Positions 1-57,039 of a stretch of DNA of 57,039 bases are shown here, in pieces. A program made the position numbers and the translations under genes. Position 1 is the first letter of the stretch; each line of letters opens with the position of its first letter. The notes beneath the pieces are model-generated. The model was given only the letters and a program-made list of their open reading frames with translations. It made no database searches and was not told the DNA's origin. The stretch comes from Streptosporangiales bacterium (GTDB taxonomy: Bacteria; Actinomycetota; Actinomycetes; Streptosporangiales; Streptosporangiaceae): contig WHSL01000008.1 of NCBI GenBank assembly GCA_009380095.1, positions 1 through 57,039 on the forward strand. Reading direction: 5' to 3'.

Positions 1-41
1 CCCGGATCGGCAGAGCGTCCCATGCACGGCCGTACAGGTAC

Positions 42-47
42 TAGCGT
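42..47 (+). promoter_or_regulatory. -10 element of the ABC exporter operon
   Basis: TAGCGT ends 6 bases before the GTG at 54 and no Shine-Dalgarno sequence is present. This fits a leaderless transcript that starts at or next to the start codon, as at several other genes in the window. No clear -35 is visible. Confidence 0.5.
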
Positions 48-53
48 TCGGGT

Positions 54-983
54 GTGTCCCTGATCGCTGTGCACGAGCTGACGATGCGCTATCCGCGCGT
101 GATCGCGCTCGACCGGCTCACCTTCGCGGTGGAGCCCGGCGTCATCGGCCTTGTCGGGGCGAACGGCGCGGGCAAGTCCACGCTGATCAAGATCCTGCTC
201 GGCCTGCTGCCCGCCACGTCGGGCTCCGCGACCGTGTTCGGGCTCGACGTCGCCACCCAGGGCACGGAGATCCGGGCGCGGACCGGCTACATGCCCGAGC
301 ACGACTGCCTGCCGCCGGACGTTTCCGCCACCGAGTTCGTCGTGCACATGGCCCGGATGTCCGGCCTGCCGGCGGACGCGGCCCGCGAGCGCACCGCCGA
401 CACGCTGCGCCACGTGGGCCTGTACGAGGAGCGGTACCGGCCCATCGGCGGCTACTCCACCGGCATGCGGCAGCGCGTCGCGCTGGCCCAGGCGCTGGTG
501 CACGACCCGCGCCTGGTGTTCCTGGACGAGCCGACCAACGGCCTGGACCCGGCGGGCCGCCGCGAGATGCTGGCGCTGATCCGCCGGATCGGCACCGAGT
601 TCGGCATCTCGGTGCTGGTCAGCTCGCACCTGCTCGGGGAGCTCGAGCAGGTCTGCGACCACGTCGTGGTGATCGACGGCGGCACGCTCCTGCGCTCCGA
701 GGCGATCGGCGCGTTCACCCAGGCCACCCAGGTGCTGACGGTGGAGCTGACGCACGCGGAGCAGGAGGCCGCGAGCCGGTTCGCGGCGGCCGGCCTGCAC
801 GTACGGCCGAGCGGGCGGCTGCTCCAGGTCGGCCTGCGCGACGACGGCGTGTACGACCTCATCCGCGACGTCGCCGCCGAGCTCGACGCCGGCCTGGTAC
901 GGCTGGAGCGCGACCGGCACCGCATCGAGGAGATCTTCCAGACCGCGCCGGAGCCCGCCACCGAGGGGGAGGGCGCGCGATGA
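54..983 (+). CDS. ABC transporter ATP-binding protein (first pair)
   Basis: 309-residue cytoplasmic ATPase of an ABC-2 type exporter. Visible motifs are Walker A GANGAGKST near residue 35, a signature written STGMRQR in place of LSGGQ near 145, and Walker B LVFLDEP followed by the D-loop near 165; the switch His is in SSHLLGE. After about residue 225 comes a C-terminal regulatory segment typical of drug or multicopper-type exporters. The GTG start is chosen because a -10 hexamer lies 6 bases upstream. The stop overlaps the next gene by four bases (ATGA), so the permease at 980 is translationally coupled. Substrate cannot be read from the sequence. Confidence 0.9.
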   Translation: MSLIAVHELTMRYPRVIALDRLTFAVEPGVIGLVGANGAGKSTLIKILLGLLPATSGSATVFGLDVATQGTEIRARTGYMPEHDCLPPDVSATEFVVHMARMSGLPADAARERTADTLRHVGLYEERYRPIGGYSTGMRQRVALAQALVHDPRLVFLDEPTNGLDPAGRREMLALIRRIGTEFGISVLVSSHLLGELEQVCDHVVVIDGGTLLRSEAIGAFTQATQVLTVELTHAEQEAASRFAAAGLHVRPSGRLLQVGLRDDGVYDLIRDVAAELDAGLVRLERDRHRIEEIFQTAPEPATEGEGAR

Positions 984-1888
984 CGGCCCAGGGCGACGCC
1001 CCCGCCCAGCGCGGCGGGGTCATCCACGACATCGGCTACCGGAGGTACGAGGGGGCCCGCCTGGGCCGCGGCGCGGCGGTGCGCGCGCTGTTCTCGCACA
1101 GCGTGCGGGCCGCGTACGGGTTCGGCCGCCCGGGCCGCGCCAAGATCCTCCCGTTCGCGCTGGTGCTGATCATGCTGGTGCCGGCCGCGGTGAGCGTCGC
1201 GGTGGTGACGCTGGTGCCGGAGGGCACCCCGGTGGAGCTCATCCCGTACTCCCGGTACGCGTTCTTCCTGCAGGCCGTGGTCGCCATCTACCTCGCCGCG
1301 CAGGCGCCGCAGGCGGTCTCCCGGGACCAGCGGTTCCGGGTCCTCCCGCTGTACTTCTCCCGCCCGATCCTGCGCACCGACTACGTGCTGGCCAAGTTCG
1401 CCGCGCTCGGCGCGGCGCTGTTCGGCCTGATGGTGGCGCCGCTGCTGGTGCTGTACGGCGGCGCGTTGCTCACCGATCACCCCGCGGGCCGGCACACCCG
1501 GGACCTGCTGGAGGCGCTCGTCTCGGTCGCGGTGCTGGCGGCGGTGCTGGCCGCGGTGGGCCTGGTGATCGCCGCCTTCACGCCGCGCCGCGGCTTCGGC
1601 GTGGCCGCGGTGATCGCCGTCTACCTGCTGAGCTACGCGGCGGTCAACGTGGTGCAGGGCTTCACGATGAGCCAGGGCGACGAGGGCGCCGCGCGATGGG
1701 CGGCCCTGTTCACGCCGTTCCAGCTCGCCGACGGCGTACGGGTCTGGCTGTTCGGCGGCGAGCCCGCCGGGCCGGTGGCCCCCGCCGCCGGGCTCGCCGG
1801 GGCCGTGTTCCCGCTGGTGGCCCTCGCCCTCGTGCTCGGCTGCCTGGGCCTCATGGTGCTGCGCTACCGGAGGGTGGGGCTCGCGTGA
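980..1888 (+). CDS. ABC-2 type transporter permease (first pair)
   Basis: 302-residue integral membrane protein. A roughly 50-residue Arg-rich cytoplasmic N-terminus precedes about six hydrophobic segments (around residues 55-75, 95-112, 137-158, 178-200, 208-225 and 270-295). This is the usual fold of an ABC-2 permease that pairs with a single separate ATPase. The ATG overlaps the stop of the ATPase upstream, and the gene's own stop overlaps the next GTG. Stacked ATPase-permease-ATPase-permease order suggests either one hetero-oligomeric exporter or two related exporters made from one mRNA. No substrate-specific feature was recognised. Confidence 0.85.
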   Translation: MTAQGDAPAQRGGVIHDIGYRRYEGARLGRGAAVRALFSHSVRAAYGFGRPGRAKILPFALVLIMLVPAAVSVAVVTLVPEGTPVELIPYSRYAFFLQAVVAIYLAAQAPQAVSRDQRFRVLPLYFSRPILRTDYVLAKFAALGAALFGLMVAPLLVLYGGALLTDHPAGRHTRDLLEALVSVAVLAAVLAAVGLVIAAFTPRRGFGVAAVIAVYLLSYAAVNVVQGFTMSQGDEGAARWAALFTPFQLADGVRVWLFGGEPAGPVAPAAGLAGAVFPLVALALVLGCLGLMVLRYRRVGLA

Positions 1889-2808
1889 GCGTGATCACCG
1901 TACGGAACGCCTCCCGCTGGTTCGGCAACGTGGTGGCGGTCAACGACGTGTCGATGCGGATCGGCCCCGGCGTGACCGGCCTGCTCGGCCCGAACGGAGC
2001 GGGCAAGTCCACGCTCATCCAGATGATGGCCGGCTTCCTCGCCCCGTCGGCCGGCGAGGTGCGGCTCGACGACGAGCCGGTGTGGAAGAACGAGCGGGTG
2101 TATCGCCGGATCGGCGTCGTGCCGGAGCGCGAGGCCATGTACGACTTCCTCACCGGCGCGCAGTTCGCGCTGGCCAACGCGAAGCTGCAGCGGCTGCCGG
2201 ACCCGCACGCGGCGGCCGAGCGGGCGCTGGCCACGGTGGAGATGCTGCCCGCCAGGAACCGCGTCATCGGCACGTACTCCAAGGGCATGCGGCAGCGGGT
2301 GAAGATGGCCGCCGCGCTGGTGCACGACCCGGCTGTGCTGCTGCTCGACGAGCCGTTCAACGGGATGGACCCGCGGCAGCGGCTGCAGCTCATGGAGCTG
2401 ATCCGGCGGATGGGCGCCGACGGCCGGACGATCCTGTTCAGCTCGCACATCCTGGAGGAGGTCGAGCAGGTCGCCCAGCACATCGAGGTGATGGTGGCGG
2501 GCCGGCACGCCGCCTCCGGCGACTTCCGGGACATCCGCCGGCTGATGACGGACCGGCCGCACATGTATCTGGTCCGTACCAGCGACGACCGCCGGATGGC
2601 CGCCGCGCTGATCGGCGACGCCTGCACCGGCGGGGTGGAGCTGGACTGGCGGGAGCGCGCGCTGCGGGTGCAGGCGATCGACTTCGCCCGGTTCGTCTGG
2701 CTCGTCCCCAAGATCGCGCGCGATCAGGACATCCGGCTGTACGAGCTCTCGCCCGCCGACGAGTCTCTGGAGAGCGTCTTCTCCTACCTGGTGGGAGGGC
2801 CCGCGTGA
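1885..2808 (+). CDS. ABC transporter ATP-binding protein (second pair)
   Basis: 307-residue ATPase, second of the operon. Walker A GPNGAGKST lies near residue 37, the signature reads SKGMRQR near 138, and Walker B AVLLLDEP lies near 152, followed by FNGMD and an SSHILEE switch loop. The reading frame stays open upstream to 1696, but the GTG at 1885 is preferred: it overlaps the preceding stop (GTGA) and begins directly with the conserved N-terminal strand. The C-terminal 80 residues resemble those of the first ATPase only loosely, so the two are paralogues rather than a recent duplication. Confidence 0.88.
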   Translation: MSVITVRNASRWFGNVVAVNDVSMRIGPGVTGLLGPNGAGKSTLIQMMAGFLAPSAGEVRLDDEPVWKNERVYRRIGVVPEREAMYDFLTGAQFALANAKLQRLPDPHAAAERALATVEMLPARNRVIGTYSKGMRQRVKMAAALVHDPAVLLLDEPFNGMDPRQRLQLMELIRRMGADGRTILFSSHILEEVEQVAQHIEVMVAGRHAASGDFRDIRRLMTDRPHMYLVRTSDDRRMAAALIGDACTGGVELDWRERALRVQAIDFARFVWLVPKIARDQDIRLYELSPADESLESVFSYLVGGPA

Positions 2809-3521
2809 ACGCCACCATCGCCGCGCTGACCGCGCGGGGGCTGCTCGGCCGGCGCCGCTCGCTGCTGCTGATCGCGCTGCCCATGGTGCAGCTCTTCATC
2901 GCCGGCGGCATCCGGCTGACCGGCGAGGTCAGCACGGAGACCAGCGCGATGTTCCTGCAGACGTTCGCGCTCGGGGCGGTGGTCCCGCTGCTCGGCCTGA
3001 TCATCGGCACCGGCGTGATCGGGCCGGAGATCGACGACGGCTCGATCCTCTACCTGCTCGGCAAGCCGATCCGGCGGCCGGTCATCGCGGTCACCAAGTT
3101 CGTCGTCGGCGCGGGCTGCGTCGCGCTGTTCGGCGCGCTGCCGGCGGTGATCTCCGGGTTCATCCTGACCGGCCCGGCCGACGACCTGCCGCTGGCGTTC
3201 GGGGTCGCCACACTCGCGGCCGGGGCCGCGTACGTGGCGCTGTTCCTGATGCTGGCGGTGATCACCCGGCAGGCGGCGGTGATCGGCCTGCTGTACGCGC
3301 TGGTCTGGGAGACCCTGATCGCCGGGCTGATCCCGGGCGCGCAGCGGCTGAGCGTACGGCAGTGGGCGCTGGCGCTGGCGGACCGGCTCACCCCGGAGAT
3401 CTCCGTGGTGGCGACCGTCGGGCTCACCGTCGCCGTGCTCGCGCTGGCCGGCGTGACCGTACTGGCCACGGCGTACGCCGGCCTCCGCCTCCGCTCGCTG
3501 GCCCTCGCCGGGGACGAATAG
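2805..3521 (+). CDS. ABC-2 type transporter permease (second pair)
   Basis: 238-residue membrane protein with about six transmembrane stretches and a short amphipathic N-terminus ending in a LLGRRRS basic turn. The segment near residues 65-85 carries GPEIDDGSILYLLGKPI, a motif seen in ABC-2 membrane proteins between TM2 and TM3. The GTG start overlaps the stop of the second ATPase. It is smaller than the first permease (302 residues), so the two membrane subunits are distinct. It is the last gene of the operon; the next gene starts 16 bases later and has its own putative promoter. Confidence 0.82.
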   Translation: MNATIAALTARGLLGRRRSLLLIALPMVQLFIAGGIRLTGEVSTETSAMFLQTFALGAVVPLLGLIIGTGVIGPEIDDGSILYLLGKPIRRPVIAVTKFVVGAGCVALFGALPAVISGFILTGPADDLPLAFGVATLAAGAAYVALFLMLAVITRQAAVIGLLYALVWETLIAGLIPGAQRLSVRQWALALADRLTPEISVVATVGLTVAVLALAGVTVLATAYAGLRLRSLALAGDE

Positions 3522-3525
3522 CCGT

Positions 3526-3531
3526 CAGAAT
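3526..3531 (+). promoter_or_regulatory. -10 element of the DUF389 gene
   Basis: CAGAAT ends 6 bases before the GTG at 3538. It differs from TANNNT only in the first base, and there is no Shine-Dalgarno sequence, so a leaderless transcript is predicted. Confidence 0.35.
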
Positions 3532-3537
3532 GGTGCC

Positions 3538-4515
3538 GTGCTGCATCTGCGTGTGATCGCGCCCGCGGGCCAGGGCGAGGATGTCGTCGCGTTCCTCGTG
3601 GACTGTCCCATGGTGACCAACATCGTCGTCCTGCCCGGTGTGGCCCGGGAGCCCCGGGGCGACCTGATCCTCGCCGACGTCGCCCGCGAGGGCGCCAACA
3701 CCGTGCTGCACGGGCTGGAGGAGCAGGGCATCCCGCGGGACGGCTCGATCGCGGTGGAGACCATCGACCTCTCGCTGTCCGCGCGGGCGGACAAGGCCGA
3801 GGAGGATGCGCCGGGCCACGAGGACGACGCCGTGGTGTGGGCCGAGTTCGAGGAGCGGGTGGCCGAGGGTTCCCGGCTGACCTGGGCGTTCGTCACGTTC
3901 CTGGCGCTGGCCACGCAGATCGCGGCGATCGGGGTGCTGCTCGACTCCACCATCCTGATCGTCGGCGCGATGGTGCTCGGGCCGGAGTTCGCCGCGATCG
4001 CGGCCATCTGTTACGGGATCATCCGGCCGAGTGCGCGGCTCATCGGCCGGGCGCTCCGTACGCTCGCCGCCGGCTTCGCCATCGCGATCATCGTGACCAT
4101 GGTGTGCGCGGCGTTCAGCGCCTGGTGGGGCTGGATCACCCCGGCCATGCTGGACCACAACGAGCAGACCGACTTCATCGTCTCTCCCGACCGCTGGTCC
4201 TTCATCGTGGCCGTGCTGGCCGGGGCGGCCGGGGTGCTCTCGGTCACGGCCGGCAAGTCCTCCGCGCTCGTCGGCGTGTTCATCTCGGTCACCACGGTGC
4301 CCGCGGCGGGCAACCTCGCCGTCGCGATCGTGCTGGTGCACTTCAATGAGGTGGGCGACTCGCTGCTGCAGCTCGGCGTCAACGTCGCCGGCATGCTCAT
4401 CGCCGGTACGGTCACGCTGGTCCTGCAACGGCTCGTCTGGTCCCGGCTGTCCGCCACGATCCCGGTCCGCCGGGCACGGCCGCCGCACCATCCCCGGACC
4501 ACGCCCCACCTCTGA
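3538..4515 (+). CDS. DUF389 domain membrane protein
   Basis: 325 residues of the DUF389 family (TIGR00341/TIGR00271-like), whose biochemical role is not established. The first 85 residues form a soluble alpha/beta domain. The rest holds about six membrane segments, with a conserved-looking TILIVGAMVLGPEF stretch after the first one and TAGKSSALVGVFISVTTVPAAGN in two pieces near residue 240, which are typical DUF389 signatures. The Arg/Pro-rich tail faces the cytoplasm by the positive-inside rule. It is convergent with coaA, with a 9-base gap. Function is unknown, and neighbours give no firm clue. Confidence 0.8.
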   Translation: MLHLRVIAPAGQGEDVVAFLVDCPMVTNIVVLPGVAREPRGDLILADVAREGANTVLHGLEEQGIPRDGSIAVETIDLSLSARADKAEEDAPGHEDDAVVWAEFEERVAEGSRLTWAFVTFLALATQIAAIGVLLDSTILIVGAMVLGPEFAAIAAICYGIIRPSARLIGRALRTLAAGFAIAIIVTMVCAAFSAWWGWITPAMLDHNEQTDFIVSPDRWSFIVAVLAGAAGVLSVTAGKSSALVGVFISVTTVPAAGNLAVAIVLVHFNEVGDSLLQLGVNVAGMLIAGTVTLVLQRLVWSRLSATIPVRRARPPHHPRTTPHL

Positions 4516-4524
4516 CCGGCGCGC

Positions 4525-5469
4525 TCAGGTCTTGCGGAGGCGGACGCGGCTCACCGCGTGGTCGGGACCCTTGTCCAGGATGAGGGTGGCGCGGCCACGG
4601 GTGGGGGCGATGTTCTCCACCAGGTTGACCTCGTTGATGTCGTGCCACACGCCTTCGGCGAAGGTCCGCGCCTGCGCCTCGCCGATCGTCGTCGCGAGCT
4701 GGTGGAAGTACGAGCGCGGGTCCTCGAACGCGGTGCGCCGCAGCTCGAAGAAGCGCTCCACGTACCACTCGCGGACGTGTTCCACGCGGGCGTGCACGTA
4801 GATGGAGAAGTCGAAGAAGTCCGCCACGGCGAGCCGGCCCGGCGGGGGCGGCTGCAGCACGTTGAGGCCCTCCACGATGAGGATGTCCGGACGCCGTACG
4901 GTCTGCCGCGTACCGGGCAGGATGTCGTACTCGAGATGCGAGTAGACGGGCGTGTCGACCTCGGCCGCGCCCGCCTTCATCTCCGCCACGAACCGCACCA
5001 GGGCCCGGCGGTCGTAGCTCTCCGGAAACCCCTTGCGCTGCATGAGGCCGCGCTCCTCCAGCACCGCGTTGGGGTACAGGAAGTTGTCCGTGCCGACCAG
5101 ATCCACGCTGGGATGGTCCGGCCAGACCGCGAGCAGCCGGCGCAGCAGCCGGGCGGTGGTCGATTTGCCGACCGCGACGCTGCCCGCCACGCCGATGATG
5201 AACGGGACCGGGCGGCCGTCCTCGGCGAGGAACTCGCGTACGGCGTCGTGCCGCCGCTGCGTGGCGGCGACGTACAGGTTCAGCAGCCGGGTGAGCGGCA
5301 GGTAGATCTGCGTGACCTCGTCCAGCGAGATCGGGTCCTTGGTGCCGCGAATCTCGTCGAGCTCGGCCTCGGTGAGCGGCAGCGGGGTCGCGGCGCGCAG
5401 CCGGCTCCACGCGTCCCGGTCGAACTCGACGTACGGGGTGGCGAACCCCTGTTTCGTGGCGTTGGACAC
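4525..5469 (-). CDS. coaA: pantothenate kinase, type I
   Basis: 314 residues, the standard length for prokaryotic type I pantothenate kinase. It phosphorylates pantothenate in the first and controlling step of coenzyme A synthesis. The P-loop GSVAVGKST is near residue 100, followed by the family motifs [26 protein letters not shown] and VEGLNVLQ, and by the C-terminal WHDINEVNL region that lines the pantothenate site. The GTG start is supported by a TAAGGT hexamer ending 6 bases upstream. It is divergent from glmS. Confidence 0.95.
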
Positions 5470-5475
5470 CTCAGC

Positions 5476-5481
5476 ACCTTA
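5476..5481 (-). promoter_or_regulatory. -10 element of coaA
   Basis: On the minus strand TAAGGT is followed by six bases and then the GTG start of coaA. No ribosome-binding site lies between them, which predicts a leaderless mRNA. Confidence 0.5.
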
Positions 5482-5674
5482 GAACCCGGCCTCGCACGTC
5501 ACGGGCGTGCCCCCCGCCGGAAGGCGTGGCGCGGCCAACCGCGGGGCCCGCGCGACACTCCCGGCGGCGCGATCGGAAGCGCTGGTCCGACGTCTGGTAA
5601 GGGCCTTCGGAGGGCGTGCCCGGATGTCCGGTTGCGGTGCTCGTGGGCAGGTTCGAGCGTACGGGGGCAGCCGT

Positions 5675-5680
5675 TACGCT
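5675..5680 (+). promoter_or_regulatory. -10 element of glmS
   Basis: TACGCT ends 8 bases before the ATG at 5689 with no Shine-Dalgarno sequence, consistent with leaderless transcription. No glmS-type ribozyme fold was recognised in the short leader. Confidence 0.5.
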
Positions 5681-5688
5681 TGGCTCTC

Positions 5689-7536
5689 ATGTGCGGCATC
5701 GTGGGTTACGTCGGCGATCGGCCGGCGCTGGATGTTGTCGTCGATGGCCTGGCCCGGCTCGAGTACCGCGGGTACGACTCCGCGGGCGTCGCCGTCCTCG
5801 CCGGCGGCACGATCGACTCGGCCAAGCGGGCGGGCAAGCTGGCGAACCTGCGCGCCGCTCTCGAGGAGCGGCCGCTCGCCGAGGGCACCGTCGGCATCGG
5901 GCACACCCGGTGGGCCACGCACGGCGCGCCCACCGACGTGAACGCGCACCCGCACCTGGACTGCACGGGCTCGGTCGCGGTCATCCACAACGGCATCATC
6001 GAGAACTTCGCCACCCTCCGGCGCGACCTGGAGGAGCGCGGCCACGAGCTGCTCTCGGAGACCGACACCGAGGCCGTCGCGCACCTGCTCGAGGAGGAGA
6101 TGCCCGAGGCGGGCGGCCTCGCCGAGGCCATGCGCCGGGTCTGCCGCAAGCTCGAGGGCGCGTTCACGCTCCTCGCCGTGGACACCGCCGACCCGGGCGC
6201 GGTGGTGGCCGCGCGGCGCAACTCGCCGCTCGTGGTCGGCCGCGGGGACGGGGAGAACTTCCTGGCCAGCGACGTCGCCGCGTTCATCGCGCACACCCGG
6301 GACGCGGTCGAGCTCGGCCAGGACCAGGTCGTCGAGCTGCGCCGCGACTCCTTCACGGTAACGGACTTCTTCGGCCACCCGGCGGCGTACAACGAGTACC
6401 ACGTCGACTGGGACGCCTCGGCCGCCGAGAAGGGCGGCTACGACTACTTCATGCTCAAGGAGATCGCCGAGCAGCCGCAGGCGGTCGCCGACACGCTGCT
6501 CGGCCGGGCCGGGCTGGACGGGACGCTCGCGCTCGACGAGATGCGACTCTCGGACGAGGACCTGCGGGACATCGACAAGATCGTCATCGTGGCGTGCGGC
6601 ACCGCGAGCCACGCCGGCATGATCGCCAAGTACGCCATCGAGCACTGGAGCCGGCTCCCGTGTGAGATGGAGCTGGCCAGTGAGTTCCGGTATCGGGATC
6701 CGATCCTCGACCGGCAGACGCTGGTGATCGCGATCTCGCAGTCCGGGGAGACCATGGACACGTTGATGGCGGTCCGGCATGCCAAGGAGCAGGGCGCGCG
6801 GCTGCTGTCCATCTGCAACGTGAACGGTTCGTCCATCCCGCGTGAGTGCGATGCCGTTCTGTACACGCACGCCGGGCCGGAGGTGGCGGTCGCTTCCACC
6901 AAGGCGTTCCTGACCCAGCTCGTCGCCGTCTATCTCGTCGCGCTGTACCTCGCTCAAGTGCGCGGTATCAAGTACACCGACGAGATCACCGCGGTGATCT
7001 CGCAGCTTGCGGCGATGCCGGAGAAGGTGGAGAAGGTGCTCGACATCGTCGAGCCGGTCCGTGAGGTCGCGCGTTCGCTGGCCTCCGAGAAGTGTGTGTT
7101 GTTCCTCGGGCGGCATGTCGGGTTCCCGGTGGCGTTGGAGGGTGCGCTGAAGCTCAAGGAGCTCGCGTACATGCACGCCGAGGGGTTCGCGGCCGGGGAG
7201 CTCAAGCACGGGCCGATCGCGTTGATCGAGGACGGTGTGCCGGTCGTCGTGGTGGTGCCTTCGCCGCGGGGGCGTTCGGTGCTGCACAACAAGATCGTCA
7301 GCAACATTCAGGAGATTCGGGCGCGTGGGGCGCGGACGATCGTGATCGCCGAGGAGGGGGATGAGGCGGTGGTTCAGTACGCGGACACGCTGATCCGGAT
7401 CCCCGACGTGCCGACGCTGCTCCAGCCGCTCGTCTCCACCGTGCCGTTGCAGGTCTTCGCGTGTGAGCTGGCCACCGCCAAGGGGCACGATGTCGACCAG
7501 CCCCGCAACCTCGCCAAATCCGTCACCGTCGAGTAG
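5689..7536 (+). CDS. glmS: glutamine-fructose-6-phosphate aminotransferase (isomerizing)
   Basis: 615 residues. It makes glucosamine-6-phosphate from fructose-6-phosphate and glutamine, the entry step to UDP-GlcNAc and peptidoglycan. The start is fixed by the N-terminal MCGIVGYVG, in which Cys2 becomes the catalytic N-terminal nucleophile after Met removal. The glutaminase domain spans about 1-230, with GHTRWATHG near 70 and a HNGIIENF motif near 97. Two SIS domains follow (CGTASHAG and SQSGETMDT in the first). The C-terminus [13 protein letters not shown] is the family hallmark. A longer frame upstream is not coding in style. Codon use shifts towards more T and G/T-rich codons after about 6,700. 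Confidence 0.97.
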
Positions 7537-7570
7537 GACGCGTCGGCGGGGCCGCGTCTCGCCCGCGGGG

Positions 7571-7576
7571 TACGTT
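7571..7576 (+). promoter_or_regulatory. -10 element of acpS
   Basis: TACGTT ends 7 bases before the GTG at 7584 and no Shine-Dalgarno sequence is seen, so a leaderless transcript is likely. Confidence 0.5.
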
Positions 7577-7583
7577 CGCTTGC

Positions 7584-7946
7584 GTGATCGTGGGTATCGG
7601 GATCGATGTGGTCGAGGTCGACCGGCTCTCCGCCGCGCTCGAGCGGACGCCGTCGTTGGCCGAGCGGCTGTTCACGGTGGGGGAGCGTGGGCTGCCGGTG
7701 GCGTCGCTGGCCGCGCGGTTCGCCGCCAAGGAGGCGGTGGGGAAGGCGCTCGGGGCGCCTTCCGGGCTGCGGTGGGTCGACGCTGAGGTGGTGAATGAGC
7801 CGTCTGGGCGTCCGGTACTGCGTACGCATGGGACCGTGACCGAGTTGGCCAATCGGCTCGAGGTCACCTCGTGGCACGTGTCGCTCAGCCATGACGCGGG
7901 CATCGCCACTGCCGTTGTGATCGCCGAGTCCTCTGGGGAGGGCTGA
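7584..7946 (+). CDS. acpS: holo-[acyl-carrier-protein] synthase
   Basis: 120 residues. It transfers 4'-phosphopantetheine from coenzyme A to a Ser of acyl carrier protein. The N-terminal [12 protein letters not shown] carries the metal-binding Asp, and [13 protein letters not shown] near residue 47 carries the second catalytic Glu/Lys pair. The length matches short trimeric AcpS enzymes. The GTG start sits 7 bases behind a -10 hexamer. The next gene begins one base after the stop, so the two are likely cotranscribed. coaA, which makes the coenzyme A precursor, is only 2 kb away. Confidence 0.93.
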
Positions 7947-7947
7947 G

Positions 7948-9459
7948 ATGCGGGCGGCGCATGTCGTCGAGGCGGTTCGTGGGGCCGAGGCCGTGTTGAT
8001 GGCGCGGCTGCCCGAGGGTGGGCTCATGGCACGTGCCGCGGCCGGGCTCGCCGCGCGGTGTGCGGGCCTGCTGCCGCGGGTGTACGGGTCCCGGGTGGTG
8101 CTGCTGGTCGGTGGCGGGGACAACGGGGGTGACGCGCTCTACGCGGGAGCCCGGCTCGCTCGCCGCGGTGCGCGGGTGCACGCGCTGCTCGCCGGGGCGA
8201 AAGCGCACGTGGGTGGGCTTGCCACCCTGCGTGCTGCGGGTGGCCGCGTGATCTCCGCGAGTGATCCCGGCGGGGATGGTTTGGCGGATCCGGAGATCGT
8301 TGGGGCGGTGATCGGTGAGGCCGATCTCGTTGTGGACGGCTTGCTCGGGATCGGGGGGCGGGGTGGGTTGCGGCCGGCGTACGCGGACCTTGCCGTGCGG
8401 GCGAACGACGCGAGCGGGACGGTCGTCGCGGTGGATCTGCCGAGTGGGGTGGACGCGGACACCGGGCGGGTGGACGGTACGGCGGTGCGCGCGGACGTGA
8501 CCGTCACATTCGGTACGTACAAGCCGGGGTTGCTGGTCGACCCCGGGGCCGCGTACGCGGGTGTTGTGGACCTCGTGGACATCGGGCTGGATCCGTTGCT
8601 GCCCGACCCGGATGTGGTGGCGCCTCAGGCCGGGGACGTGGCCGGTGTGCTGGCGGCGCCCGGGCCGGAGTCCGACAAGTATCGGCGTGGTGTGCTCGGT
8701 GTGGTCGCCGGGGGGGCGCGGTTCGCCGGTGCGGCCGTGCTCGCCGTGGGCGGCGCGGTGCGGGCCGGGGCCGGCATGGTGCGGTTCGCCGGTGTCGAGC
8801 GGGTGACGGCGGGGGTTCGGGAGCGCTGGCCGGAGGCGGTGACCACGGTCGTCGAGTACGGCGACGCGGACGCGGTGCTCGGGGCGGGGCGGGTGCAGGC
8901 GTGGCTGGCGGGGCCCGGCATGGGGACCGACGACGGGGCCGCGCGGGTGCTCGCCGGGGTACTCGGCACCGAGCTTCCGGTGCTCGTCGACGCGGATGGG
9001 TTGACGCTGCTGGCCGCGCGGCCGGAGCTCGTCGTGGATCGCGCGTACCCGACGCTGCTCACCCCGCACGCGGGCGAGCTGTCCCGGTTGTTGGACGGGG
9101 TGGGCGAGTCCGCCGGCCGGGCCGCGATCGAGGGGGACCGGTTGCGCCACGCCCGGCTTGCCGCCGAGCGGTACGGCTGCACGGTGCTGCTCAAGGGGTC
9201 GACGACGGTGATCGCCGAGCCGGATCGGATCACCCGGGTGAATCCGACCGGTACGCCGTGGCTGGCCACGGCCGGGACCGGTGACGTGCTGTCGGGCATC
9301 GCGGGGGCGTTGCTCTCCGCGGGGCTCTCCACGTTCGACGCCGCGGTCGCGGGGGCGTACCTGCATGGCCTCGCCGCGCGGCTGGCCGCCGACGGTTCGC
9401 CCATCTCCGCCGGCGATCTTCTCGACACCCTTCACGCGGCCTTCCGTACGGTCGCCTGA
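7948..9459 (+). CDS. nnr: bifunctional NAD(P)H-hydrate epimerase / ADP-dependent dehydratase
   Basis: 503 residues. It repairs hydrated NADH and NADPH. The N-terminal YjeF_N epimerase domain (about 1-205) shows VGGGDNGGDALYAGA near 52 and DLPSGVDADTG near 165. The C-terminal carbohydrate-kinase-like dehydratase (about 225-500) shows LTPHAGELSRL, LKGSTTVI and the nucleotide loop TAGTGDVLSGI near 448. Both domains look complete. The ATG is one base past the acpS stop. The gene ends 8 bases from the convergent PrsW-like gene. Confidence 0.93.
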   Translation: MRAAHVVEAVRGAEAVLMARLPEGGLMARAAAGLAARCAGLLPRVYGSRVVLLVGGGDNGGDALYAGARLARRGARVHALLAGAKAHVGGLATLRAAGGRVISASDPGGDGLADPEIVGAVIGEADLVVDGLLGIGGRGGLRPAYADLAVRANDASGTVVAVDLPSGVDADTGRVDGTAVRADVTVTFGTYKPGLLVDPGAAYAGVVDLVDIGLDPLLPDPDVVAPQAGDVAGVLAAPGPESDKYRRGVLGVVAGGARFAGAAVLAVGGAVRAGAGMVRFAGVERVTAGVRERWPEAVTTVVEYGDADAVLGAGRVQAWLAGPGMGTDDGAARVLAGVLGTELPVLVDADGLTLLAARPELVVDRAYPTLLTPHAGELSRLLDGVGESAGRAAIEGDRLRHARLAAERYGCTVLLKGSTTVIAEPDRITRVNPTGTPWLATAGTGDVLSGIAGALLSAGLSTFDAAVAGAYLHGLAARLAADGSPISAGDLLDTLHAAFRTVA

Positions 9460-9467
9460 CGGCGCGT

Positions 9468-11786
9468 TCAGGCGCGGCGGCGGCGTCCTCGGGGGCGGCC
9501 GTGGCGGCGGCGTCGCGGGGGTTCGGGGCCGGGGTCCTCGGGTTCCGGTGGCGGAGGGTCGGGGGGTGGCGGGTCGCCGTCGTACAGGGTTGCGATCAAG
9601 GACCGTGGTACGAGGCCGCCGAGCAGGCCGAGCAGCAGATGGCCGAGCTGGCCGGGAGCGAGCAGCCCGAGTACGCCGAGGATCGCCGCCCATGGATCGT
9701 GCAGGAAACGTTCCGAGGTCGGCACGTCGTGGGGCGTGGCCCAGCCGGTGCAGAGCAGCAGTAGCACCGACACCGTGGCGGCGAGCACCACGTTCTGCCC
9801 CGTCGGGCTGAATCCCTGCAGCCACCGGCCGATGTCGTCGGCCAGCAGCGGCAGGTACGCCACCGGCCCGCCGGACGAATCGGACGCGGCCGGCCAGGAC
9901 GGCGCGGGCCAGGACGCCGCCGGCCCTGAGGGGCCGCGCCAGGCGAAGGCGGACGCCGCGGCCGCCAGGGGCACGAGGACGAGCGCGGCGGCGGCCCCCG
10001 GCAGCATCGTCGCCACCAGCCATTCGCGGGCGCGCCAGAGGTCGGCGCGGGGCGGGGCGTCGCGCCGGGGACGGCCACGCGCCCGGTACGCCCCCATCCC
10101 GATCTCCCTGCGTTCGCGGAGCAGACGCAGCGCCACGACCAGCGTGGCGGGCCCGCGCGCCGCCGCCACCAGCGCGACGACGACCTCGTGCGCCAGCTCC
10201 GCCAGGGTCAGCGCGAGCGAGGCGGGCAGACCGGCGCGTACTCGGGCGAGACGCTGGAATGTGGACGATATGTCCGAAGGGATCGCCGCCCGCCGCTGGA
10301 TGGCCCGCCCGCGCGCCCGCCGCGCCAGCCCGGCCCACGGCGAGCTGCCGGGCAGCGGCGGCACCACGTCGTCGACCGTACGGGCCAGGTGGTGGTCGAG
10401 CACGATCCCCGCCACCAGGAAGAGCAGGAGCAGCCAGGCCACGGACCGCCCGGCCCCGGTCGCGTCGTACACGGCCGCGGTGACCGGGGTGAGCCGCAGC
10501 CCGGACGCCGCGGCGTTCAGCGCGACGTGGTCGAGCGCGGCGAGGCCGAGTGCGAGCGGCGGCAGCAGCCAGAGCTTGTAGCCGAGCCGCCGCCGTCCCA
10601 CCACGGCGAGCCCGACCGCCCCGCCGACGAGCCCGGTCGTGATCGCGTGCCCGGCGAAGTACGTGCCGGCGAACGCGGTCGCCCCGGGCAGCGCCCAGGG
10701 CGCGTACGACGCCGCCGGCGGGAGCACCGCCCCGGTCACCGCGGCGGCCGCGCCCTCGGCGAGCTGGAACCCGGCCCCCGCGGCGACGCCGAGCAGCAGG
10801 TAGTCCACCGCCGCGAAGCGGGCGAACCGGCGCCGCGCGAACAGCCGGAACAGCAGCAGCGGCGCGAGCTTGCCCATCTCCTCTACGGGCACGCCGACGT
10901 ACACGGCGGTGAACCGGTCGGTGACCGGCAGGCCCAGGCCGCTGGCGAGCGCGACCTCGGCGAGCCCGATGGCGGGGGCGATCGCGGCGCCGAGGGCCAC
11001 CATCCGGAGCAGTACGGAGAACGCGACGGTACGGGACCGCGCCAGCGTCGCGGCCATCAGCACCAGCCAGGCCAGCCCGAGCAGTACCGGAGGCGCCGCG
11101 CCGAACCCGGGGGCGAGGAACAGCCCGGAGGCGATCAGGATGACCATCGCCCAGGTCGCGGCGGACCGCAGCACCCGCAGTACGGCGACGCCGCCGGGCG
11201 CCTGGTCGCGCAGCCGGGCGGCGGTGGCGACGAGCCGTTCCGCCGCGTCCGGCCGGGGCAGCCGGGGGGTGCGGGCGTGTCGCGCGCCGGGCTCCAGGCA
11301 GCCGTACCGGATGGCGGTCTGGATCAGTGAGGTGTCCTGCCGGTCCAGCGCGTGCTCGGCGAACGCCGCGCGGGCGCGCCCCACGTCCGGGCCGATGAGC
11401 GCGCGCAGGAACGGTACGGGCCCGGCCGCCACGGTCAGCTCGGACGCGGTGACCAGAACCGCGCCGGACAGGTCCTCCAGCGCGACGAGGAAGTCGGTGG
11501 GACGCTGCCCCCAGCCGCGGATCAGGTCCACCAGGTCCTCGGTGTCCGGCACCATCGCTACGACGGGGTCGTAGGCGTACTCGGCGCGCGTACGGGCCAC
11601 CAGGATCCGCTCGGCGCCCATCTCGCGGGCACCCTCGACGATCCCGTGCACCAGCGCCACGTCCCGCGCCGGCAGGTACGGGACGATCGTCTTCCCGCCC
11701 TCGGACAGCCAGCCCCGGTCGAACTCGGTCGCGTCCGCGCACAGTCGCAGCACGAGATCGCGGGTGAGCATCGCCTGCGGGTCCAT
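9468..11786 (-). CDS. PrsW-type intramembrane protease with extra N- and C-terminal domains
   Basis: 772 residues. The core (about 210-460) has many membrane segments and the PrsW/CAAX-protease motifs: EEMGK at 302-306, FQLAE at 340-344, and membrane His at about 380 and 420. In characterised PrsW, such residues cleave a membrane anti-sigma factor; whether this protein is active is inference. About 200 N-terminal residues form a soluble domain I do not recognise. The C-terminal 300 residues hold another basic soluble stretch, three or four membrane segments and a Pro- then Arg-rich tail. Ordinary PrsW proteins are 200-400 residues. The start is an ATG with GGGGAG about 4 bases upstream. Confidence 0.8.
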   Translation of the reverse strand: MDPQAMLTRDLVLRLCADATEFDRGWLSEGGKTIVPYLPARDVALVHGIVEGAREMGAERILVARTRAEYAYDPVVAMVPDTEDLVDLIRGWGQRPTDFLVALEDLSGAVLVTASELTVAAGPVPFLRALIGPDVGRARAAFAEHALDRQDTSLIQTAIRYGCLEPGARHARTPRLPRPDAAERLVATAARLRDQAPGGVAVLRVLRSAATWAMVILIASGLFLAPGFGAAPPVLLGLAWLVLMAATLARSRTVAFSVLLRMVALGAAIAPAIGLAEVALASGLGLPVTDRFTAVYVGVPVEEMGKLAPLLLFRLFARRRFARFAAVDYLLLGVAAGAGFQLAEGAAAAVTGAVLPPAASYAPWALPGATAFAGTYFAGHAITTGLVGGAVGLAVVGRRRLGYKLWLLPPLALGLAALDHVALNAAASGLRLTPVTAAVYDATGAGRSVAWLLLLFLVAGIVLDHHLARTVDDVVPPLPGSSPWAGLARRARGRAIQRRAAIPSDISSTFQRLARVRAGLPASLALTLAELAHEVVVALVAAARGPATLVVALRLLRERREIGMGAYRARGRPRRDAPPRADLWRAREWLVATMLPGAAAALVLVPLAAAASAFAWRGPSGPAASWPAPSWPAASDSSGGPVAYLPLLADDIGRWLQGFSPTGQNVVLAATVSVLLLLCTGWATPHDVPTSERFLHDPWAAILGVLGLLAPGQLGHLLLGLLGGLVPRSLIATLYDGDPPPPDPPPPEPEDPGPEPPRRRRHGRPRGRRRRA

Positions 11787-11803
11787 GGGCTCCCCGGGGG
11801 TCG

Positions 11804-11832
11804 GAGTCCATAAAGGATCTCTCTAGAGACTC
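11804..11832. promoter_or_regulatory. inverted repeat between the divergent PrsW-like gene and alr
   Basis: GAGTC at 11804-11808 and GACTC at 11828-11832 flank a perfect 10-base palindrome TCTCTAGAGA (11820-11829). This A+T-richer patch is in the 194-base divergent intergenic region, 18-46 bases before the PrsW-like ATG. It could be an operator or part of that gene's promoter. No family of regulator is suggested by the sequence. Confidence 0.3.
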
Positions 11833-11980
11833 CCACCGGAGAAACAGTTCCAATCCCCTCCAGCCGTCCGCTTCCGGGCAAGTCACCTTCGTCACTCCGG
11901 TAACGGGCCCGGCCGGGGCAGGCCCGGCTCCTGCCACGGGAGTGCCCGCACAACCTGTCGCGGCTGCCACACTTGGAGTC

Positions 11981-13117
11981 ATGGAGACTCTCGCGGAGGC
12001 ACGCGTCGACCTGGCCGCGGTGCGGGCCAACGTCGCCACGCTCGGCGAGCACGCCCCCGGCGCGCAGGTGCTGGCGGCGGTCAAGGCCGACGGCTACGGG
12101 CACGGCATGGTCCAGGTCGCCCGCGCGGCCCTGCAGGGCGGCGCGACCTGGCTCGGCTGTGCGTACGTGGAGGAGGCGCTGGCGCTCCGCGCGGCCGGCA
12201 TCGGGGCCCGGGTGCTCGCCTGGATCGTGCCGCCGGGCCAGCCGCTGACCGCCGCGCTCCGCGCGGGTGTGGACCTCGCCGTGGGCGCCCGCTGGCTGGT
12301 GGACGACATCGCCGCGGCGGCGCGGGAGGCCGGCCGCCCGGCCCGGGTGCACCTCAAGGCCGACACGGGCCTCAGCCGCGGCGGCGCGACCCCGGCGGAG
12401 TGGGCCCCGCTGGTGGACGCGGCGCTGGCCGCGCAGGCCGAGGGCTTGATCGACGTGGTCGGCGTGATGTCCCACCTGGCCAGGGCGGACGAGCCCGGCG
12501 ACCCTTCCATCGCCGCGCAGATCGGGCACTTCCGCGACGCGGTCGAGCTGGCCGAGAAGGCCGGCGTGCGGCCCGAGGTGCGCCACCTCTGCAACTCGGC
12601 CGGCACGCTGAGCCTCCCCGAGGCCCACTTCGACCTGGTCCGCCCCGGCATCTCGGTGTACGGGCTGTCCCCGTTCGCGCCGACCGAGCTGGCGCGGCCG
12701 GAGGCGTACGGGCTGCGCCCCGCCATGACGCTGAGCGCCCAGGTCGCGATGGTGAAACGGGTTCCGGAGGGTAGCGGGGTGTCCTATGGGCACCGCTACG
12801 TCACGGGCCGGGAGAGCACGCTCGCGCTCATCCCGGTGGGATACGGGGACGGCATCCCCCGTGCCGCCACCAACACCGCCGACGTGCTGCTGGCCGGCCG
12901 GCGCCGGCGCATCGCGGGCACGGTGTGCATGGACCAGTTCGTGCTCGACGTGGGCGACGACGACGTCCGCGCCGGAGACCGGGCCGTGCTGTTCGGCCCG
13001 GGTGACCACGGCGAACCCACCGCCCAGGACTGGGCGGCCGCGCTCGGCACGATCTCATGGGAGATCGTCACCCGGGTCGGCGCCCGCGTCCCCCGCGTCT
13101 ATGAGGGATCCGTTTGA
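11981..13117 (+). CDS. alr: alanine racemase
   Basis: 378 residues. This PLP enzyme makes D-alanine for peptidoglycan. The PLP lysine is in AVKADGYGHG near residue 34. The catalytic Tyr is in SGVSYGHRY near 265, and the C-terminal domain has GTVCMDQF. The ATG at 11981 is preferred over a GTG 39 bases upstream because it begins the conserved N-terminus, and a weak -10-like CACACT ends 7 bases before it. The stop overlaps the TTG start of the hydrolase gene. The order alr-hydrolase-tsaEB-rimI-tsaD is conserved in actinobacteria. Confidence 0.95.
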   Translation: METLAEARVDLAAVRANVATLGEHAPGAQVLAAVKADGYGHGMVQVARAALQGGATWLGCAYVEEALALRAAGIGARVLAWIVPPGQPLTAALRAGVDLAVGARWLVDDIAAAAREAGRPARVHLKADTGLSRGGATPAEWAPLVDAALAAQAEGLIDVVGVMSHLARADEPGDPSIAAQIGHFRDAVELAEKAGVRPEVRHLCNSAGTLSLPEAHFDLVRPGISVYGLSPFAPTELARPEAYGLRPAMTLSAQVAMVKRVPEGSGVSYGHRYVTGRESTLALIPVGYGDGIPRAATNTADVLLAGRRRRIAGTVCMDQFVLDVGDDDVRAGDRAVLFGPGDHGEPTAQDWAAALGTISWEIVTRVGARVPRVYEGSV

Positions 13118-14217
13118 AGCGCAAGGGCCTGATCGGTGCCGTGGCGGGGGTGGCCGCCGCGGGGGTGGCGGCGGCCGTGGCCGCTGAACGGTTCGCCGTG
13201 GGCCGCATCCGGCTCCGCCCTGACCCGGAGGCGGGGGAGCCGCTCGGCGCGCTGCGCGGCTCACCGCGGAGCGTCACCGCGCCCGACGGCACGGAGCTGT
13301 ACGTCGAGGTGGACGAGCCGGAGACCGCGCCTGCGGCGGGCGAGCCCACCGTCGTCTTCTGCCATGGGTACGCGCTGAACCTCGACTCCTGGCACTACCA
13401 GCGGCGGGCGCTGCGCGAGCAGGGGCTGCGGCTCGTCTTCTGGGACCAGCGCGACCACGGCAGATCGGGCCGCACCGAGGACGACACGGTCGACATCGAC
13501 CGGCTCGGCGCCGACCTCGTCACCGTGCTGGACGCCGTGGTGCCCAAGGGGCCGGTGGTGCTCGTCGGGCACTCCATGGGCGGCATGACGGTGATGGCGC
13601 TGGCTGCGGCGCGGCCGGACCTCTTCGCGGGCCGCGGACCGTCCGCGCCGCGCGTCGTCGCGGTGGCGCTGGTCGGCACGTCCAGCGGGCGGCTCGACGA
13701 GGTGCGGCTGGGCCTGCCGATGGTGGTGGGGAAGGTCTTCCAGTCCACGGCCGGGCCGGTGCTGCGCGCGCTGGGCCGTACGCCCGGGCTCGTGGAGCGC
13801 GGCCGTAGTGCCGGGGGTGACCTCGCCTTCCTGCTCACGCGGCGGTTCGGGTTCGGCGATCCGTCGGTCAGCCCGACCGTCGTCGACTTCCTCGAGCAGA
13901 TGATCAGATCCACCCCGATCGAGACCATCGCGCGGTTCTGGCCCGCGCTGATGGCGCACGACAAGCTCGAGGTGCTGGAGCAGCGTCTCAGCGCCGTGCC
14001 CACGGTGATCATCTGTGGCGAGCGGGATCTGATCACGCCGATCGAGCACAGCGAGGCGATGTCCGCGGCGCTGCCCGGAGCGGAGTTCGTCAGAGTGTCC
14101 GACGCGGGCCATATCGTGTTGATGGAACGGCCGGACTTGGTGAACGAGGCGCTCGTCCGGCTGATCGACTCCGCGCGGAGGCCGAGTCGGCGGTTCCGGC
14201 TCTGGCGCTCCGCGTGA
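13114..14217 (+). CDS. alpha/beta hydrolase with N-terminal membrane segment
   Basis: 367 residues. A hydrophobic Ala/Val-rich helix at about 5-25 is a signal anchor. The alpha/beta hydrolase domain follows, with an oxyanion motif CHGYALN near 90, the nucleophile elbow GHSMGG near 152, an acid in GERDLITP near 308 and a catalytic His in DAGHIVLMERP near 332. The substrate is unknown. The start is TTG, chosen because TTGA overlaps the alr stop and no better start lies downstream before the anchor. Orthologues occupy this position in many actinomycetes. Confidence 0.85.
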   Translation: MKRKGLIGAVAGVAAAGVAAAVAAERFAVGRIRLRPDPEAGEPLGALRGSPRSVTAPDGTELYVEVDEPETAPAAGEPTVVFCHGYALNLDSWHYQRRALREQGLRLVFWDQRDHGRSGRTEDDTVDIDRLGADLVTVLDAVVPKGPVVLVGHSMGGMTVMALAAARPDLFAGRGPSAPRVVAVALVGTSSGRLDEVRLGLPMVVGKVFQSTAGPVLRALGRTPGLVERGRSAGGDLAFLLTRRFGFGDPSVSPTVVDFLEQMIRSTPIETIARFWPALMAHDKLEVLEQRLSAVPTVIICGERDLITPIEHSEAMSAALPGAEFVRVSDAGHIVLMERPDLVNEALVRLIDSARRPSRRFRLWRSA

Positions 14218-14248
14218 GCCCTGAGGTGGCGATGAGGGGAAGCGAGAC

Positions 14249-14884
14249 GTGACGACGCTCGGTGAGGCGTGGGAGGACCTGTCCCGGTCGGTCCGCGCCT
14301 GCACGACCTGCCCGGAGCTGGCGGAGGCGCGCACGCAGGTGGTGGCCGGCGTGCGGCCCGCCGGCTTCGAGCTGCGGGCCGCGCGGGTCCTCCTGGTCGG
14401 GGAGGCGCCGGGCGCGCAGGAGGACGCCGAGGGGGTGCCGTTCGTGGGGCGGGCGGGGCAACTGCTCGACCGGCTGCTGGGTGAGGCGGGGCTGCCGCGC
14501 GAGTCGGTGGCCGTGGCCAACGTGCTGAAGTGCCGGCCGCCGGGGAACCGCAAGCCGACCCGCACCGAGGTGCGGAACTGCGCGTCCTGGCTGACCCGGC
14601 AGATCGAGCTGATCGACCCGCAGGTGATCATGGCGCTCGGCGGCACCGCGGCCGAGTGGTTCCTCGGGCCGAGTGTGAAGATCGGCCGGGCCCGCGAGGA
14701 GACGCACGCGTACGAGGGGCGCACGCTGCTGATCAGCTACCACCCCTCCGCGGCCATCCGATTCGGCCCGAGCGGCGCGCCACGCGCCGCCCTGGAGGCG
14801 GACCTGCGCCGGCTCGCCGCGCTCGTGATGGAGCCCACGCCGGGCACCTCCGAGCTGCCCGACCACGCGGGGGAGCGGGCATGA
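14249..14884 (+). CDS. uracil-DNA glycosylase, family 4-like
   Basis: 211 residues. It likely removes uracil from DNA. The catalytic motif GEAPGAQEDAEG is near residue 51 and the second motif YHPSA is near 169, as in [4Fe-4S] family 4 enzymes. Four cysteines are placed for the cluster: two in CTTC near 18-21, one in LKCRPP near 94 and one in RNCASW near 110. The KRRRIH insert of UdgX is absent. A GAGGGGAAG ribosome site lies upstream of the GTG. Its stop overlaps the tsaE start, so a repair gene is inserted into the t6A operon. Confidence 0.85.
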   Translation: MTTLGEAWEDLSRSVRACTTCPELAEARTQVVAGVRPAGFELRAARVLLVGEAPGAQEDAEGVPFVGRAGQLLDRLLGEAGLPRESVAVANVLKCRPPGNRKPTRTEVRNCASWLTRQIELIDPQVIMALGGTAAEWFLGPSVKIGRAREETHAYEGRTLLISYHPSAAIRFGPSGAPRAALEADLRRLAALVMEPTPGTSELPDHAGERA

Positions 14885-15399
14885 CCAGTCAGGATCTGAC
14901 CGGGGAGGCCGAGGCCGTGCGGGAGGCGGGCGGCCTCGATCTGAGCGGTTCCGTGCCGTTGCGGGTGCCGACCGGGGCCGACATGCACGCGCTCGGCGTA
15001 CGGCTGGCCCGGCTGCTGCGGGCCGGTGACCTGGTGCTGCTCACCGGGCCGCTGGGTGCGGGCAAGACGACGCTCACCCAAGGGCTCGGCGAAGGGCTCG
15101 GGGTCCGCGGGCCGATCACCTCCCCGACCTTCGTGATCGCCCGGGTGCACCCGTCGACCGTGGGCGGGCCGGACCTTGTGCACGTCGACGCGTACCGGCT
15201 CGGCGACACGCTCGAGGTCGACGACCTCGACCTGGACGCGGCGATCGAGGAGTCCGTGACCGTCGTCGAGTGGGGCGTGGGGCTCGCCGAGGGCCTGGCC
15301 GACGACCGCCTGGAGGTCCGCATCGACCGCGCCCCCGACGACCTCCGCACCGTCACCCTCACCGCCACCGGCCCCCGCTGGACTCAGCACACGCACTGA
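14881..15399 (+). CDS. tsaE: tRNA threonylcarbamoyladenosine biosynthesis ATPase TsaE
   Basis: 172 residues. It is the ATPase that supports TsaB-TsaD in making t6A37 on ANN-decoding tRNAs. Walker A GPLGAGKTTLTQ is near residue 57, SPTFVI (switch) near 80, HVDAYRL near 100, and VVEWG near 130. The ATG overlaps the stop of the glycosylase gene (ATGA). An N-terminal extension of about 30 residues precedes the conserved core. The reading frame is also open further upstream, but that stretch overlaps the glycosylase and is its shadow. Confidence 0.93.
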   Translation: MTSQDLTGEAEAVREAGGLDLSGSVPLRVPTGADMHALGVRLARLLRAGDLVLLTGPLGAGKTTLTQGLGEGLGVRGPITSPTFVIARVHPSTVGGPDLVHVDAYRLGDTLEVDDLDLDAAIEESVTVVEWGVGLAEGLADDRLEVRIDRAPDDLRTVTLTATGPRWTQHTH

Positions 15400-15563
15400 C
15401 CCGCGCGCCCGGGACAGGTCTCGCGCCCACCGGCCTCGCTGAGCCCCGACGATCGCTGCCTCGCGGCGCCGGGGCGGTCCTCGCAGGGCTTCCCCGAATC
15501 CCTGATCCGTGGGGCCCGGGGGCATGTCTCGGCGGAGTGGGCGTGGCGGGTCGTGGGGCTGGC

Positions 15564-15569
15564 TAGGCT
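15564..15569 (+). promoter_or_regulatory. -10 element of tsaB
   Basis: TAGGCT ends 8 bases before the GTG at 15578. If used, it gives a leaderless mRNA and rules out the in-frame ATG at 15572, which would lie between the -10 and the start point. Confidence 0.45.
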
Positions 15570-15577
15570 TGATGGTC

Positions 15578-16240
15578 GTGTTGCTGCTGGCCTTCGATAC
15601 CGCCACCCCCGCCGTGACCGTCGCCCTGCACGACGGCGACTCCGTCGTGGCCGAGGCGTCCACGGTGGACGCCCGCCGCCACGGCGAGCTGCTGGTCCCG
15701 GGCATCCATGACGTGCTCGGCCGCGCCGGCGCGCGCCCGGCCGACCTCACCGGCATCGCCGTCGGCGTCGGACCGGGGCCGTACACGGGGCTGCGCGTCG
15801 GCCTGGCCACCGCGCAGGCGCTCGGCGGCACGCTCGGCATCCCGGCGTACGGCCTGTTCACGCTGGACGCCGTGGCCTGCGACGCGGACCTCCCCGGCCC
15901 CTTCCTCGCCGCCACCGACGCGCGCCGCAAGGAGGTGTTCTGGGCGCGGTACGACACCCCGCTGGCCCGGAGCACCGACGTCGCGGTGAACCTGCCGGCC
16001 GACGTACCCGCCGGTGACCTGCCGGTGGCCGGCCCGGGCGCGCTGATGTACGCGGACGTTTTCGGCGACGTGCACGGACCGGCGCACCCGTCCGCCGCCG
16101 CGCTGGCCCGGCTCGCCGTGCGCCGGCTCGCCGAGGGCGGGGAGCTGCTCCCGCCCCACCCCGTCTACCTGCGCCGTCCGGACGCGCGGGTGCCCGGGAA
16201 GCCGAAGAAGGTCCGTACCGCCAGGATGAGCGACACATGA
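15578..16240 (+). CDS. tsaB: tRNA threonylcarbamoyladenosine biosynthesis protein TsaB
   Basis: 220 residues. It is the inactive ASKHA-fold partner that dimerises with TsaD in t6A synthesis. The N-terminus LLLAFDTATP and the VGVGPGPYTGLRVG motif near residue 64 are diagnostic. The GTG at 15578 is chosen because it fits the conserved start and the -10 element; ATG 15572 would add two residues. About 180 bases separate it from tsaE, so it has its own promoter. Its stop overlaps the rimI start by four bases. Confidence 0.92.
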   Translation: MLLLAFDTATPAVTVALHDGDSVVAEASTVDARRHGELLVPGIHDVLGRAGARPADLTGIAVGVGPGPYTGLRVGLATAQALGGTLGIPAYGLFTLDAVACDADLPGPFLAATDARRKEVFWARYDTPLARSTDVAVNLPADVPAGDLPVAGPGALMYADVFGDVHGPAHPSAAALARLAVRRLAEGGELLPPHPVYLRRPDARVPGKPKKVRTARMSDT

Positions 16241-16779
16241 CCGCCCGCCTGCGCGCGATGACGTACGCCGACCTGCCCGAGGTGATGACCATCGAGCGGC
16301 GGTTGTTCCCGGAGGACGCCTGGTCGGAGCGGATGTTCCGGCAGGAGCTCGGCGCCCCCGGGCGGTACTACCTGGTGGTGGAGTCCGACGGCCGGGTCGT
16401 CGGCTATGCGGGGCTGATGGCGGCCGGCGACCAGAGCGACGTGCAGACGATCGCGGTGCTGCCTGAGGAGCAGGGCAAGGGGTACGGCCGGTCGCTGCTC
16501 GAGGAGCTGCTGGCCGAGGCCTTGCGGCGCGGGGCGTACGAGACGTTCCTGGAGGTACGGGCCGACAACCCGCGCGCCCAGGAGCTGTACCGGCGGCGCG
16601 GCTTCGTGCGGGTCGGCGTCCGCCCCGGCTACTACAACGGACACGACGCCCTGGTCATGGCCTACAACGCCCGCAACCACCCCACCACCGCCCCCGACGC
16701 GGAGGCCCAGGGTGCGGGGCCGCGCGGCGCGGAGGCCCGGGGTGACAGCGATGAGGGGGGAGACGGACGTGGCCGATGA
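16237..16779 (+). CDS. rimI: ribosomal protein bS18 N-alanine acetyltransferase
   Basis: 180 residues. GNAT acetyltransferase with the acetyl-CoA loop [12 protein letters not shown] near residue 75 and [14 protein letters not shown] near 108. In the family it acetylates the N-terminal Ala of ribosomal protein S18, and other substrates have been reported. About 30 C-terminal residues are an Ala/Gly/Asp-rich extension beyond the GNAT fold. The last bases overlap the tsaD start. The tsaB-rimI-tsaD order is conserved in actinobacteria. Confidence 0.9.
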
Positions 16780-17803
16780 ACCGCTGGTGCTCGGCATCGA
16801 GACCTCGTGCGACGAGACGGGCGTGGGGATCGTACGCGGCACGACGCTGCTCGCCGACGCGATCGCGTCCAGCGTCGAGGAACACGCCCGCTTCGGCGGC
16901 GTGGTCCCCGAGGTCGCCAGCCGGGCGCACCTGGAGGCGATGACCCCGACCATCGAGCGCGCGCTGTCGACGGCCGGCGTCAAGCTCCCGGACGTCGACG
17001 CTATCGCGGTCACGGCCGGCCCCGGCCTCGCGGGGGCGCTGCTCGTCGGCGTGGCGAGTGCGAAGGCGTACGCGCTGGCCCTGGACAAGCCGCTCTACGG
17101 GGTCAACCACCTCGCCGCACACGTGGCGGTCGACCAGCTCGAACACGGCCCCCTGCCGAAGCCCTGCGTGGCGCTGCTCGTCTCCGGCGGGCACTCCTCG
17201 CTGCTGCTGGTACCGGACGTCGCCGCGGAGGTACGGCCGCTCGGCGCGACCGTCGACGACGCGGCCGGCGAGGCGTACGACAAGGTGGCGCGGCTGCTCG
17301 GGCTCCCGTTCCCGGGCGGGCCGCCGATCGACCGGGCGGCGCGCGAGGGCGACCCGGGGTACGTGCGCTTCCCGCGCGGGAAGTACGACGACGGGACGCT
17401 CGACTTCTCCTTCGCCGGTCTGAAGACGGCGGTGGCGCGCTGGATCGAGGACCGGGAGCGGGCCGGGGAGCCCGTTCCGGTCCCGGACGTGGCGGCCGCG
17501 TTCCAGGAGGCCGTGGCCGACGTGCTGGTGCACAAGGCGGTGCGGGCCTGCCTCGACAACGGGGTCGATCACCTGCTGATCGGCGGTGGCGTGGCGGCGA
17601 ACTCGCGCCTCCGCGCGCTCGCCAAGGAGGGGAGCGTGCGCCACGGGATCCGGGTCCGGGTGCCCAGGCCGGGGCTGTGCACGGACAACGGCGCGATGGT
17701 GGCGGCACTCGGCTCGGAGCTCGTCGCCTCCGGCGCGACCCCCTCCAAGCTCGACCTCCCCGCCGACTCCTCCCTCCCCATCACCGAAATCCTCCTCCCC
17801 TGA
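16769..17803 (+). CDS. tsaD: tRNA N6-adenosine threonylcarbamoyltransferase TsaD
   Basis: 344 residues. It is the catalytic subunit that transfers threonylcarbamoyl to A37 of tRNA. ASKHA-fold motifs are [10 protein letters not shown] near residue 8, the metal-binding NHLAAHV near 110, SGGHSSLLL near 140, [10 protein letters not shown] near 165, and [11 protein letters not shown] near 270. The GTG at 16769 follows a strong GGGGGGAG ribosome site, so it is preferred to the ATG at 16751, which would add six residues. It overlaps rimI by 11 bases. A perfect palindrome just after the stop may end transcription. Confidence 0.95.
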
Positions 17804-17815
17804 CCCACCCCGGGC

Positions 17816-17831
17816 CGCTCAGCGCTGAGCG
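17816..17831 (+). terminator. palindrome after tsaD
   Basis: CGCTCAGCGCTGAGCG is a perfect 16-base palindrome 12 bases after the tsaD stop. It could form a stem with a tight loop and end the operon. There is no T-run, which is common in high-GC actinobacteria. Confidence 0.35.
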
Positions 17832-17848
17832 ACCGGCGACGCCGCCGG

Positions 17849-17911
17849 GCGTAGCTCGCCGAGCACGGCAGCGGCGCCGGGTCGCGTAGCTCGCCGAGCA
17901 CGGCGGCGGCG
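17849..17911. repeat. tandem 28-base direct repeat, 35-base period
   Basis: Copies at 17849-17876 and 17884-17911 differ at one base, with 7 bases between them. On the minus strand each encodes AVLGELR, after a coding-like EAALDDFAA stretch. Because 35 is not a multiple of three, the duplication shifts the frame. This may be the tail of a lost gene. The rest of the 282-base gap between tsaD and the coiled-coil gene holds nothing I recognise. Confidence 0.5.
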
Positions 17912-18085
17912 AAGTCGTCCAGCGCCGCCTCGCGCGGTGCTCATGGGCCCGCGCCCGTTCCCGACCGGAACGGCGGGCTCACCCGCGCCCTCGGCGTGTG
18001 GGCGGGGAGAGTCACCGGACCGGCACCGGCCGGGGGGTTACTGACCGGCTGGGAACGGGCGCGGGTGCTGTGGGGTGACGGCGGG

Positions 18086-19465
18086 CTATCCCTTCCCCTG
18101 CGCGGGGGCCTGGTCGCCGTCACGGCGCTGTGGGCGCAACAGGGCCTCGGCGAGCGCGAGCATGGTCTCCTCGAGGGAACCGAGCCGCCTGGACAGCTCG
18201 TCGTAAGAGGACTCCACGATCTTGGCGACGGTCTCCTCGACCTCCGTACGGTCCGGACGCGACCGCAGCTCGGCCAGTATCGGTTCGGTCGCCTCGGCGA
18301 ACTGCTTGTCCAGCGCGTCGAGCCGGTGGCCGTAGTCGATGACCGGCCGGGAGGTCAGCTCGTCGAGCTTGCGCTGCACCTCTCCCGCCTCCAGGGTGCC
18401 GGGCAGGCCGGTGATGCGCTCGCCGAGCCCCTCGATCCGGTCGTCGAGGGCGCGCAGGTTGCCGTCCACACCCGCGAACCGGCCCTCCAGCCCGTCCAGG
18501 TGACCGTCGAGCCCGTCGAGCCGGCCCTGAACGCCCTCCAGCCGCCCGTCGAGCCCGCCGAACCGCCCGTCCAGCCCGTCGAGCCGGCCGTCGACGCCTT
18601 CGAATCGGCCCTCCAGCCCGTCGAAGGAGCCGTTCAGGCCCTCGAGCCGCCCGTCCAGCCCGTCCAGCCGGCCGGTCACCCCGCCGAGCCCGCGCTCCAG
18701 CCGGCTCCCGGCCTCGTCGAGCCCACGCTCCAGCCGGCCGCCGACCTCGTCGAGCCGGCCGGTGACCCCATCGAGCCCGCCCTCGAGCCGGCTCCCGACC
18801 TCGTCGAGGCGCTTCGTCACGTCCGTGGTGGAGGCGCTCAGCTGCTCCTCGACCCGCCCGGCGACCTCGCCGAGCCGCTCGCCGATCTGTTCGGCGATGT
18901 TGCCGAGCTGCCGGTCCAGACCCTCGGTGCGCTGGGTGAGCTCGGCCATGGCCTTGTCCAGCCGGGCGAACCGGCCCGCCGCGGCCTCCATGCCGCCGTG
19001 CAGCTTGTCCAGCCGCTCGCCGAACTCCTCGACCCGCTGCGCGCTCTGCCGGGCCGCGTCGGCGATGCTCTGCAGCCGGCCGAGGGCCTCGTCGACGCTC
19101 TCGGAGACGACGCCGACGTCGGCCCAGAGCGCGGGGAGCTCGGCCACCGGCTTGAGCCGCTCACTCACCTGGTCGATGTGCTCGGCCAGGGTCTCCGCCC
19201 AGGCCGGAGGCTTGGTGGACAGTTCCTCGAGCCGGGCGGCGAGCCGCTCGGTGGACCGCGCGAGCCCGCCGATCTCCCGCTCGCGCAGCTCCCTGAGCAG
19301 CCACTCCATACCCTCGAGGCGCTGCCGGAGCTCCTCGGTGACGGCGCCCTGGGAGCTCTGCTCGACGACGTGGTCCTGGGCCGCCCGGGCCAGAAGGTCC
19401 CGCATCCGGTCGGAGATGCCGGTCTGGCCCCCTGGCGGGAGGAATTCGTGATTGGTGTGTTCCAC
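18086..19465 (-). CDS. coiled-coil protein with a heptad-repeat array
   Basis: 459 residues, predicted soluble, with no signal peptide or membrane segment. Nearly the whole chain is heptad-patterned and rich in Leu, Arg, Glu and Gly. Residues 265-334 are ten consecutive seven-residue units of the form G-[RSH]-[LF]-x-G-[LV]-x. A looser array lies at about 218-264. The termini (1-30 and 440-459) look disordered. The GTG start follows AAGGAG by 6 bases, so the upstream Arg-rich frame is not used. I recognise no named family. A structural, filament-like or tethering role is inference from composition only. Expression is independent of its neighbours. Confidence 0.7.
   Translation of the reverse strand: MEHTNHEFLPPGGQTGISDRMRDLLARAAQDHVVEQSSQGAVTEELRQRLEGMEWLLRELREREIGGLARSTERLAARLEELSTKPPAWAETLAEHIDQVSERLKPVAELPALWADVGVVSESVDEALGRLQSIADAARQSAQRVEEFGERLDKLHGGMEAAAGRFARLDKAMAELTQRTEGLDRQLGNIAEQIGERLGEVAGRVEEQLSASTTDVTKRLDEVGSRLEGGLDGVTGRLDEVGGRLERGLDEAGSRLERGLGGVTGRLDGLDGRLEGLNGSFDGLEGRFEGVDGRLDGLDGRFGGLDGRLEGVQGRLDGLDGHLDGLEGRFAGVDGNLRALDDRIEGLGERITGLPGTLEAGEVQRKLDELTSRPVIDYGHRLDALDKQFAEATEPILAELRSRPDRTEVEETVAKIVESSYDELSRRLGSLEETMLALAEALLRPQRRDGDQAPAQGKG
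18464..18673 (-). repeat. ten tandem 21-base units inside the coiled-coil gene
   Basis: This stretch encodes residues 265-334, ten units of seven residues each, with a conserved Gly at position 1, Leu/Phe at 3, usually Gly at 5 and Leu/Val at 6. The units are similar but not identical at the DNA level, so the array is likely kept by protein selection with some unit turnover. Confidence 0.75.
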
Positions 19466-19692
19466 CGGATGCTCCTTCACCGGCCGCCGGGCCCGTGCCC
19501 TCTCGCAGTGCCGTGCACTGTCTTTCCGTCTTCGCCGGCCTCGTCGTTTGCGGCGCCTCACTTTAGTGCCAGCCGCGGGCGGGGTTCGCGCGTACGGAAA
19601 TTCGTCGCCGCTTCTGGGAAAATGCCCTTGATATCCGAGTGGAGAGGCTTGTCGCATTCGGGTGGCGGCACGGGGGGAGAGTCGAATACGAA

Positions 19693-19735
19693 AGGACCCC
19701 GTGCGCGCCGTGCGCGCCGTGCGCGCCAGGGTCCT
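19693..19735 (-). terminator. hairpin around three 9-base repeats, after the zinc-ribbon gene
   Basis: AGGACCC (19693-19699) and GGGTCCT (19729-19735) are exact complements. They enclose three perfect tandem copies of GTGCGCGCC (19701-19727). Read on the minus strand the stem follows the stop of the zinc-ribbon gene by 20 bases and is followed by TTTCG. That is terminator-like, and the GC-alternating repeats can add inner stems. Confidence 0.45.
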
Positions 19736-19754
19736 CGAGGTGCGGAGGGCGAGG

Positions 19755-20009
19755 TCAGCCCGCGGCCGCCCCCTGGAAGATCTCGTGCATGATCCCCCTG
19801 CGGTGCTTCCCCTTGTACCCGTCGGCGGCGGTCTCGCCGTCGATCGGGAGGTTCGCCAGGTACTCGCTCTCCGCGTCGATCAGACGCTCGAGTTCTCCAC
19901 GATCCAGAAAGACCCCCTTGCAGTCGCCGCACTGCTCGATGACGACGCCGTTTCGTTCGAACGTCTCCATGTCCGCCCGGCATTTCGGGCACAGTGGCGT
20001 CTGATCCAT
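19755..20009 (-). CDS. small TFIIB-type zinc-ribbon protein
   Basis: 84 residues. The N-terminal half is a zinc ribbon of the zf-TFIIB family (PF13453), with CPKC at 7-10 and CGDC near 27-30, followed by the family's GVFLDRGELERL. A charged linker and a basic K/H/R-rich segment follow. The ATG at 20009 lies 7 bases after AAGGAG; the in-frame ATG six bases upstream is too close to that site. The biochemical role of the family is unknown; nucleic-acid or protein binding is likely from the fold. Confidence 0.8.
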   Translation of the reverse strand: MDQTPLCPKCRADMETFERNGVVIEQCGDCKGVFLDRGELERLIDAESEYLANLPIDGETAADGYKGKHRRGIMHEIFQGAAAG

Positions 20010-20161
20010 CGTCATACTCCTTAACTCGGTCGCGTGCCGCGTCGGGCTTGCTCCCGTTCCCCACATATGAACCGATTCAGGCTAATGGGAGGAACATCGG
20101 GATGTCCGGCACTCATGCGATTCCGGCCATTCCCGCCGGCGGGACGACACACCCCGGGCCT

Positions 20162-21346
20162 TCACGCGGAGGCGCAGATGAACGCGTACGGCCGCGTGCC
20201 CACGCGGGTGAGCACCACGGTCGCCGACTCCTCGCCCTCGGCGCGCAGGTCGCGGCGGAGGCGCTCCACGTCCACCGCGGAGCCGCGCTTCTTCACGTCA
20301 CCGTGCCGACCCGGCGTGCGCGCAGCGCGGAACGCAGCCGCTTCAGCGAGAACGGCATGACCTCGAGCACCTCGTACCGGGCGCAGAAAGGCGAGTCGAC
20401 CGCCCGGTCGGCGGTGATGTAGGCGATCCGCGGGTCGAGCAGGGCGCCGTCCACCCCGGCCGCGGCCTCCGCCACCAGGTGCGCCCGGACGACCGCGCCG
20501 TCGGGCTCGTACAGGTAGCGCAACGGCGGCGAGACCGGCGGGTCCCCGAGCCCCGCAGCGGCCGTCAGCGTGGCCCCCGACGGCAGCAGCGTCGCCCGCC
20601 TGCCGCCCGCGCCGGCGAGGGTGCCGAGCCACACCGCAGCCTCCTTGACGTCCCCTTTGTAGGAGATCCACTCCGCCTCCGCGCCGGCGGGGATGAGCTC
20701 GTGCGGGATGCCCGGAGCCGTCTTGACGCACCCGCCCACCGCGCCCCCGGCGAGGCGCAGCGCCTCCGGCCAGGGCGGCGAGAACGACGCGGGGTCGAAG
20801 ACCCGGCCACGCGCACCACGTCCACCGGCGGCCCCCCCGCGGTCCGCCGCGCCGGGTCGCAGAAGACCGCGGCGTACGGCCCCGGATCCACCTCCCGGAC
20901 GTCCCCGCCCCGGACCTCGGCGACCCCCTCAAGGCCGAGCGCCCCGAGGTTCGCCCGGGCCACCAGCAAGGTCAGCGGGTCGGCGTCCACCCCGGCGGCA
21001 CGGGTCCCGGTACGCGCCAGCGCGACCAGATCCGCGCCGATCCCGCAGCACAGATCCGCGGCCGGCGCGCCCGCCCGGGCCAGCCGTACGGCCCGATGCG
21101 CCGCCACCTCGGCCCGCGAGGCCTGTTCCAGCCCGGCCGGGGTGAAGAACATCCGCTCCGTGTCCGGGCCGAACCTCGGCACCGCGCGCGCAGCGCCGCC
21201 TGGGTGAGCGCAGCCGCGACCAGATCGGCCGGATGCTCCCGGCGGAACCGGGAGGCGACGGCCAGTTGGTCGCCGGAAAGATCCTCGGTGGCGAGCAGGT
21301 GCCGTCCGTCCGGTTCGAGCAGGCGGCGAAACCCCTCGATATCCAC
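20162..21346 (-). pseudogene. THUMP-like domain class I SAM methyltransferase, split by three frameshifts
   Basis: The parts read in three successive frames. An N-terminal part starts at GTG 21346 behind GGAGGGAG. The methyltransferase core has PAADLCCGIGADLVALA (SAM motif I) and VFCDPARR. The C-terminal part has KTAPGIPHELIP and ends with VKKRGSAVDVERLR. Frame changes occur in a GC run at about 21182-21191, near 20801-20807, and near 20296-20299. Each is restored by adding one base, giving about 395 residues, a normal family length. Three independent mutations or base-calling losses are both possible. Family function is unproven; the fold suggests nucleic-acid methylation. Confidence 0.75.
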
Positions 21347-21362
21347 CCGATCTCCCTCCGTG

Positions 21363-21389
21363 TTGACGACCTGAAGTGTCACGGATAAT
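21363..21389 (+). promoter_or_regulatory. promoter of groES-groEL
   Basis: TTGACG (21363-21368) and GATAAT (21384-21389) are 15 bases apart, slightly short of the usual 17. The CIRCE operator starts 8 bases downstream, so HrcA binding there would block early transcription. Confidence 0.5.
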
Positions 21390-21397
21390 CTTCCCGA

Positions 21398-21424
21398 TTG
21401 GCACTCTCGAACGTAGAGTGCTAA
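21398..21424. promoter_or_regulatory. CIRCE operator for HrcA
   Basis: TTGGCACTC, a 9-base spacer and GAGTGCTAA match the CIRCE consensus TTAGCACTC-N9-GAGTGCTAA with one change in the left arm. It lies between the predicted promoter and groES. HrcA repression of groES-groEL with release on heat shock is the established role in Gram-positive bacteria. Confidence 0.93.
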
Positions 21425-21548
21425 GTGACTTCAGGGCGCTTCCGCCCCTAGGTCGCACGGCGCGACAAGGTCGGTCTGGCACCCGCGACGACAGGCCGCC
21501 GGGGCGCCCGTAACGCAGCCGAGATCGCAATGAAGGGGGAGGTCACAC

Positions 21549-21866
21549 ATGGCGACCGCCACCGATAAGAAGGTTGTGCTCAAGCCTCTGGGAGACCGTA
21601 TCGTGGTCCGCCCGCTGGAGGCTGAGCAGACGACGGCGTCCGGACTTGTCATTCCGGACACCGCCAAGGAGAAGCCCCAGGAGGGCGAGGTGATCGCCGT
21701 AGGCCCGGGCAACTGGGACGAGGACGGCGAGAAGCGCGTTCCGCTCGACGTGGCCGTTGGCGACGTCGTGCTCTACAGCAAGTACGGCGGCACCGAGGTG
21801 AAGTACAGCAACGAGGACTACCTCGTGCTGTCGGCGCGCGACGTCCTCGCCGTCATCGAGAAGTAA
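21549..21866 (+). CDS. groES: co-chaperonin GroES
   Basis: 105 residues. It forms the heptameric lid of GroEL. Visible are the N-terminal [11 protein letters not shown], the mobile loop region [20 protein letters not shown] in pieces, GEVIAVGPG, and the C-terminal [19 protein letters not shown] pattern. AAGGGGGAGG precedes the ATG. It is under the CIRCE operator 125 bases upstream. groEL follows after a 145-base gap with no second CIRCE, so the two probably share a transcript. Confidence 0.97.
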
Positions 21867-22005
21867 TTTGGCCGCTCCCCGCACTGCCGGGGACCGGTCG
21901 ACGCGACACCGAGTGTCGACAGCGGCCCCGGCCGGCCAGGCGCTGCGTTGCTAGCCGACACAGCGCCGGCCGCGCCGGGGTTCGCTGGTTGACCAGACTG
22001 GATAG

Positions 22006-23637
<1,632 letters not shown>

Positions 23638-23678
23638 GCACCGGCACGGGCGCCGTCCCGGCGTCCATGGGTACGGAA

Positions 23679-23711
23679 GGATCCCGTCGCGGTGACACCG
23701 CGGCGGGATCC
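23679..23711 (+). terminator. terminator hairpin after groEL
   Basis: A 15-base stem with one mismatch (GGATCCCG-arm against CGGGATCC-arm) and a 3-base loop lies 41 bases after the groEL stop and is followed by CTCTCTTC. It separates the heat-shock operon from the sigma factor gene. Confidence 0.75.
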
Positions 23712-24027
23712 TCTCTTCGCATCGACGGAGAGCGACCGATTGATGACCGTACGTCATAATTTCAACCACTTCCGGTCCCGCTCGGAACCGGCAGTATTGC
23801 TCTCCGATTTCCACCCCGGACTGACTGTGACGGCGGGGAAGGAGATCGCCGAACCGCATTGAGCTGGTCTTTCGCGGCGCAGCGTGGGCACTTCGTCGCT
23901 TTGGGTGAGGGAGAAAACGCGCTCTGTGTCCCGTTCCAGGCAGAGAGCGGTATGCCATGATCCAAGCGGCACCGTGACCATTCCGTTGCCTTTCCCGGGC
24001 AAGACACGGGCTGTCCGCCCCGGCATC
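23712..24027 (+). other. 316-base region upstream of the sigma factor gene, lower G+C
   Basis: No convincing gene lies here; short frames have non-coding composition. The stretch is visibly richer in A and T than its surroundings (for example CATAATTTCAACC near 23,753-23,765 and GAGGGAGAAAACGC near 23,904). It probably carries the control region of the sigma factor gene. No operator was identified. In M. tuberculosis whiB3 and another small gene lie between groEL1 and sigD; neither is present here. Confidence 0.45.
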
Positions 24028-24663
24028 ATGCTCTACGTGACGGAGGGAAGCATCGCCGACGCGTTCCCCGCGGGGTCCCCACCCGGTGAGACGGCGCATG
24101 CCGACGAGGGGGATCTTCGGGGTCTGACCGATCTGGCGGCCCGGGGTGACCGTGCGGCGATCGAATCGCTCATCGAGGCGATCCGCCCCATGGTGGTGCG
24201 GTACTGCCGCGCCCGGCTGGGGCGGGTTTCGGGCCACTACCACATCGCCGACGATGTGGCCCAGGAGGTCTGCATCGCGGTCCTGGCCGCGCTGCCCCGG
24301 TATCGGGACATCGGCCGGCCGTTCGCCTCGTTCGTGTTCGGCATCGCGTCCCACAAGGTCGCCGACGCGCTGCGCAGCTCGGTACGGGCCGCCGTGCCCA
24401 CCGAGGAGCTCCCCGACGGCCCGGATGACCGCCCGGGTCCCGAGGAGACCGTCGTGCGGTACGTCGAGGCGGAACATGCCAGGGCGCTGCTGTCACGTCT
24501 CCCGGAAATCCAGCGGGAGTTGCTCGTTCTCCGGGTGGTGGCGGGTCTTTCCGCCGAGGAGACGGGTAACGTACTGGGTATGTCAGCGGGGGCCGTGCGT
24601 GTGGCGCAGCACCGGGCTTTGGCGCGGTTGCGGGCCATGGCCGTCGAGGAGCAGATTGCGTGA
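24028..24663 (+). CDS. sigD: ECF-like sigma factor, SigD/ShbA type
   Basis: 211 residues. Region 2 runs from about 40 to 110 ([19 protein letters not shown] in pieces, then [18 protein letters not shown], the -10-binding helix) and region 4 from about 150 to 205 ([21 protein letters not shown], then a helix-turn-helix). Its place between groEL1 and guaB, and the linked anti-sigma gene, match M. tuberculosis sigD and the ShbA group of Streptomyces. The start is uncertain: ATG 24028 has no ribosome site, and GTG 24037 is an alternative. GTGA overlap couples it to the next gene. Confidence 0.88.
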
Positions 24664-25559
24664 CGGGCAGTCGTCCATTGAAGCTGGTCCATGTCGATGA
24701 CGTTCAGCGCACCGACGCCGCGATCGAGGAGTTGGCCTCCCGGCGCGGCGAGGCCGGTCGTATCTCCGACCCTGCGCTGTCGATCCTCGATGAACTCATC
24801 GCCGACGTAGACGAGCGGGAACCGGTCCTGCGCGCCGTCGGCTCGCAAGGCAGCGCCAGGCGGACCCGCCGCAGCCGCCGCGGCCGGTTCATCGCCGCGC
24901 TCGGCATCGGCGTCGTGATCGCCGGCGGCTCCACGGGGGTGGCGGTCGCGGGCTCGCAGTTCCTGGGCGACCTTCAGCCGCCGCGGGTGGAGAGCATCCA
25001 CAAGGGCGGCGACGACGAGGAGAACGAGAAGAGCTCCCGGGAGATCGGGGCCGGCGTGGTGCCGCCCATCGGCGGCGCGAACGGCGAGCGCCCGCCGCAG
25101 GTGTCGCGGCAACGCTCCGACGCCCTGGAGGAGGCGCGGCGCCGGGCCGAGCGGGCCGAGGGCGCTCCCGCGGAGGTGCCGTCGGCCGAGGGCAAGGGCC
25201 TGGACAAGAAGGTCGACCGGTCCGCCAAGGGCGGCAAGCTCGGCGCCGACGTGGACACCGGGCTCGACGCGGACACTGGCACCGACACCGGTACGGACCC
25301 CGACACCGGCACCGATTCGGACACCGGCACGGACTTCGACACCGGCACCGACTCCAAGGGCTCCGGCTCGGACAAGGGCCGCGGCCACCAGTCCGCCGAC
25401 CCCGGCGGCACGACCACCGACCCCGGCGAGACTCCAGACTCCGGCACCCCCGAGGACTCCACGACCTCCGACGACGGGACCACCGACGACGGGACCTCCG
25501 ACGGAACCTCCACCTCCGCCGAGTTCAGCACCGGCGACACCGTCGGTCTCGGAGGGTGA
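24660..25559 (+). CDS. rsdA: membrane anti-sigma factor, RsdA-like
   Basis: 299 residues. The cytoplasmic N-terminus (1-85) has [14 protein letters not shown] and a DELIADVDE helix, resembling the SigD-binding region of RsdA. One membrane helix spans about 82-103 after a SRRGRF basic turn. The outside part (about 105-299) is low-complexity: acidic, with DTGTD-type repeats coded at about 25,254-25,355 and a Thr/Asp/Ser-rich tail. Length and place match Rv3413c-type proteins. Regulated proteolysis releasing the sigma factor is known for such systems. The PrsW-like protease at 9.5 kb is a possible partner by inference only. Confidence 0.82.
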
Positions 25560-25574
25560 CCGTTCAGCGGGCGT

Positions 25575-25602
25575 GGATCAGCGGTCAGGGATCAGCGGTC
25601 AG
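25575..25602. repeat. exact tandem duplication of 14 bases
   Basis: GGATCAGCGGTCAG occurs twice back to back (25575-25588 and 25589-25602), in the short convergent gap after rsdA. The second copy covers the stop codon of the DUF5319 gene. Confidence 0.7.
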
Positions 25603-25973
25603 CGGTCTTCGCTGTCGATGACGCCGGCGACGTAGCCGCGGGCGTACTCCCAGCTGACGAACTCGTTGGGGTCGGGGCCGTAGGCGGGTTCGTGCACCCG
25701 GTGGCGGCCGCCGTGCAGCAGGTCGTGCAGGTTGCCCTGGAGCAGATCCCACCCGAAGTAGTGCGGCTCGCCACAGTCCGCGCAGTCGAGCACCAGCCCG
25801 CGGATGCCCTGCGGTTCCAGCAGGGCGCGGAACACGTCGAGGTCGGCGAGGTCGGCGAGGATGTCCTCGCGCTCGGTGGGGTCGAGCGGCTCGTCGTCCT
25901 CGTCATCACCGAGCGCGGCGGCCGGATCATCCGGGTCGCCCGCGAACGGGTCGGGAGGCACGTCGTCCATCAC
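25599..25973 (-). CDS. DUF5319 family protein
   Basis: 124 residues, acidic, no signal peptide. A disordered DDP/E-rich N-terminus precedes a conserved core with LDCADCGEPHYFGWDLL, where the CxxC may bind metal, and LHDLLHGG. The family is restricted to actinobacteria and has no known function; Rv3412 lies at the same place in M. tuberculosis. The GTG at 25973 is chosen because TAGCGT ends 7 bases before it; the ATG immediately after is the alternative. It is convergent with rsdA and divergent from guaB. Confidence 0.85.
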   Translation of the reverse strand: MMDDVPPDPFAGDPDDPAAALGDDEDDEPLDPTEREDILADLADLDVFRALLEPQGIRGLVLDCADCGEPHYFGWDLLQGNLHDLLHGGRHRVHEPAYGPDPNEFVSWEYARGYVAGVIDSEDR

Positions 25974-25980
25974 ATGAACC

Positions 25981-25986
25981 ACGCTA
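25981..25986 (-). promoter_or_regulatory. -10 element of the DUF5319 gene
   Basis: TAGCGT on the minus strand ends 7 bases before the GTG at 25973. No ribosome-binding site follows, which fits a leaderless mRNA. Confidence 0.45.
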
Positions 25987-26184
25987 CTGCCCGGACCCCG
26001 ATCGCGCTTGGCCGTACCTGGGTGGAAATCGCGCCTGACCCGGCCGATCGCGGACCGGCGACCAGGGCCGCCGCGGAGCCTGCGCCGGGGCAGGAAGAAA
26101 TCAGCCGCGGTGAGCGTCTGAGCGAGTGAGGCCCGCGTGCGCCCGGGAGTCGGCGTTCCCGCGTGAATACGCACGGTGACCATC

Positions 26185-27741
<1,557 letters not shown>

Positions 27742-27813
27742 ACCGCGCTCTGCCACCCGCGCAGACCGCGCCCCACGACCCCGCGCAGAACCGCGCCGAA
27801 GCAGGAGGAACCG

Positions 27814-28923
27814 GTGGCTCAGGTCGAGATCGGCCGTGGCAAGTCGGGGCGGCGCGCCTACCGCCTGGAGGAGATCGGCATTGTGCCGTCCCGGCGCACC
27901 CGCGACCCCGAGGAGGTGTCCATCGCCTGGCAGATCGACGCCTACCGGTTCGAGCTGCCGCTCGTCGTGAGCCCGATGGACAGCGTGGTCTCGCCGGCCA
28001 CCGCGATCGCGGTCGGGCGCCTCGGCGGCCTCGGCGTGCTCGACCTCGAGGGCCTGTGGACGCGGTACGAGGACCCGGAGCCGCTCCTCGCCGAGTTGGC
28101 CGCGGTGGACGAGGAACGGGCGACCTCACGCCTGCAGGAGATCTACGCCGAGCCGATCAAGGAGGAGCTGATCGGGCGCCGGATCCAGGAGATCCGCGAC
28201 TCGGGCGTGATCACCGCGGCGGCGCTCACCCCGCAGCGCACCGCGCAGTACCACAAGGCCGTGATCGACGCCGGGGTGGACATCTTCGTCATCCGCGGCA
28301 CCACGGTCTCCGCCGAGCACGTCTCCGGGCGGGCCGAGCCGCTCAACCTCAAGCAGTTCATCTACGAGCTGGACGTGCCGGTGGTGGTGGGCGGCTGCGC
28401 CACGTACACGGCGGCCCTGCACCTGATGCGCACCGGCGCGGCGGGCGTGCTCGTCGGATTCGGCGGCGGGTCGGGCCACACCACCCGTACGGTCCTGGGC
28501 GTGGCGGTCCCGATGGCGAGCGCCATCGCCGACGTGGCCGCGGCGCGGCGCGACTACCTCGACGAGTCGGGCGGCCGCTACGTCCACGTCATCGCGGACG
28601 GCGGCATGACCCGCAGCGGCGACATCGCGAAGGCGATCGCCTGCGGTTCCGACGCGGTGATGGTCGGCTCCCCGCTGGCCCGCGCGTCCGAGGCACCGGG
28701 CCGCGGCTACCACTGGGGCAGCGAGGCGCACCACCACGAGCTGCCGCGCGGCAACCGGGTGGAGGTCGGCACGATCGGCTCCTTCGAGCAGATCCTCAAC
28801 GGGCCGTCCAGCGTCCCCGACGGCACGATGAACCTGATGGGCGCGCTCCGCCGCACCATGGCCACCTCGGGCTACTCCGACGTCAAGGAGTTCCAGCGGG
28901 TCGAGGTCGTCGTCACGGACTGA
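27814..28923 (+). CDS. guaB3: GuaB3 family IMP dehydrogenase-related protein
   Basis: 369 residues, a TIM barrel related to IMP and GMP dehydrogenases but lacking CBS domains. The loop that holds the catalytic Cys in GuaB here reads GFGGGSGHTTR, with no Cys. [31 protein letters not shown] is kept in pieces. This form is typical of actinobacterial GuaB3, so it is a family trait, not damage. Its reaction is not established for this clade. A strong AGGAGG lies 5 bases before the GTG. Cotranscription with guaB is likely. Confidence 0.9.
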   Translation: MAQVEIGRGKSGRRAYRLEEIGIVPSRRTRDPEEVSIAWQIDAYRFELPLVVSPMDSVVSPATAIAVGRLGGLGVLDLEGLWTRYEDPEPLLAELAAVDEERATSRLQEIYAEPIKEELIGRRIQEIRDSGVITAAALTPQRTAQYHKAVIDAGVDIFVIRGTTVSAEHVSGRAEPLNLKQFIYELDVPVVVGGCATYTAALHLMRTGAAGVLVGFGGGSGHTTRTVLGVAVPMASAIADVAAARRDYLDESGGRYVHVIADGGMTRSGDIAKAIACGSDAVMVGSPLARASEAPGRGYHWGSEAHHHELPRGNRVEVGTIGSFEQILNGPSSVPDGTMNLMGALRRTMATSGYSDVKEFQRVEVVVTD

Positions 28924-29004
28924 CCGCCGGCCGGGGATGTTTTCCCCCGTACGCGGGAACACGTTACGGTCAAGGGCCGGGAACGTCGTCTCTGGGGGTG
29001 GCGC

Positions 29005-30732
29005 ATGGCCGCTGCACGGTTGGGTCCCGACGAGCGTGAGGCCACGCTGTCCCATATGGCCGATCATGAGCTCGATGTCCTGGTGGTCGGGGGTGGCATC
29101 GTGGGGGCCGGCACCGCGCTCGACGCGGTGACCCGCGGCCTATCGGTCGGCCTGGTGGAGGCGCGCGACTTCGCCTCGGGCACGTCCAGCCGGTCCAGCA
29201 AGCTCATCCATGGCGGCCTCCGCTACCTCGAGCAGCGCGACTTCGACCTGGTCCGGGAGGCGCTCGGGGAGCGCGCGCTGCTGCTGCAGCGCATCGCGCC
29301 GCACCTGGTACGGCCGGTCCCGTTCCTGTACCCGCTGACGCATCGCGCCTGGGAGCGGGGGTACGTGGGCGCGGGCATCGGCCTGTACGACATCCTCGGC
29401 TTCTCCCTCGGCAACACCCGCGGGCTGCCGCACCACCGCCACCTCACCCGCACCCGCGCGCTCCGCATCATGCCGGCGCTGAAGAAGGACTCGCTGATCG
29501 GCGCGGTGCAGTACTGGGACGCCCAGGTCGACGACGCCCGCTACGTGGTCACCGTGCTCCGCACCGCGGCGACGTACGGCGCCCACATCGCCTCCCGCGT
29601 GCAGGCCATCGGCTTCCTCCGGGAGGGCGAGCACGTGACCGGCGTCCGGGTGCGCGACCTGGAGGGCGGCACGGAGTTCGACGTCCGCGCCAAGCAGGTG
29701 GTGAACGCCACCGGAGTGTGGACGGACGACATCCAGGCCCTGGTCGGCGGGCGCGGGCAGATCCACGTACGGGCCTCCAAGGGCATCCACCTGCTGGTGC
29801 CGCGGGACCGCATCCACTCGGCGACCGGGCTGATCCTGCGCACCGAGCTCAGCGTGCTGTTCGTGATCCCGTGGGGCCGGCACTGGATCATCGGCACCAC
29901 CGACTCCGACTGGGACCTCGACAAGGCGCACCCCGCGGCGAGCCGGTCCGACATCGACTACCTGCTCGAACACGTCAACAACGTGCTCAACGTGCCGCTC
30001 TCCCGGGACGACGTGGAGGGCGTGTACGCCGGGCTGCGCCCGCTGCTCTCCGGCGAGTCGGACGAGACGTCCAAGCTGTCCCGCGAGCACACCGTGGCGC
30101 ACCCGGTGCCGGGGCTGGTGCTGATCGCCGGCGGCAAGTACACGACGTACCGGGTGATGGCCCGCGACGCGGTGGACGCCGTGGCGCACGGGCTGGACGC
30201 CAGCGTGCCGCCGTCCTGCACGGACGCGATCCCGCTGTCCGGGGCGGACGGGTTCCTCGCGCTGTGGAACGCGCGCAGGCGGCTGGCCGCGCAGTCCGGC
30301 CTGCACCGCGCCCGGGTCGAGCACCTGCTGCAGCGGTACGGCTCGATGGTGGAGGACATCTTCGCGCTGATCGAGTCGGACCCGTCCCTGGGCAAGCCGC
30401 TGACCGGCGCGGACGACTACCTGCGCGCGGAGGTGGTGTACGCGGCCTCGCACGAGGGGGCGCGGCACCTGGACGACGTGCTGTCCCGGCGCACGCACGC
30501 CTCGATCGAGACCTGGGACCGCGGGCTCGCCGCCGCGGACGAGACGGCGCGGCTGATGGCCGGGCCGCTGGGCTGGGGCGAGGATCAGATCGAGCGCGAG
30601 GTCACGTACTACGCCAAGCGCATCGAGGCGGAGCGGGCCGCCCAGGAGCTGGACAGCGACCAGGAGGCGGACGCGGTGCAGCACGGCGCCTCGGAGATCG
30701 TCCCCACCGAACGGGTGAGCGGCGTCGGCTGA
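29005..30732 (+). CDS. glpD: glycerol-3-phosphate dehydrogenase, FAD-dependent
   Basis: 575 residues. A membrane-associated flavoenzyme that oxidises sn-glycerol-3-phosphate to dihydroxyacetone phosphate and feeds electrons to the quinone pool. The FAD-binding LDVLVVGGGIVGAGTALDAVTRGL is split around residues 20-43. SKLIHGGLRYLEQ near 70 and the C-terminal DAO_C domain (about 400-540) are typical. The ATG at 29005 has GGGGGTGG upstream and gives the 18-residue N-terminus seen in other actinomycete GlpD proteins. It may work with dhaKLM 22 kb away in C3 metabolism. Confidence 0.94.
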   Translation: MAAARLGPDEREATLSHMADHELDVLVVGGGIVGAGTALDAVTRGLSVGLVEARDFASGTSSRSSKLIHGGLRYLEQRDFDLVREALGERALLLQRIAPHLVRPVPFLYPLTHRAWERGYVGAGIGLYDILGFSLGNTRGLPHHRHLTRTRALRIMPALKKDSLIGAVQYWDAQVDDARYVVTVLRTAATYGAHIASRVQAIGFLREGEHVTGVRVRDLEGGTEFDVRAKQVVNATGVWTDDIQALVGGRGQIHVRASKGIHLLVPRDRIHSATGLILRTELSVLFVIPWGRHWIIGTTDSDWDLDKAHPAASRSDIDYLLEHVNNVLNVPLSRDDVEGVYAGLRPLLSGESDETSKLSREHTVAHPVPGLVLIAGGKYTTYRVMARDAVDAVAHGLDASVPPSCTDAIPLSGADGFLALWNARRRLAAQSGLHRARVEHLLQRYGSMVEDIFALIESDPSLGKPLTGADDYLRAEVVYAASHEGARHLDDVLSRRTHASIETWDRGLAAADETARLMAGPLGWGEDQIEREVTYYAKRIEAERAAQELDSDQEADAVQHGASEIVPTERVSGVG

Positions 30733-30848
30733 GCGCGGAGCGTGATCGCCCCGCCGGTCCCGCACCTGATCAGCGAGGGGTGGGGGACGGTCCCCGGACG
30801 GTTGATCACCGGCTGTTACCGTTGGTAGCGAAGTGGGGCCGTACGGTC

Positions 30849-30854
30849 TAAGGT
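30849..30854 (+). promoter_or_regulatory. -10 element of gabD2
   Basis: TAAGGT ends 8 bases before the ATG at 30863, the same hexamer as at coaA. No ribosome site is present, so the mRNA is probably leaderless. Confidence 0.5.
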
Positions 30855-30862
30855 GCTGCGGC

Positions 30863-32437
30863 ATGGCAACCGAGACGGCCCCATCCGGTGTGCGCGACCG
30901 GCCCATCCCCGTCGCGCTCGCCGAGCGATTGACCAGCCCGGTGGCCGGCGGCGGCCAGACGGTCACCACCACCGCCCCCTTCACCGGCGAACCCCTCGCC
31001 GAACTGCCGCTCTCCACCGCCGCCGACGTCGCGACGGCCTTCGAACGGGCCCGCGCCGCGCAGGCCGACTGGGCGCGCAGGTCCGCCCGCGAGCGCGCCG
31101 CGCCGTTCCTCCGGATGCACGACCTCGTGCTGGCCAACACCGCCGACGTGCTCGACATCCTGCAGTGGGAGACCGGCAAGGCGCGCCGGCACGCCTTCGA
31201 AGAGGTCTACGACATCGCCGCGGGCACCCTGCACACGGCCCGTACGGCGCCCAAGCTGCTCAAGCGGTCCCGCCGGGCGGGCGCCATCCCGATGCTCACC
31301 AGGACCTACGTACGGCATCAGCCCAAGGGCGTGGTCGCCGTCATCACCCCGTGGAACTATCCCCTCGCGCTGCCGGTGAGCGACATCGTCCCGGCGCTGA
31401 TCGCGGGGAACGCGGTGGTCTCCAAGCCGGACACGCAGACCGCGCTGTCCACCCTGTGGGCGCGGGACCTCGCCGTGCGGGCGGGGCTGCCGGGCGAGCT
31501 CTGGCAGGTCGTGCTCGGCGATCCCGAGGAGGTCGGGCCCGCGCTGGTGGAGAACGCCGACTACGTCGCGTTCACCGGCTCCAGCCGGGCCGGCGCGCAG
31601 ATCGCCCAGCAGGCCGCGGCCCGGCTCGTCGGCTGCTCGCTGGAGCTGGGCGGCAAGAACCCGATGATCGTACGGGCCGACGCCGACGTCGAGAGGACCG
31701 GCGAGGGCGCCGTACGGGCCTGCTTCACCAACGCCGGCCAGCTCTGCATCTCGATGGAGCGCCTGTACGTGCACAACGACGTGTACGACACGTTCGTCCC
31801 GCACTTCGTGGAGCGGGTGCGCGCGATGCGGCTGTCCACCACGCTGGACTTCGAGGCCGACATGGGCTCGCTCACCTTCCCGCGCCAGCTGGAGACCGTG
31901 ACCCGGCACGTGCAGGAGGCGGTGGAGGCGGGCGCGACCGTGCTCACCGGCGGGAGGCCCCGCCCGGACCTGGGCCCGCTCTTCTATGAGCCCACCGTCC
32001 TCACCGACGTCACCCGGGACATGCGGGTGTGCACCGACGAGACCTTCGGCCCCGTCGTGTCGATCTATCGGTACTACGACGACGACGAGGCGGTCCGCGC
32101 CGCGAACGACACCCGCTACGGGCTGAACGCCAGCGTGTGGACCAAGGACGTGCGGGAGGGCCGCCGCCTCGCGGAGCGGATCCAGGCCGGCACGGTCAAC
32201 GTGAACGAGGGGTACGGCGCGGCGTACGCCTCGTACGCGGCGCCGATGGGCGGCTTCAAGGGCTCCGGCCTGGGCCGCAGGCACGGCAGTGAGGGCGTCC
32301 TGCGCTACACGGAGCCGCAGACCGTGGCCAGCCAGCACCTCATGGGGCTCGGCGGGCCGCCCGGGATGAGCTTCGCGACCTTCGCCCGGGTGATGACGCT
32401 CACCCAGGGCCTGATGAAGAGGCTGAGGCTGAAGTGA
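30863..32437 (+). CDS. gabD2: succinate-semialdehyde dehydrogenase, GabD2 type
   Basis: 524 residues of the aldehyde dehydrogenase superfamily. The cofactor site TPWNYPLALP is near residue 163, the general-base Glu is in LELGGKNP near 264, and the nucleophile Cys is in NAGQLCISMERL near 298, with ETFGPVVSIYRY near 393. The C-terminal extension (about 490-524) fits the NADP-preferring GabD2 group known from M. tuberculosis, which makes succinate from succinic semialdehyde. The substrate is inferred from resemblance. Its stop overlaps the start of the GMC oxidoreductase. Confidence 0.85.
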   Translation: MATETAPSGVRDRPIPVALAERLTSPVAGGGQTVTTTAPFTGEPLAELPLSTAADVATAFERARAAQADWARRSARERAAPFLRMHDLVLANTADVLDILQWETGKARRHAFEEVYDIAAGTLHTARTAPKLLKRSRRAGAIPMLTRTYVRHQPKGVVAVITPWNYPLALPVSDIVPALIAGNAVVSKPDTQTALSTLWARDLAVRAGLPGELWQVVLGDPEEVGPALVENADYVAFTGSSRAGAQIAQQAAARLVGCSLELGGKNPMIVRADADVERTGEGAVRACFTNAGQLCISMERLYVHNDVYDTFVPHFVERVRAMRLSTTLDFEADMGSLTFPRQLETVTRHVQEAVEAGATVLTGGRPRPDLGPLFYEPTVLTDVTRDMRVCTDETFGPVVSIYRYYDDDEAVRAANDTRYGLNASVWTKDVREGRRLAERIQAGTVNVNEGYGAAYASYAAPMGGFKGSGLGRRHGSEGVLRYTEPQTVASQHLMGLGGPPGMSFATFARVMTLTQGLMKRLRLK

Positions 32438-34179
32438 CACATACCCCTGGGACCCCGGCCACCGACTACGACGTGGTCGTGGTCGGGTCCGGCTTCGGCG
32501 GCAGCGTGACCGCCCTGCGGCTGCGCGAGAAGGGCTACCGGGTCGCGGTCTTCGAGGCCGGCCGCCGGTTCACGCCGACGGACTTCCCGAAGACGAGCTG
32601 GCGGATGCGCCGCTTCCTGTGGGCGCCGCCGCTCGGCTGCACCGGGCTGCAGCGCGTGGACCTGCTCAACGACGTGATGGTGATGTCCGGCGCGGGCGTC
32701 GGCGGCGGCTCGCTGGTGTACGCCAACACGCTCTACCGTCCGCTCGCGCCGTTCTACAAGGACCCTCAGTGGGGCCACATCACCGACTGGGCGGAGGAGC
32801 TCGCGCCGTTCTACGACCAGGCCGAGCGGATGCTCGGGGTCACCCAGTACGGCGAGCAGACGCCGAGCGACGAGGTGGTGGAGCACGTCGCCAAGGAGAT
32901 GGGCGCCGGCGACACGTTCCACTACGCGCGCCTGGGCGTCTACCTCGGCGAGCCCGGGGTGGAGACCGAGGACCCGTTCTTCGGCGGCGCGGGCCCACGG
33001 CGGACCGGCTGCCTGCGCTGCGGCGAGTGCATGACCGGCTGCCGGCACGGGGCGAAGAACACCCTGGAGACCAACTACCTGTACCTCGCGGAGCGGATGG
33101 GCGCCGAGGTCCACCCGCTGACCACGGTCAAGCGGGTCCGCCCGATGCCGGGTGGCGCCTACCAGGTCACCCTGGAGCCCACCCCGACCGGCCCGATCTC
33201 GGCGCTACGGAACCGGCTCTTCCGGGACGACATCCAGCGGACCATCACCACCGGGCAGGTCGTGTTCGCCGCCGGCACGCTGGGCACCCAGCGGCTGCTG
33301 CACGCCATGCGCGACGAGGGGGAGCTGCCGGGCATCTCGCCGCGGCTCGGCGAGCTGACCCGTACGAACTGTGAGGCCCTGCTCGGCGCGGTGGCGGACA
33401 ACGTCAAGGTCGACTACTCCCGCGGCCCGGCCATCACCTCCTCGTTCCACCCGGACGAGAGCACGCACATCGAGGTGGTCCGGTACGGCAAGGGCAGCAA
33501 CAGCATGAGCCTGCTGGCCACGCTGCTGGTGGACGGCGGCGGCAAGGTCCCGCGCTGGGTGCGCTACCTCGGGACGATCGCGCGCCACCCGGTCCGGTTC
33601 CTGCGCTCCTTCTCGGCCCGCCGCTGGTCGGAGCGGACGGTGATCCTGCTGGTCATGCAGTCCCTGAACACGTCGCTGACGGTTTTCCGGAAGAAGGGCT
33701 GGTTCGGCCACAAGCTGAGCTCGCGCAAGGCCGGCGGCGAGCCGACGTGGATCCCTGCCGGGCACGACGCCGCGCGGCTGACCGCCGAGCGGATCGACGG
33801 CACGGCGGGCGGCACGCTCGGGGACGTGTTCAACATCCCGATGACCGCGCACATCCTCGGCGGCGCGCCGATCGGCGACTCGCCGGAGACCGGCGTGGTC
33901 GACGCCTTTCAGCGGGTGTACGGGCACCCGGGGCTGCACGTCGCGGACGGGGCCGCGGTCTGCGCCAACCTCGGCGTGAACCCGTCCCTGACGATCACCG
34001 CGCAGGCCGAGCGGGCCATGGCGTACTGGCCGAACCTCGGCGAGCCCGACCCGCGGCCGCCGCTCGGCGCGCCGTACCGGCGGATCGACTACGTGCCGCC
34101 GCGCGCCCCGGCCGTGCCCGCGCGGGCACCGGGCGCGCTGCGGCTGACCGTCCTGCCGGGGCCGGAGCGGGCCTTGTAG
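32434..34179 (+). CDS. GMC-family FAD oxidoreductase (ChoD-like)
   Basis: 581 residues. The N-terminal FAD fold is YDVVVVGSGFGGSVTALRL in pieces from residue 8. VMSGAGVGGGSLVYANTL near 83 and a CLRCGECMTGCRHGAKNT cysteine cluster near 190 follow. The C-terminal GMC domain has HILGGAPIG near 472 and GLHVADGAAVCANLGVNPS near 500. It holds the chromosomal place of choD in M. tuberculosis; whether it oxidises cholesterol or another alcohol is unknown. GTGA overlap with gabD2 suggests an alcohol-to-aldehyde-to-acid relay, which is inference. Confidence 0.85.
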   Translation: MTHTPGTPATDYDVVVVGSGFGGSVTALRLREKGYRVAVFEAGRRFTPTDFPKTSWRMRRFLWAPPLGCTGLQRVDLLNDVMVMSGAGVGGGSLVYANTLYRPLAPFYKDPQWGHITDWAEELAPFYDQAERMLGVTQYGEQTPSDEVVEHVAKEMGAGDTFHYARLGVYLGEPGVETEDPFFGGAGPRRTGCLRCGECMTGCRHGAKNTLETNYLYLAERMGAEVHPLTTVKRVRPMPGGAYQVTLEPTPTGPISALRNRLFRDDIQRTITTGQVVFAAGTLGTQRLLHAMRDEGELPGISPRLGELTRTNCEALLGAVADNVKVDYSRGPAITSSFHPDESTHIEVVRYGKGSNSMSLLATLLVDGGGKVPRWVRYLGTIARHPVRFLRSFSARRWSERTVILLVMQSLNTSLTVFRKKGWFGHKLSSRKAGGEPTWIPAGHDAARLTAERIDGTAGGTLGDVFNIPMTAHILGGAPIGDSPETGVVDAFQRVYGHPGLHVADGAAVCANLGVNPSLTITAQAERAMAYWPNLGEPDPRPPLGAPYRRIDYVPPRAPAVPARAPGALRLTVLPGPERAL

Positions 34180-34181
34180 AC

Positions 34182-34711
34182 GGCGAGCAGCCGGTCCCGG
34201 TCGGCCGGGTCGAGGTACCGTCGTCCTTGAGCCCCGGGAGCAGCGCGAGCATCGCCGCGCGGCGTACCCAGAAGTCGGGGTCGCGAGCCCAGTGGTCGAG
34301 CTCGGCGAGCCCCTCCGGCTGCGCGCGGACGATGCCGGCCGCGACCTTCTCCGCGAGGCCGTCCACGTACGCCCAGGTGCCCGAGGTCCGGATCAGCCCC
34401 TCCACCAGGGGCAGGTCGGCCACGGTGAGCAGCCCGCGGTAGCCGGTGAGCAGCTCCACCGTCGCCATCCGCAGCTCGTGTACGGGCCGCGACCACAGCT
34501 CGGTGACCACGGCGACCAGCCCCGCGTGCGTCAGCCCCGGATGCTCGCGGTGCAGCGCGCCCACGGTGCGCCGGATCCCCGGCACCGGCACCCCGAGGAA
34601 CTCCAGGTCGCTCTTCAGGTACCGCTTCTCGTTGACCGCACGGGCGGCGTCCCCGAGCGGCCGCAGCCGGGTCAGCAGGTCGTCCGCGAGGAGGCTCGTC
34701 GTGCGCGTCAT
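34182..34711 (-). pseudogene. truncated DNA alkylation repair (AlkD-like) protein
   Basis: The first 165 codons read as an AlkD/DNA_alkylation_repair HEAT-repeat protein: SDLEFLGVPVPGIRR, TGTWAYVDGLAEKV and FWVRRAAMLALLPGL. Near 34,214-34,222 the frame breaks; one added base continues the reading as YLDPADRDRLLAVYK. The sequence then stops at the 3' end of the GMC gene. About 70 C-terminal residues of the family are missing. So the gene has both a single-base shift and a deletion up to the neighbour. Confidence 0.7.
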
Positions 34712-34890
34712 GCCCTAGATGTTCCCCGATGGAGAGCACCCGCCCGCCGCCGCCGTGGCCGCACGCGGCAATGCTGCCGGAAATGGGCAAACGCGGGACG
34801 TGATCACGCTTTGCGGCGTACGGTTACAACCTTGAGATCTCACGGGCTGAGAAAGCCGTGGACCTCGGCTCAACCACCGCGGGAGGGGAA

Positions 34891-35454
34891 ATGCGGCTGG
34901 CAGAGCTCGATATCGGGCTGGAGCGTGATGTCTTTCTCGGGGCCCTGATCAGGGAGCTGGCCGAGAGCCTTGAAGAGATCGTCGGTATGGAGGAGGCCTC
35001 GAGCTACATCAGCCTGGTGGGTCAGCGCCTGGGCGAGCGCATCGACGGCCTGTACGCGAAGGCCCTCGAGCTCGACGGCAGGCTCGACCGGCACCAGATC
35101 GCCGCGGTGCTGATCGACCTCAAGCGGCGGATCCAGGGCGACTTCTTCATCATCGAGGAGTCCGAGGACCGCATCGTGCTCGGCAACCGCGCCTGCCCGT
35201 TCGGGGACAAGGTGCTCGGCCGCGAGTCCATGTGCATGCTCACGTCCAACCTCTTCGGCCAGATCACCGCCCAGCATCTCGGCTACGCCAAGGTCGAGCT
35301 GCGGGAGACGATCGCCCGCGGCGCGCCGGGTTGCCGGGTGGTGATACACCTCCGCGGCACCCCCGAGGCCGTGGCCGCCGACGGCCGGGACTACTTCGGG
35401 GAGGCGGTCGCCCCCGGGCCCGCCGAGCCGGGGGACGGGAGCGCCTCCCCGTGA
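34891..35454 (+). CDS. putative V4R/methanogen-output-domain-type sensor protein
   Basis: 187 residues, soluble. The N-terminal half is helical (about 10-80). The C-terminal half has ACPFGDKVLGRESMCMLTSN near 110-130 and GCRVVIHLRG near 148-157, with three Cys. This pattern resembles the methanogen output domain/V4R-like group, whose Cys residues are thought to bind a ligand or cofactor. The assignment is by pattern and moderately sure. The ATG follows GGGAGGGG. GTGA overlap links it to the PP2C phosphatase gene, so it is probably that protein's input partner. Confidence 0.6.
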   Translation: MRLAELDIGLERDVFLGALIRELAESLEEIVGMEEASSYISLVGQRLGERIDGLYAKALELDGRLDRHQIAAVLIDLKRRIQGDFFIIEESEDRIVLGNRACPFGDKVLGRESMCMLTSNLFGQITAQHLGYAKVELRETIARGAPGCRVVIHLRGTPEAVAADGRDYFGEAVAPGPAEPGDGSASP

Positions 35455-37079
35455 CGGGCGACCTCTTCGCCGCCGTCACCCGGGTCATCAGTGAGCCGAT
35501 GCTGCTCATCGACCTGTCCGGGGAGGTCGTCGCCTTCAACGCGGTCGCGCGCCGCACGTTCACCGGAGTCGTCCCCGAGGCCAGCGTCTACGACCTCGTC
35601 ACCAACCCCAAGCAGGACGTGCACGACCAGCTGCACCGGTGGCGGCGCACCTTCGATCCGTCGGTGGGCACGCTCACCTTCACCGGGCCGGACGGCGTAC
35701 GGGTCCGCTGCCGCTGTTACGGCGGCCGCGCCGACTGGATGGCCGCGGGCCGCCCGGCCGTCCAGGTGCGGGCCATCCCGGTGGACGGCCGGGATAGGTT
35801 CGTCCAGCTGAACGACAGGTTCACCCGCGAGTCCCGGCTGCGCCGCCGCGCCGAGGGCGAGCGGGACCTGTCGCTGCTGCAGGAGCAGCGCACCCGCGAG
35901 CGGCTGGTCCGGCTGCACACGCTCGGCTCGGCGCTGGCCCTGGCGAGCAGCCTGCGCGAGGTCGCCGAGGTGGTGATGGGGACCGTACCGGTGGCCACCG
36001 AGGCGATGGGCGCCGTGCTGGGCCTGCGCCCGGAGCCGATCCTGCCCGAGGCGGCCTGGCCTGGGCCGGCGGGAACGTGGGACCTGGAGCCCTGGATCGA
36101 CCTGGACCGTCCGGAGGCGCGGGCGCTGGCCGAGGTGACCCGGCCGACGACCATCGGCATACCGGAGCGGCCGCTCGGCCGGTTCGCGCCCGCGCTCGCC
36201 GACATCGACCACGTCGCGCTCTGCCGGCCGGTGTGGAGCGGCGGCGAGCCGATCGGCGTGCTGGCGCTCGCCGTGCCGCCGGGCTCCTCGCTGTCGCCGC
36301 ACGACGAGCACCTCGCCTCGGTCGCGCTGCAGGTCGGGCAGGCGCTGGCCCGGGCCGGCATGTTCGAGCGGGAGCACCGGCTGGCGCTGCGGCTGCAGCG
36401 CAGCCTGCTGCCGGACGACCCCGGCGCCGACGGCCTGGACGCCGCCGCGCGGTACGCGCCGGGCTCGGCGCTCACCGAGGTCGGCGGCGACTTCTATGAC
36501 CTCTTCGAGCTGCCCGGCGGGCCGGTGGCGCTGGTCATCGGGGACGTGGCCGGGCACGGCCTGCCCGAGGCCTCGGTGATGTCGGAGCTGCGCAGCGCGC
36601 TGCGGGCGATCGCCATCGGGCTCGGCGAGCAGCCGCCCGAGGTGCTGTCCGAGCTGGCTCGCTATGTCGACAGGTATCTTCCCGCCGCGCTGGCCACGGT
36701 CTGCTATCTGGTCTATGACCGGGAGACCCGCCGGCTGCTGTACACCAACGCCGGCCACGTGCCGCCGCTGATCGTCCGGGCCGGCGGCGGCACCGAGCTG
36801 CTGCGCGGCGCGCTGGAGCCACCGCTCGGCGCGCCCTGGGACCAGGGTTACGCCTCCGCCGAGGCGGTCGTGGAGCCGGGCGACACGCTGCTGCTCTACA
36901 CCGACGGCGTGGTGGAGCGGCGGGACGAGGCGCTCGACGCCGGCATCGAGCGGCTGCGCCGGGACGCGGCGGTGGCGCCCGGGCTGACCGTGGAGGAGCT
37001 GTGCGACGTGCTGGTCACCGACAAGCTCAGCACCGCGTACCCGGACGACCGCGCCATCCTCACCCTCCGCTTCCCCTGA
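35451..37079 (+). CDS. PAS-GAF-PP2C (SpoIIE-type) serine phosphatase
   Basis: 542 residues, no membrane segment. A PAS domain occupies about 8-115 and is followed by a short coiled coil (about 120-155). A GAF domain lies at about 155-305, and the PPM-type phosphatase at about 320-542. Metal-binding acids are visible in [23 protein letters not shown] and the terminal PDDRAILTL. Such proteins usually dephosphorylate anti-anti-sigma factors in RsbU-like switches. No kinase or antagonist gene is adjacent. The GTG start overlaps the preceding stop. Confidence 0.88.
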
Positions 37080-37153
37080 CCGGCGTGACCGGCCCTTCCG
37101 GTGCGTACGGCCCAACCGTCGCATCCGGGCCCACGGGGCGAGCTGGTCGCCAA

Positions 37154-37159
37154 TAGACT
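37154..37159 (+). promoter_or_regulatory. -10 element of guaA
   Basis: TAGACT lies 38 bases before the GTG start of guaA, leaving a short leader that contains the GGAAGG ribosome site. Confidence 0.45.
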
Positions 37160-37197
37160 GGGTGGCACCGACTTCTACCTGGGGGGAAGGGCGTCTC

Positions 37198-38793
37198 GTG
37201 TCCGCCGCCGGCCTGCCGCATGACCCGACCGCCGCCGACGGCGGCTTCGACACCGTACTCGTCGTCGACTTCGGCGCGCAGTACGCGCAACTGATCGCCC
37301 GCCGCGTGCGGGAGTGCCACGTCTACAGCGAGATCGTGCCCTCGGCGATGCCGGTCGCGGAGATGCTGGCCAGGCGCCCGAAGGCGATCATCCTCTCGGG
37401 CGGCCCCGCGTCCGTCTACGCCGAGGGCGCGCCGCAGCCGCCGGAGGGGCTGTTCTACTCCGGCGTGCCCACGCTCGGCATCTGCTACGGCCACCAGGTG
37501 ATGGCCCGCGGGCTGGGCGGCAACGTGCGGCGCACCGGCCTCGCCGAGTTCGGCCGCACGCCGCTGCAGGTGCAGGGCGAGGGCGGGCTGCTCGACGGCC
37601 TGCCCGCGGAGTTCTCGGTGTGGATGTCGCACAGCGACGCGGTGGACGCCGCGCCACCCGGGTTCACCGTGCTCGCGCGGACCGACGGCTCCCAGGTCGC
37701 CGCCATGGAGGACCCGTCGCGCGGCTTCTACGGGGTGCAGTTCCACCCCGAGGTGCTGCACGGCGAGCACGGTCCGGAGGTGCTCCGCCGCTTCCTGTAC
37801 GAGGGGGCCGGCTGCCGGCCCAACTGGACGATGGTCAACATCGTCGACGAGCAGGTGGAGCGGATCCGCTCCCAGGTCGGCGACAAGCAGGCCATCTGCG
37901 CGCTGTCCGGCGGGGTGGACTCCGCGGTGGCCGCCGCGCTCGTGCAGCGCGCCATCGGCGACCGGCTGACCTGTGTCTTCGTCGACCACGGGCTGCTCCG
38001 CAAGGGCGAGGCCGGGCAGGTGGAGAAGGACTTCGTGGCCGCCACCGGGGTGGACCTCAAGGTCGTCGACGCCTCCGGCCGGTTCCTCGACGCGCTGGCC
38101 GGGGTCGCCGACCCGGAGCAGAAGCGCAAGATCATCGGCCGCGAGTTCATCCGGGTCTTCGAGCAGGCCGCCCGCGAGGTCGTGGCCGACGCCGGCGGTG
38201 AGGTGGAGTTCCTCGTCCAGGGCACGCTCTACCCCGACGTGGTGGAGTCCGGCGGCGGCACCGGCACCGCCAACATCAAGTCGCACCACAACGTGGGCGG
38301 GCTCCCCGATGACTTGAGGTTCCAGCTGGTCGAGCCGCTGCGGGCGCTGTTCAAGGACGAGGTCCGCCGGGTCGGTGAGGAGCTGGGCCTGCCGCCCGCG
38401 ATGGTGTGGCGGCAGCCGTTCCCCGGCCCCGGCCTGGGCATCCGGATCATCGGCGCGGTCACCCGCGAGCGGCTGGACATCCTGCGCGAGGCCGACGCCA
38501 TCGCCCGCGCCGAGCTCACCCGGGCCGGCCTCGACTCCGACATCTGGCAGTGCCCGGTGGTGCTGCTCGCCGACGTCCGCTCCGTGGGCGTGCAGGGCGA
38601 CGAGCGCACGTACGGGCATCCCGTGGTGCTCCGCCCGGTGAGCAGCGAGGACGCCATGACAGCCGACTGGTCGCGGCTGCCGTACGACGTCCTCGCGCGC
38701 ATCTCCACCCGGATCACCAACGAGGTCCGCGAGGTCAACCGTGTCACGCTCGACGTGACCAGCAAGCCCCCGGGCACCATCGAGTGGGAGTGA
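37198..38793 (+). CDS. guaA: GMP synthase (glutamine-hydrolysing)
   Basis: 531 residues. It converts XMP to GMP using glutamine and ATP. The class I glutaminase domain (about 15-200) has GICYGHQ with the catalytic Cys near 100 and FHPEV with the catalytic His near 183. The ATP pyrophosphatase domain has [15 protein letters not shown] near 235, and the dimerisation domain ends in KPPGTIEWE, the family C-terminus. GTG 37198 is chosen because GGAAGG lies 8 bases upstream. The family's other purine genes guaB and guaB3 are 9 kb away. Confidence 0.97.
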
Positions 38794-38796
38794 CCC

Positions 38797-38823
38797 GCGG
38801 GCGGCCGTCAGGCGGCCGCCCGC
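38797..38823. terminator. strong hairpin after guaA
   Basis: GCGGGCGGCCG and CGGCCGCCCGC form a perfect 11-base stem with a 5-base loop, starting 3 bases after the guaA stop. The minus-strand stop of the UvrA-like remnant lies in the loop region. The hairpin could serve both strands. Confidence 0.7.
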
Positions 38824-39230
38824 GCGTAGCCGCGGAGGTGGTCGGCGGTCCGTGACCCGGCGGCGCGTAGCAGGTCGTACGGCGTGCCGGTGAACACCAC
38901 GCGCCCGCCGTGCCGCCTCCCGGGTGCGCGCCTTCAGCGTCGCGGGGTCCTTGGGCAGCCAGATGCGCTCCAGGCGGCGCACCACGCCCTCGAAGCTCAG
39001 CGGCACCGGCACGCCGTCCACCTCGGCGGTCGTCTCCGCGCCGTACAGCAGCGTCTCCCACTCCCGCTCGGTGAACGCGCCCACCGGCTTGTCCAGGTCG
39101 AGCAGGCCGGTCTCGGCGTACCGGCGCCACATCCAGCCGCCCACCCCGAAGGTGGGGAACCTGATCGCGCCGTCGTTCAGCGACCGCGCCCGGTCGAACA
39201 GCTCGGTGGTGTCGACGGCCCGTACGGTGC
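38808..39230 (-). pseudogene. UvrA-like protein remnant with internal deletion
   Basis: Two pieces of a UvrA/DrrC-like ABC protein are joined. The upstream piece (39230 to about 38915) reads TTELFDRARSLNDGAIRFPTF in part, then DLDKPVGAFTEREWETLLYG, a middle segment of actinobacterial UvrA paralogues. At about 38,910 the frame changes to the C-terminal end, HGGRVVFTGTPYDLL, finishing with a stop at 38808. The whole N-terminal half and most of the second ATPase domain are missing. It abuts the WYL remnant on the other strand. Confidence 0.7.
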
Positions 39231-39232
39231 CC

Positions 39233-39830
39233 AGGCCGCGGACGCTCCGCCGCGACCTCGACCGGCTCCGCGACCTCGGCTATCCGGTGGAGTCCGTGCG
39301 CGGGCCGGGCGGGGGATACCGGCTGGTCGCCGGGGGAGGCTGCCGCCGCTGCTGCTCACCGACGAGGAGGCCGTCGCCGCCGTGCTGGGCCTGCGGCTGG
39401 CCGCCGCGACGCCGCCGGCGGAGGCCGCCGAGACGGCCGAGGGGGCGCTGGGCAAGCTCGAGCAGGTCCTGCCGGTCCGGCTGCGCGCGCGGGTGGCGGC
39501 GCTGTCCGCCGCCACCGAGGCCGCGCCGCACCGCTCGCCGCCCGTCGGCCTCGGCGTGCTGCGGGAGCTGGGCATGGCCGCGTACGGGCGGCTGCACGTG
39601 CGGTTCGCGTACACGGCGCGGGACGGGCGCGAGAGTGAGCGGCGGGTGGAGCCGTACCGGCTGGTACTGCTCGCCGGCCGGTGGTATCTGCTGGGCTGGG
39701 ACCGGGACCGGCGGGACTGGCGGACCTTTCGTGCGGACCGGATCGCCGGCCTCGCGGTGCCGGGCAGCACGTTCGCCCCGCGCGAGCCGCCCGCCGCGTA
39801 CGCGGTGAGCTTCGTCCAGGACCCGGCGCG
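39233..39830 (+). pseudogene. WYL-domain (YafY-type) transcription regulator remnant
   Basis: The reading begins inside the HTH domain (TLRRDLDRLRDLGYPVESV). It shifts by one base in a G-run at 39341-39345 and continues as LPPLLLTDEEAVAAVLGLR through the WYL domain (RRVEPYRLVLLAGRWYLLGW). It loses identity near 39,800-39,830. The first 25-30 residues and the C-terminus are missing and no start codon belongs to it. Confidence 0.75.
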
Positions 39831-39844
39831 GTTCCCGGTCACCG

Positions 39845-40478
39845 AGCGCACCGGAGTGATCAGGTCCATCGTGACCTCGTTGCCCCAGCGCCCGCCGTTC
39901 GACGGCCTGGTCCCCTTGAGCTGGAGGGTCTCCAGGCCGAGGTCCTGGAACGTCCGATTGAGCGGGTCCACGGCGTTGTGGTCGTGCAATAGCTTGATCA
40001 GCGCGCAGGACGCGGCGTTGGACGACCAGGTGAGAGAGTCGTCGAGGTACCGGCGGACGGTGTTCTTGGTGGCCTCACCGCACAGCGGGCTCATCAGCAC
40101 GGTTCCGGACGAGACCGGCCTTCCGTCGCGGTCCAGCTCGATGATGGTCGCGTCCATCTGTGGCTGTTGCTGGATCGGCTGAGGATCCGCGGCCGAGGCG
40201 AGCAGGCTCCGCTGCAGCCTCGGAGCGTACGCCTCCTTGTCGACCTTCACCGACGCCAGCTTCTCGGCGCCTGCGGATCCCGGCGGAGCGGTATCGAGTA
40301 CCTCCTGGAACCTTGAGCCTGTCGATCGTGGCCTTCAGCCGCAGGCCTACGGCGCTCCGCTCGGCGTTGACGCCGTCGGCCGGACCCCCTCGGCGGCGGC
40401 TGGAGGATTGGTGGCGACGGCCGTCCCTGCGGATCCCACGACTATCGCAGTGACCAGGCCGATCCGAGTACGACGCAT
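39845..40478 (-). pseudogene. exported serine hydrolase (beta-lactamase-like) remnant
   Basis: An ATG at 40478 opens a clear signal peptide (MRRTRIGLVTAIVVGSAG, Ala-rich cleavage region). The frame then breaks near 40,378-40,390 (base lost) and again near 40,308-40,313 (base gained). The third part resembles the penicillin-binding/class A beta-lactamase-like hydrolases of actinomycetes: SSNAASCALIKLLHD, then LNRTFQDLGLETLQL and GGRWGNEVTM. Homology stops at about 39,850 where it meets the WYL remnant. The catalytic C-terminal half is gone. Confidence 0.65.
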
Positions 40479-40599
40479 GAACTTCCCCTTGTGTAGCCCC
40501 CGTATGGGCGGGCCAGATCATAGGGCCGGCCGTCACCGGTCACGGCCGAAATCGGGAAAGTCCCTACTTGCCTGCGGATGCCGGACCGGGTGGGGGTCA

Positions 40600-41901
40600 T
40601 CAGGTGACGCGGGTGGGGGTGGCGGGGAAGTCCTCGTAGGCGCGGGTGCGGAGGATGCCGCGGAGGCGGTCCATGGCGTCCCAGACGTCCACGAAGCTCG
40701 TGCAGATCGGGGCGGGGCCGAGGCGCAGCCGGTCCGGCGTGCGGTAGTCGGGGATGACGTTCGCGCGCTCGATCAGCGCCTGGGTGATCCGCCACGCGTC
40801 CGGGTGCGCGAGCGTGACGTGCGAGCCGCGGCGGGCCGGCTCGCGCGGCGTGGCCAGCCGGAGCTCCGGCAGCCAGGCGTCGGCTAGCACGATCAGGTAT
40901 GAGGTGAGCAGCGCGCCCTTGGCCCGCAGCCGGTCGATCCCCGCCTCGGCGAGCACCCGTACGCCCTCCTCCGTCGCGGCGATCGGCAGGATCGGCGGGG
41001 TGCCACTGAGGAACGAGCCCAGCCCGGGCGCGGGATCGTACCCCTGCCCCATGGCGAACTGGTCGCGCCGGCCGAACCAGCCCCAGATCGGCTGCCGCAG
41101 CGACTCCTGCAGGTCGTGCCGGACGTACAGGAACGCGGGCGCGCCGGGACCGCCGTTGAGGTACTTGTACGAGCAGCCCACCGCCAGGTCGGCGGCGGTC
41201 GCGTCGAGCTCGACGGGCACGGCCCCGGCCGCGTGACACAGGTCCCACAGCACCAGCGCGCCCGCGTCGTGCACGATCCGGTTCACCGCGCCCATATCCA
41301 GCAGCGCGCCCGAGCGGTACGCCACGTGCGACAGGCAGACGAGCGCGGTGTCGGGGCCCACCGCCGCCCGCAGCGCGTCGAGGCCGAGGCCCGCGTCGAT
41401 GTCCGTGGGCAGCAGCCGCAGCTCCAGGTCGTGCCGGGCGGCCAGGCCTTCGAGCACGTACCGGTCGGTGGGGAAGTTGTCGTCGTCGGTGACGATGACG
41501 CGCCGGCCGGGGCGCGCGTCGATCGCGGCGGCGGCGAGCTTGTACAGGTTGACCGTGGTGGAGTCGGAGATCACCACCTGGCCCGCGGCGGCGCCCAGCA
41601 GGTGCTCGCCGATCAGGTCGCCGACCCGGGCGCCGAGGTCGATCCAGTGCGACCAGGAGCGCACCAGGCCCTGGCCCCACTCCTGCTCGGCCACGTGCGC
41701 GAGCCGGGAGACCGTGCCGGCGGTGGGGCGGCCGAGGGAGTTGCCGTCCAGGTAGATGGGGCGGGGCCGGTCGTCCTCGGCCCGGTGGGTGAGGAAGCGC
41801 GCCCGCAGCGGCGCGAGCGGGTCGGTGGAGTCGAGCGTGACCGCATGCTCGCGGTCAAGCGGAAAATCACCGGTCGAACGAGACTCAGCAGCGGCCGTCA
41901 C
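40600..41901 (-). CDS. kynU: kynureninase
   Basis: 433 residues. PLP enzyme that cleaves kynurenine to anthranilate and alanine. YLDGNSLGRP near residue 50, DSTTVNLYKLAAAAI near 112, LWDLCHAAGA near 220, and the PLP Lys in CSYKYLNGGPGAPAF near 248 are family hallmarks. The length is typical. The GTG start lies 6 bases after TATGTT, so a leaderless mRNA is predicted. No other tryptophan-degradation gene is visible here. It lies downstream of coxG on the same strand but has its own promoter. Confidence 0.94.
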   Translation of the reverse strand: MTAAAESRSTGDFPLDREHAVTLDSTDPLAPLRARFLTHRAEDDRPRPIYLDGNSLGRPTAGTVSRLAHVAEQEWGQGLVRSWSHWIDLGARVGDLIGEHLLGAAAGQVVISDSTTVNLYKLAAAAIDARPGRRVIVTDDDNFPTDRYVLEGLAARHDLELRLLPTDIDAGLGLDALRAAVGPDTALVCLSHVAYRSGALLDMGAVNRIVHDAGALVLWDLCHAAGAVPVELDATAADLAVGCSYKYLNGGPGAPAFLYVRHDLQESLRQPIWGWFGRRDQFAMGQGYDPAPGLGSFLSGTPPILPIAATEEGVRVLAEAGIDRLRAKGALLTSYLIVLADAWLPELRLATPREPARRGSHVTLAHPDAWRITQALIERANVIPDYRTPDRLRLGPAPICTSFVDVWDAMDRLRGILRTRAYEDFPATPTRVT

Positions 41902-41907
41902 GCTCCC

Positions 41908-41913
41908 AACATA
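41908..41913 (-). promoter_or_regulatory. -10 element of kynU
   Basis: TATGTT on the minus strand is followed by six bases and the GTG start of kynU. A leaderless transcript is predicted. Confidence 0.5.
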
Positions 41914-42105
41914 AGCACCCCGCCACCCCGGACAAAGCAGCGCCCGGGGGGTGGGGGAACTGGTGGCGGGCGGCTCGGGGGCGGCTCCTCGATGGGGGCA
42001 CCGCTCCCGACCGCCCGCACGTTCAGCCCTGCTCGGGACGGCAGGGGACGGCGGCCGTGGCCCGAGCGACGGTGCTCGGGCGGCCGCTGCGTACGCCGGA
42101 TCGGG

Positions 42106-42882
42106 TCAGGCGGCGCGCTTCTTGCGCTTGCGGGCGCGGCGGCGGAAGAACAGGACCACCGCGAAGGCGACGCCGAGGACCGGGGCGAACCGCTTCAGCA
42201 TCGGCATCCCCGCGACGTCGAGCAGGTCGAGCGCCTCATCGTCGCGGGACGCCGGAGCCGGCTTGGACACGGCGGCGCCGGTCGTACCCGTACCCGTCGT
42301 CCCGCCGGTCGCCGCGCCGGTGGACGTGGCGGCGGCACCGCCGGACGCGGGAGCGGAACCCGTGGCGGCCGAACCACCCGCGGTCCCTTCGGCCGCGGCG
42401 GAACCGCCCGCGGCCTCCGGCCCGCCGCCCTGGTCCTCGGAGAGCAGGTCGGCGAGGTTCGCGGCGAACCTGTCGATCAGCTTGGCGCTGACGTCCGCCA
42501 TGACGCCGCGGCCGAACTGCGCGACCCGGCCGGTGACGTTCAGCGTGGTGTCCACCCGTACGCGGGTGGAGTCGCCCTCGCCGACGAGCACGGCCTTGAC
42601 GGTGGCGGACGCCGTACCCGCGCCCCGGGCCTCCTTGCCGGACGCGTCGATCACGACGACGCGCTTGTCCTCGTCCTTCTCCGTGAAGCGCGCCTCACCC
42701 TTGTAGGTGACGGTGATCGGACCCACCTTCACCTTGATCCGGCCGGTGAACTCGTCGCCGTCCACCGAGTCGAGCGCGGCGCCCGGCATACAGGGGGCGA
42801 TGCGCTCAACGTCCAGAAGCACGGGCCAGGCCCGCTCCACCGGTACGGGCACGGTGAACTCGTTCTCGAGTTGGGTGCTCAT
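42106..42882 (-). CDS. coxG: CoxG-like SRPBCC protein with membrane tail
   Basis: 258 residues. The N-terminal CoxG/SRPBCC domain (about 1-150) has FTVPVPVERAWPVLLDVERIAPCMPGA in pieces and TDVSAKLIDRFAANL-like helix near 140. It is followed by a low-complexity Ala/Gly/Thr/Ser linker (about 160-215) and a tail helix (about 228-246) with a terminal RRRARKRKKRAA anchor. CoxG proteins recruit CO dehydrogenase to the membrane and have been linked to quinone transfer. The second of two ATGs is chosen since GGAGGA lies 4 bases before it. A 250-base gap to coxM holds no gene. Confidence 0.85.
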   Translation of the reverse strand: MSTQLENEFTVPVPVERAWPVLLDVERIAPCMPGAALDSVDGDEFTGRIKVKVGPITVTYKGEARFTEKDEDKRVVVIDASGKEARGAGTASATVKAVLVGEGDSTRVRVDTTLNVTGRVAQFGRGVMADVSAKLIDRFAANLADLLSEDQGGGPEAAGGSAAAEGTAGGSAATGSAPASGGAAATSTGAATGGTTGTGTTGAAVSKPAPASRDDEALDLLDVAGMPMLKRFAPVLGVAFAVVLFFRRRARKRKKRAA

Positions 42883-43132
42883 CATTCCTCCGTGACGTGC
42901 GGGCGGCCCGGCCGCGGTCACGCCGCGCCGGGACCGCGCCCGAGGGCCGTCGGTGGCCGCACGCCCTCAAGTTTGATCTCGGTGTGGTGGTGCGGTCCAG
43001 GTAGTGACCGGAACATCACATCCCGGTGGGAACGCGTCTCCGGAACACCTCCTCGTAGCCGAGACCGTACAGTCGTCCGGTTTGGGGGTAAAGGGCGCGC
43101 CCCCGCCCCGGACCTTCTCCATCGCGGTTCAC

Positions 43133-43993
43133 CTACAGCCGGGAGGCGGTGATCAGCGCCCGCGCGGTGAGCACGCGGACGAGATGCCGCCGGTAGTCCG
43201 CCTGGCCGTGCAGGTCGCTCGGCGGGCTGGTGCCGTCGTCCGCGGAGGCCGCGGCGGCGCGCAGCGCGTCGTGGCTCCCCGGCGCGGAGGACTGGACCGC
43301 CGCCTCCACGGCCTGGGCACGCAGCGGGGTGGAGCCCATGTTGGTGAGGCCCAGCCGCGCCTCGGCCACAGCGCCGTCGGAGCGCCGTACGGCCGCCGCC
43401 ACCCCGACGATCGCCCAGGACTGGGCGGTCCGGCAGAACTTCTCGTAGTGGAAGTTCCACCCGCCCCAGGTCTTGGGGATACGGATCCCCGTGAGGATCT
43501 CGGCGGGCCGGAGCACGCTCGTCAGGTAGTCGACGAAGAACGACGACGCCGGGATCGTCCGCTCCCCGCCCGGGCCCCGTACGACGAGCTCGCCGTCCAG
43601 CGTGAGCACGGTGGCGGGCAGGTCGGCAGCGGGATCGGCGTGCGCGAGCGAGCCGCCGAGCGTGCCGCGGTGCCGTACGGCCGGGTCGGCCACGGTCGCC
43701 GCGGTCTGCGCGAGCAGCCCCGCGTGTTGCCGGACCAGCGGGTCACGGATCAGCTCGTGGTGCGTGGTGCCTGAGCCGATCCACAGGTGGCCGCCCTCGT
43801 CCCGGACGCCGCGCAGCTCTCCCAGGCGGGTCAGGTCGACGATGGCCTCGGGGTAGGCCAGCCGCAGCCGCAGCAGCGGCAGCAGGCTCTGCCCGCCGGC
43901 CAGCACCTTGGTGTCCTCACCCGCGCCGTCCAAGGCCTGAACGGCCTCGTCCAGGCTCTCCGGGCGGACGTAGGAGAACTTCGCCGGAATCAT
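43133..43993 (-). CDS. coxM: CO dehydrogenase-like FAD subunit
   Basis: 286 residues. FAD-binding middle subunit of molybdenum hydroxylases. The N-terminus [17 protein letters not shown], the FAD motifs AGGQSLLPLLRLRL near 32 and TLGGSLAHADPAADLP near 108, and a CO_deh_flav_C domain from about 175 are present. ATG 43993 overlaps the coxL stop (ATGA), so the two are coupled. It accepts electrons from the small subunit's iron-sulfur clusters. Confidence 0.92.
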   Translation of the reverse strand: MIPAKFSYVRPESLDEAVQALDGAGEDTKVLAGGQSLLPLLRLRLAYPEAIVDLTRLGELRGVRDEGGHLWIGSGTTHHELIRDPLVRQHAGLLAQTAATVADPAVRHRGTLGGSLAHADPAADLPATVLTLDGELVVRGPGGERTIPASSFFVDYLTSVLRPAEILTGIRIPKTWGGWNFHYEKFCRTAQSWAIVGVAAAVRRSDGAVAEARLGLTNMGSTPLRAQAVEAAVQSSAPGSHDALRAAAASADDGTSPPSDLHGQADYRRHLVRVLTARALITASRL

Positions 43994-46371
43994 CGGCCAG
44001 GCCCCCTTCCCAGGGTGGTGGCCGGTTCGCCGCCGGCCTCCTGGATGGCGCGCCACACGTGCTCCGGGGAGCACGGCATCGGCACGTCGTTGACGCCGAA
44101 CTGGCGGATCGCGTCCACGACGGCGTTGACCACCGCCGGGGTGGAGGCGATCGTGCCGGCCTCGCCGACGCCCTTGACGCCCAGCGGGTTCGTGGTGGAC
44201 GGGGTCTCCGTCCGGTCGGTGACGAACTCCGGCAGGTCCGCCGCCGACGGAATCAGATAGTCGGCGAGCGTCGAGGTGAGCAGGTTGCCCTCGGAGTCGT
44301 ACACCGCCTCCTCGTACAGGGCCTGCGCGATGCCCTGGGCGAGGCCGCCGTGCACCTGGCCCTCCACGATCAGCGGGTTGATCACCACGCCGACGTCGTC
44401 CACCGCGACGTAGGAGCGCAGCTTCACCATGCCGGTCTCGGTGTCCACCTCGGCCGCACAGAGGTGGGTGCCGTGCGGGTACGAGAAGTTCTCCGGGTCG
44501 AAGGTGGCGTCGGAGTCGAGCGACGCCTCCACGCCCTCGGGCAGGTCGTGCGCGGCGAACGTGGCCAGCGCGACCTCCTGGATCGTGGTGGCGGGCTCGG
44601 GGGTGCCGCGCACCCGGAACGTGCCGCCCTCGAACTCGATGTCCTCCTCGCTGGCCTCCAGCATGTGCGCCGCGATCCTCTTGGCCTTGTCCACGACCCG
44701 GTCGCAGGCCTGCACCAGCGCGGTGCCGCCGACGGCCAGCGAGCGGGACCCGTACGTGTCCATGCCTTTGGGCGACACGCGCGTGTCACCGTGCAGCACG
44801 GTCACGTCCTCGAACGGCACGCCGAGCTGGTCGGCCGCGATCTGGCTCCACGCGGTCTCGTGGCCCTGGCCGTGCGCCGAGGACCCGGTGACCACCTCGA
44901 CCTTGCCGGTGGGCAGCATCCGCACCGACGCCGACTCCCAGCCGCCCGCGCCGTACGCGAGCTGGCCCAGGATCCGGGACGGCGCGAGACCGCACATCTC
45001 GGTGAACGTGGAGATGCCGATGCCCAGCTGTACGGCGTCGCCGCGCTCCCGCCGGTCCGCCTGCTCGGCGCGGAGCTTGTCGTACCCGAAGAGCTGGAGA
45101 GCCTTCTCCGTGGCCGCCTCGTAGTTGCCGGTGTCATAGGTGAGCGTGGCGATCGTGGTGTACGGGAACTCCTCGTGCTTGATCCAGTTCCGCCGGCGCA
45201 GCTCCATCGGATCCATCCTGAGCTCCACCGCCATCTCGTCCACCAGCCGTTCGATGGCGTACGTGGCCTCCGGACGGCCCGCCCCCCGGTAGGCGTCCGT
45301 GGGCATCTTCGTGGTGAAGACACCCGTACAGGTGAAGGAGTACGCGTCGAACTTGTAGATGGCCGGGAACATGAACGCGCCGAGCAGCGGCACGCCCGGC
45401 GTGACCAGCATCAGATATGCGCCCATGTCGGCGAGCAGCTCGATCTTCAAGCCGCGGAACCGGCCGTCGCGGTCGGCGGCGAGCGCGACCTTCTGGATCT
45501 GGTCGCGGCCGTGGTGCGTGGTCTGGATGCCCTCGGTGCGGCCCTCCGTCCACTTCACGGGCTTGCGCAGCCGCTTGGCGAGCAGCAGCGTGATCACCTC
45601 TTCGGCGGTGACCTGCAGCTTGGAGCCGAAGCCGCCGCCCACGTCGGGCGCCACCACACGGAGCTGGTGCTCGGCGATGCCCGTCACCATGGCGAGCATG
45701 AGCCGCAGCACGTGCGGGATCTGGGTGGCGGACCACATCGTGTAGCCGTCGCCCTCGGGCGCGACCACCACGGAGCGGGGCTCCATCGCGGCCGGGATCA
45801 GCCGCTGCTGTACGTACCTGCGGCTGACGACGACCGCGTCGTCGCCGAACGCGGCGTCCACGTCGCCCGCGGAGAACGGCCAGGTGAAGCTGGCGTTCGT
45901 GCCCTTGTCGGAGTGCACCAGGGAGGCGCCCTCGGCGAGCGCGGCCTCCATGTCGAGCACCGGAGGCAGCGGCTCGTAGTCGATCTCGATCAGCTCGAGC
46001 ATGTCCGCCGCCACGTACCGGTCGGTGGCGACCACGCAGGCCACGGCCTCGCCCACGTACCTGACCTCGTCCACCGCCATCGGCGGGTGGTCGGGGATCA
46101 CGATGTCCTCGGTGACCGGCCAGGCGCAGGGCAGGCTGCCCTGCTCGGCGGCGAGGTCGGCGCCGGTGTAGGCGGCGACCACGCCGTCCTGGCCGAGGAC
46201 GCCGGAGACGTCCACGTTGCGGATGCGGGCGTGCGCCATCGGGCTGCGCAGGAACGCCACGTACAGCATTCCCGGGAGCTGGATGTTGTCGGTCCAGTTC
46301 GTCCGGCCGGTGATCAGCCGGGCGTCCTCCTTGCGCCTGCGGTCCCGCCCGACCTCGGGTGCGGTCGTCAT
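43990..46371 (-). CDS. coxL: aerobic CO dehydrogenase-like large subunit, form II
   Basis: 793 residues. Molybdenum cofactor-binding catalytic subunit of the xanthine oxidase family. [10 protein letters not shown] near residue 243 and the terminal GVKGVGEAG, with the catalytic Glu, are present. The diagnostic active-site loop at about 360-366 reads AYRGAGR. That marks form II (BMS-type) enzymes. Form I, which oxidises CO with a Cu-bound Cys, reads AYXCSFR. So CO as substrate is doubtful; another aldehyde, purine or heterocycle is possible. Overlaps coxS and coxM by 4 bases each. Confidence 0.93.
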
Positions 46372-46877
46372 GACGGCGTCCCCCTCAGCTCGGCGGCGGC
46401 GCTCTGTACGGCCCGCACGATGTTCACGTAGCCCGTGCAGCGGCAGAGGTTGCCCTCGAGCCCCTCACGGATCTCCGTGTCGCTGGGATCCGGGTTGTCC
46501 CGGAGCAGGTCCACCGCGGCCATGATCATGCCCGGGGTGCAGTACCCGCACTGCAGCGCGTGGAACTCGCGGAACGCCTTCTGTACGGGATGGCCGGCGG
46601 CCTCGCCGTTCGCGGACGCGGCGGCCTGGCCGTCGAGCCCCTCGATCGTGGTGATCTCGCTGCCGTCCGCCTGCACCGCCAGCATCGTGCAGCTCTTCAC
46701 CGACATGCCGTCGAGGAGCACGGTGCACGCGCCGCAGTTGGAGGTATCGCAGCCGATCGGGGTACCGACCTTGCCCAGCCGGTCTCGCAGATAGTGGGTG
46801 AGTAGGAGTCGGGCCTCGACTTCGCCTTCATAGGTGACGCCGTCGACGGTGGTCCGAACACGTGGCACGGTCTCCAC
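46368..46877 (-). CDS. coxS: CO dehydrogenase-like iron-sulfur subunit
   Basis: 169 residues. Carries two [2Fe-2S] clusters: the plant-ferredoxin type, with [16 protein letters not shown] near residue 39, and the C-terminal four-helix type, with QCGYCTPGM near 108 and CRCTGY near 145. It passes electrons from the molybdenum site to FAD. GTG at 46877 is the likely start; a GTG nine bases later with GGAGG upstream is the alternative. A 10-residue low-complexity insert between domains (near 80-92) is Ala/Gly-rich. Confidence 0.93.
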
Positions 46878-46995
46878 CTCCAGAGGAGAGGAGTCAGGGG
46901 CGACCCTGTCAACGTAAGCCCGGCCTACAGCCCCCGACTAGAGTCGTTTTTCCCGCAAACCACCATGATCTGGGCGATGGGCGGGAAAACGGCGG

Positions 46996-47196
46996 TCAAC
47001 CTCTGCCTGTGCCGCCGCGTCGGGTGAGGAGCCACCCGAGGCCCGCGATTCCGAGCCCGATCAGCAGGACCGGCAGAACCCACCCGGGCGTGAACGCGAT
47101 GCCGATCCTGTCCCGCAGGATGAACAGCACGCCGAGCCCGACGAACAGCATGCCGGCCAGCAGCGAGCCGAGGTCGAACCGGCTACGCCGGGACAC
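46996..47196 (-). CDS. small two-helix membrane protein
   Basis: 66 residues. Two hydrophobic helices (about 10-27 and 38-57), a basic N-terminus (SRRSRFD) and a basic tail. GTG start at 47196 overlaps the 3' end of the PspC gene by 14 bases in another frame. Small proteins of this kind often accompany PspC-type genes in actinomycetes. The function is unknown. It sits last in the minus-strand unit. Confidence 0.65.
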   Translation of the reverse strand: MSRRSRFDLGSLLAGMLFVGLGVLFILRDRIGIAFTPGWVLPVLLIGLGIAGLGWLLTRRGGTGRG

Positions 47197-48511
47197 GGCG
47201 CACCTCCAGGTCGCCCAGCGTGGTCTGCACGTCGAGCTCGATCCGCGGAGCCTTCCGCGGCAGAGCGCGGTCCGGCTCCAGCACCCTGTCGATCCGTACC
47301 CGTACGCCGCCCTGCACGTGGTCGCCGACCTGGACGTCGCCGACCCCCGCGCTGCCGTGCACGGTCACCTCACTCCCCTGTGGTACCCGTACCTCGAGCC
47401 GGCCGAACCGGACCGTGGCCCGGACCTGGACCGACTGCCCGCTGTCCAGGCGGAGGCCGGTGAGGTCGAGGGTGGCCGTCCCGGCGGTCAGCCGGTACGG
47501 CCCGTCGATCTCCGCCGCGGCCGCCGGCCGCCAGACCACGGCACCGAACCGGTTCGGCGTCAGCTCCTGCGTTGTGGTGCCGGTGAGGGCCACCGATGCG
47601 ATCGTTCCGAGAACCACGAGTCCACGCCCCCGTCCGAGGAAGGCGGCCAGCACAAGGCCCAGGCCGATCGTGATGAGGGCGGAGGCGAGCAGCCGCTGCT
47701 CCAGCCCGGGTACGTATCCGTTGTCGTAGACCAGCCAGAACGCGCCGGCCTCGACGGCGATCAGGAAGATCACCAGCAGCGTGATGGTGGAACGCGGGCG
47801 ATCCCGGCGTCGGAGGTGCCACTCCACCACCGGTGCCCAGGGCGGCGCCGCGGGTGCCCCCGAGGCCCCCGCGGGCCCGGCCGGGTCAGAGCCGGGCACG
47901 AAGGGCCCACGCCCGGCGGGGTCAGGGCCGGGCGGCGCCGGCCGGGGCGGGCCCAGCAGCGCGAGGTCGACGGGCCCGTCCCCGTACGCGGGCGGTGGCC
48001 CGGCCTTCGGGGGCGGTGGCGGGGGCGGCGGAGGCGGCTCCCGGCGGCGCAGCCGCTGCGGCAGACGGCGGATCGCCTGGGGCACGTCCGCGCCCCGGCC
48101 GTGCGCGATCAGCAGGCTCAGCGTGAGCACCGTGACGATCACCAGCGTGCCCTGGCCGAACCCGCCGAAGGCGAGGCTGAGCAGGGCGGCGAGCCCGAGG
48201 CCCAGGCCGAGCAGGGTGATCACCACGTCGTCGTCGAGCCGGCGGTGGAGGGCCTGCTCGGCGGCGGACGGGCCGCCCGCCTCGTCCGGGATCATCAGCC
48301 ACGCGGCCAGGTAGAGCAGGGCGCCGGAGCCGCCGGTGATCAGCAGTATCACGAAGACGAGCCGGAACACGACGGGGTCGATGCCGGTGTAGCGGCCCAG
48401 CCCCGCGCACACGCCGAGCAGCATCTTGCGTTCCCGGTCGCGGCGCAGCCGGTGCTGCCCGTCCGCGTCCGGTGGCGCCGTGCCGGTCGTCTCCGGCGTG
48501 CCTTCGGTCAT
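47183..48511 (-). CDS. PspC-domain membrane protein with toast-rack-like C-terminus
   Basis: 442 residues. An N-terminal PspC domain (about 25-85) has LLGVCAGLGRYTGIDPVVFRLVF in pieces. Two more helices (about 95-135), a Pro-rich linker (about 150-230) including ten consecutive Pro, and three helices (about 250-330) follow. The C-terminal 110 residues are a beta-rich outer domain with TLDLTGL, VRFGRLEVRVP and HGSAGVGDVQVG repeats, like LiaF/toast-rack domains that sense envelope stress. ATG 48511 has GGAG upstream. It is divergent from the PspC-kinase gene, 186 bases away. Confidence 0.85.
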   Translation of the reverse strand: MTEGTPETTGTAPPDADGQHRLRRDRERKMLLGVCAGLGRYTGIDPVVFRLVFVILLITGGSGALLYLAAWLMIPDEAGGPSAAEQALHRRLDDDVVITLLGLGLGLAALLSLAFGGFGQGTLVIVTVLTLSLLIAHGRGADVPQAIRRLPQRLRRREPPPPPPPPPPKAGPPPAYGDGPVDLALLGPPRPAPPGPDPAGRGPFVPGSDPAGPAGASGAPAAPPWAPVVEWHLRRRDRPRSTITLLVIFLIAVEAGAFWLVYDNGYVPGLEQRLLASALITIGLGLVLAAFLGRGRGLVVLGTIASVALTGTTTQELTPNRFGAVVWRPAAAAEIDGPYRLTAGTATLDLTGLRLDSGQSVQVRATVRFGRLEVRVPQGSEVTVHGSAGVGDVQVGDHVQGGVRVRIDRVLEPDRALPRKAPRIELDVQTTLGDLEVRRVPA

Positions 48512-48697
48512 GGCTCCATCCTGGCGGTCCTGGACGGTTCGGCCCATCGGGGACACCCCCGACCCATCCCTGACTTCCCGAGGCGGTCCGGTCTCGGGGG
48601 CGATCCCTGAGCGGGCCCAGGGGAGTCCCTGATGCCATCGGGCCCATCCACGTGTGACGATTTGTCCGTACGGGGGGATCGAGCGGAGAGGAGCGCG

Positions 48698-49888
48698 GTG
48701 GTCCAGGGCACGGGCATGGCGGAGGCGGGCACGTCCCGGCCTCCGCTGCGGCGGCGTACCCAGGGCCGGGTCGCGTTCGGCGTCTGCGCGGGGCTCGCCG
48801 CGCACCTCGGGCTGCATCCCGGGGTCGTACGGCTGGCGTTCGTGGCGCTGTCCATGAGCGGCATCGGCTTCGCCGCGTACATCGTGCTGATCTTCCTGCT
48901 GCCCCGCGCGGAGGAGGAGCCGAGCCGGCCGGACATCGTGCAGCTCGTCGCGTACGGGGCCCTCGGCGCGGCGCTCGGGCTCGTCTACATGCTGTCCGGC
49001 ACGGACCCCGACCCGCTGCTGTGGCCGCTCATCTTCGGCGCGCTGGGCGGGGCGATCCTCTGGCAGCAGGCCGCGCCGGACCGCCGCGAGCGCTGGCTGG
49101 CCACCACCACCTTCCGGGTCCGGCAGACCTGGGTGCGCAGCATCGTCGGCGTGGTGCTGGTGCTCGTGGGGATCACCGGCTTCCTCGCCGCCCGCAACCA
49201 GCTGAGCGAGGCCCGGCAGGGGCTGGTGTCCACGCTGGCCGTGGTCATCGGCATCACGGTGATCGCCACCCCGTGGATCATCGGCCTGATGCGGGACCGC
49301 GACCGGGAGCGGCGGGAGCGGATCCGTACCCAGGAGCGGGCGGAGTTCGCCGCGCACATCCACGACTCGGTGCTGCACACGCTCACGCTGATCCAGCGCA
49401 GCTCGGACGACCCGCGCGAGGTGCAGCGGCTGGCCCGGGTGCAGGAGCGGGCGCTGCGCACCTGGCTGTATCGTCCGCAGGACGACTCCGGGGCCTCGGT
49501 GTCGGCGGCGGCCGAGCGGGTCGCCGCGGAGGTGGAGGAGCACCACGGCGTGCCGATCGACCTGGTCACGGTGGGCGACTGCGCGGTGGACGAGCGGGTG
49601 GCCGCCGCCCTGCAGGCGGCGCGGGAGGCGATGGTCAACGCCGCCAAGTACTCCGGGGCGGACACGGTCTCGGTCTACGTGGAGGCGGATCCGGAGGAGT
49701 TGACGATCTTCGTACGGGACCGTGGCCGCGGCTTCGACCGCTCCGCCGTGCCGGAGGATCGGATGGGGGTCAAGGAGTCGATCATCGGGCGGATGGAGCG
49801 CCACGGGGGCACGGCCACCGTACGCAGCGCCCCCGGCGAGGGCACCGAGGTGCAGGTGCGGATCAAGCGGGAGAAGACGGATGAGTGA
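48698..49888 (+). CDS. PspC-domain sensor histidine kinase
   Basis: 396 residues. A PspC domain (about 15-75) has RVAFGVCAGLAAHLGLHPGVVRL in pieces, then about four membrane helices (to residue 205). A DHp helix with HIHDSVLHTLTLIQ near 230, where the phospho-accepting His is predicted, follows. The HATPase_c domain has an N box EAMVNAAKYSGA near 315, DRGRGFD near 345 and GEGTEVQVRI near 385. It belongs to the HisKA_3 (LiaS/DesK) group. GTG 48698 follows GAGAGGAG; an ATG at 48716 is possible. Overlaps the response-regulator start by 8 bases. Confidence 0.88.
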   Translation: MVQGTGMAEAGTSRPPLRRRTQGRVAFGVCAGLAAHLGLHPGVVRLAFVALSMSGIGFAAYIVLIFLLPRAEEEPSRPDIVQLVAYGALGAALGLVYMLSGTDPDPLLWPLIFGALGGAILWQQAAPDRRERWLATTTFRVRQTWVRSIVGVVLVLVGITGFLAARNQLSEARQGLVSTLAVVIGITVIATPWIIGLMRDRDRERRERIRTQERAEFAAHIHDSVLHTLTLIQRSSDDPREVQRLARVQERALRTWLYRPQDDSGASVSAAAERVAAEVEEHHGVPIDLVTVGDCAVDERVAAALQAAREAMVNAAKYSGADTVSVYVEADPEELTIFVRDRGRGFDRSAVPEDRMGVKESIIGRMERHGGTATVRSAPGEGTEVQVRIKREKTDE

Positions 49889-50522
49889 TTCGGTACGGGT
49901 CGTGATCGTGGACGACCACCGGCTGTTCCGCAGCGGCGTACGGGCCGAGCTGGGCGAGTCCGTCGAGGTCGTGGGGGAGGCCGGGGACGTCGACGAGGCC
50001 GTCACCGTGATCACCGCCCGGCGGCCCGAGGTGGTGCTGCTCGACGTGCACCTGCCCGGGGGCGGCGGCATCGAGGTGCTGCGCCGGGTGCTGCCGCGCC
50101 AGTCGGAGGTACGGTTCCTCGCGCTGTCGGTGTCGGACGCCGCGGAGGACGTGATCGGCGTGGTCCGCGGCGGCGCCCGTGGGTACGTCACCAAGACCAT
50201 CTCCGGCGACGAGCTGACCACGGCGATCTCCCGGGTACGGGACGGCGACGCGGTCTTCTCACCCCGGCTGGCCGGCTTCGTGCTGGACGCCTTCGCGGCC
50301 ACCGACGCGCCGTCCATCGACCCCGAGCTGGACCAGCTCACCCAGCGCGAACGCGAGGTGCTGCGACTGATCGCGCGCGGCTACGCGTACAAGGAGATCG
50401 CCAAGGAGCTGTTCATCTCCGTCAAGACCGTGGAGACCCACGTCAGCAGCGTGCTCCGCAAACTCCAACTCTCCAACCGCCACGAGCTCTCCCGCTGGGC
50501 CGCCGCCCGCCGCCTCGTCTGA
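49881..50522 (+). CDS. LuxR-family response regulator
   Basis: 213 residues. The receiver domain (1-120) has VIVDDHRLFRSG with the acid pocket near 10-11, the phospho-acceptor Asp in VLLDVHLPG near 56, and the conserved Lys in VTKTISGDEL near 105. The LuxR HTH domain (about 150-210) has LTQREREVLRLIARGYAYKEIA in pieces and KTVETHVSSVLRKL. It pairs with the PspC kinase gene that overlaps it. Likely targets are the adjacent PspC genes, by analogy with Lia-type systems. Confidence 0.93.
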   Translation: MSDSVRVVIVDDHRLFRSGVRAELGESVEVVGEAGDVDEAVTVITARRPEVVLLDVHLPGGGGIEVLRRVLPRQSEVRFLALSVSDAAEDVIGVVRGGARGYVTKTISGDELTTAISRVRDGDAVFSPRLAGFVLDAFAATDAPSIDPELDQLTQREREVLRLIARGYAYKEIAKELFISVKTVETHVSSVLRKLQLSNRHELSRWAAARRLV

Positions 50523-50540
50523 CCTCGGCCGCGCCGCGGG

Positions 50541-51473
50541 TCAGCCGGCGATGGAGGTGCGGAGGCGGTCGAGGAATTCGGGTACGGCGGCTTCGAGGAC
50601 GACCTTGACGGGGGGCCTGTCGTCGGGGTCGCCGGGTTTGCCGGGGCGGAGATCGGCCACGGTGGAGCCGCGGGTGTGCTCGCCGCGCAGCTCGACGCGG
50701 ACCGGGGTCTCGCGGCAGGTCGCCAGGGCGGGGTCGAGCAGGACGGCCGCAGCCAGCGGGTCGTGCATGGCGCAGGCGCGGAAGCCGAGCCACGACTCGT
50801 AGTAGTCCACGTAGAACCCGAGGATGCGGGTGGTGAAGCGGGCCTGCGGGCGCTCGCTCGCCGCCACCGCGTCGAGCCAGTCGGCCCGGGCCATGGCGCG
50901 CATGGTGACGTCCAGCCCGATGAGCGTGAGGTCGTACCCGGCGCCGAGCACCAGGTCGGCCGCCTCCGGGTCGTGCCAGATGTTGGCCTCGGCGTGCGGC
51001 GTGATGTTGCCCGGGACCTCGACCGCGCCGCCCATCACCACGACCGAGCGGAGCAACCGGGGAAGCTCCGGCTCCAGCAGCGTGGCCACCGCGACGTTGG
51101 TGAGCGGGCCGATCGCCAGCAGGTCGTACGCCCCCGGCGCGGCGCGCGCCAGCCGTACGAGCTGCTCCGCGGCCGACTCCCCGGTGGGCCCGCCGGCCGG
51201 CTCCTGGACGCCCACGTCGCCGAGCCCGTCGTCGCCGTGCACGTTCGCGGCCACGTGCAGCGGCTGGGCCAGCGGGACCCGCGCGCCGGCCGCGACCGGC
51301 ACGTCGTCCAGCCCGCACATCTCGAACAGCCGGAGCGTGTTCACCGCGGCCTGCTCCGCGGTGGTGTTGCCGTGCACGGTCCCGGCGGCCACGACCTCGG
51401 CGTGCTGCTGCGCCAGGTAGAAGATCGCCAGCGCGTCGTCGACGCCGGGGTCGCAGTCGAGGATGATCCGCAT
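50541..51473 (-). CDS. inosine-uridine preferring nucleoside hydrolase
   Basis: 310 residues. It hydrolyses ribonucleosides to base and ribose. The Ca-binding DCDPGVDDALAIFYL in the first 20 residues is diagnostic. GPLTNVAVATLL near 122, VVVMGGAVEVPGNITP near 145, and the C-terminal acidic site in MHDPLAAAVLLD near 236 follow. AGGAGG lies 9 bases before the ATG and overlaps the stop of the PIG-L gene upstream, so the two form an operon. Exact nucleoside preference is unknown. Confidence 0.9.
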   Translation of the reverse strand: MRIILDCDPGVDDALAIFYLAQQHAEVVAAGTVHGNTTAEQAAVNTLRLFEMCGLDDVPVAAGARVPLAQPLHVAANVHGDDGLGDVGVQEPAGGPTGESAAEQLVRLARAAPGAYDLLAIGPLTNVAVATLLEPELPRLLRSVVVMGGAVEVPGNITPHAEANIWHDPEAADLVLGAGYDLTLIGLDVTMRAMARADWLDAVAASERPQARFTTRILGFYVDYYESWLGFRACAMHDPLAAAVLLDPALATCRETPVRVELRGEHTRGSTVADLRPGKPGDPDDRPPVKVVLEAAVPEFLDRLRTSIAG

Positions 51474-51486
51474 GCGGGGGTGCCTC

Positions 51487-52203
51487 CTAGCGGGCGTCGA
51501 TCACCTGGAACGGCTCGGCCAGGCGCCCCTCGGGCAGCCCGCCCAGCTCGGCCGCGTGGGCCAGCCAGCCGCGGACGAAGTCCTCCAGCTCGCCGAGGTG
51601 CGCGGTCTGGCTGGTGTGCGACCGCAGCGCCGCCACCTTCTGCGGGAACGTGTCGGTGACGTCGGAGTAGTGGTTCGCCCGCTCCCCGCCGGCCAGCCAG
51701 ACCTCGCTGACCGTCCATGCCTCGAGCCCGCCCGCGGCCAGCTCGGGATGCGTGAACGGGTTGCGCGCGTCCGGATACACCGCGTCGAGGGTGGCCGCGC
51801 CGACCGCACGGTGGTCCGGGTGGGACGGCGCCATGCGCTGGTAGTTGCGGTCGGGGTGGTGGGTGACCACGAGCTCGGGGCGGACCTGCCGGATCACCCG
51901 CGCGATGTCCCGCCGGAGCGCCAGGGTCGGCTCGACATACCCGTCCTTGTAGCCGAGGAAGCGGACGTCGGTGACGCCGGCCTGCCCGGCCGCGGCCACC
52001 TGCTCCTGCCGGCGGATGCCCGGAATGTCGGCGCGCGGCACGTCGGGGTCGAAGCCACCGGCGTCGCCGTCGGTGACGATCAGGTACGTCACCTCGACGC
52101 CCGCCTTGACCCAGTGGGCGGCGGACCCCGCGACGGCGAAGTCGACGTCGTCGGGGTGCGCGGTGACGGTGAGCACGCGGGTGAGCTCGGAATCGTTCAG
52201 CAC
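51487..52203 (-). CDS. PIG-L family deacetylase
   Basis: 238 residues, of the LmbE/GlcNAc-PI de-N-acetylase fold. The zinc site is formed by TAHPDDVDFAVAG near residue 13 and HPDHRAVGAATLD near 121. The family includes MshB and Mca of mycothiol metabolism and sugar deacetylases; which activity applies is not evident. GTG 52203 lies 6 bases after TACGAT, so the transcript is probably leaderless. The nucleoside hydrolase gene follows 13 bases after the stop. Confidence 0.85.
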   Translation of the reverse strand: MLNDSELTRVLTVTAHPDDVDFAVAGSAAHWVKAGVEVTYLIVTDGDAGGFDPDVPRADIPGIRRQEQVAAAGQAGVTDVRFLGYKDGYVEPTLALRRDIARVIRQVRPELVVTHHPDRNYQRMAPSHPDHRAVGAATLDAVYPDARNPFTHPELAAGGLEAWTVSEVWLAGGERANHYSDVTDTFPQKVAALRSHTSQTAHLGELEDFVRGWLAHAAELGGLPEGRLAEPFQVIDAR

Positions 52204-52209
52204 GCGGTC

Positions 52210-52215
52210 ATCGTA
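52210..52215 (-). promoter_or_regulatory. -10 element of the PIG-L gene
   Basis: TACGAT on the minus strand ends 6 bases before the GTG at 52203 with no ribosome site between, which predicts a leaderless mRNA for the PIG-L/nucleoside hydrolase unit. Confidence 0.5.
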
Positions 52216-52355
52216 TGCCGGGGGTACGACACACCCCGGCGGTGCCCGTCCGGCCCTGGCAACCGGCGGTGCCACATGTTCTTGTAGAGGGACGGCGCTC
52301 GGAGATGATCGGGGCCGGCACCCCGCGCTCGCCTGGTACTCGCAAGGGGGACGCT

Positions 52356-53345
52356 ATGAAGAAGCTCATCGACGGACCTGACGCCGTCGTGGCCGATGCG
52401 CTGCGCGGCATGGCGGCGGCCCATCCCGGCCTGCGGGTCGACGTGGAACGCCGCATCGTGACCCGGACGGACGCGCCGAGACAGGGCAAGGTCGGGCTGG
52501 TCTCCGGCGGCGGCTCCGGCCACGAGCCGCTGCACATCGGCCTGGTGGGGCTCGGCATGCTGGACGCCGCCTGCCCCGGCGAGGTCTTCACCTCGCCGGT
52601 GCCCGACCAGATCCAGGCCGCGACCGCGGCCGTGGACGGCGGCCAGGGGGTGCTGCACGTGGTGAAGAACTACACCGGTGACGTGCTCAACTTCCAGATG
52701 GCCGCGGAGCTCGCCGGGGACGACGGCGTGGACGTGGCGACCGTACTGGTCAACGACGACGTCGCGGTGGAGGACAGCACGCACACGGCCGGCCGCCGCG
52801 GCACCGGCGCGACGCTGTTCGTGGAGAAGATCGCGGGCGCGCTGGCCGAGGACGGCGCGGCGCTCAAGGAGGTGACCGCGGCCGGCAAGGAGGTCGTGGA
52901 GCGGTCCCGGTCCTTCGGCGTGGCGCTCACCCCGTGCACGGTCCCGGCGGCGGGGCGGCCCGGCTTCGAGCTCGGCGACGACGAGATCGAGCTCGGCGTG
53001 GGCATCCACGGCGAGCCGGGCCGGGAGCGCGGCCCGATGCGCGGCGCCGCGGAGATCGTGGACGTGGCGATGTCCGCGATCAACGACGACATGCCGCTCC
53101 AGGGCGACCTGCTGGTGATGGTGAACGGCATGGGCGGCACGCCGCTCAGCGAGCTGTACGTGGTCTTCGCCGACGTGGAGCGGTGGCTGTCCGGCCGGGC
53201 GCGGATCACCCGGTCGCTGGTCGGCAACTACGTGACGAGTCTGGACATGACGGGCTGCTCGATCACCGTGTGCCTGCTCACCCCGCAGCTGACCCAGCTG
53301 TGGGACGAACCGGTGAACACGCCGGGCCTGCGATGGGGGTGCTGA
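52356..53345 (+). CDS. dhaK: dihydroxyacetone kinase, DhaK subunit
   Basis: 329 residues. It binds dihydroxyacetone covalently through a His, here in GIHGEPGRERG near residue 215. The N-terminal VSGGGSGHEPLH near 52 and VKNYTGDVLNF near 102 are typical. The ATG at 52356 follows AAGGGGG by 5 bases. It is first of a dhaK-dhaL-dhaM run with gaps of 3 and overlaps of 8 bases. Product is dihydroxyacetone phosphate, the same metabolite made by GlpD. Confidence 0.95.
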   Translation: MKKLIDGPDAVVADALRGMAAAHPGLRVDVERRIVTRTDAPRQGKVGLVSGGGSGHEPLHIGLVGLGMLDAACPGEVFTSPVPDQIQAATAAVDGGQGVLHVVKNYTGDVLNFQMAAELAGDDGVDVATVLVNDDVAVEDSTHTAGRRGTGATLFVEKIAGALAEDGAALKEVTAAGKEVVERSRSFGVALTPCTVPAAGRPGFELGDDEIELGVGIHGEPGRERGPMRGAAEIVDVAMSAINDDMPLQGDLLVMVNGMGGTPLSELYVVFADVERWLSGRARITRSLVGNYVTSLDMTGCSITVCLLTPQLTQLWDEPVNTPGLRWGC

Positions 53346-53348
53346 GGG

Positions 53349-53978
53349 GTGGCGGACGAGTTCGACGCCGGGATCGCGCGGGAGTGGGTGCGCGTGATCG
53401 CCGTACGGGTGTCCGAGCAGGCCACGTACCTGGGCGAGCTGGACGGGGCGATCGGGGACGGTGACCACGGGGGCAACCTGGACCGTGGCTTCGCCGCCGC
53501 CGTCGGGAAGCTCGACCGCACCACCGACTCGGCGCGCGAGGTGCTCACCGCCACCGGCGGGGCGCTGATCTCCGCGGTCGGCGGGGCCTCCGGCCCGCTG
53601 TACGGGACGTACTTCCGCAAGCTGGCCCGCGCGCTGCCCGAGCACGGCGGCGCCTCCGCGGCGGAGCTGGGCGCGGCGCTTCAGGTCGGCGTGGACGGCG
53701 TACGGGCCCTCGGCGGCGCGGCCGAGGGCGACAAGACCATGGTCGACGCGCTGGTCCCCGCGGCGGCCGCGTTCGCGGAGACGGCCACCGACGGGCTGCC
53801 CGCGGCCGCCGTCGCCGCCGCGGAGGCCGCGCGCCGTGGCGCCGACGCCACGGTGCCGCTGCGCGCCCGCAAGGGCCGGGCCAGCTATCTCGGTGAGCGC
53901 AGCGAGGGGCACCTCGACCCGGGTGCCGCGTCCAGCGCGCTGGTGCTCGCCGCGCTGGCGGAGGTGGTGGGTGGCTAG
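53349..53978 (+). CDS. dhaL: dihydroxyacetone kinase, DhaL subunit
   Basis: 209 residues. It holds ADP as a bound cofactor that is rephosphorylated by DhaM. The Mg-ADP site LDGAIGDGDHGGNLDRGF is near residue 35, SAVGGASGPLYGTYF near 78, and TVPLRARKGRASYLGERS near 172. Complete eight-helix barrel by length. The GTG start is preceded by GAGGGG only 1-2 bases away, so coupling to dhaK probably drives initiation. Confidence 0.94.
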   Translation: MADEFDAGIAREWVRVIAVRVSEQATYLGELDGAIGDGDHGGNLDRGFAAAVGKLDRTTDSAREVLTATGGALISAVGGASGPLYGTYFRKLARALPEHGGASAAELGAALQVGVDGVRALGGAAEGDKTMVDALVPAAAAFAETATDGLPAAAVAAAEAARRGADATVPLRARKGRASYLGERSEGHLDPGAASSALVLAALAEVVGG

Positions 53979-54372
53979 CCCCGTCGGCATCGTGCTGATC
54001 TCGCACAGCCGCGCGCTCGCGGAGGGGGCGGCCGAGGTGGCCACGGCGATGGGGCTCGGCGAGGTTGCGGTACGGCCGGCGGGCGGGGACGACGACGGCC
54101 GGCTCGGCACCTCGCTGGCGCTGCTGGAGCGGGCGGTGGACGAGGCGCAGACCGGCGCGGGCGTGGTGCTGATCGCCGATGTGGGCAGTTCCGTGCTGCT
54201 CGCCCGTACGTACGTGGCGGACCTGCCGGAGGACGCCCTCGGGCCGGTGCTGCTCGCGGACGCTCCGCTGGTCGAGGGGGCGGTCGCGGCGGCGTCGGCG
54301 TCCGCCACCGGGGCCGATGTGGAGACGGTGGCCGCGGCGGCCGCTGACGCGTACGCGCACCGCAAGCTCTGA
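53971..54372 (+). CDS. dhaM: PTS-dependent dihydroxyacetone phosphotransferase subunit DhaM
   Basis: 133 residues, a single EIIA(Man)-like domain. The phospho-accepting His is in VLISHSRALAEG near residue 11, and the loop IADVGSSVLLA near 68 is typical. HPr- and EI-like domains found in some DhaM proteins are absent, so phosphate must come from the general PTS encoded elsewhere. The GTG lies within the end of dhaL (8-base overlap). The presence of DhaM indicates a PEP-dependent rather than ATP-dependent kinase. Confidence 0.92.
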   Translation: MASPVGIVLISHSRALAEGAAEVATAMGLGEVAVRPAGGDDDGRLGTSLALLERAVDEAQTGAGVVLIADVGSSVLLARTYVADLPEDALGPVLLADAPLVEGAVAAASASATGADVETVAAAAADAYAHRKL

Positions 54373-54390
54373 TAGGGAGTCGCGTCCGGG

Positions 54391-54409
54391 GCCGCCGGTC
54401 GCCGGCGGC
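54391..54409 (+). terminator. hairpin after dhaM
   Basis: GCCGCCGG and CCGGCGGC form a perfect 8-base stem with a 3-base loop, 18 bases after the dhaM stop. It has no T-run. It separates the dha operon from pcrA. Confidence 0.5.
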
Positions 54410-54543
54410 TCGCGGCACGGCGTGGTCGGCTCGGGGGCTCGCCGTGCACGGCGTGGTGGGGGCGGGAGGCTGGGGGTTCGCGCGGCGCCGGGGATCCCGG
54501 GGATCGTGGGGTGGTTCGGCTCCGCGTTGTCGGTGGCTCCCCA

Positions 54544-54549
54544 TACCCT
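54544..54549 (+). promoter_or_regulatory. -10 element of pcrA
   Basis: TACCCT ends 6 bases before the GTG at 54556 and no Shine-Dalgarno sequence fits, so pcrA mRNA is probably leaderless. No LexA-type operator was seen here. Confidence 0.45.
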
Positions 54550-54555
54550 TGAAGG

Positions 54556-56814
54556 GTGCCCACCACCACCCGCGAAAGCTCGCTCCTCGACGGACTGAAC
54601 GACCAGCAGCGTGCCGCCGTGCTGCACGAGGGCTCCCCGCTGCTCATCGTTGCCGGCGCCGGCTCCGGCAAGACGCGCGTGCTCGCCCACCGCATCGCGT
54701 ACCTGCTGGCCGAGCGCCGCGTGCAGCCCGGCGAGGTGCTCGCGATCACCTTCACCAACAAGGCCGCGGCGGAGATGAAGGAGCGGGTGGGCGGCCTGGT
54801 GGGGCCGCGCGCCAAGGTGATGTGGGTGATGACCTTCCACTCCGCCTGCGTGCGCATCCTGCGCAGGGAGGCGAAGCGGATGGGCTATCCGTCGAGCTTC
54901 TCGATCTACGACCAGGCGGACGCGCAGCGGCTGATGGCACTGGTCTGCCGGGAGCTCGACCTCGACCCCAAGCGGTATCCGCCGCGCTCCTTCTCCAACC
55001 AGGTGTCGAACCTGAAGAACGAGCTGATCGACTACGACGAGTTCGAGTCGAAGGCCTCGACGCACCAGGAGAAGACGCTCGCGGAGGCGTACAAGACCTA
55101 TCAGCGGCGGCTGCAGGAGGCCGGCGCGATGGACTTCGACGACCTCATCATGCTCACCGTCAACCTGCTGCAGGCCTTCCCCGAGGCCGCGGAGCACTAC
55201 CGGCGCCGGTTCCGGCACGTCCTGGTGGACGAGTATCAGGACACCAACCACGCGCAGTACGTGCTGATCCGTGAGCTGGTCGGCACAGCCGGGGTGACCA
55301 CGGCCGACGGTGACGTGGTGCGCGAGGGCGGCCCGGTGCCGCCGGCCGAGCTGTGCGTGGTGGGCGACGCCGACCAGTCGATCTACGCGTTCCGCGGCGC
55401 GACGATCCGCAACATCCTGGAGTTCGAGCGCGACTATCCCAACGCGCGCAGCATCCTGCTCGAGCAGAACTACCGGTCCACGCAGAACATCCTGTCCGCC
55501 GCCAACGCGGTGATCGCCCGCAACAGCGAGCGCAAGGCCAAGAACCTCTGGTCAGACCAGGGCGTCGGGCCGATCATCACCGGCTACGTCGCGGACAACG
55601 AGCACGACGAGGCGGCGTTCGTCGCGGCCGAGGTGGACAGGATCTCCGATGAGGGCGAGGCGCAGCCGCGCGACGTCGCGATCTTCTACCGCACCAACGC
55701 GCAGTCCCGTGTCTTCGAGGAGATCTTCATCCGGGTCGGGCTGCCGTACAAGGTCGTCGGCGGCGTGCGGTTCTACGAGCGCAGGGAGGTCCGGGACCTG
55801 CTGGCGTACCTGCGGGTGCTGGCCAACCCCGACGACACGGTCTCGCTGCGCCGCATCCTCAACGTGCCCAAGCGCGGCATCGGCGACCGCGCCGAGGCCT
55901 GCGTGGAGGTGCTCGCCTCGCGCGAGCGGATCACGTTCAACCAGGCGCTGTCCCGGGCCGAGGAGGCGCCGGGCATCGCCACCCGGTCGCTGAAGCAGAT
56001 CACCGAGTTCGTCGCGCTCCTCGACGACCTGCGGGCCGCCTCGGCCCAGATCGGCCCGGCCGACCTCGCCGAGGCGGTGCTGGAGCGCACCGGGTACCTC
56101 GCCGAGCTGGAGGACTCCCGCGACCCGCAGGACGAGAGCCGGGTGGACAACCTGCGCGAGCTCGTCGCGGTCGCCCGGGAGTACGAGGACCGCGCGGCCG
56201 AGGCCGGCACCCGGCCGGACCTGGTGGAGTTCCTCGAGCAGATCTCCCTGGTGGCCGACGCGGACCAGATCCCCGACGAGGGCGAGGGTGTGGTCACGCT
56301 GATGACCCTGCACACCGCCAAGGGGCTGGAGTTCCCGGTCGTGTTCCTCACCGGTCTGGAGGACGGGGTCTTCCCGCACCAGCGGACGATGGGCGACCGC
56401 AAGGAGCTGGAGGAGGAGCGGCGGCTCGCGTACGTCGGCATCACGCGGGCGCAGCAGCGGCTGTATCTGTCCCGTGCGGTGGTGCGGAGTGCGTGGGGGA
56501 CGCCGTCCTACAACCCGCCGTCCCGGTTCCTCGAGGAGGTGCCCGACGAGCTCGTGCACTGGGAGCGGCTCGCCCAGGCCTCCACACCGCCCGCGGGGCA
56601 GCGCTTCTCCTCCCGGCCCGGCGTCCGTACCCCCGGCAACCGCGAGGTCCCGGCGCTCTCGGTCGGCGACAAGGTCACCCACGACTCGTTCGGCATGGGG
56701 ACGGTCATGATCGTCGACGGCGTGGGCGACAAGTCCAAGGCCCGCATCGACTTCGGCGCCGACATCGGCGAAAAGGACTTCCTCCTCAAATTCGCCCCCA
56801 TCGAACGGCTCTAG
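54556..56814 (+). CDS. pcrA: ATP-dependent DNA helicase PcrA/UvrD
   Basis: 752 residues. SF1A 3'-5' helicase acting in repair and replication restart. Motif I GAGSGKT is near residue 38, Ia TFTNKAAAEMKERV near 72, II LVDEYQDTN near 225, III VVGDADQSIYAFRGA near 270, IV EQNYRSTQNIL near 305, V TLHTAKGLEFPVVF near 580, and VI AYVGITRAQQRLYL near 627. The C-terminal Tudor-like PcrA domain (about 690-752) has VGDKVTHDSFGMGTV. An insert of about 20 residues between motifs II and III (near 248-262) is common in actinobacterial PcrA. Confidence 0.96.
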   Translation: MPTTTRESSLLDGLNDQQRAAVLHEGSPLLIVAGAGSGKTRVLAHRIAYLLAERRVQPGEVLAITFTNKAAAEMKERVGGLVGPRAKVMWVMTFHSACVRILRREAKRMGYPSSFSIYDQADAQRLMALVCRELDLDPKRYPPRSFSNQVSNLKNELIDYDEFESKASTHQEKTLAEAYKTYQRRLQEAGAMDFDDLIMLTVNLLQAFPEAAEHYRRRFRHVLVDEYQDTNHAQYVLIRELVGTAGVTTADGDVVREGGPVPPAELCVVGDADQSIYAFRGATIRNILEFERDYPNARSILLEQNYRSTQNILSAANAVIARNSERKAKNLWSDQGVGPIITGYVADNEHDEAAFVAAEVDRISDEGEAQPRDVAIFYRTNAQSRVFEEIFIRVGLPYKVVGGVRFYERREVRDLLAYLRVLANPDDTVSLRRILNVPKRGIGDRAEACVEVLASRERITFNQALSRAEEAPGIATRSLKQITEFVALLDDLRAASAQIGPADLAEAVLERTGYLAELEDSRDPQDESRVDNLRELVAVAREYEDRAAEAGTRPDLVEFLEQISLVADADQIPDEGEGVVTLMTLHTAKGLEFPVVFLTGLEDGVFPHQRTMGDRKELEEERRLAYVGITRAQQRLYLSRAVVRSAWGTPSYNPPSRFLEEVPDELVHWERLAQASTPPAGQRFSSRPGVRTPGNREVPALSVGDKVTHDSFGMGTVMIVDGVGDKSKARIDFGADIGEKDFLLKFAPIERL

Positions 56815-57039
56815 CCGGGGGACGGAACCCCGGACTCCCCGGACCCCCCGGCCCCGGACCCCCCGGACCCCGGACCCCGGACCCCGGCCCTCCGGAGCCC
56901 GATGCGGTCGGTCAGCCCGGTCTGCGCGAGCGACACCACGGGATGACCGGACGGCGGCTCCGGAACCCCCGAACCCTCCCGATGTCCTCGGGCGCTGCGC
57001 GCCCTACGGCAACCCGGCCGGGGCCGCCGAGACTCCGGC
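56811..57039 (-). other. possible 3' end of a minus-strand gene, cut by the window edge
   Basis: On the minus strand a frame is open from the window edge to a TAG that overlaps the pcrA stop. Its middle (SGHPVVSLAQTGLTDRIGLRR in part) has strong G/C at third positions. The last 28 codons are Gly/Ser-rich and come from a CCGGACCCC-type repeat on the plus strand (about 56,826-56,888). The outer part is less convincing, and another frame there looks more coding-like, so a frameshift is possible. No family was recognised. Confidence 0.25.

What the first reader, a model, noticed from the sequence alone, without database searches (positions are those of the whole stretch)
9468..11786. PrsW-type intramembrane protease fused to unrecognised N- and C-terminal domains
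The EExxK, FxxxE and membrane His motifs of PrsW are all present (residues 302-306, 340-344, 380, 420) in a protein two to three times the usual size. The first 200 residues form a soluble domain that I cannot assign, and a second soluble and membrane module follows the protease core. An anti-sigma factor with one membrane helix (RsdA-like) is encoded 13 kb away and could be a substrate, but that link is only inference.
Basis: partly seen in the sequence, partly recalled or inferred. Interest (0 to 1): 0.6.

Follow-up and report, generated by a model that had tools for sequence, protein, structure and literature searches.

The report
Toxin-carrier protease fused to immunity domain
The gene makes a membrane-embedded protease that looks like the delivery half of a bacterial toxin with the toxin removed and a piece of the matching antidote protein joined to its front; related actinobacteria keep it, which suggests a weapon turned into something the cell uses.

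Summary
The ORF is real (772 aa, minus strand) and has all the PrsW motifs. Its flanks can now be placed. Residues 1-176 are homologous to the N-terminal domain of colicin-D-type immunity proteins: a profile of five such proteins, none a fusion, finds them at E=1.5e-25; profile-profile comparison gives 99.8%. Three of those five genes directly follow a Colicin_D toxin gene. Residues ~471-735 are the carrier segment of PrsW polymorphic toxins: in G037, G021 and G008 the same PrsW plus carrier continues into Colicin_D, WHH/Colicin-DNase and an unassigned tail. The window protein and 47 of 47 full-length named relatives (Nocardiopsis, Thermobifida and others) stop where the toxin would begin. In G037 the same nnr-alr locus holds a PrsW-Colicin_D toxin followed by an N-domain/ColD-immunity gene. 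The PrsW tree puts the fusions inside the toxin-carrier clade. Catalytic residues are nearly invariant and dN/dS is low (0.18-0.30). Best reading: a toxin/immunity locus converted into a toxin-less, conserved intramembrane protease with an immunity-derived cytosolic domain. What it cuts is unknown; the RsdA link has no support. PrsW toxins are known (Zhang 2012); this derivative was not found in the papers searched.

The parts
9468..11786 (-). Whole ORF, 772 aa: immunity-derived N-domain + PrsW-type protease + toxin-carrier segment, no toxin
   Evidence: orthologs
11259..11786 (-). Residues 1-176: N-domain homologous to the N-terminal domain of ColD-type immunity proteins; AF2 model pLDDT 91
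10377..11174 (-). Residues 205-470: PrsW-type membrane protease core, about 8 predicted long helices
10869..10883 (-). EEMGK motif (residues 302-306)
10755..10769 (-). FQLAE motif (residues 340-344)
10647..10649 (-). Membrane His380
10515..10529 (-). HVALN motif (residues 420-424)
9582..10376 (-). Residues 471-735: carrier segment shared with PrsW polymorphic toxins (helical soluble part, then hydrophobic helices)
9582..9704 (-). Residues 695-735: FLxxP...APGQ segment, which in the toxin carriers lies just before the C-terminal tail
9471..9581 (-). Residues 736-772: Pro/Arg-rich tail of the window protein where a toxin would be; 45 of 48 sequences have at most 36 residues after APGQ, the window has 59
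7948..9459 (+). nnr (NAD(P)HX epimerase/dehydratase; name from sequence and recall), syntenic marker
11942..13117 (+). alr (alanine racemase; name from sequence and recall), syntenic marker

Best explanation
A domesticated derivative of a PrsW-type polymorphic toxin/immunity locus. Shown by sequence: a PrsW protease core with intact motifs, joined at the front to the N-terminal domain of ColD-type immunity proteins and followed by the carrier segment that in relatives leads into a toxin, with no toxin. Inferred: an ancestor at the nnr-alr locus resembled G037 (PrsW-ColD toxin, then N-domain/ImmD gene); the toxin domain and the ImmD half were lost and the immunity N-domain was joined to PrsW, for example by deletion between tandem copies. 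Proposed mechanism, inferred: both flanks are cytosolic, the immunity-derived N-domain binds a protein partner and brings it to, or gates, an active intramembrane protease. The partner is unknown.
For: Profile A5, built from the five immunity proteins alone, finds the window N-domain at E=1.5e-25, 91.5 bits (the five had been found with a profile of the fusions, so this is a reverse check); hhalign of fusion N-domains against A5 gives 99.8%, E=1.5e-27. All 5 non-fusion N-domain proteins found in the order align over a ColD-immunity-like C-domain, and in 3 of 5 the homology begins within 25 nt of the end of a Colicin_D toxin gene. The carrier-segment profile hits the same 72 genomes that have the N-domain fusion, plus three toxin carriers and one weak hit. 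No toxin in 47 of 47 full-length named relatives, judged by length and sequence end; Pfam on 29 of them including the window finds none. The nnr-alr locus is the same in G037. Tree: fusions one clade (99), fusions + G037 toxin 88, fusions + three toxin carriers against 20 other PrsW 100. Catalytic residues conserved. Median dN/dS N 0.18, PrsW 0.30, C 0.29.
Against: No function was tested. Only one genome (G037) shows the complete toxin/immunity pair at this locus, so the direction of change rests on one locus and a support of 88. The ImmD assignment is below the Pfam cut-off in 3 of 5 proteins (16.8-21.5 bits against 22) and absent in 2 of 5, and colicin D immunity is the best PDB match only at E=0.12. 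The N-domain fold has no clear structural match. 8 of 51 named loci show neither nnr nor alr, four of them with short flanks. In 4 of 72 genomes the two parts lie in different frames or contigs, and 3 of 51 named copies stop early.
Confidence: 0.6

Rival explanations
1. A signalling PrsW: an intramembrane protease with a regulatory sensor domain that cleaves an anti-sigma factor or another membrane protein. Its likeness to immunity proteins only reflects a shared binding domain.
For: PrsW fused to cytosolic signalling domains is described (Zhang 2012, PMC3482391, passage). The gene is single-copy, conserved and under purifying selection. The N-domain also occurs alone, in G536.
Against: The carrier segment and the tree place it with toxin carriers, apart from 20 other PrsW. 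All 5 non-fusion N-domain proteins found in the order are ColD-immunity-like. RsdA: none found in the own genome by PF16751.
Confidence: 0.3
2. A true polymorphic-toxin carrier held without a toxin, ready to receive toxin cassettes by recombination.
For: The carrier segment is kept right up to the pre-toxin APGQ motif; related carriers bear three different tails (and the L017 tail).
Against: 47 of 47 full-length named relatives end without a toxin. At 13 loci inspected by eye I saw no obvious toxin or immunity cassette beside the gene (first 70 residues of rough gene calls, no family search). In the window nnr ends 8 nt from the stop codon.
Confidence: 0.08
3. A decaying remnant of a toxin locus without function.
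For: Toxin lost; 3 of 51 named copies (L108, L112, L114) hit an early stop, and in G082 and G138 the gene is in pieces.
Against: Six motif residues invariant in 48 of 48; dN/dS well below 1 in all three regions; present in 19 genera of the order.
Confidence: 0.03

Closest known systems
PrsW-dependent polymorphic toxins (Zhang et al. 2012, PMC3482391)
   Same: Membrane PrsW core placed before a carrier segment; relatives G037 and G021 are such proteins with Pfam-recognised toxin domains, G008 with an unassigned tail.
   Different: No C-terminal toxin, no separate immunity gene beside it, and an immunity-derived domain at the N-terminus.
Colicin D immunity proteins (ImmD, PF09204)
   Same: N-domain homologous to the N-terminal domain of Streptosporangiales ColD-type immunity proteins.
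   Different: The ImmD half that blocks colicin D (role recalled) is absent; the domain sits on a membrane protease.
PrsW site-1 protease of Bacillus (PF13367; NCBIfam NF033739)
   Same: EExxK, FxxxE and two His motifs in hydrophobic helices; the family profile aligns with 11 canonical PrsW at 93.6%, E=2e-7.
   Different: About 1.8 times the size, extra modules on both sides, no NCBIfam match, a separate clade in the tree.

Membership tests
PrsW protease superfamily (PF13367) | EExxK, FxxxE and two membrane His motifs | tested here: met
PrsW protease superfamily (PF13367) | Score over the curated Pfam cut-off | tested here: met
   40.4 against 23.5 bits in the six-frame genome search; hmmscan listed none for the window and PF13367 for 9 of 29 family members
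PrsW protease superfamily (PF13367) | Motif residues inside membrane helices | tested here: met
   AF2 model, and hydropathy; prediction only
PrsW equivalog (NCBIfam NF033739) | Match over NCBI's cut-off | tested here: not met
   no match for the window or two relatives
PrsW site-1 protease of anti-sigma factors | Cleaves an anti-sigma factor | not testable with these tools
   no assay; RsdA not found in the own genome by PF16751
PrsW polymorphic toxins | PrsW core plus the carrier segment | tested here: met
PrsW polymorphic toxins | C-terminal toxin domain | tested here: not met
   window and 47 of 47 full-length named relatives end before it; Pfam on 29 of these 48 finds none
PrsW polymorphic toxins | Immunity gene adjacent | tested here: not met
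   neighbours in the window are nnr and alr
Colicin D immunity (PF09204) | ImmD domain | tested here: not met
   no Pfam match in the window protein up to E 10; A5 aligns only over its N-terminal 7-159
Colicin D immunity (PF09204) | N-terminal domain of the Streptosporangiales immunity proteins | tested here: met

The most novel reading that the evidence does not exclude
A protease-coupled immunity device: the immunity-derived N-domain recognises an incoming or endogenous polymorphic toxin or its carrier in the cytosol or at the membrane, and the PrsW core destroys it or signals its arrival. That would be immunity by proteolysis instead of by a stoichiometric inhibitor, built from a toxin's own delivery protease.
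Probability: 0.2. Interest if true: 0.8.

Novelty: new variant of a known kind. Interest (0 to 1): 0.58.

Why it matters
It appears to be a case in which parts of both the weapon (PrsW carrier) and the antidote (immunity N-domain) of one conflict locus were joined, the toxin discarded, and the product kept in 72 of the 345 genomes (one per species) examined in its order. It places two modules that Pfam does not name, fits the proposal that PrsW is a toxin-carrier protease, and gives a defined starting point for asking whether immunity domains can steer proteolysis.

Tried and rejected
hmmscan (Pfam, NCBIfam) on the window protein gave nothing, as did Pfam on the N-domain alone and PADLOC on four proteins. 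A single-sequence scan of genome contigs found no relative; an alignment query found 51. Sequence search of the PDB with the fusion alignment gave 0 hits and with the immunity alignment five weak unrelated ones. Foldseek/VIA on the N-domain: the top Foldseek hit is the T6SS immunity protein PA0821 (7drg_B, E 5.5e-3, TM 0.35), which is not among the 50 VIA rows shown; the best VIA row is Z 6.2, KICSTOR. I draw no fold conclusion. Foldseek/VIA on the full model were uninformative. RsdA co-occurrence: no support, but PF16751 rang in none of 14 controls. Plasmid records: no match. The N-domain profile A4 over 296 genomes of the phylum: 2 hits, the window itself and one marginal with a stop inside. 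One member of the family alignment also matched PF10039 (DUF2275); not followed.

Considered and rejected: anti-sigma (RsdA) protease by proximity; toxin awaiting a cassette; decaying remnant (see rivals).

Rows dropped: the tree used 15 of 48 fusions, 3 toxin carriers and 20 of 21 other PrsW (L217 fell out, apparently because its motifs are spaced too far apart for the cutting rule). One search used 47 of 51 named relatives (L108, L112, L114 end early; L116 is cut by its contig). dN/dS used the 60 closest of 527 pairs in range, of 1128; the pairs are not independent. The full-length structure alignment used 28 of 51 named relatives, the N-domain one 31 of 51.

Full report
Observation. The ORF at 9468-11786 is on the minus strand, 772 aa, ATG to stop. 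The AlphaFold2 model (29 sequences, pLDDT 84.0, pTM 0.86) puts the motifs in or at the start of long helices that are hydrophobic. By the charge of the loops (my reading of the sequence, no topology program) both the N-domain and the segment after the core are cytosolic.

Distribution. The window protein matches in 10 of 60 genomes, its own included; of the 9 others 8 hold a full-length protein of the same architecture and the ninth is G037 (the 8 are L005-L012, aligned). A profile of the N-domain (A2) hits 77 of 345 genomes of the order. In 5 of these the hit is not a fusion (G037, G079, G354, G220, G180); the other 72, the window's included, are the same 72 by handle (compared by eye) in which the carrier-segment profile A3 finds this gene. 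In 68 of the 72 both hits lie in one open frame; in G082, G138, G143 and G158 they lie in different frames or contigs. A3 hits 74 of 345 genomes in all: these 72, G037, and one weak hit, G233 (E 3.6e-4); in G008 and G021 it also finds a second, toxin-type protein. The fusions fall in 19 genera. In 345 genomes drawn from the class no A3 hit lies outside the window's family. Named relatives: 51 loci, mainly Nocardiopsis, with Streptomonospora, Thermobifida, Allonocardiopsis, Marinactinospora, Murinocardiopsis and others. No plasmid match.

The N-domain comes from immunity proteins. The 5 non-fusion proteins all consist of this domain followed by a roughly 105-residue C-domain, and align throughout. 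Pfam Colicin_immun (PF09204) matches 3 of these 5 at 16.8-21.5 bits, just below the cut-off of 22; G079 and G037 have no PF09204 match. A profile of seven such C-domains, two of them from short proteins without the N-domain, has two colicin D immunity chains, 1tfk_B and 1v74_B, as the best of its 8 PDB matches, both at the weak E of 0.12. Context is stronger: in G037, G079 and G220 the homology begins, co-directional, within about 25 nt of the end of a gene whose product ends in a Colicin_D domain (PF11429, 28.3, 48.4 and 56.5 bits). The three carriers differ: PrsW; RHS-like with T7SS-like neighbours (by eye); RHS with HINT (Pfam). In G354 and G180 I saw no such toxin beside the gene. A profile of these five proteins alone (A5) finds the window N-domain at E=1.5e-25; 23 of its 28 hit genomes, of 394 of the class, are fusions, three others match only the immunity C-domain, one (G536) only the N-domain, and one is marginal. 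As the five were found with a profile of the fusions, this is a reverse check. hhalign of 32 fusion N-domains against A5 gives 99.8%, E=1.5e-27, over 151 columns. The isolated N-domain model has pLDDT 91.3, but no clear structural relative.

The C-module is the carrier segment of PrsW toxins. G037 P0002 is PrsW (54.7 bits) plus Colicin_D (28.3 bits); G021 P0004 is PrsW (39.0 bits) plus WHH (56.8 bits) and Colicin-DNase (43.2 bits), followed by a SUKH gene (SMI1_KNR4, 67.6 bits); the second G008 protein is PrsW (47.1 bits) plus a tail that Pfam does not name. All three share the segment after the core with the window protein, 29-35% identity. The fusions end soon after the APGQ motif: lengths are 716-783 aa, 45 of 48 have at most 36 residues after it, the others are the window (59), L066 (68) and L104 (38). 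Pfam on 29 of the 48 finds PF13367 in 9, DUF2275 in 1 and no toxin family.

Same locus. Among 51 named loci nnr is upstream in 39, alr downstream in 14, both in 10, either in 43; of the 8 with neither, four hold little flank. In G037 the order is glmS, acpS, nnr, PrsW-ColD toxin, N-domain immunity, another gene, alr. In the window the gene is inverted relative to nnr and alr.

Phylogeny and selection. IQ-TREE (LG+F+G4, 38 sequences, 255 columns): the fusions form one clade (99); fusions plus the G037 toxin 88; fusions plus all three toxin carriers against 20 other PrsW 100 (values read from the Newick string, since re-rooting shifted the printed labels). Rooted on the other PrsW, the fusions nest within toxin carriers. 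E302, E303, E344, H380, H420 and N424 are invariant in 48 of 48, K306 in 47. Median dN/dS over the 60 closest pairs is N 0.18, PrsW 0.30, carrier 0.29. So the protein looks functional and its N-domain is the most constrained part. The own genome has no Colicin_D match and no other A5 match, so the fusion does not seem to serve a ColD toxin of the same cell; of the 22 genomes searched for Colicin_D, 5 have it, two of them (G018, G080) fusion carriers.

Interpretation. Shown: architecture, homology of both flanks, absence of a toxin, synteny, conservation. Inferred: origin from a toxin/immunity pair by loss of both effector ends and fusion, and action as a protease steered by the immunity-derived domain. 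Not shown: substrate, proteolysis, topology.

Literature. Zhang et al. 2012 (PMC3482391; passages and table rows) describe PrsW as a release and export peptidase of polymorphic toxins and PrsW fusions with signalling domains. The part of their Tox-Colicin D row that I saw lists neither PrsW nor actinobacteria, so the G037 toxin may be a new combination relative to that table. Searches for 'PrsW' with 'polymorphic toxin', with 'intramembrane protease' (from 2012), with 'toxin' and 'immunity protein', and with 'Nocardiopsis' (listings and starts of abstracts) and one for colicin D immunity in actinobacterial polymorphic toxins (listing) showed by title or abstract no paper on a toxin-less PrsW/immunity-domain fusion; most subscription papers are not in that library. 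PMC9635880 was read in passages only.

Noticed in passing
L065:7611-10149 (G021): A second PrsW-type toxin with a WHH/Colicin-DNase tail, followed immediately by a SUKH immunity gene: a classic toxin/immunity pair in a genome that also has the toxin-less fusion.
   Followed up: partly
L017:685-2979 (G008): A second PrsW carrier with a C-terminal tail that Pfam does not name; it looks like a restriction-endonuclease-fold toxin by eye only.
   Followed up: no
L191 (G018), L192 (G080): Colicin_D toxins (HINT-like middle part by eye) with ImmD-like sequence beside them that lacks the N-domain, in genomes that also carry the fusion.
   Followed up: partly
L183:1474-2004: The N-domain as a stand-alone protein of 176 aa in another family of the class (G536); partner unknown.
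   Followed up: no
L108, L112, L114: Three named copies of the fusion hit an early stop although similarity goes on beyond it: sequencing error or broken copies.
   Followed up: no
window 9468-11786: hmmscan misses PF13367 here while the six-frame genome search scores it over the cut-off, so annotation by hmmscan alone would overlook such PrsW proteins (9 of 29 family members found).
   Followed up: partly
window 24660-25559: The putative RsdA-like anti-sigma ORF next to an ORF with sigma-70 regions 2 and 4 (23884-24663) matches no Pfam family; its identity rests on position and reading alone.
   Followed up: partly
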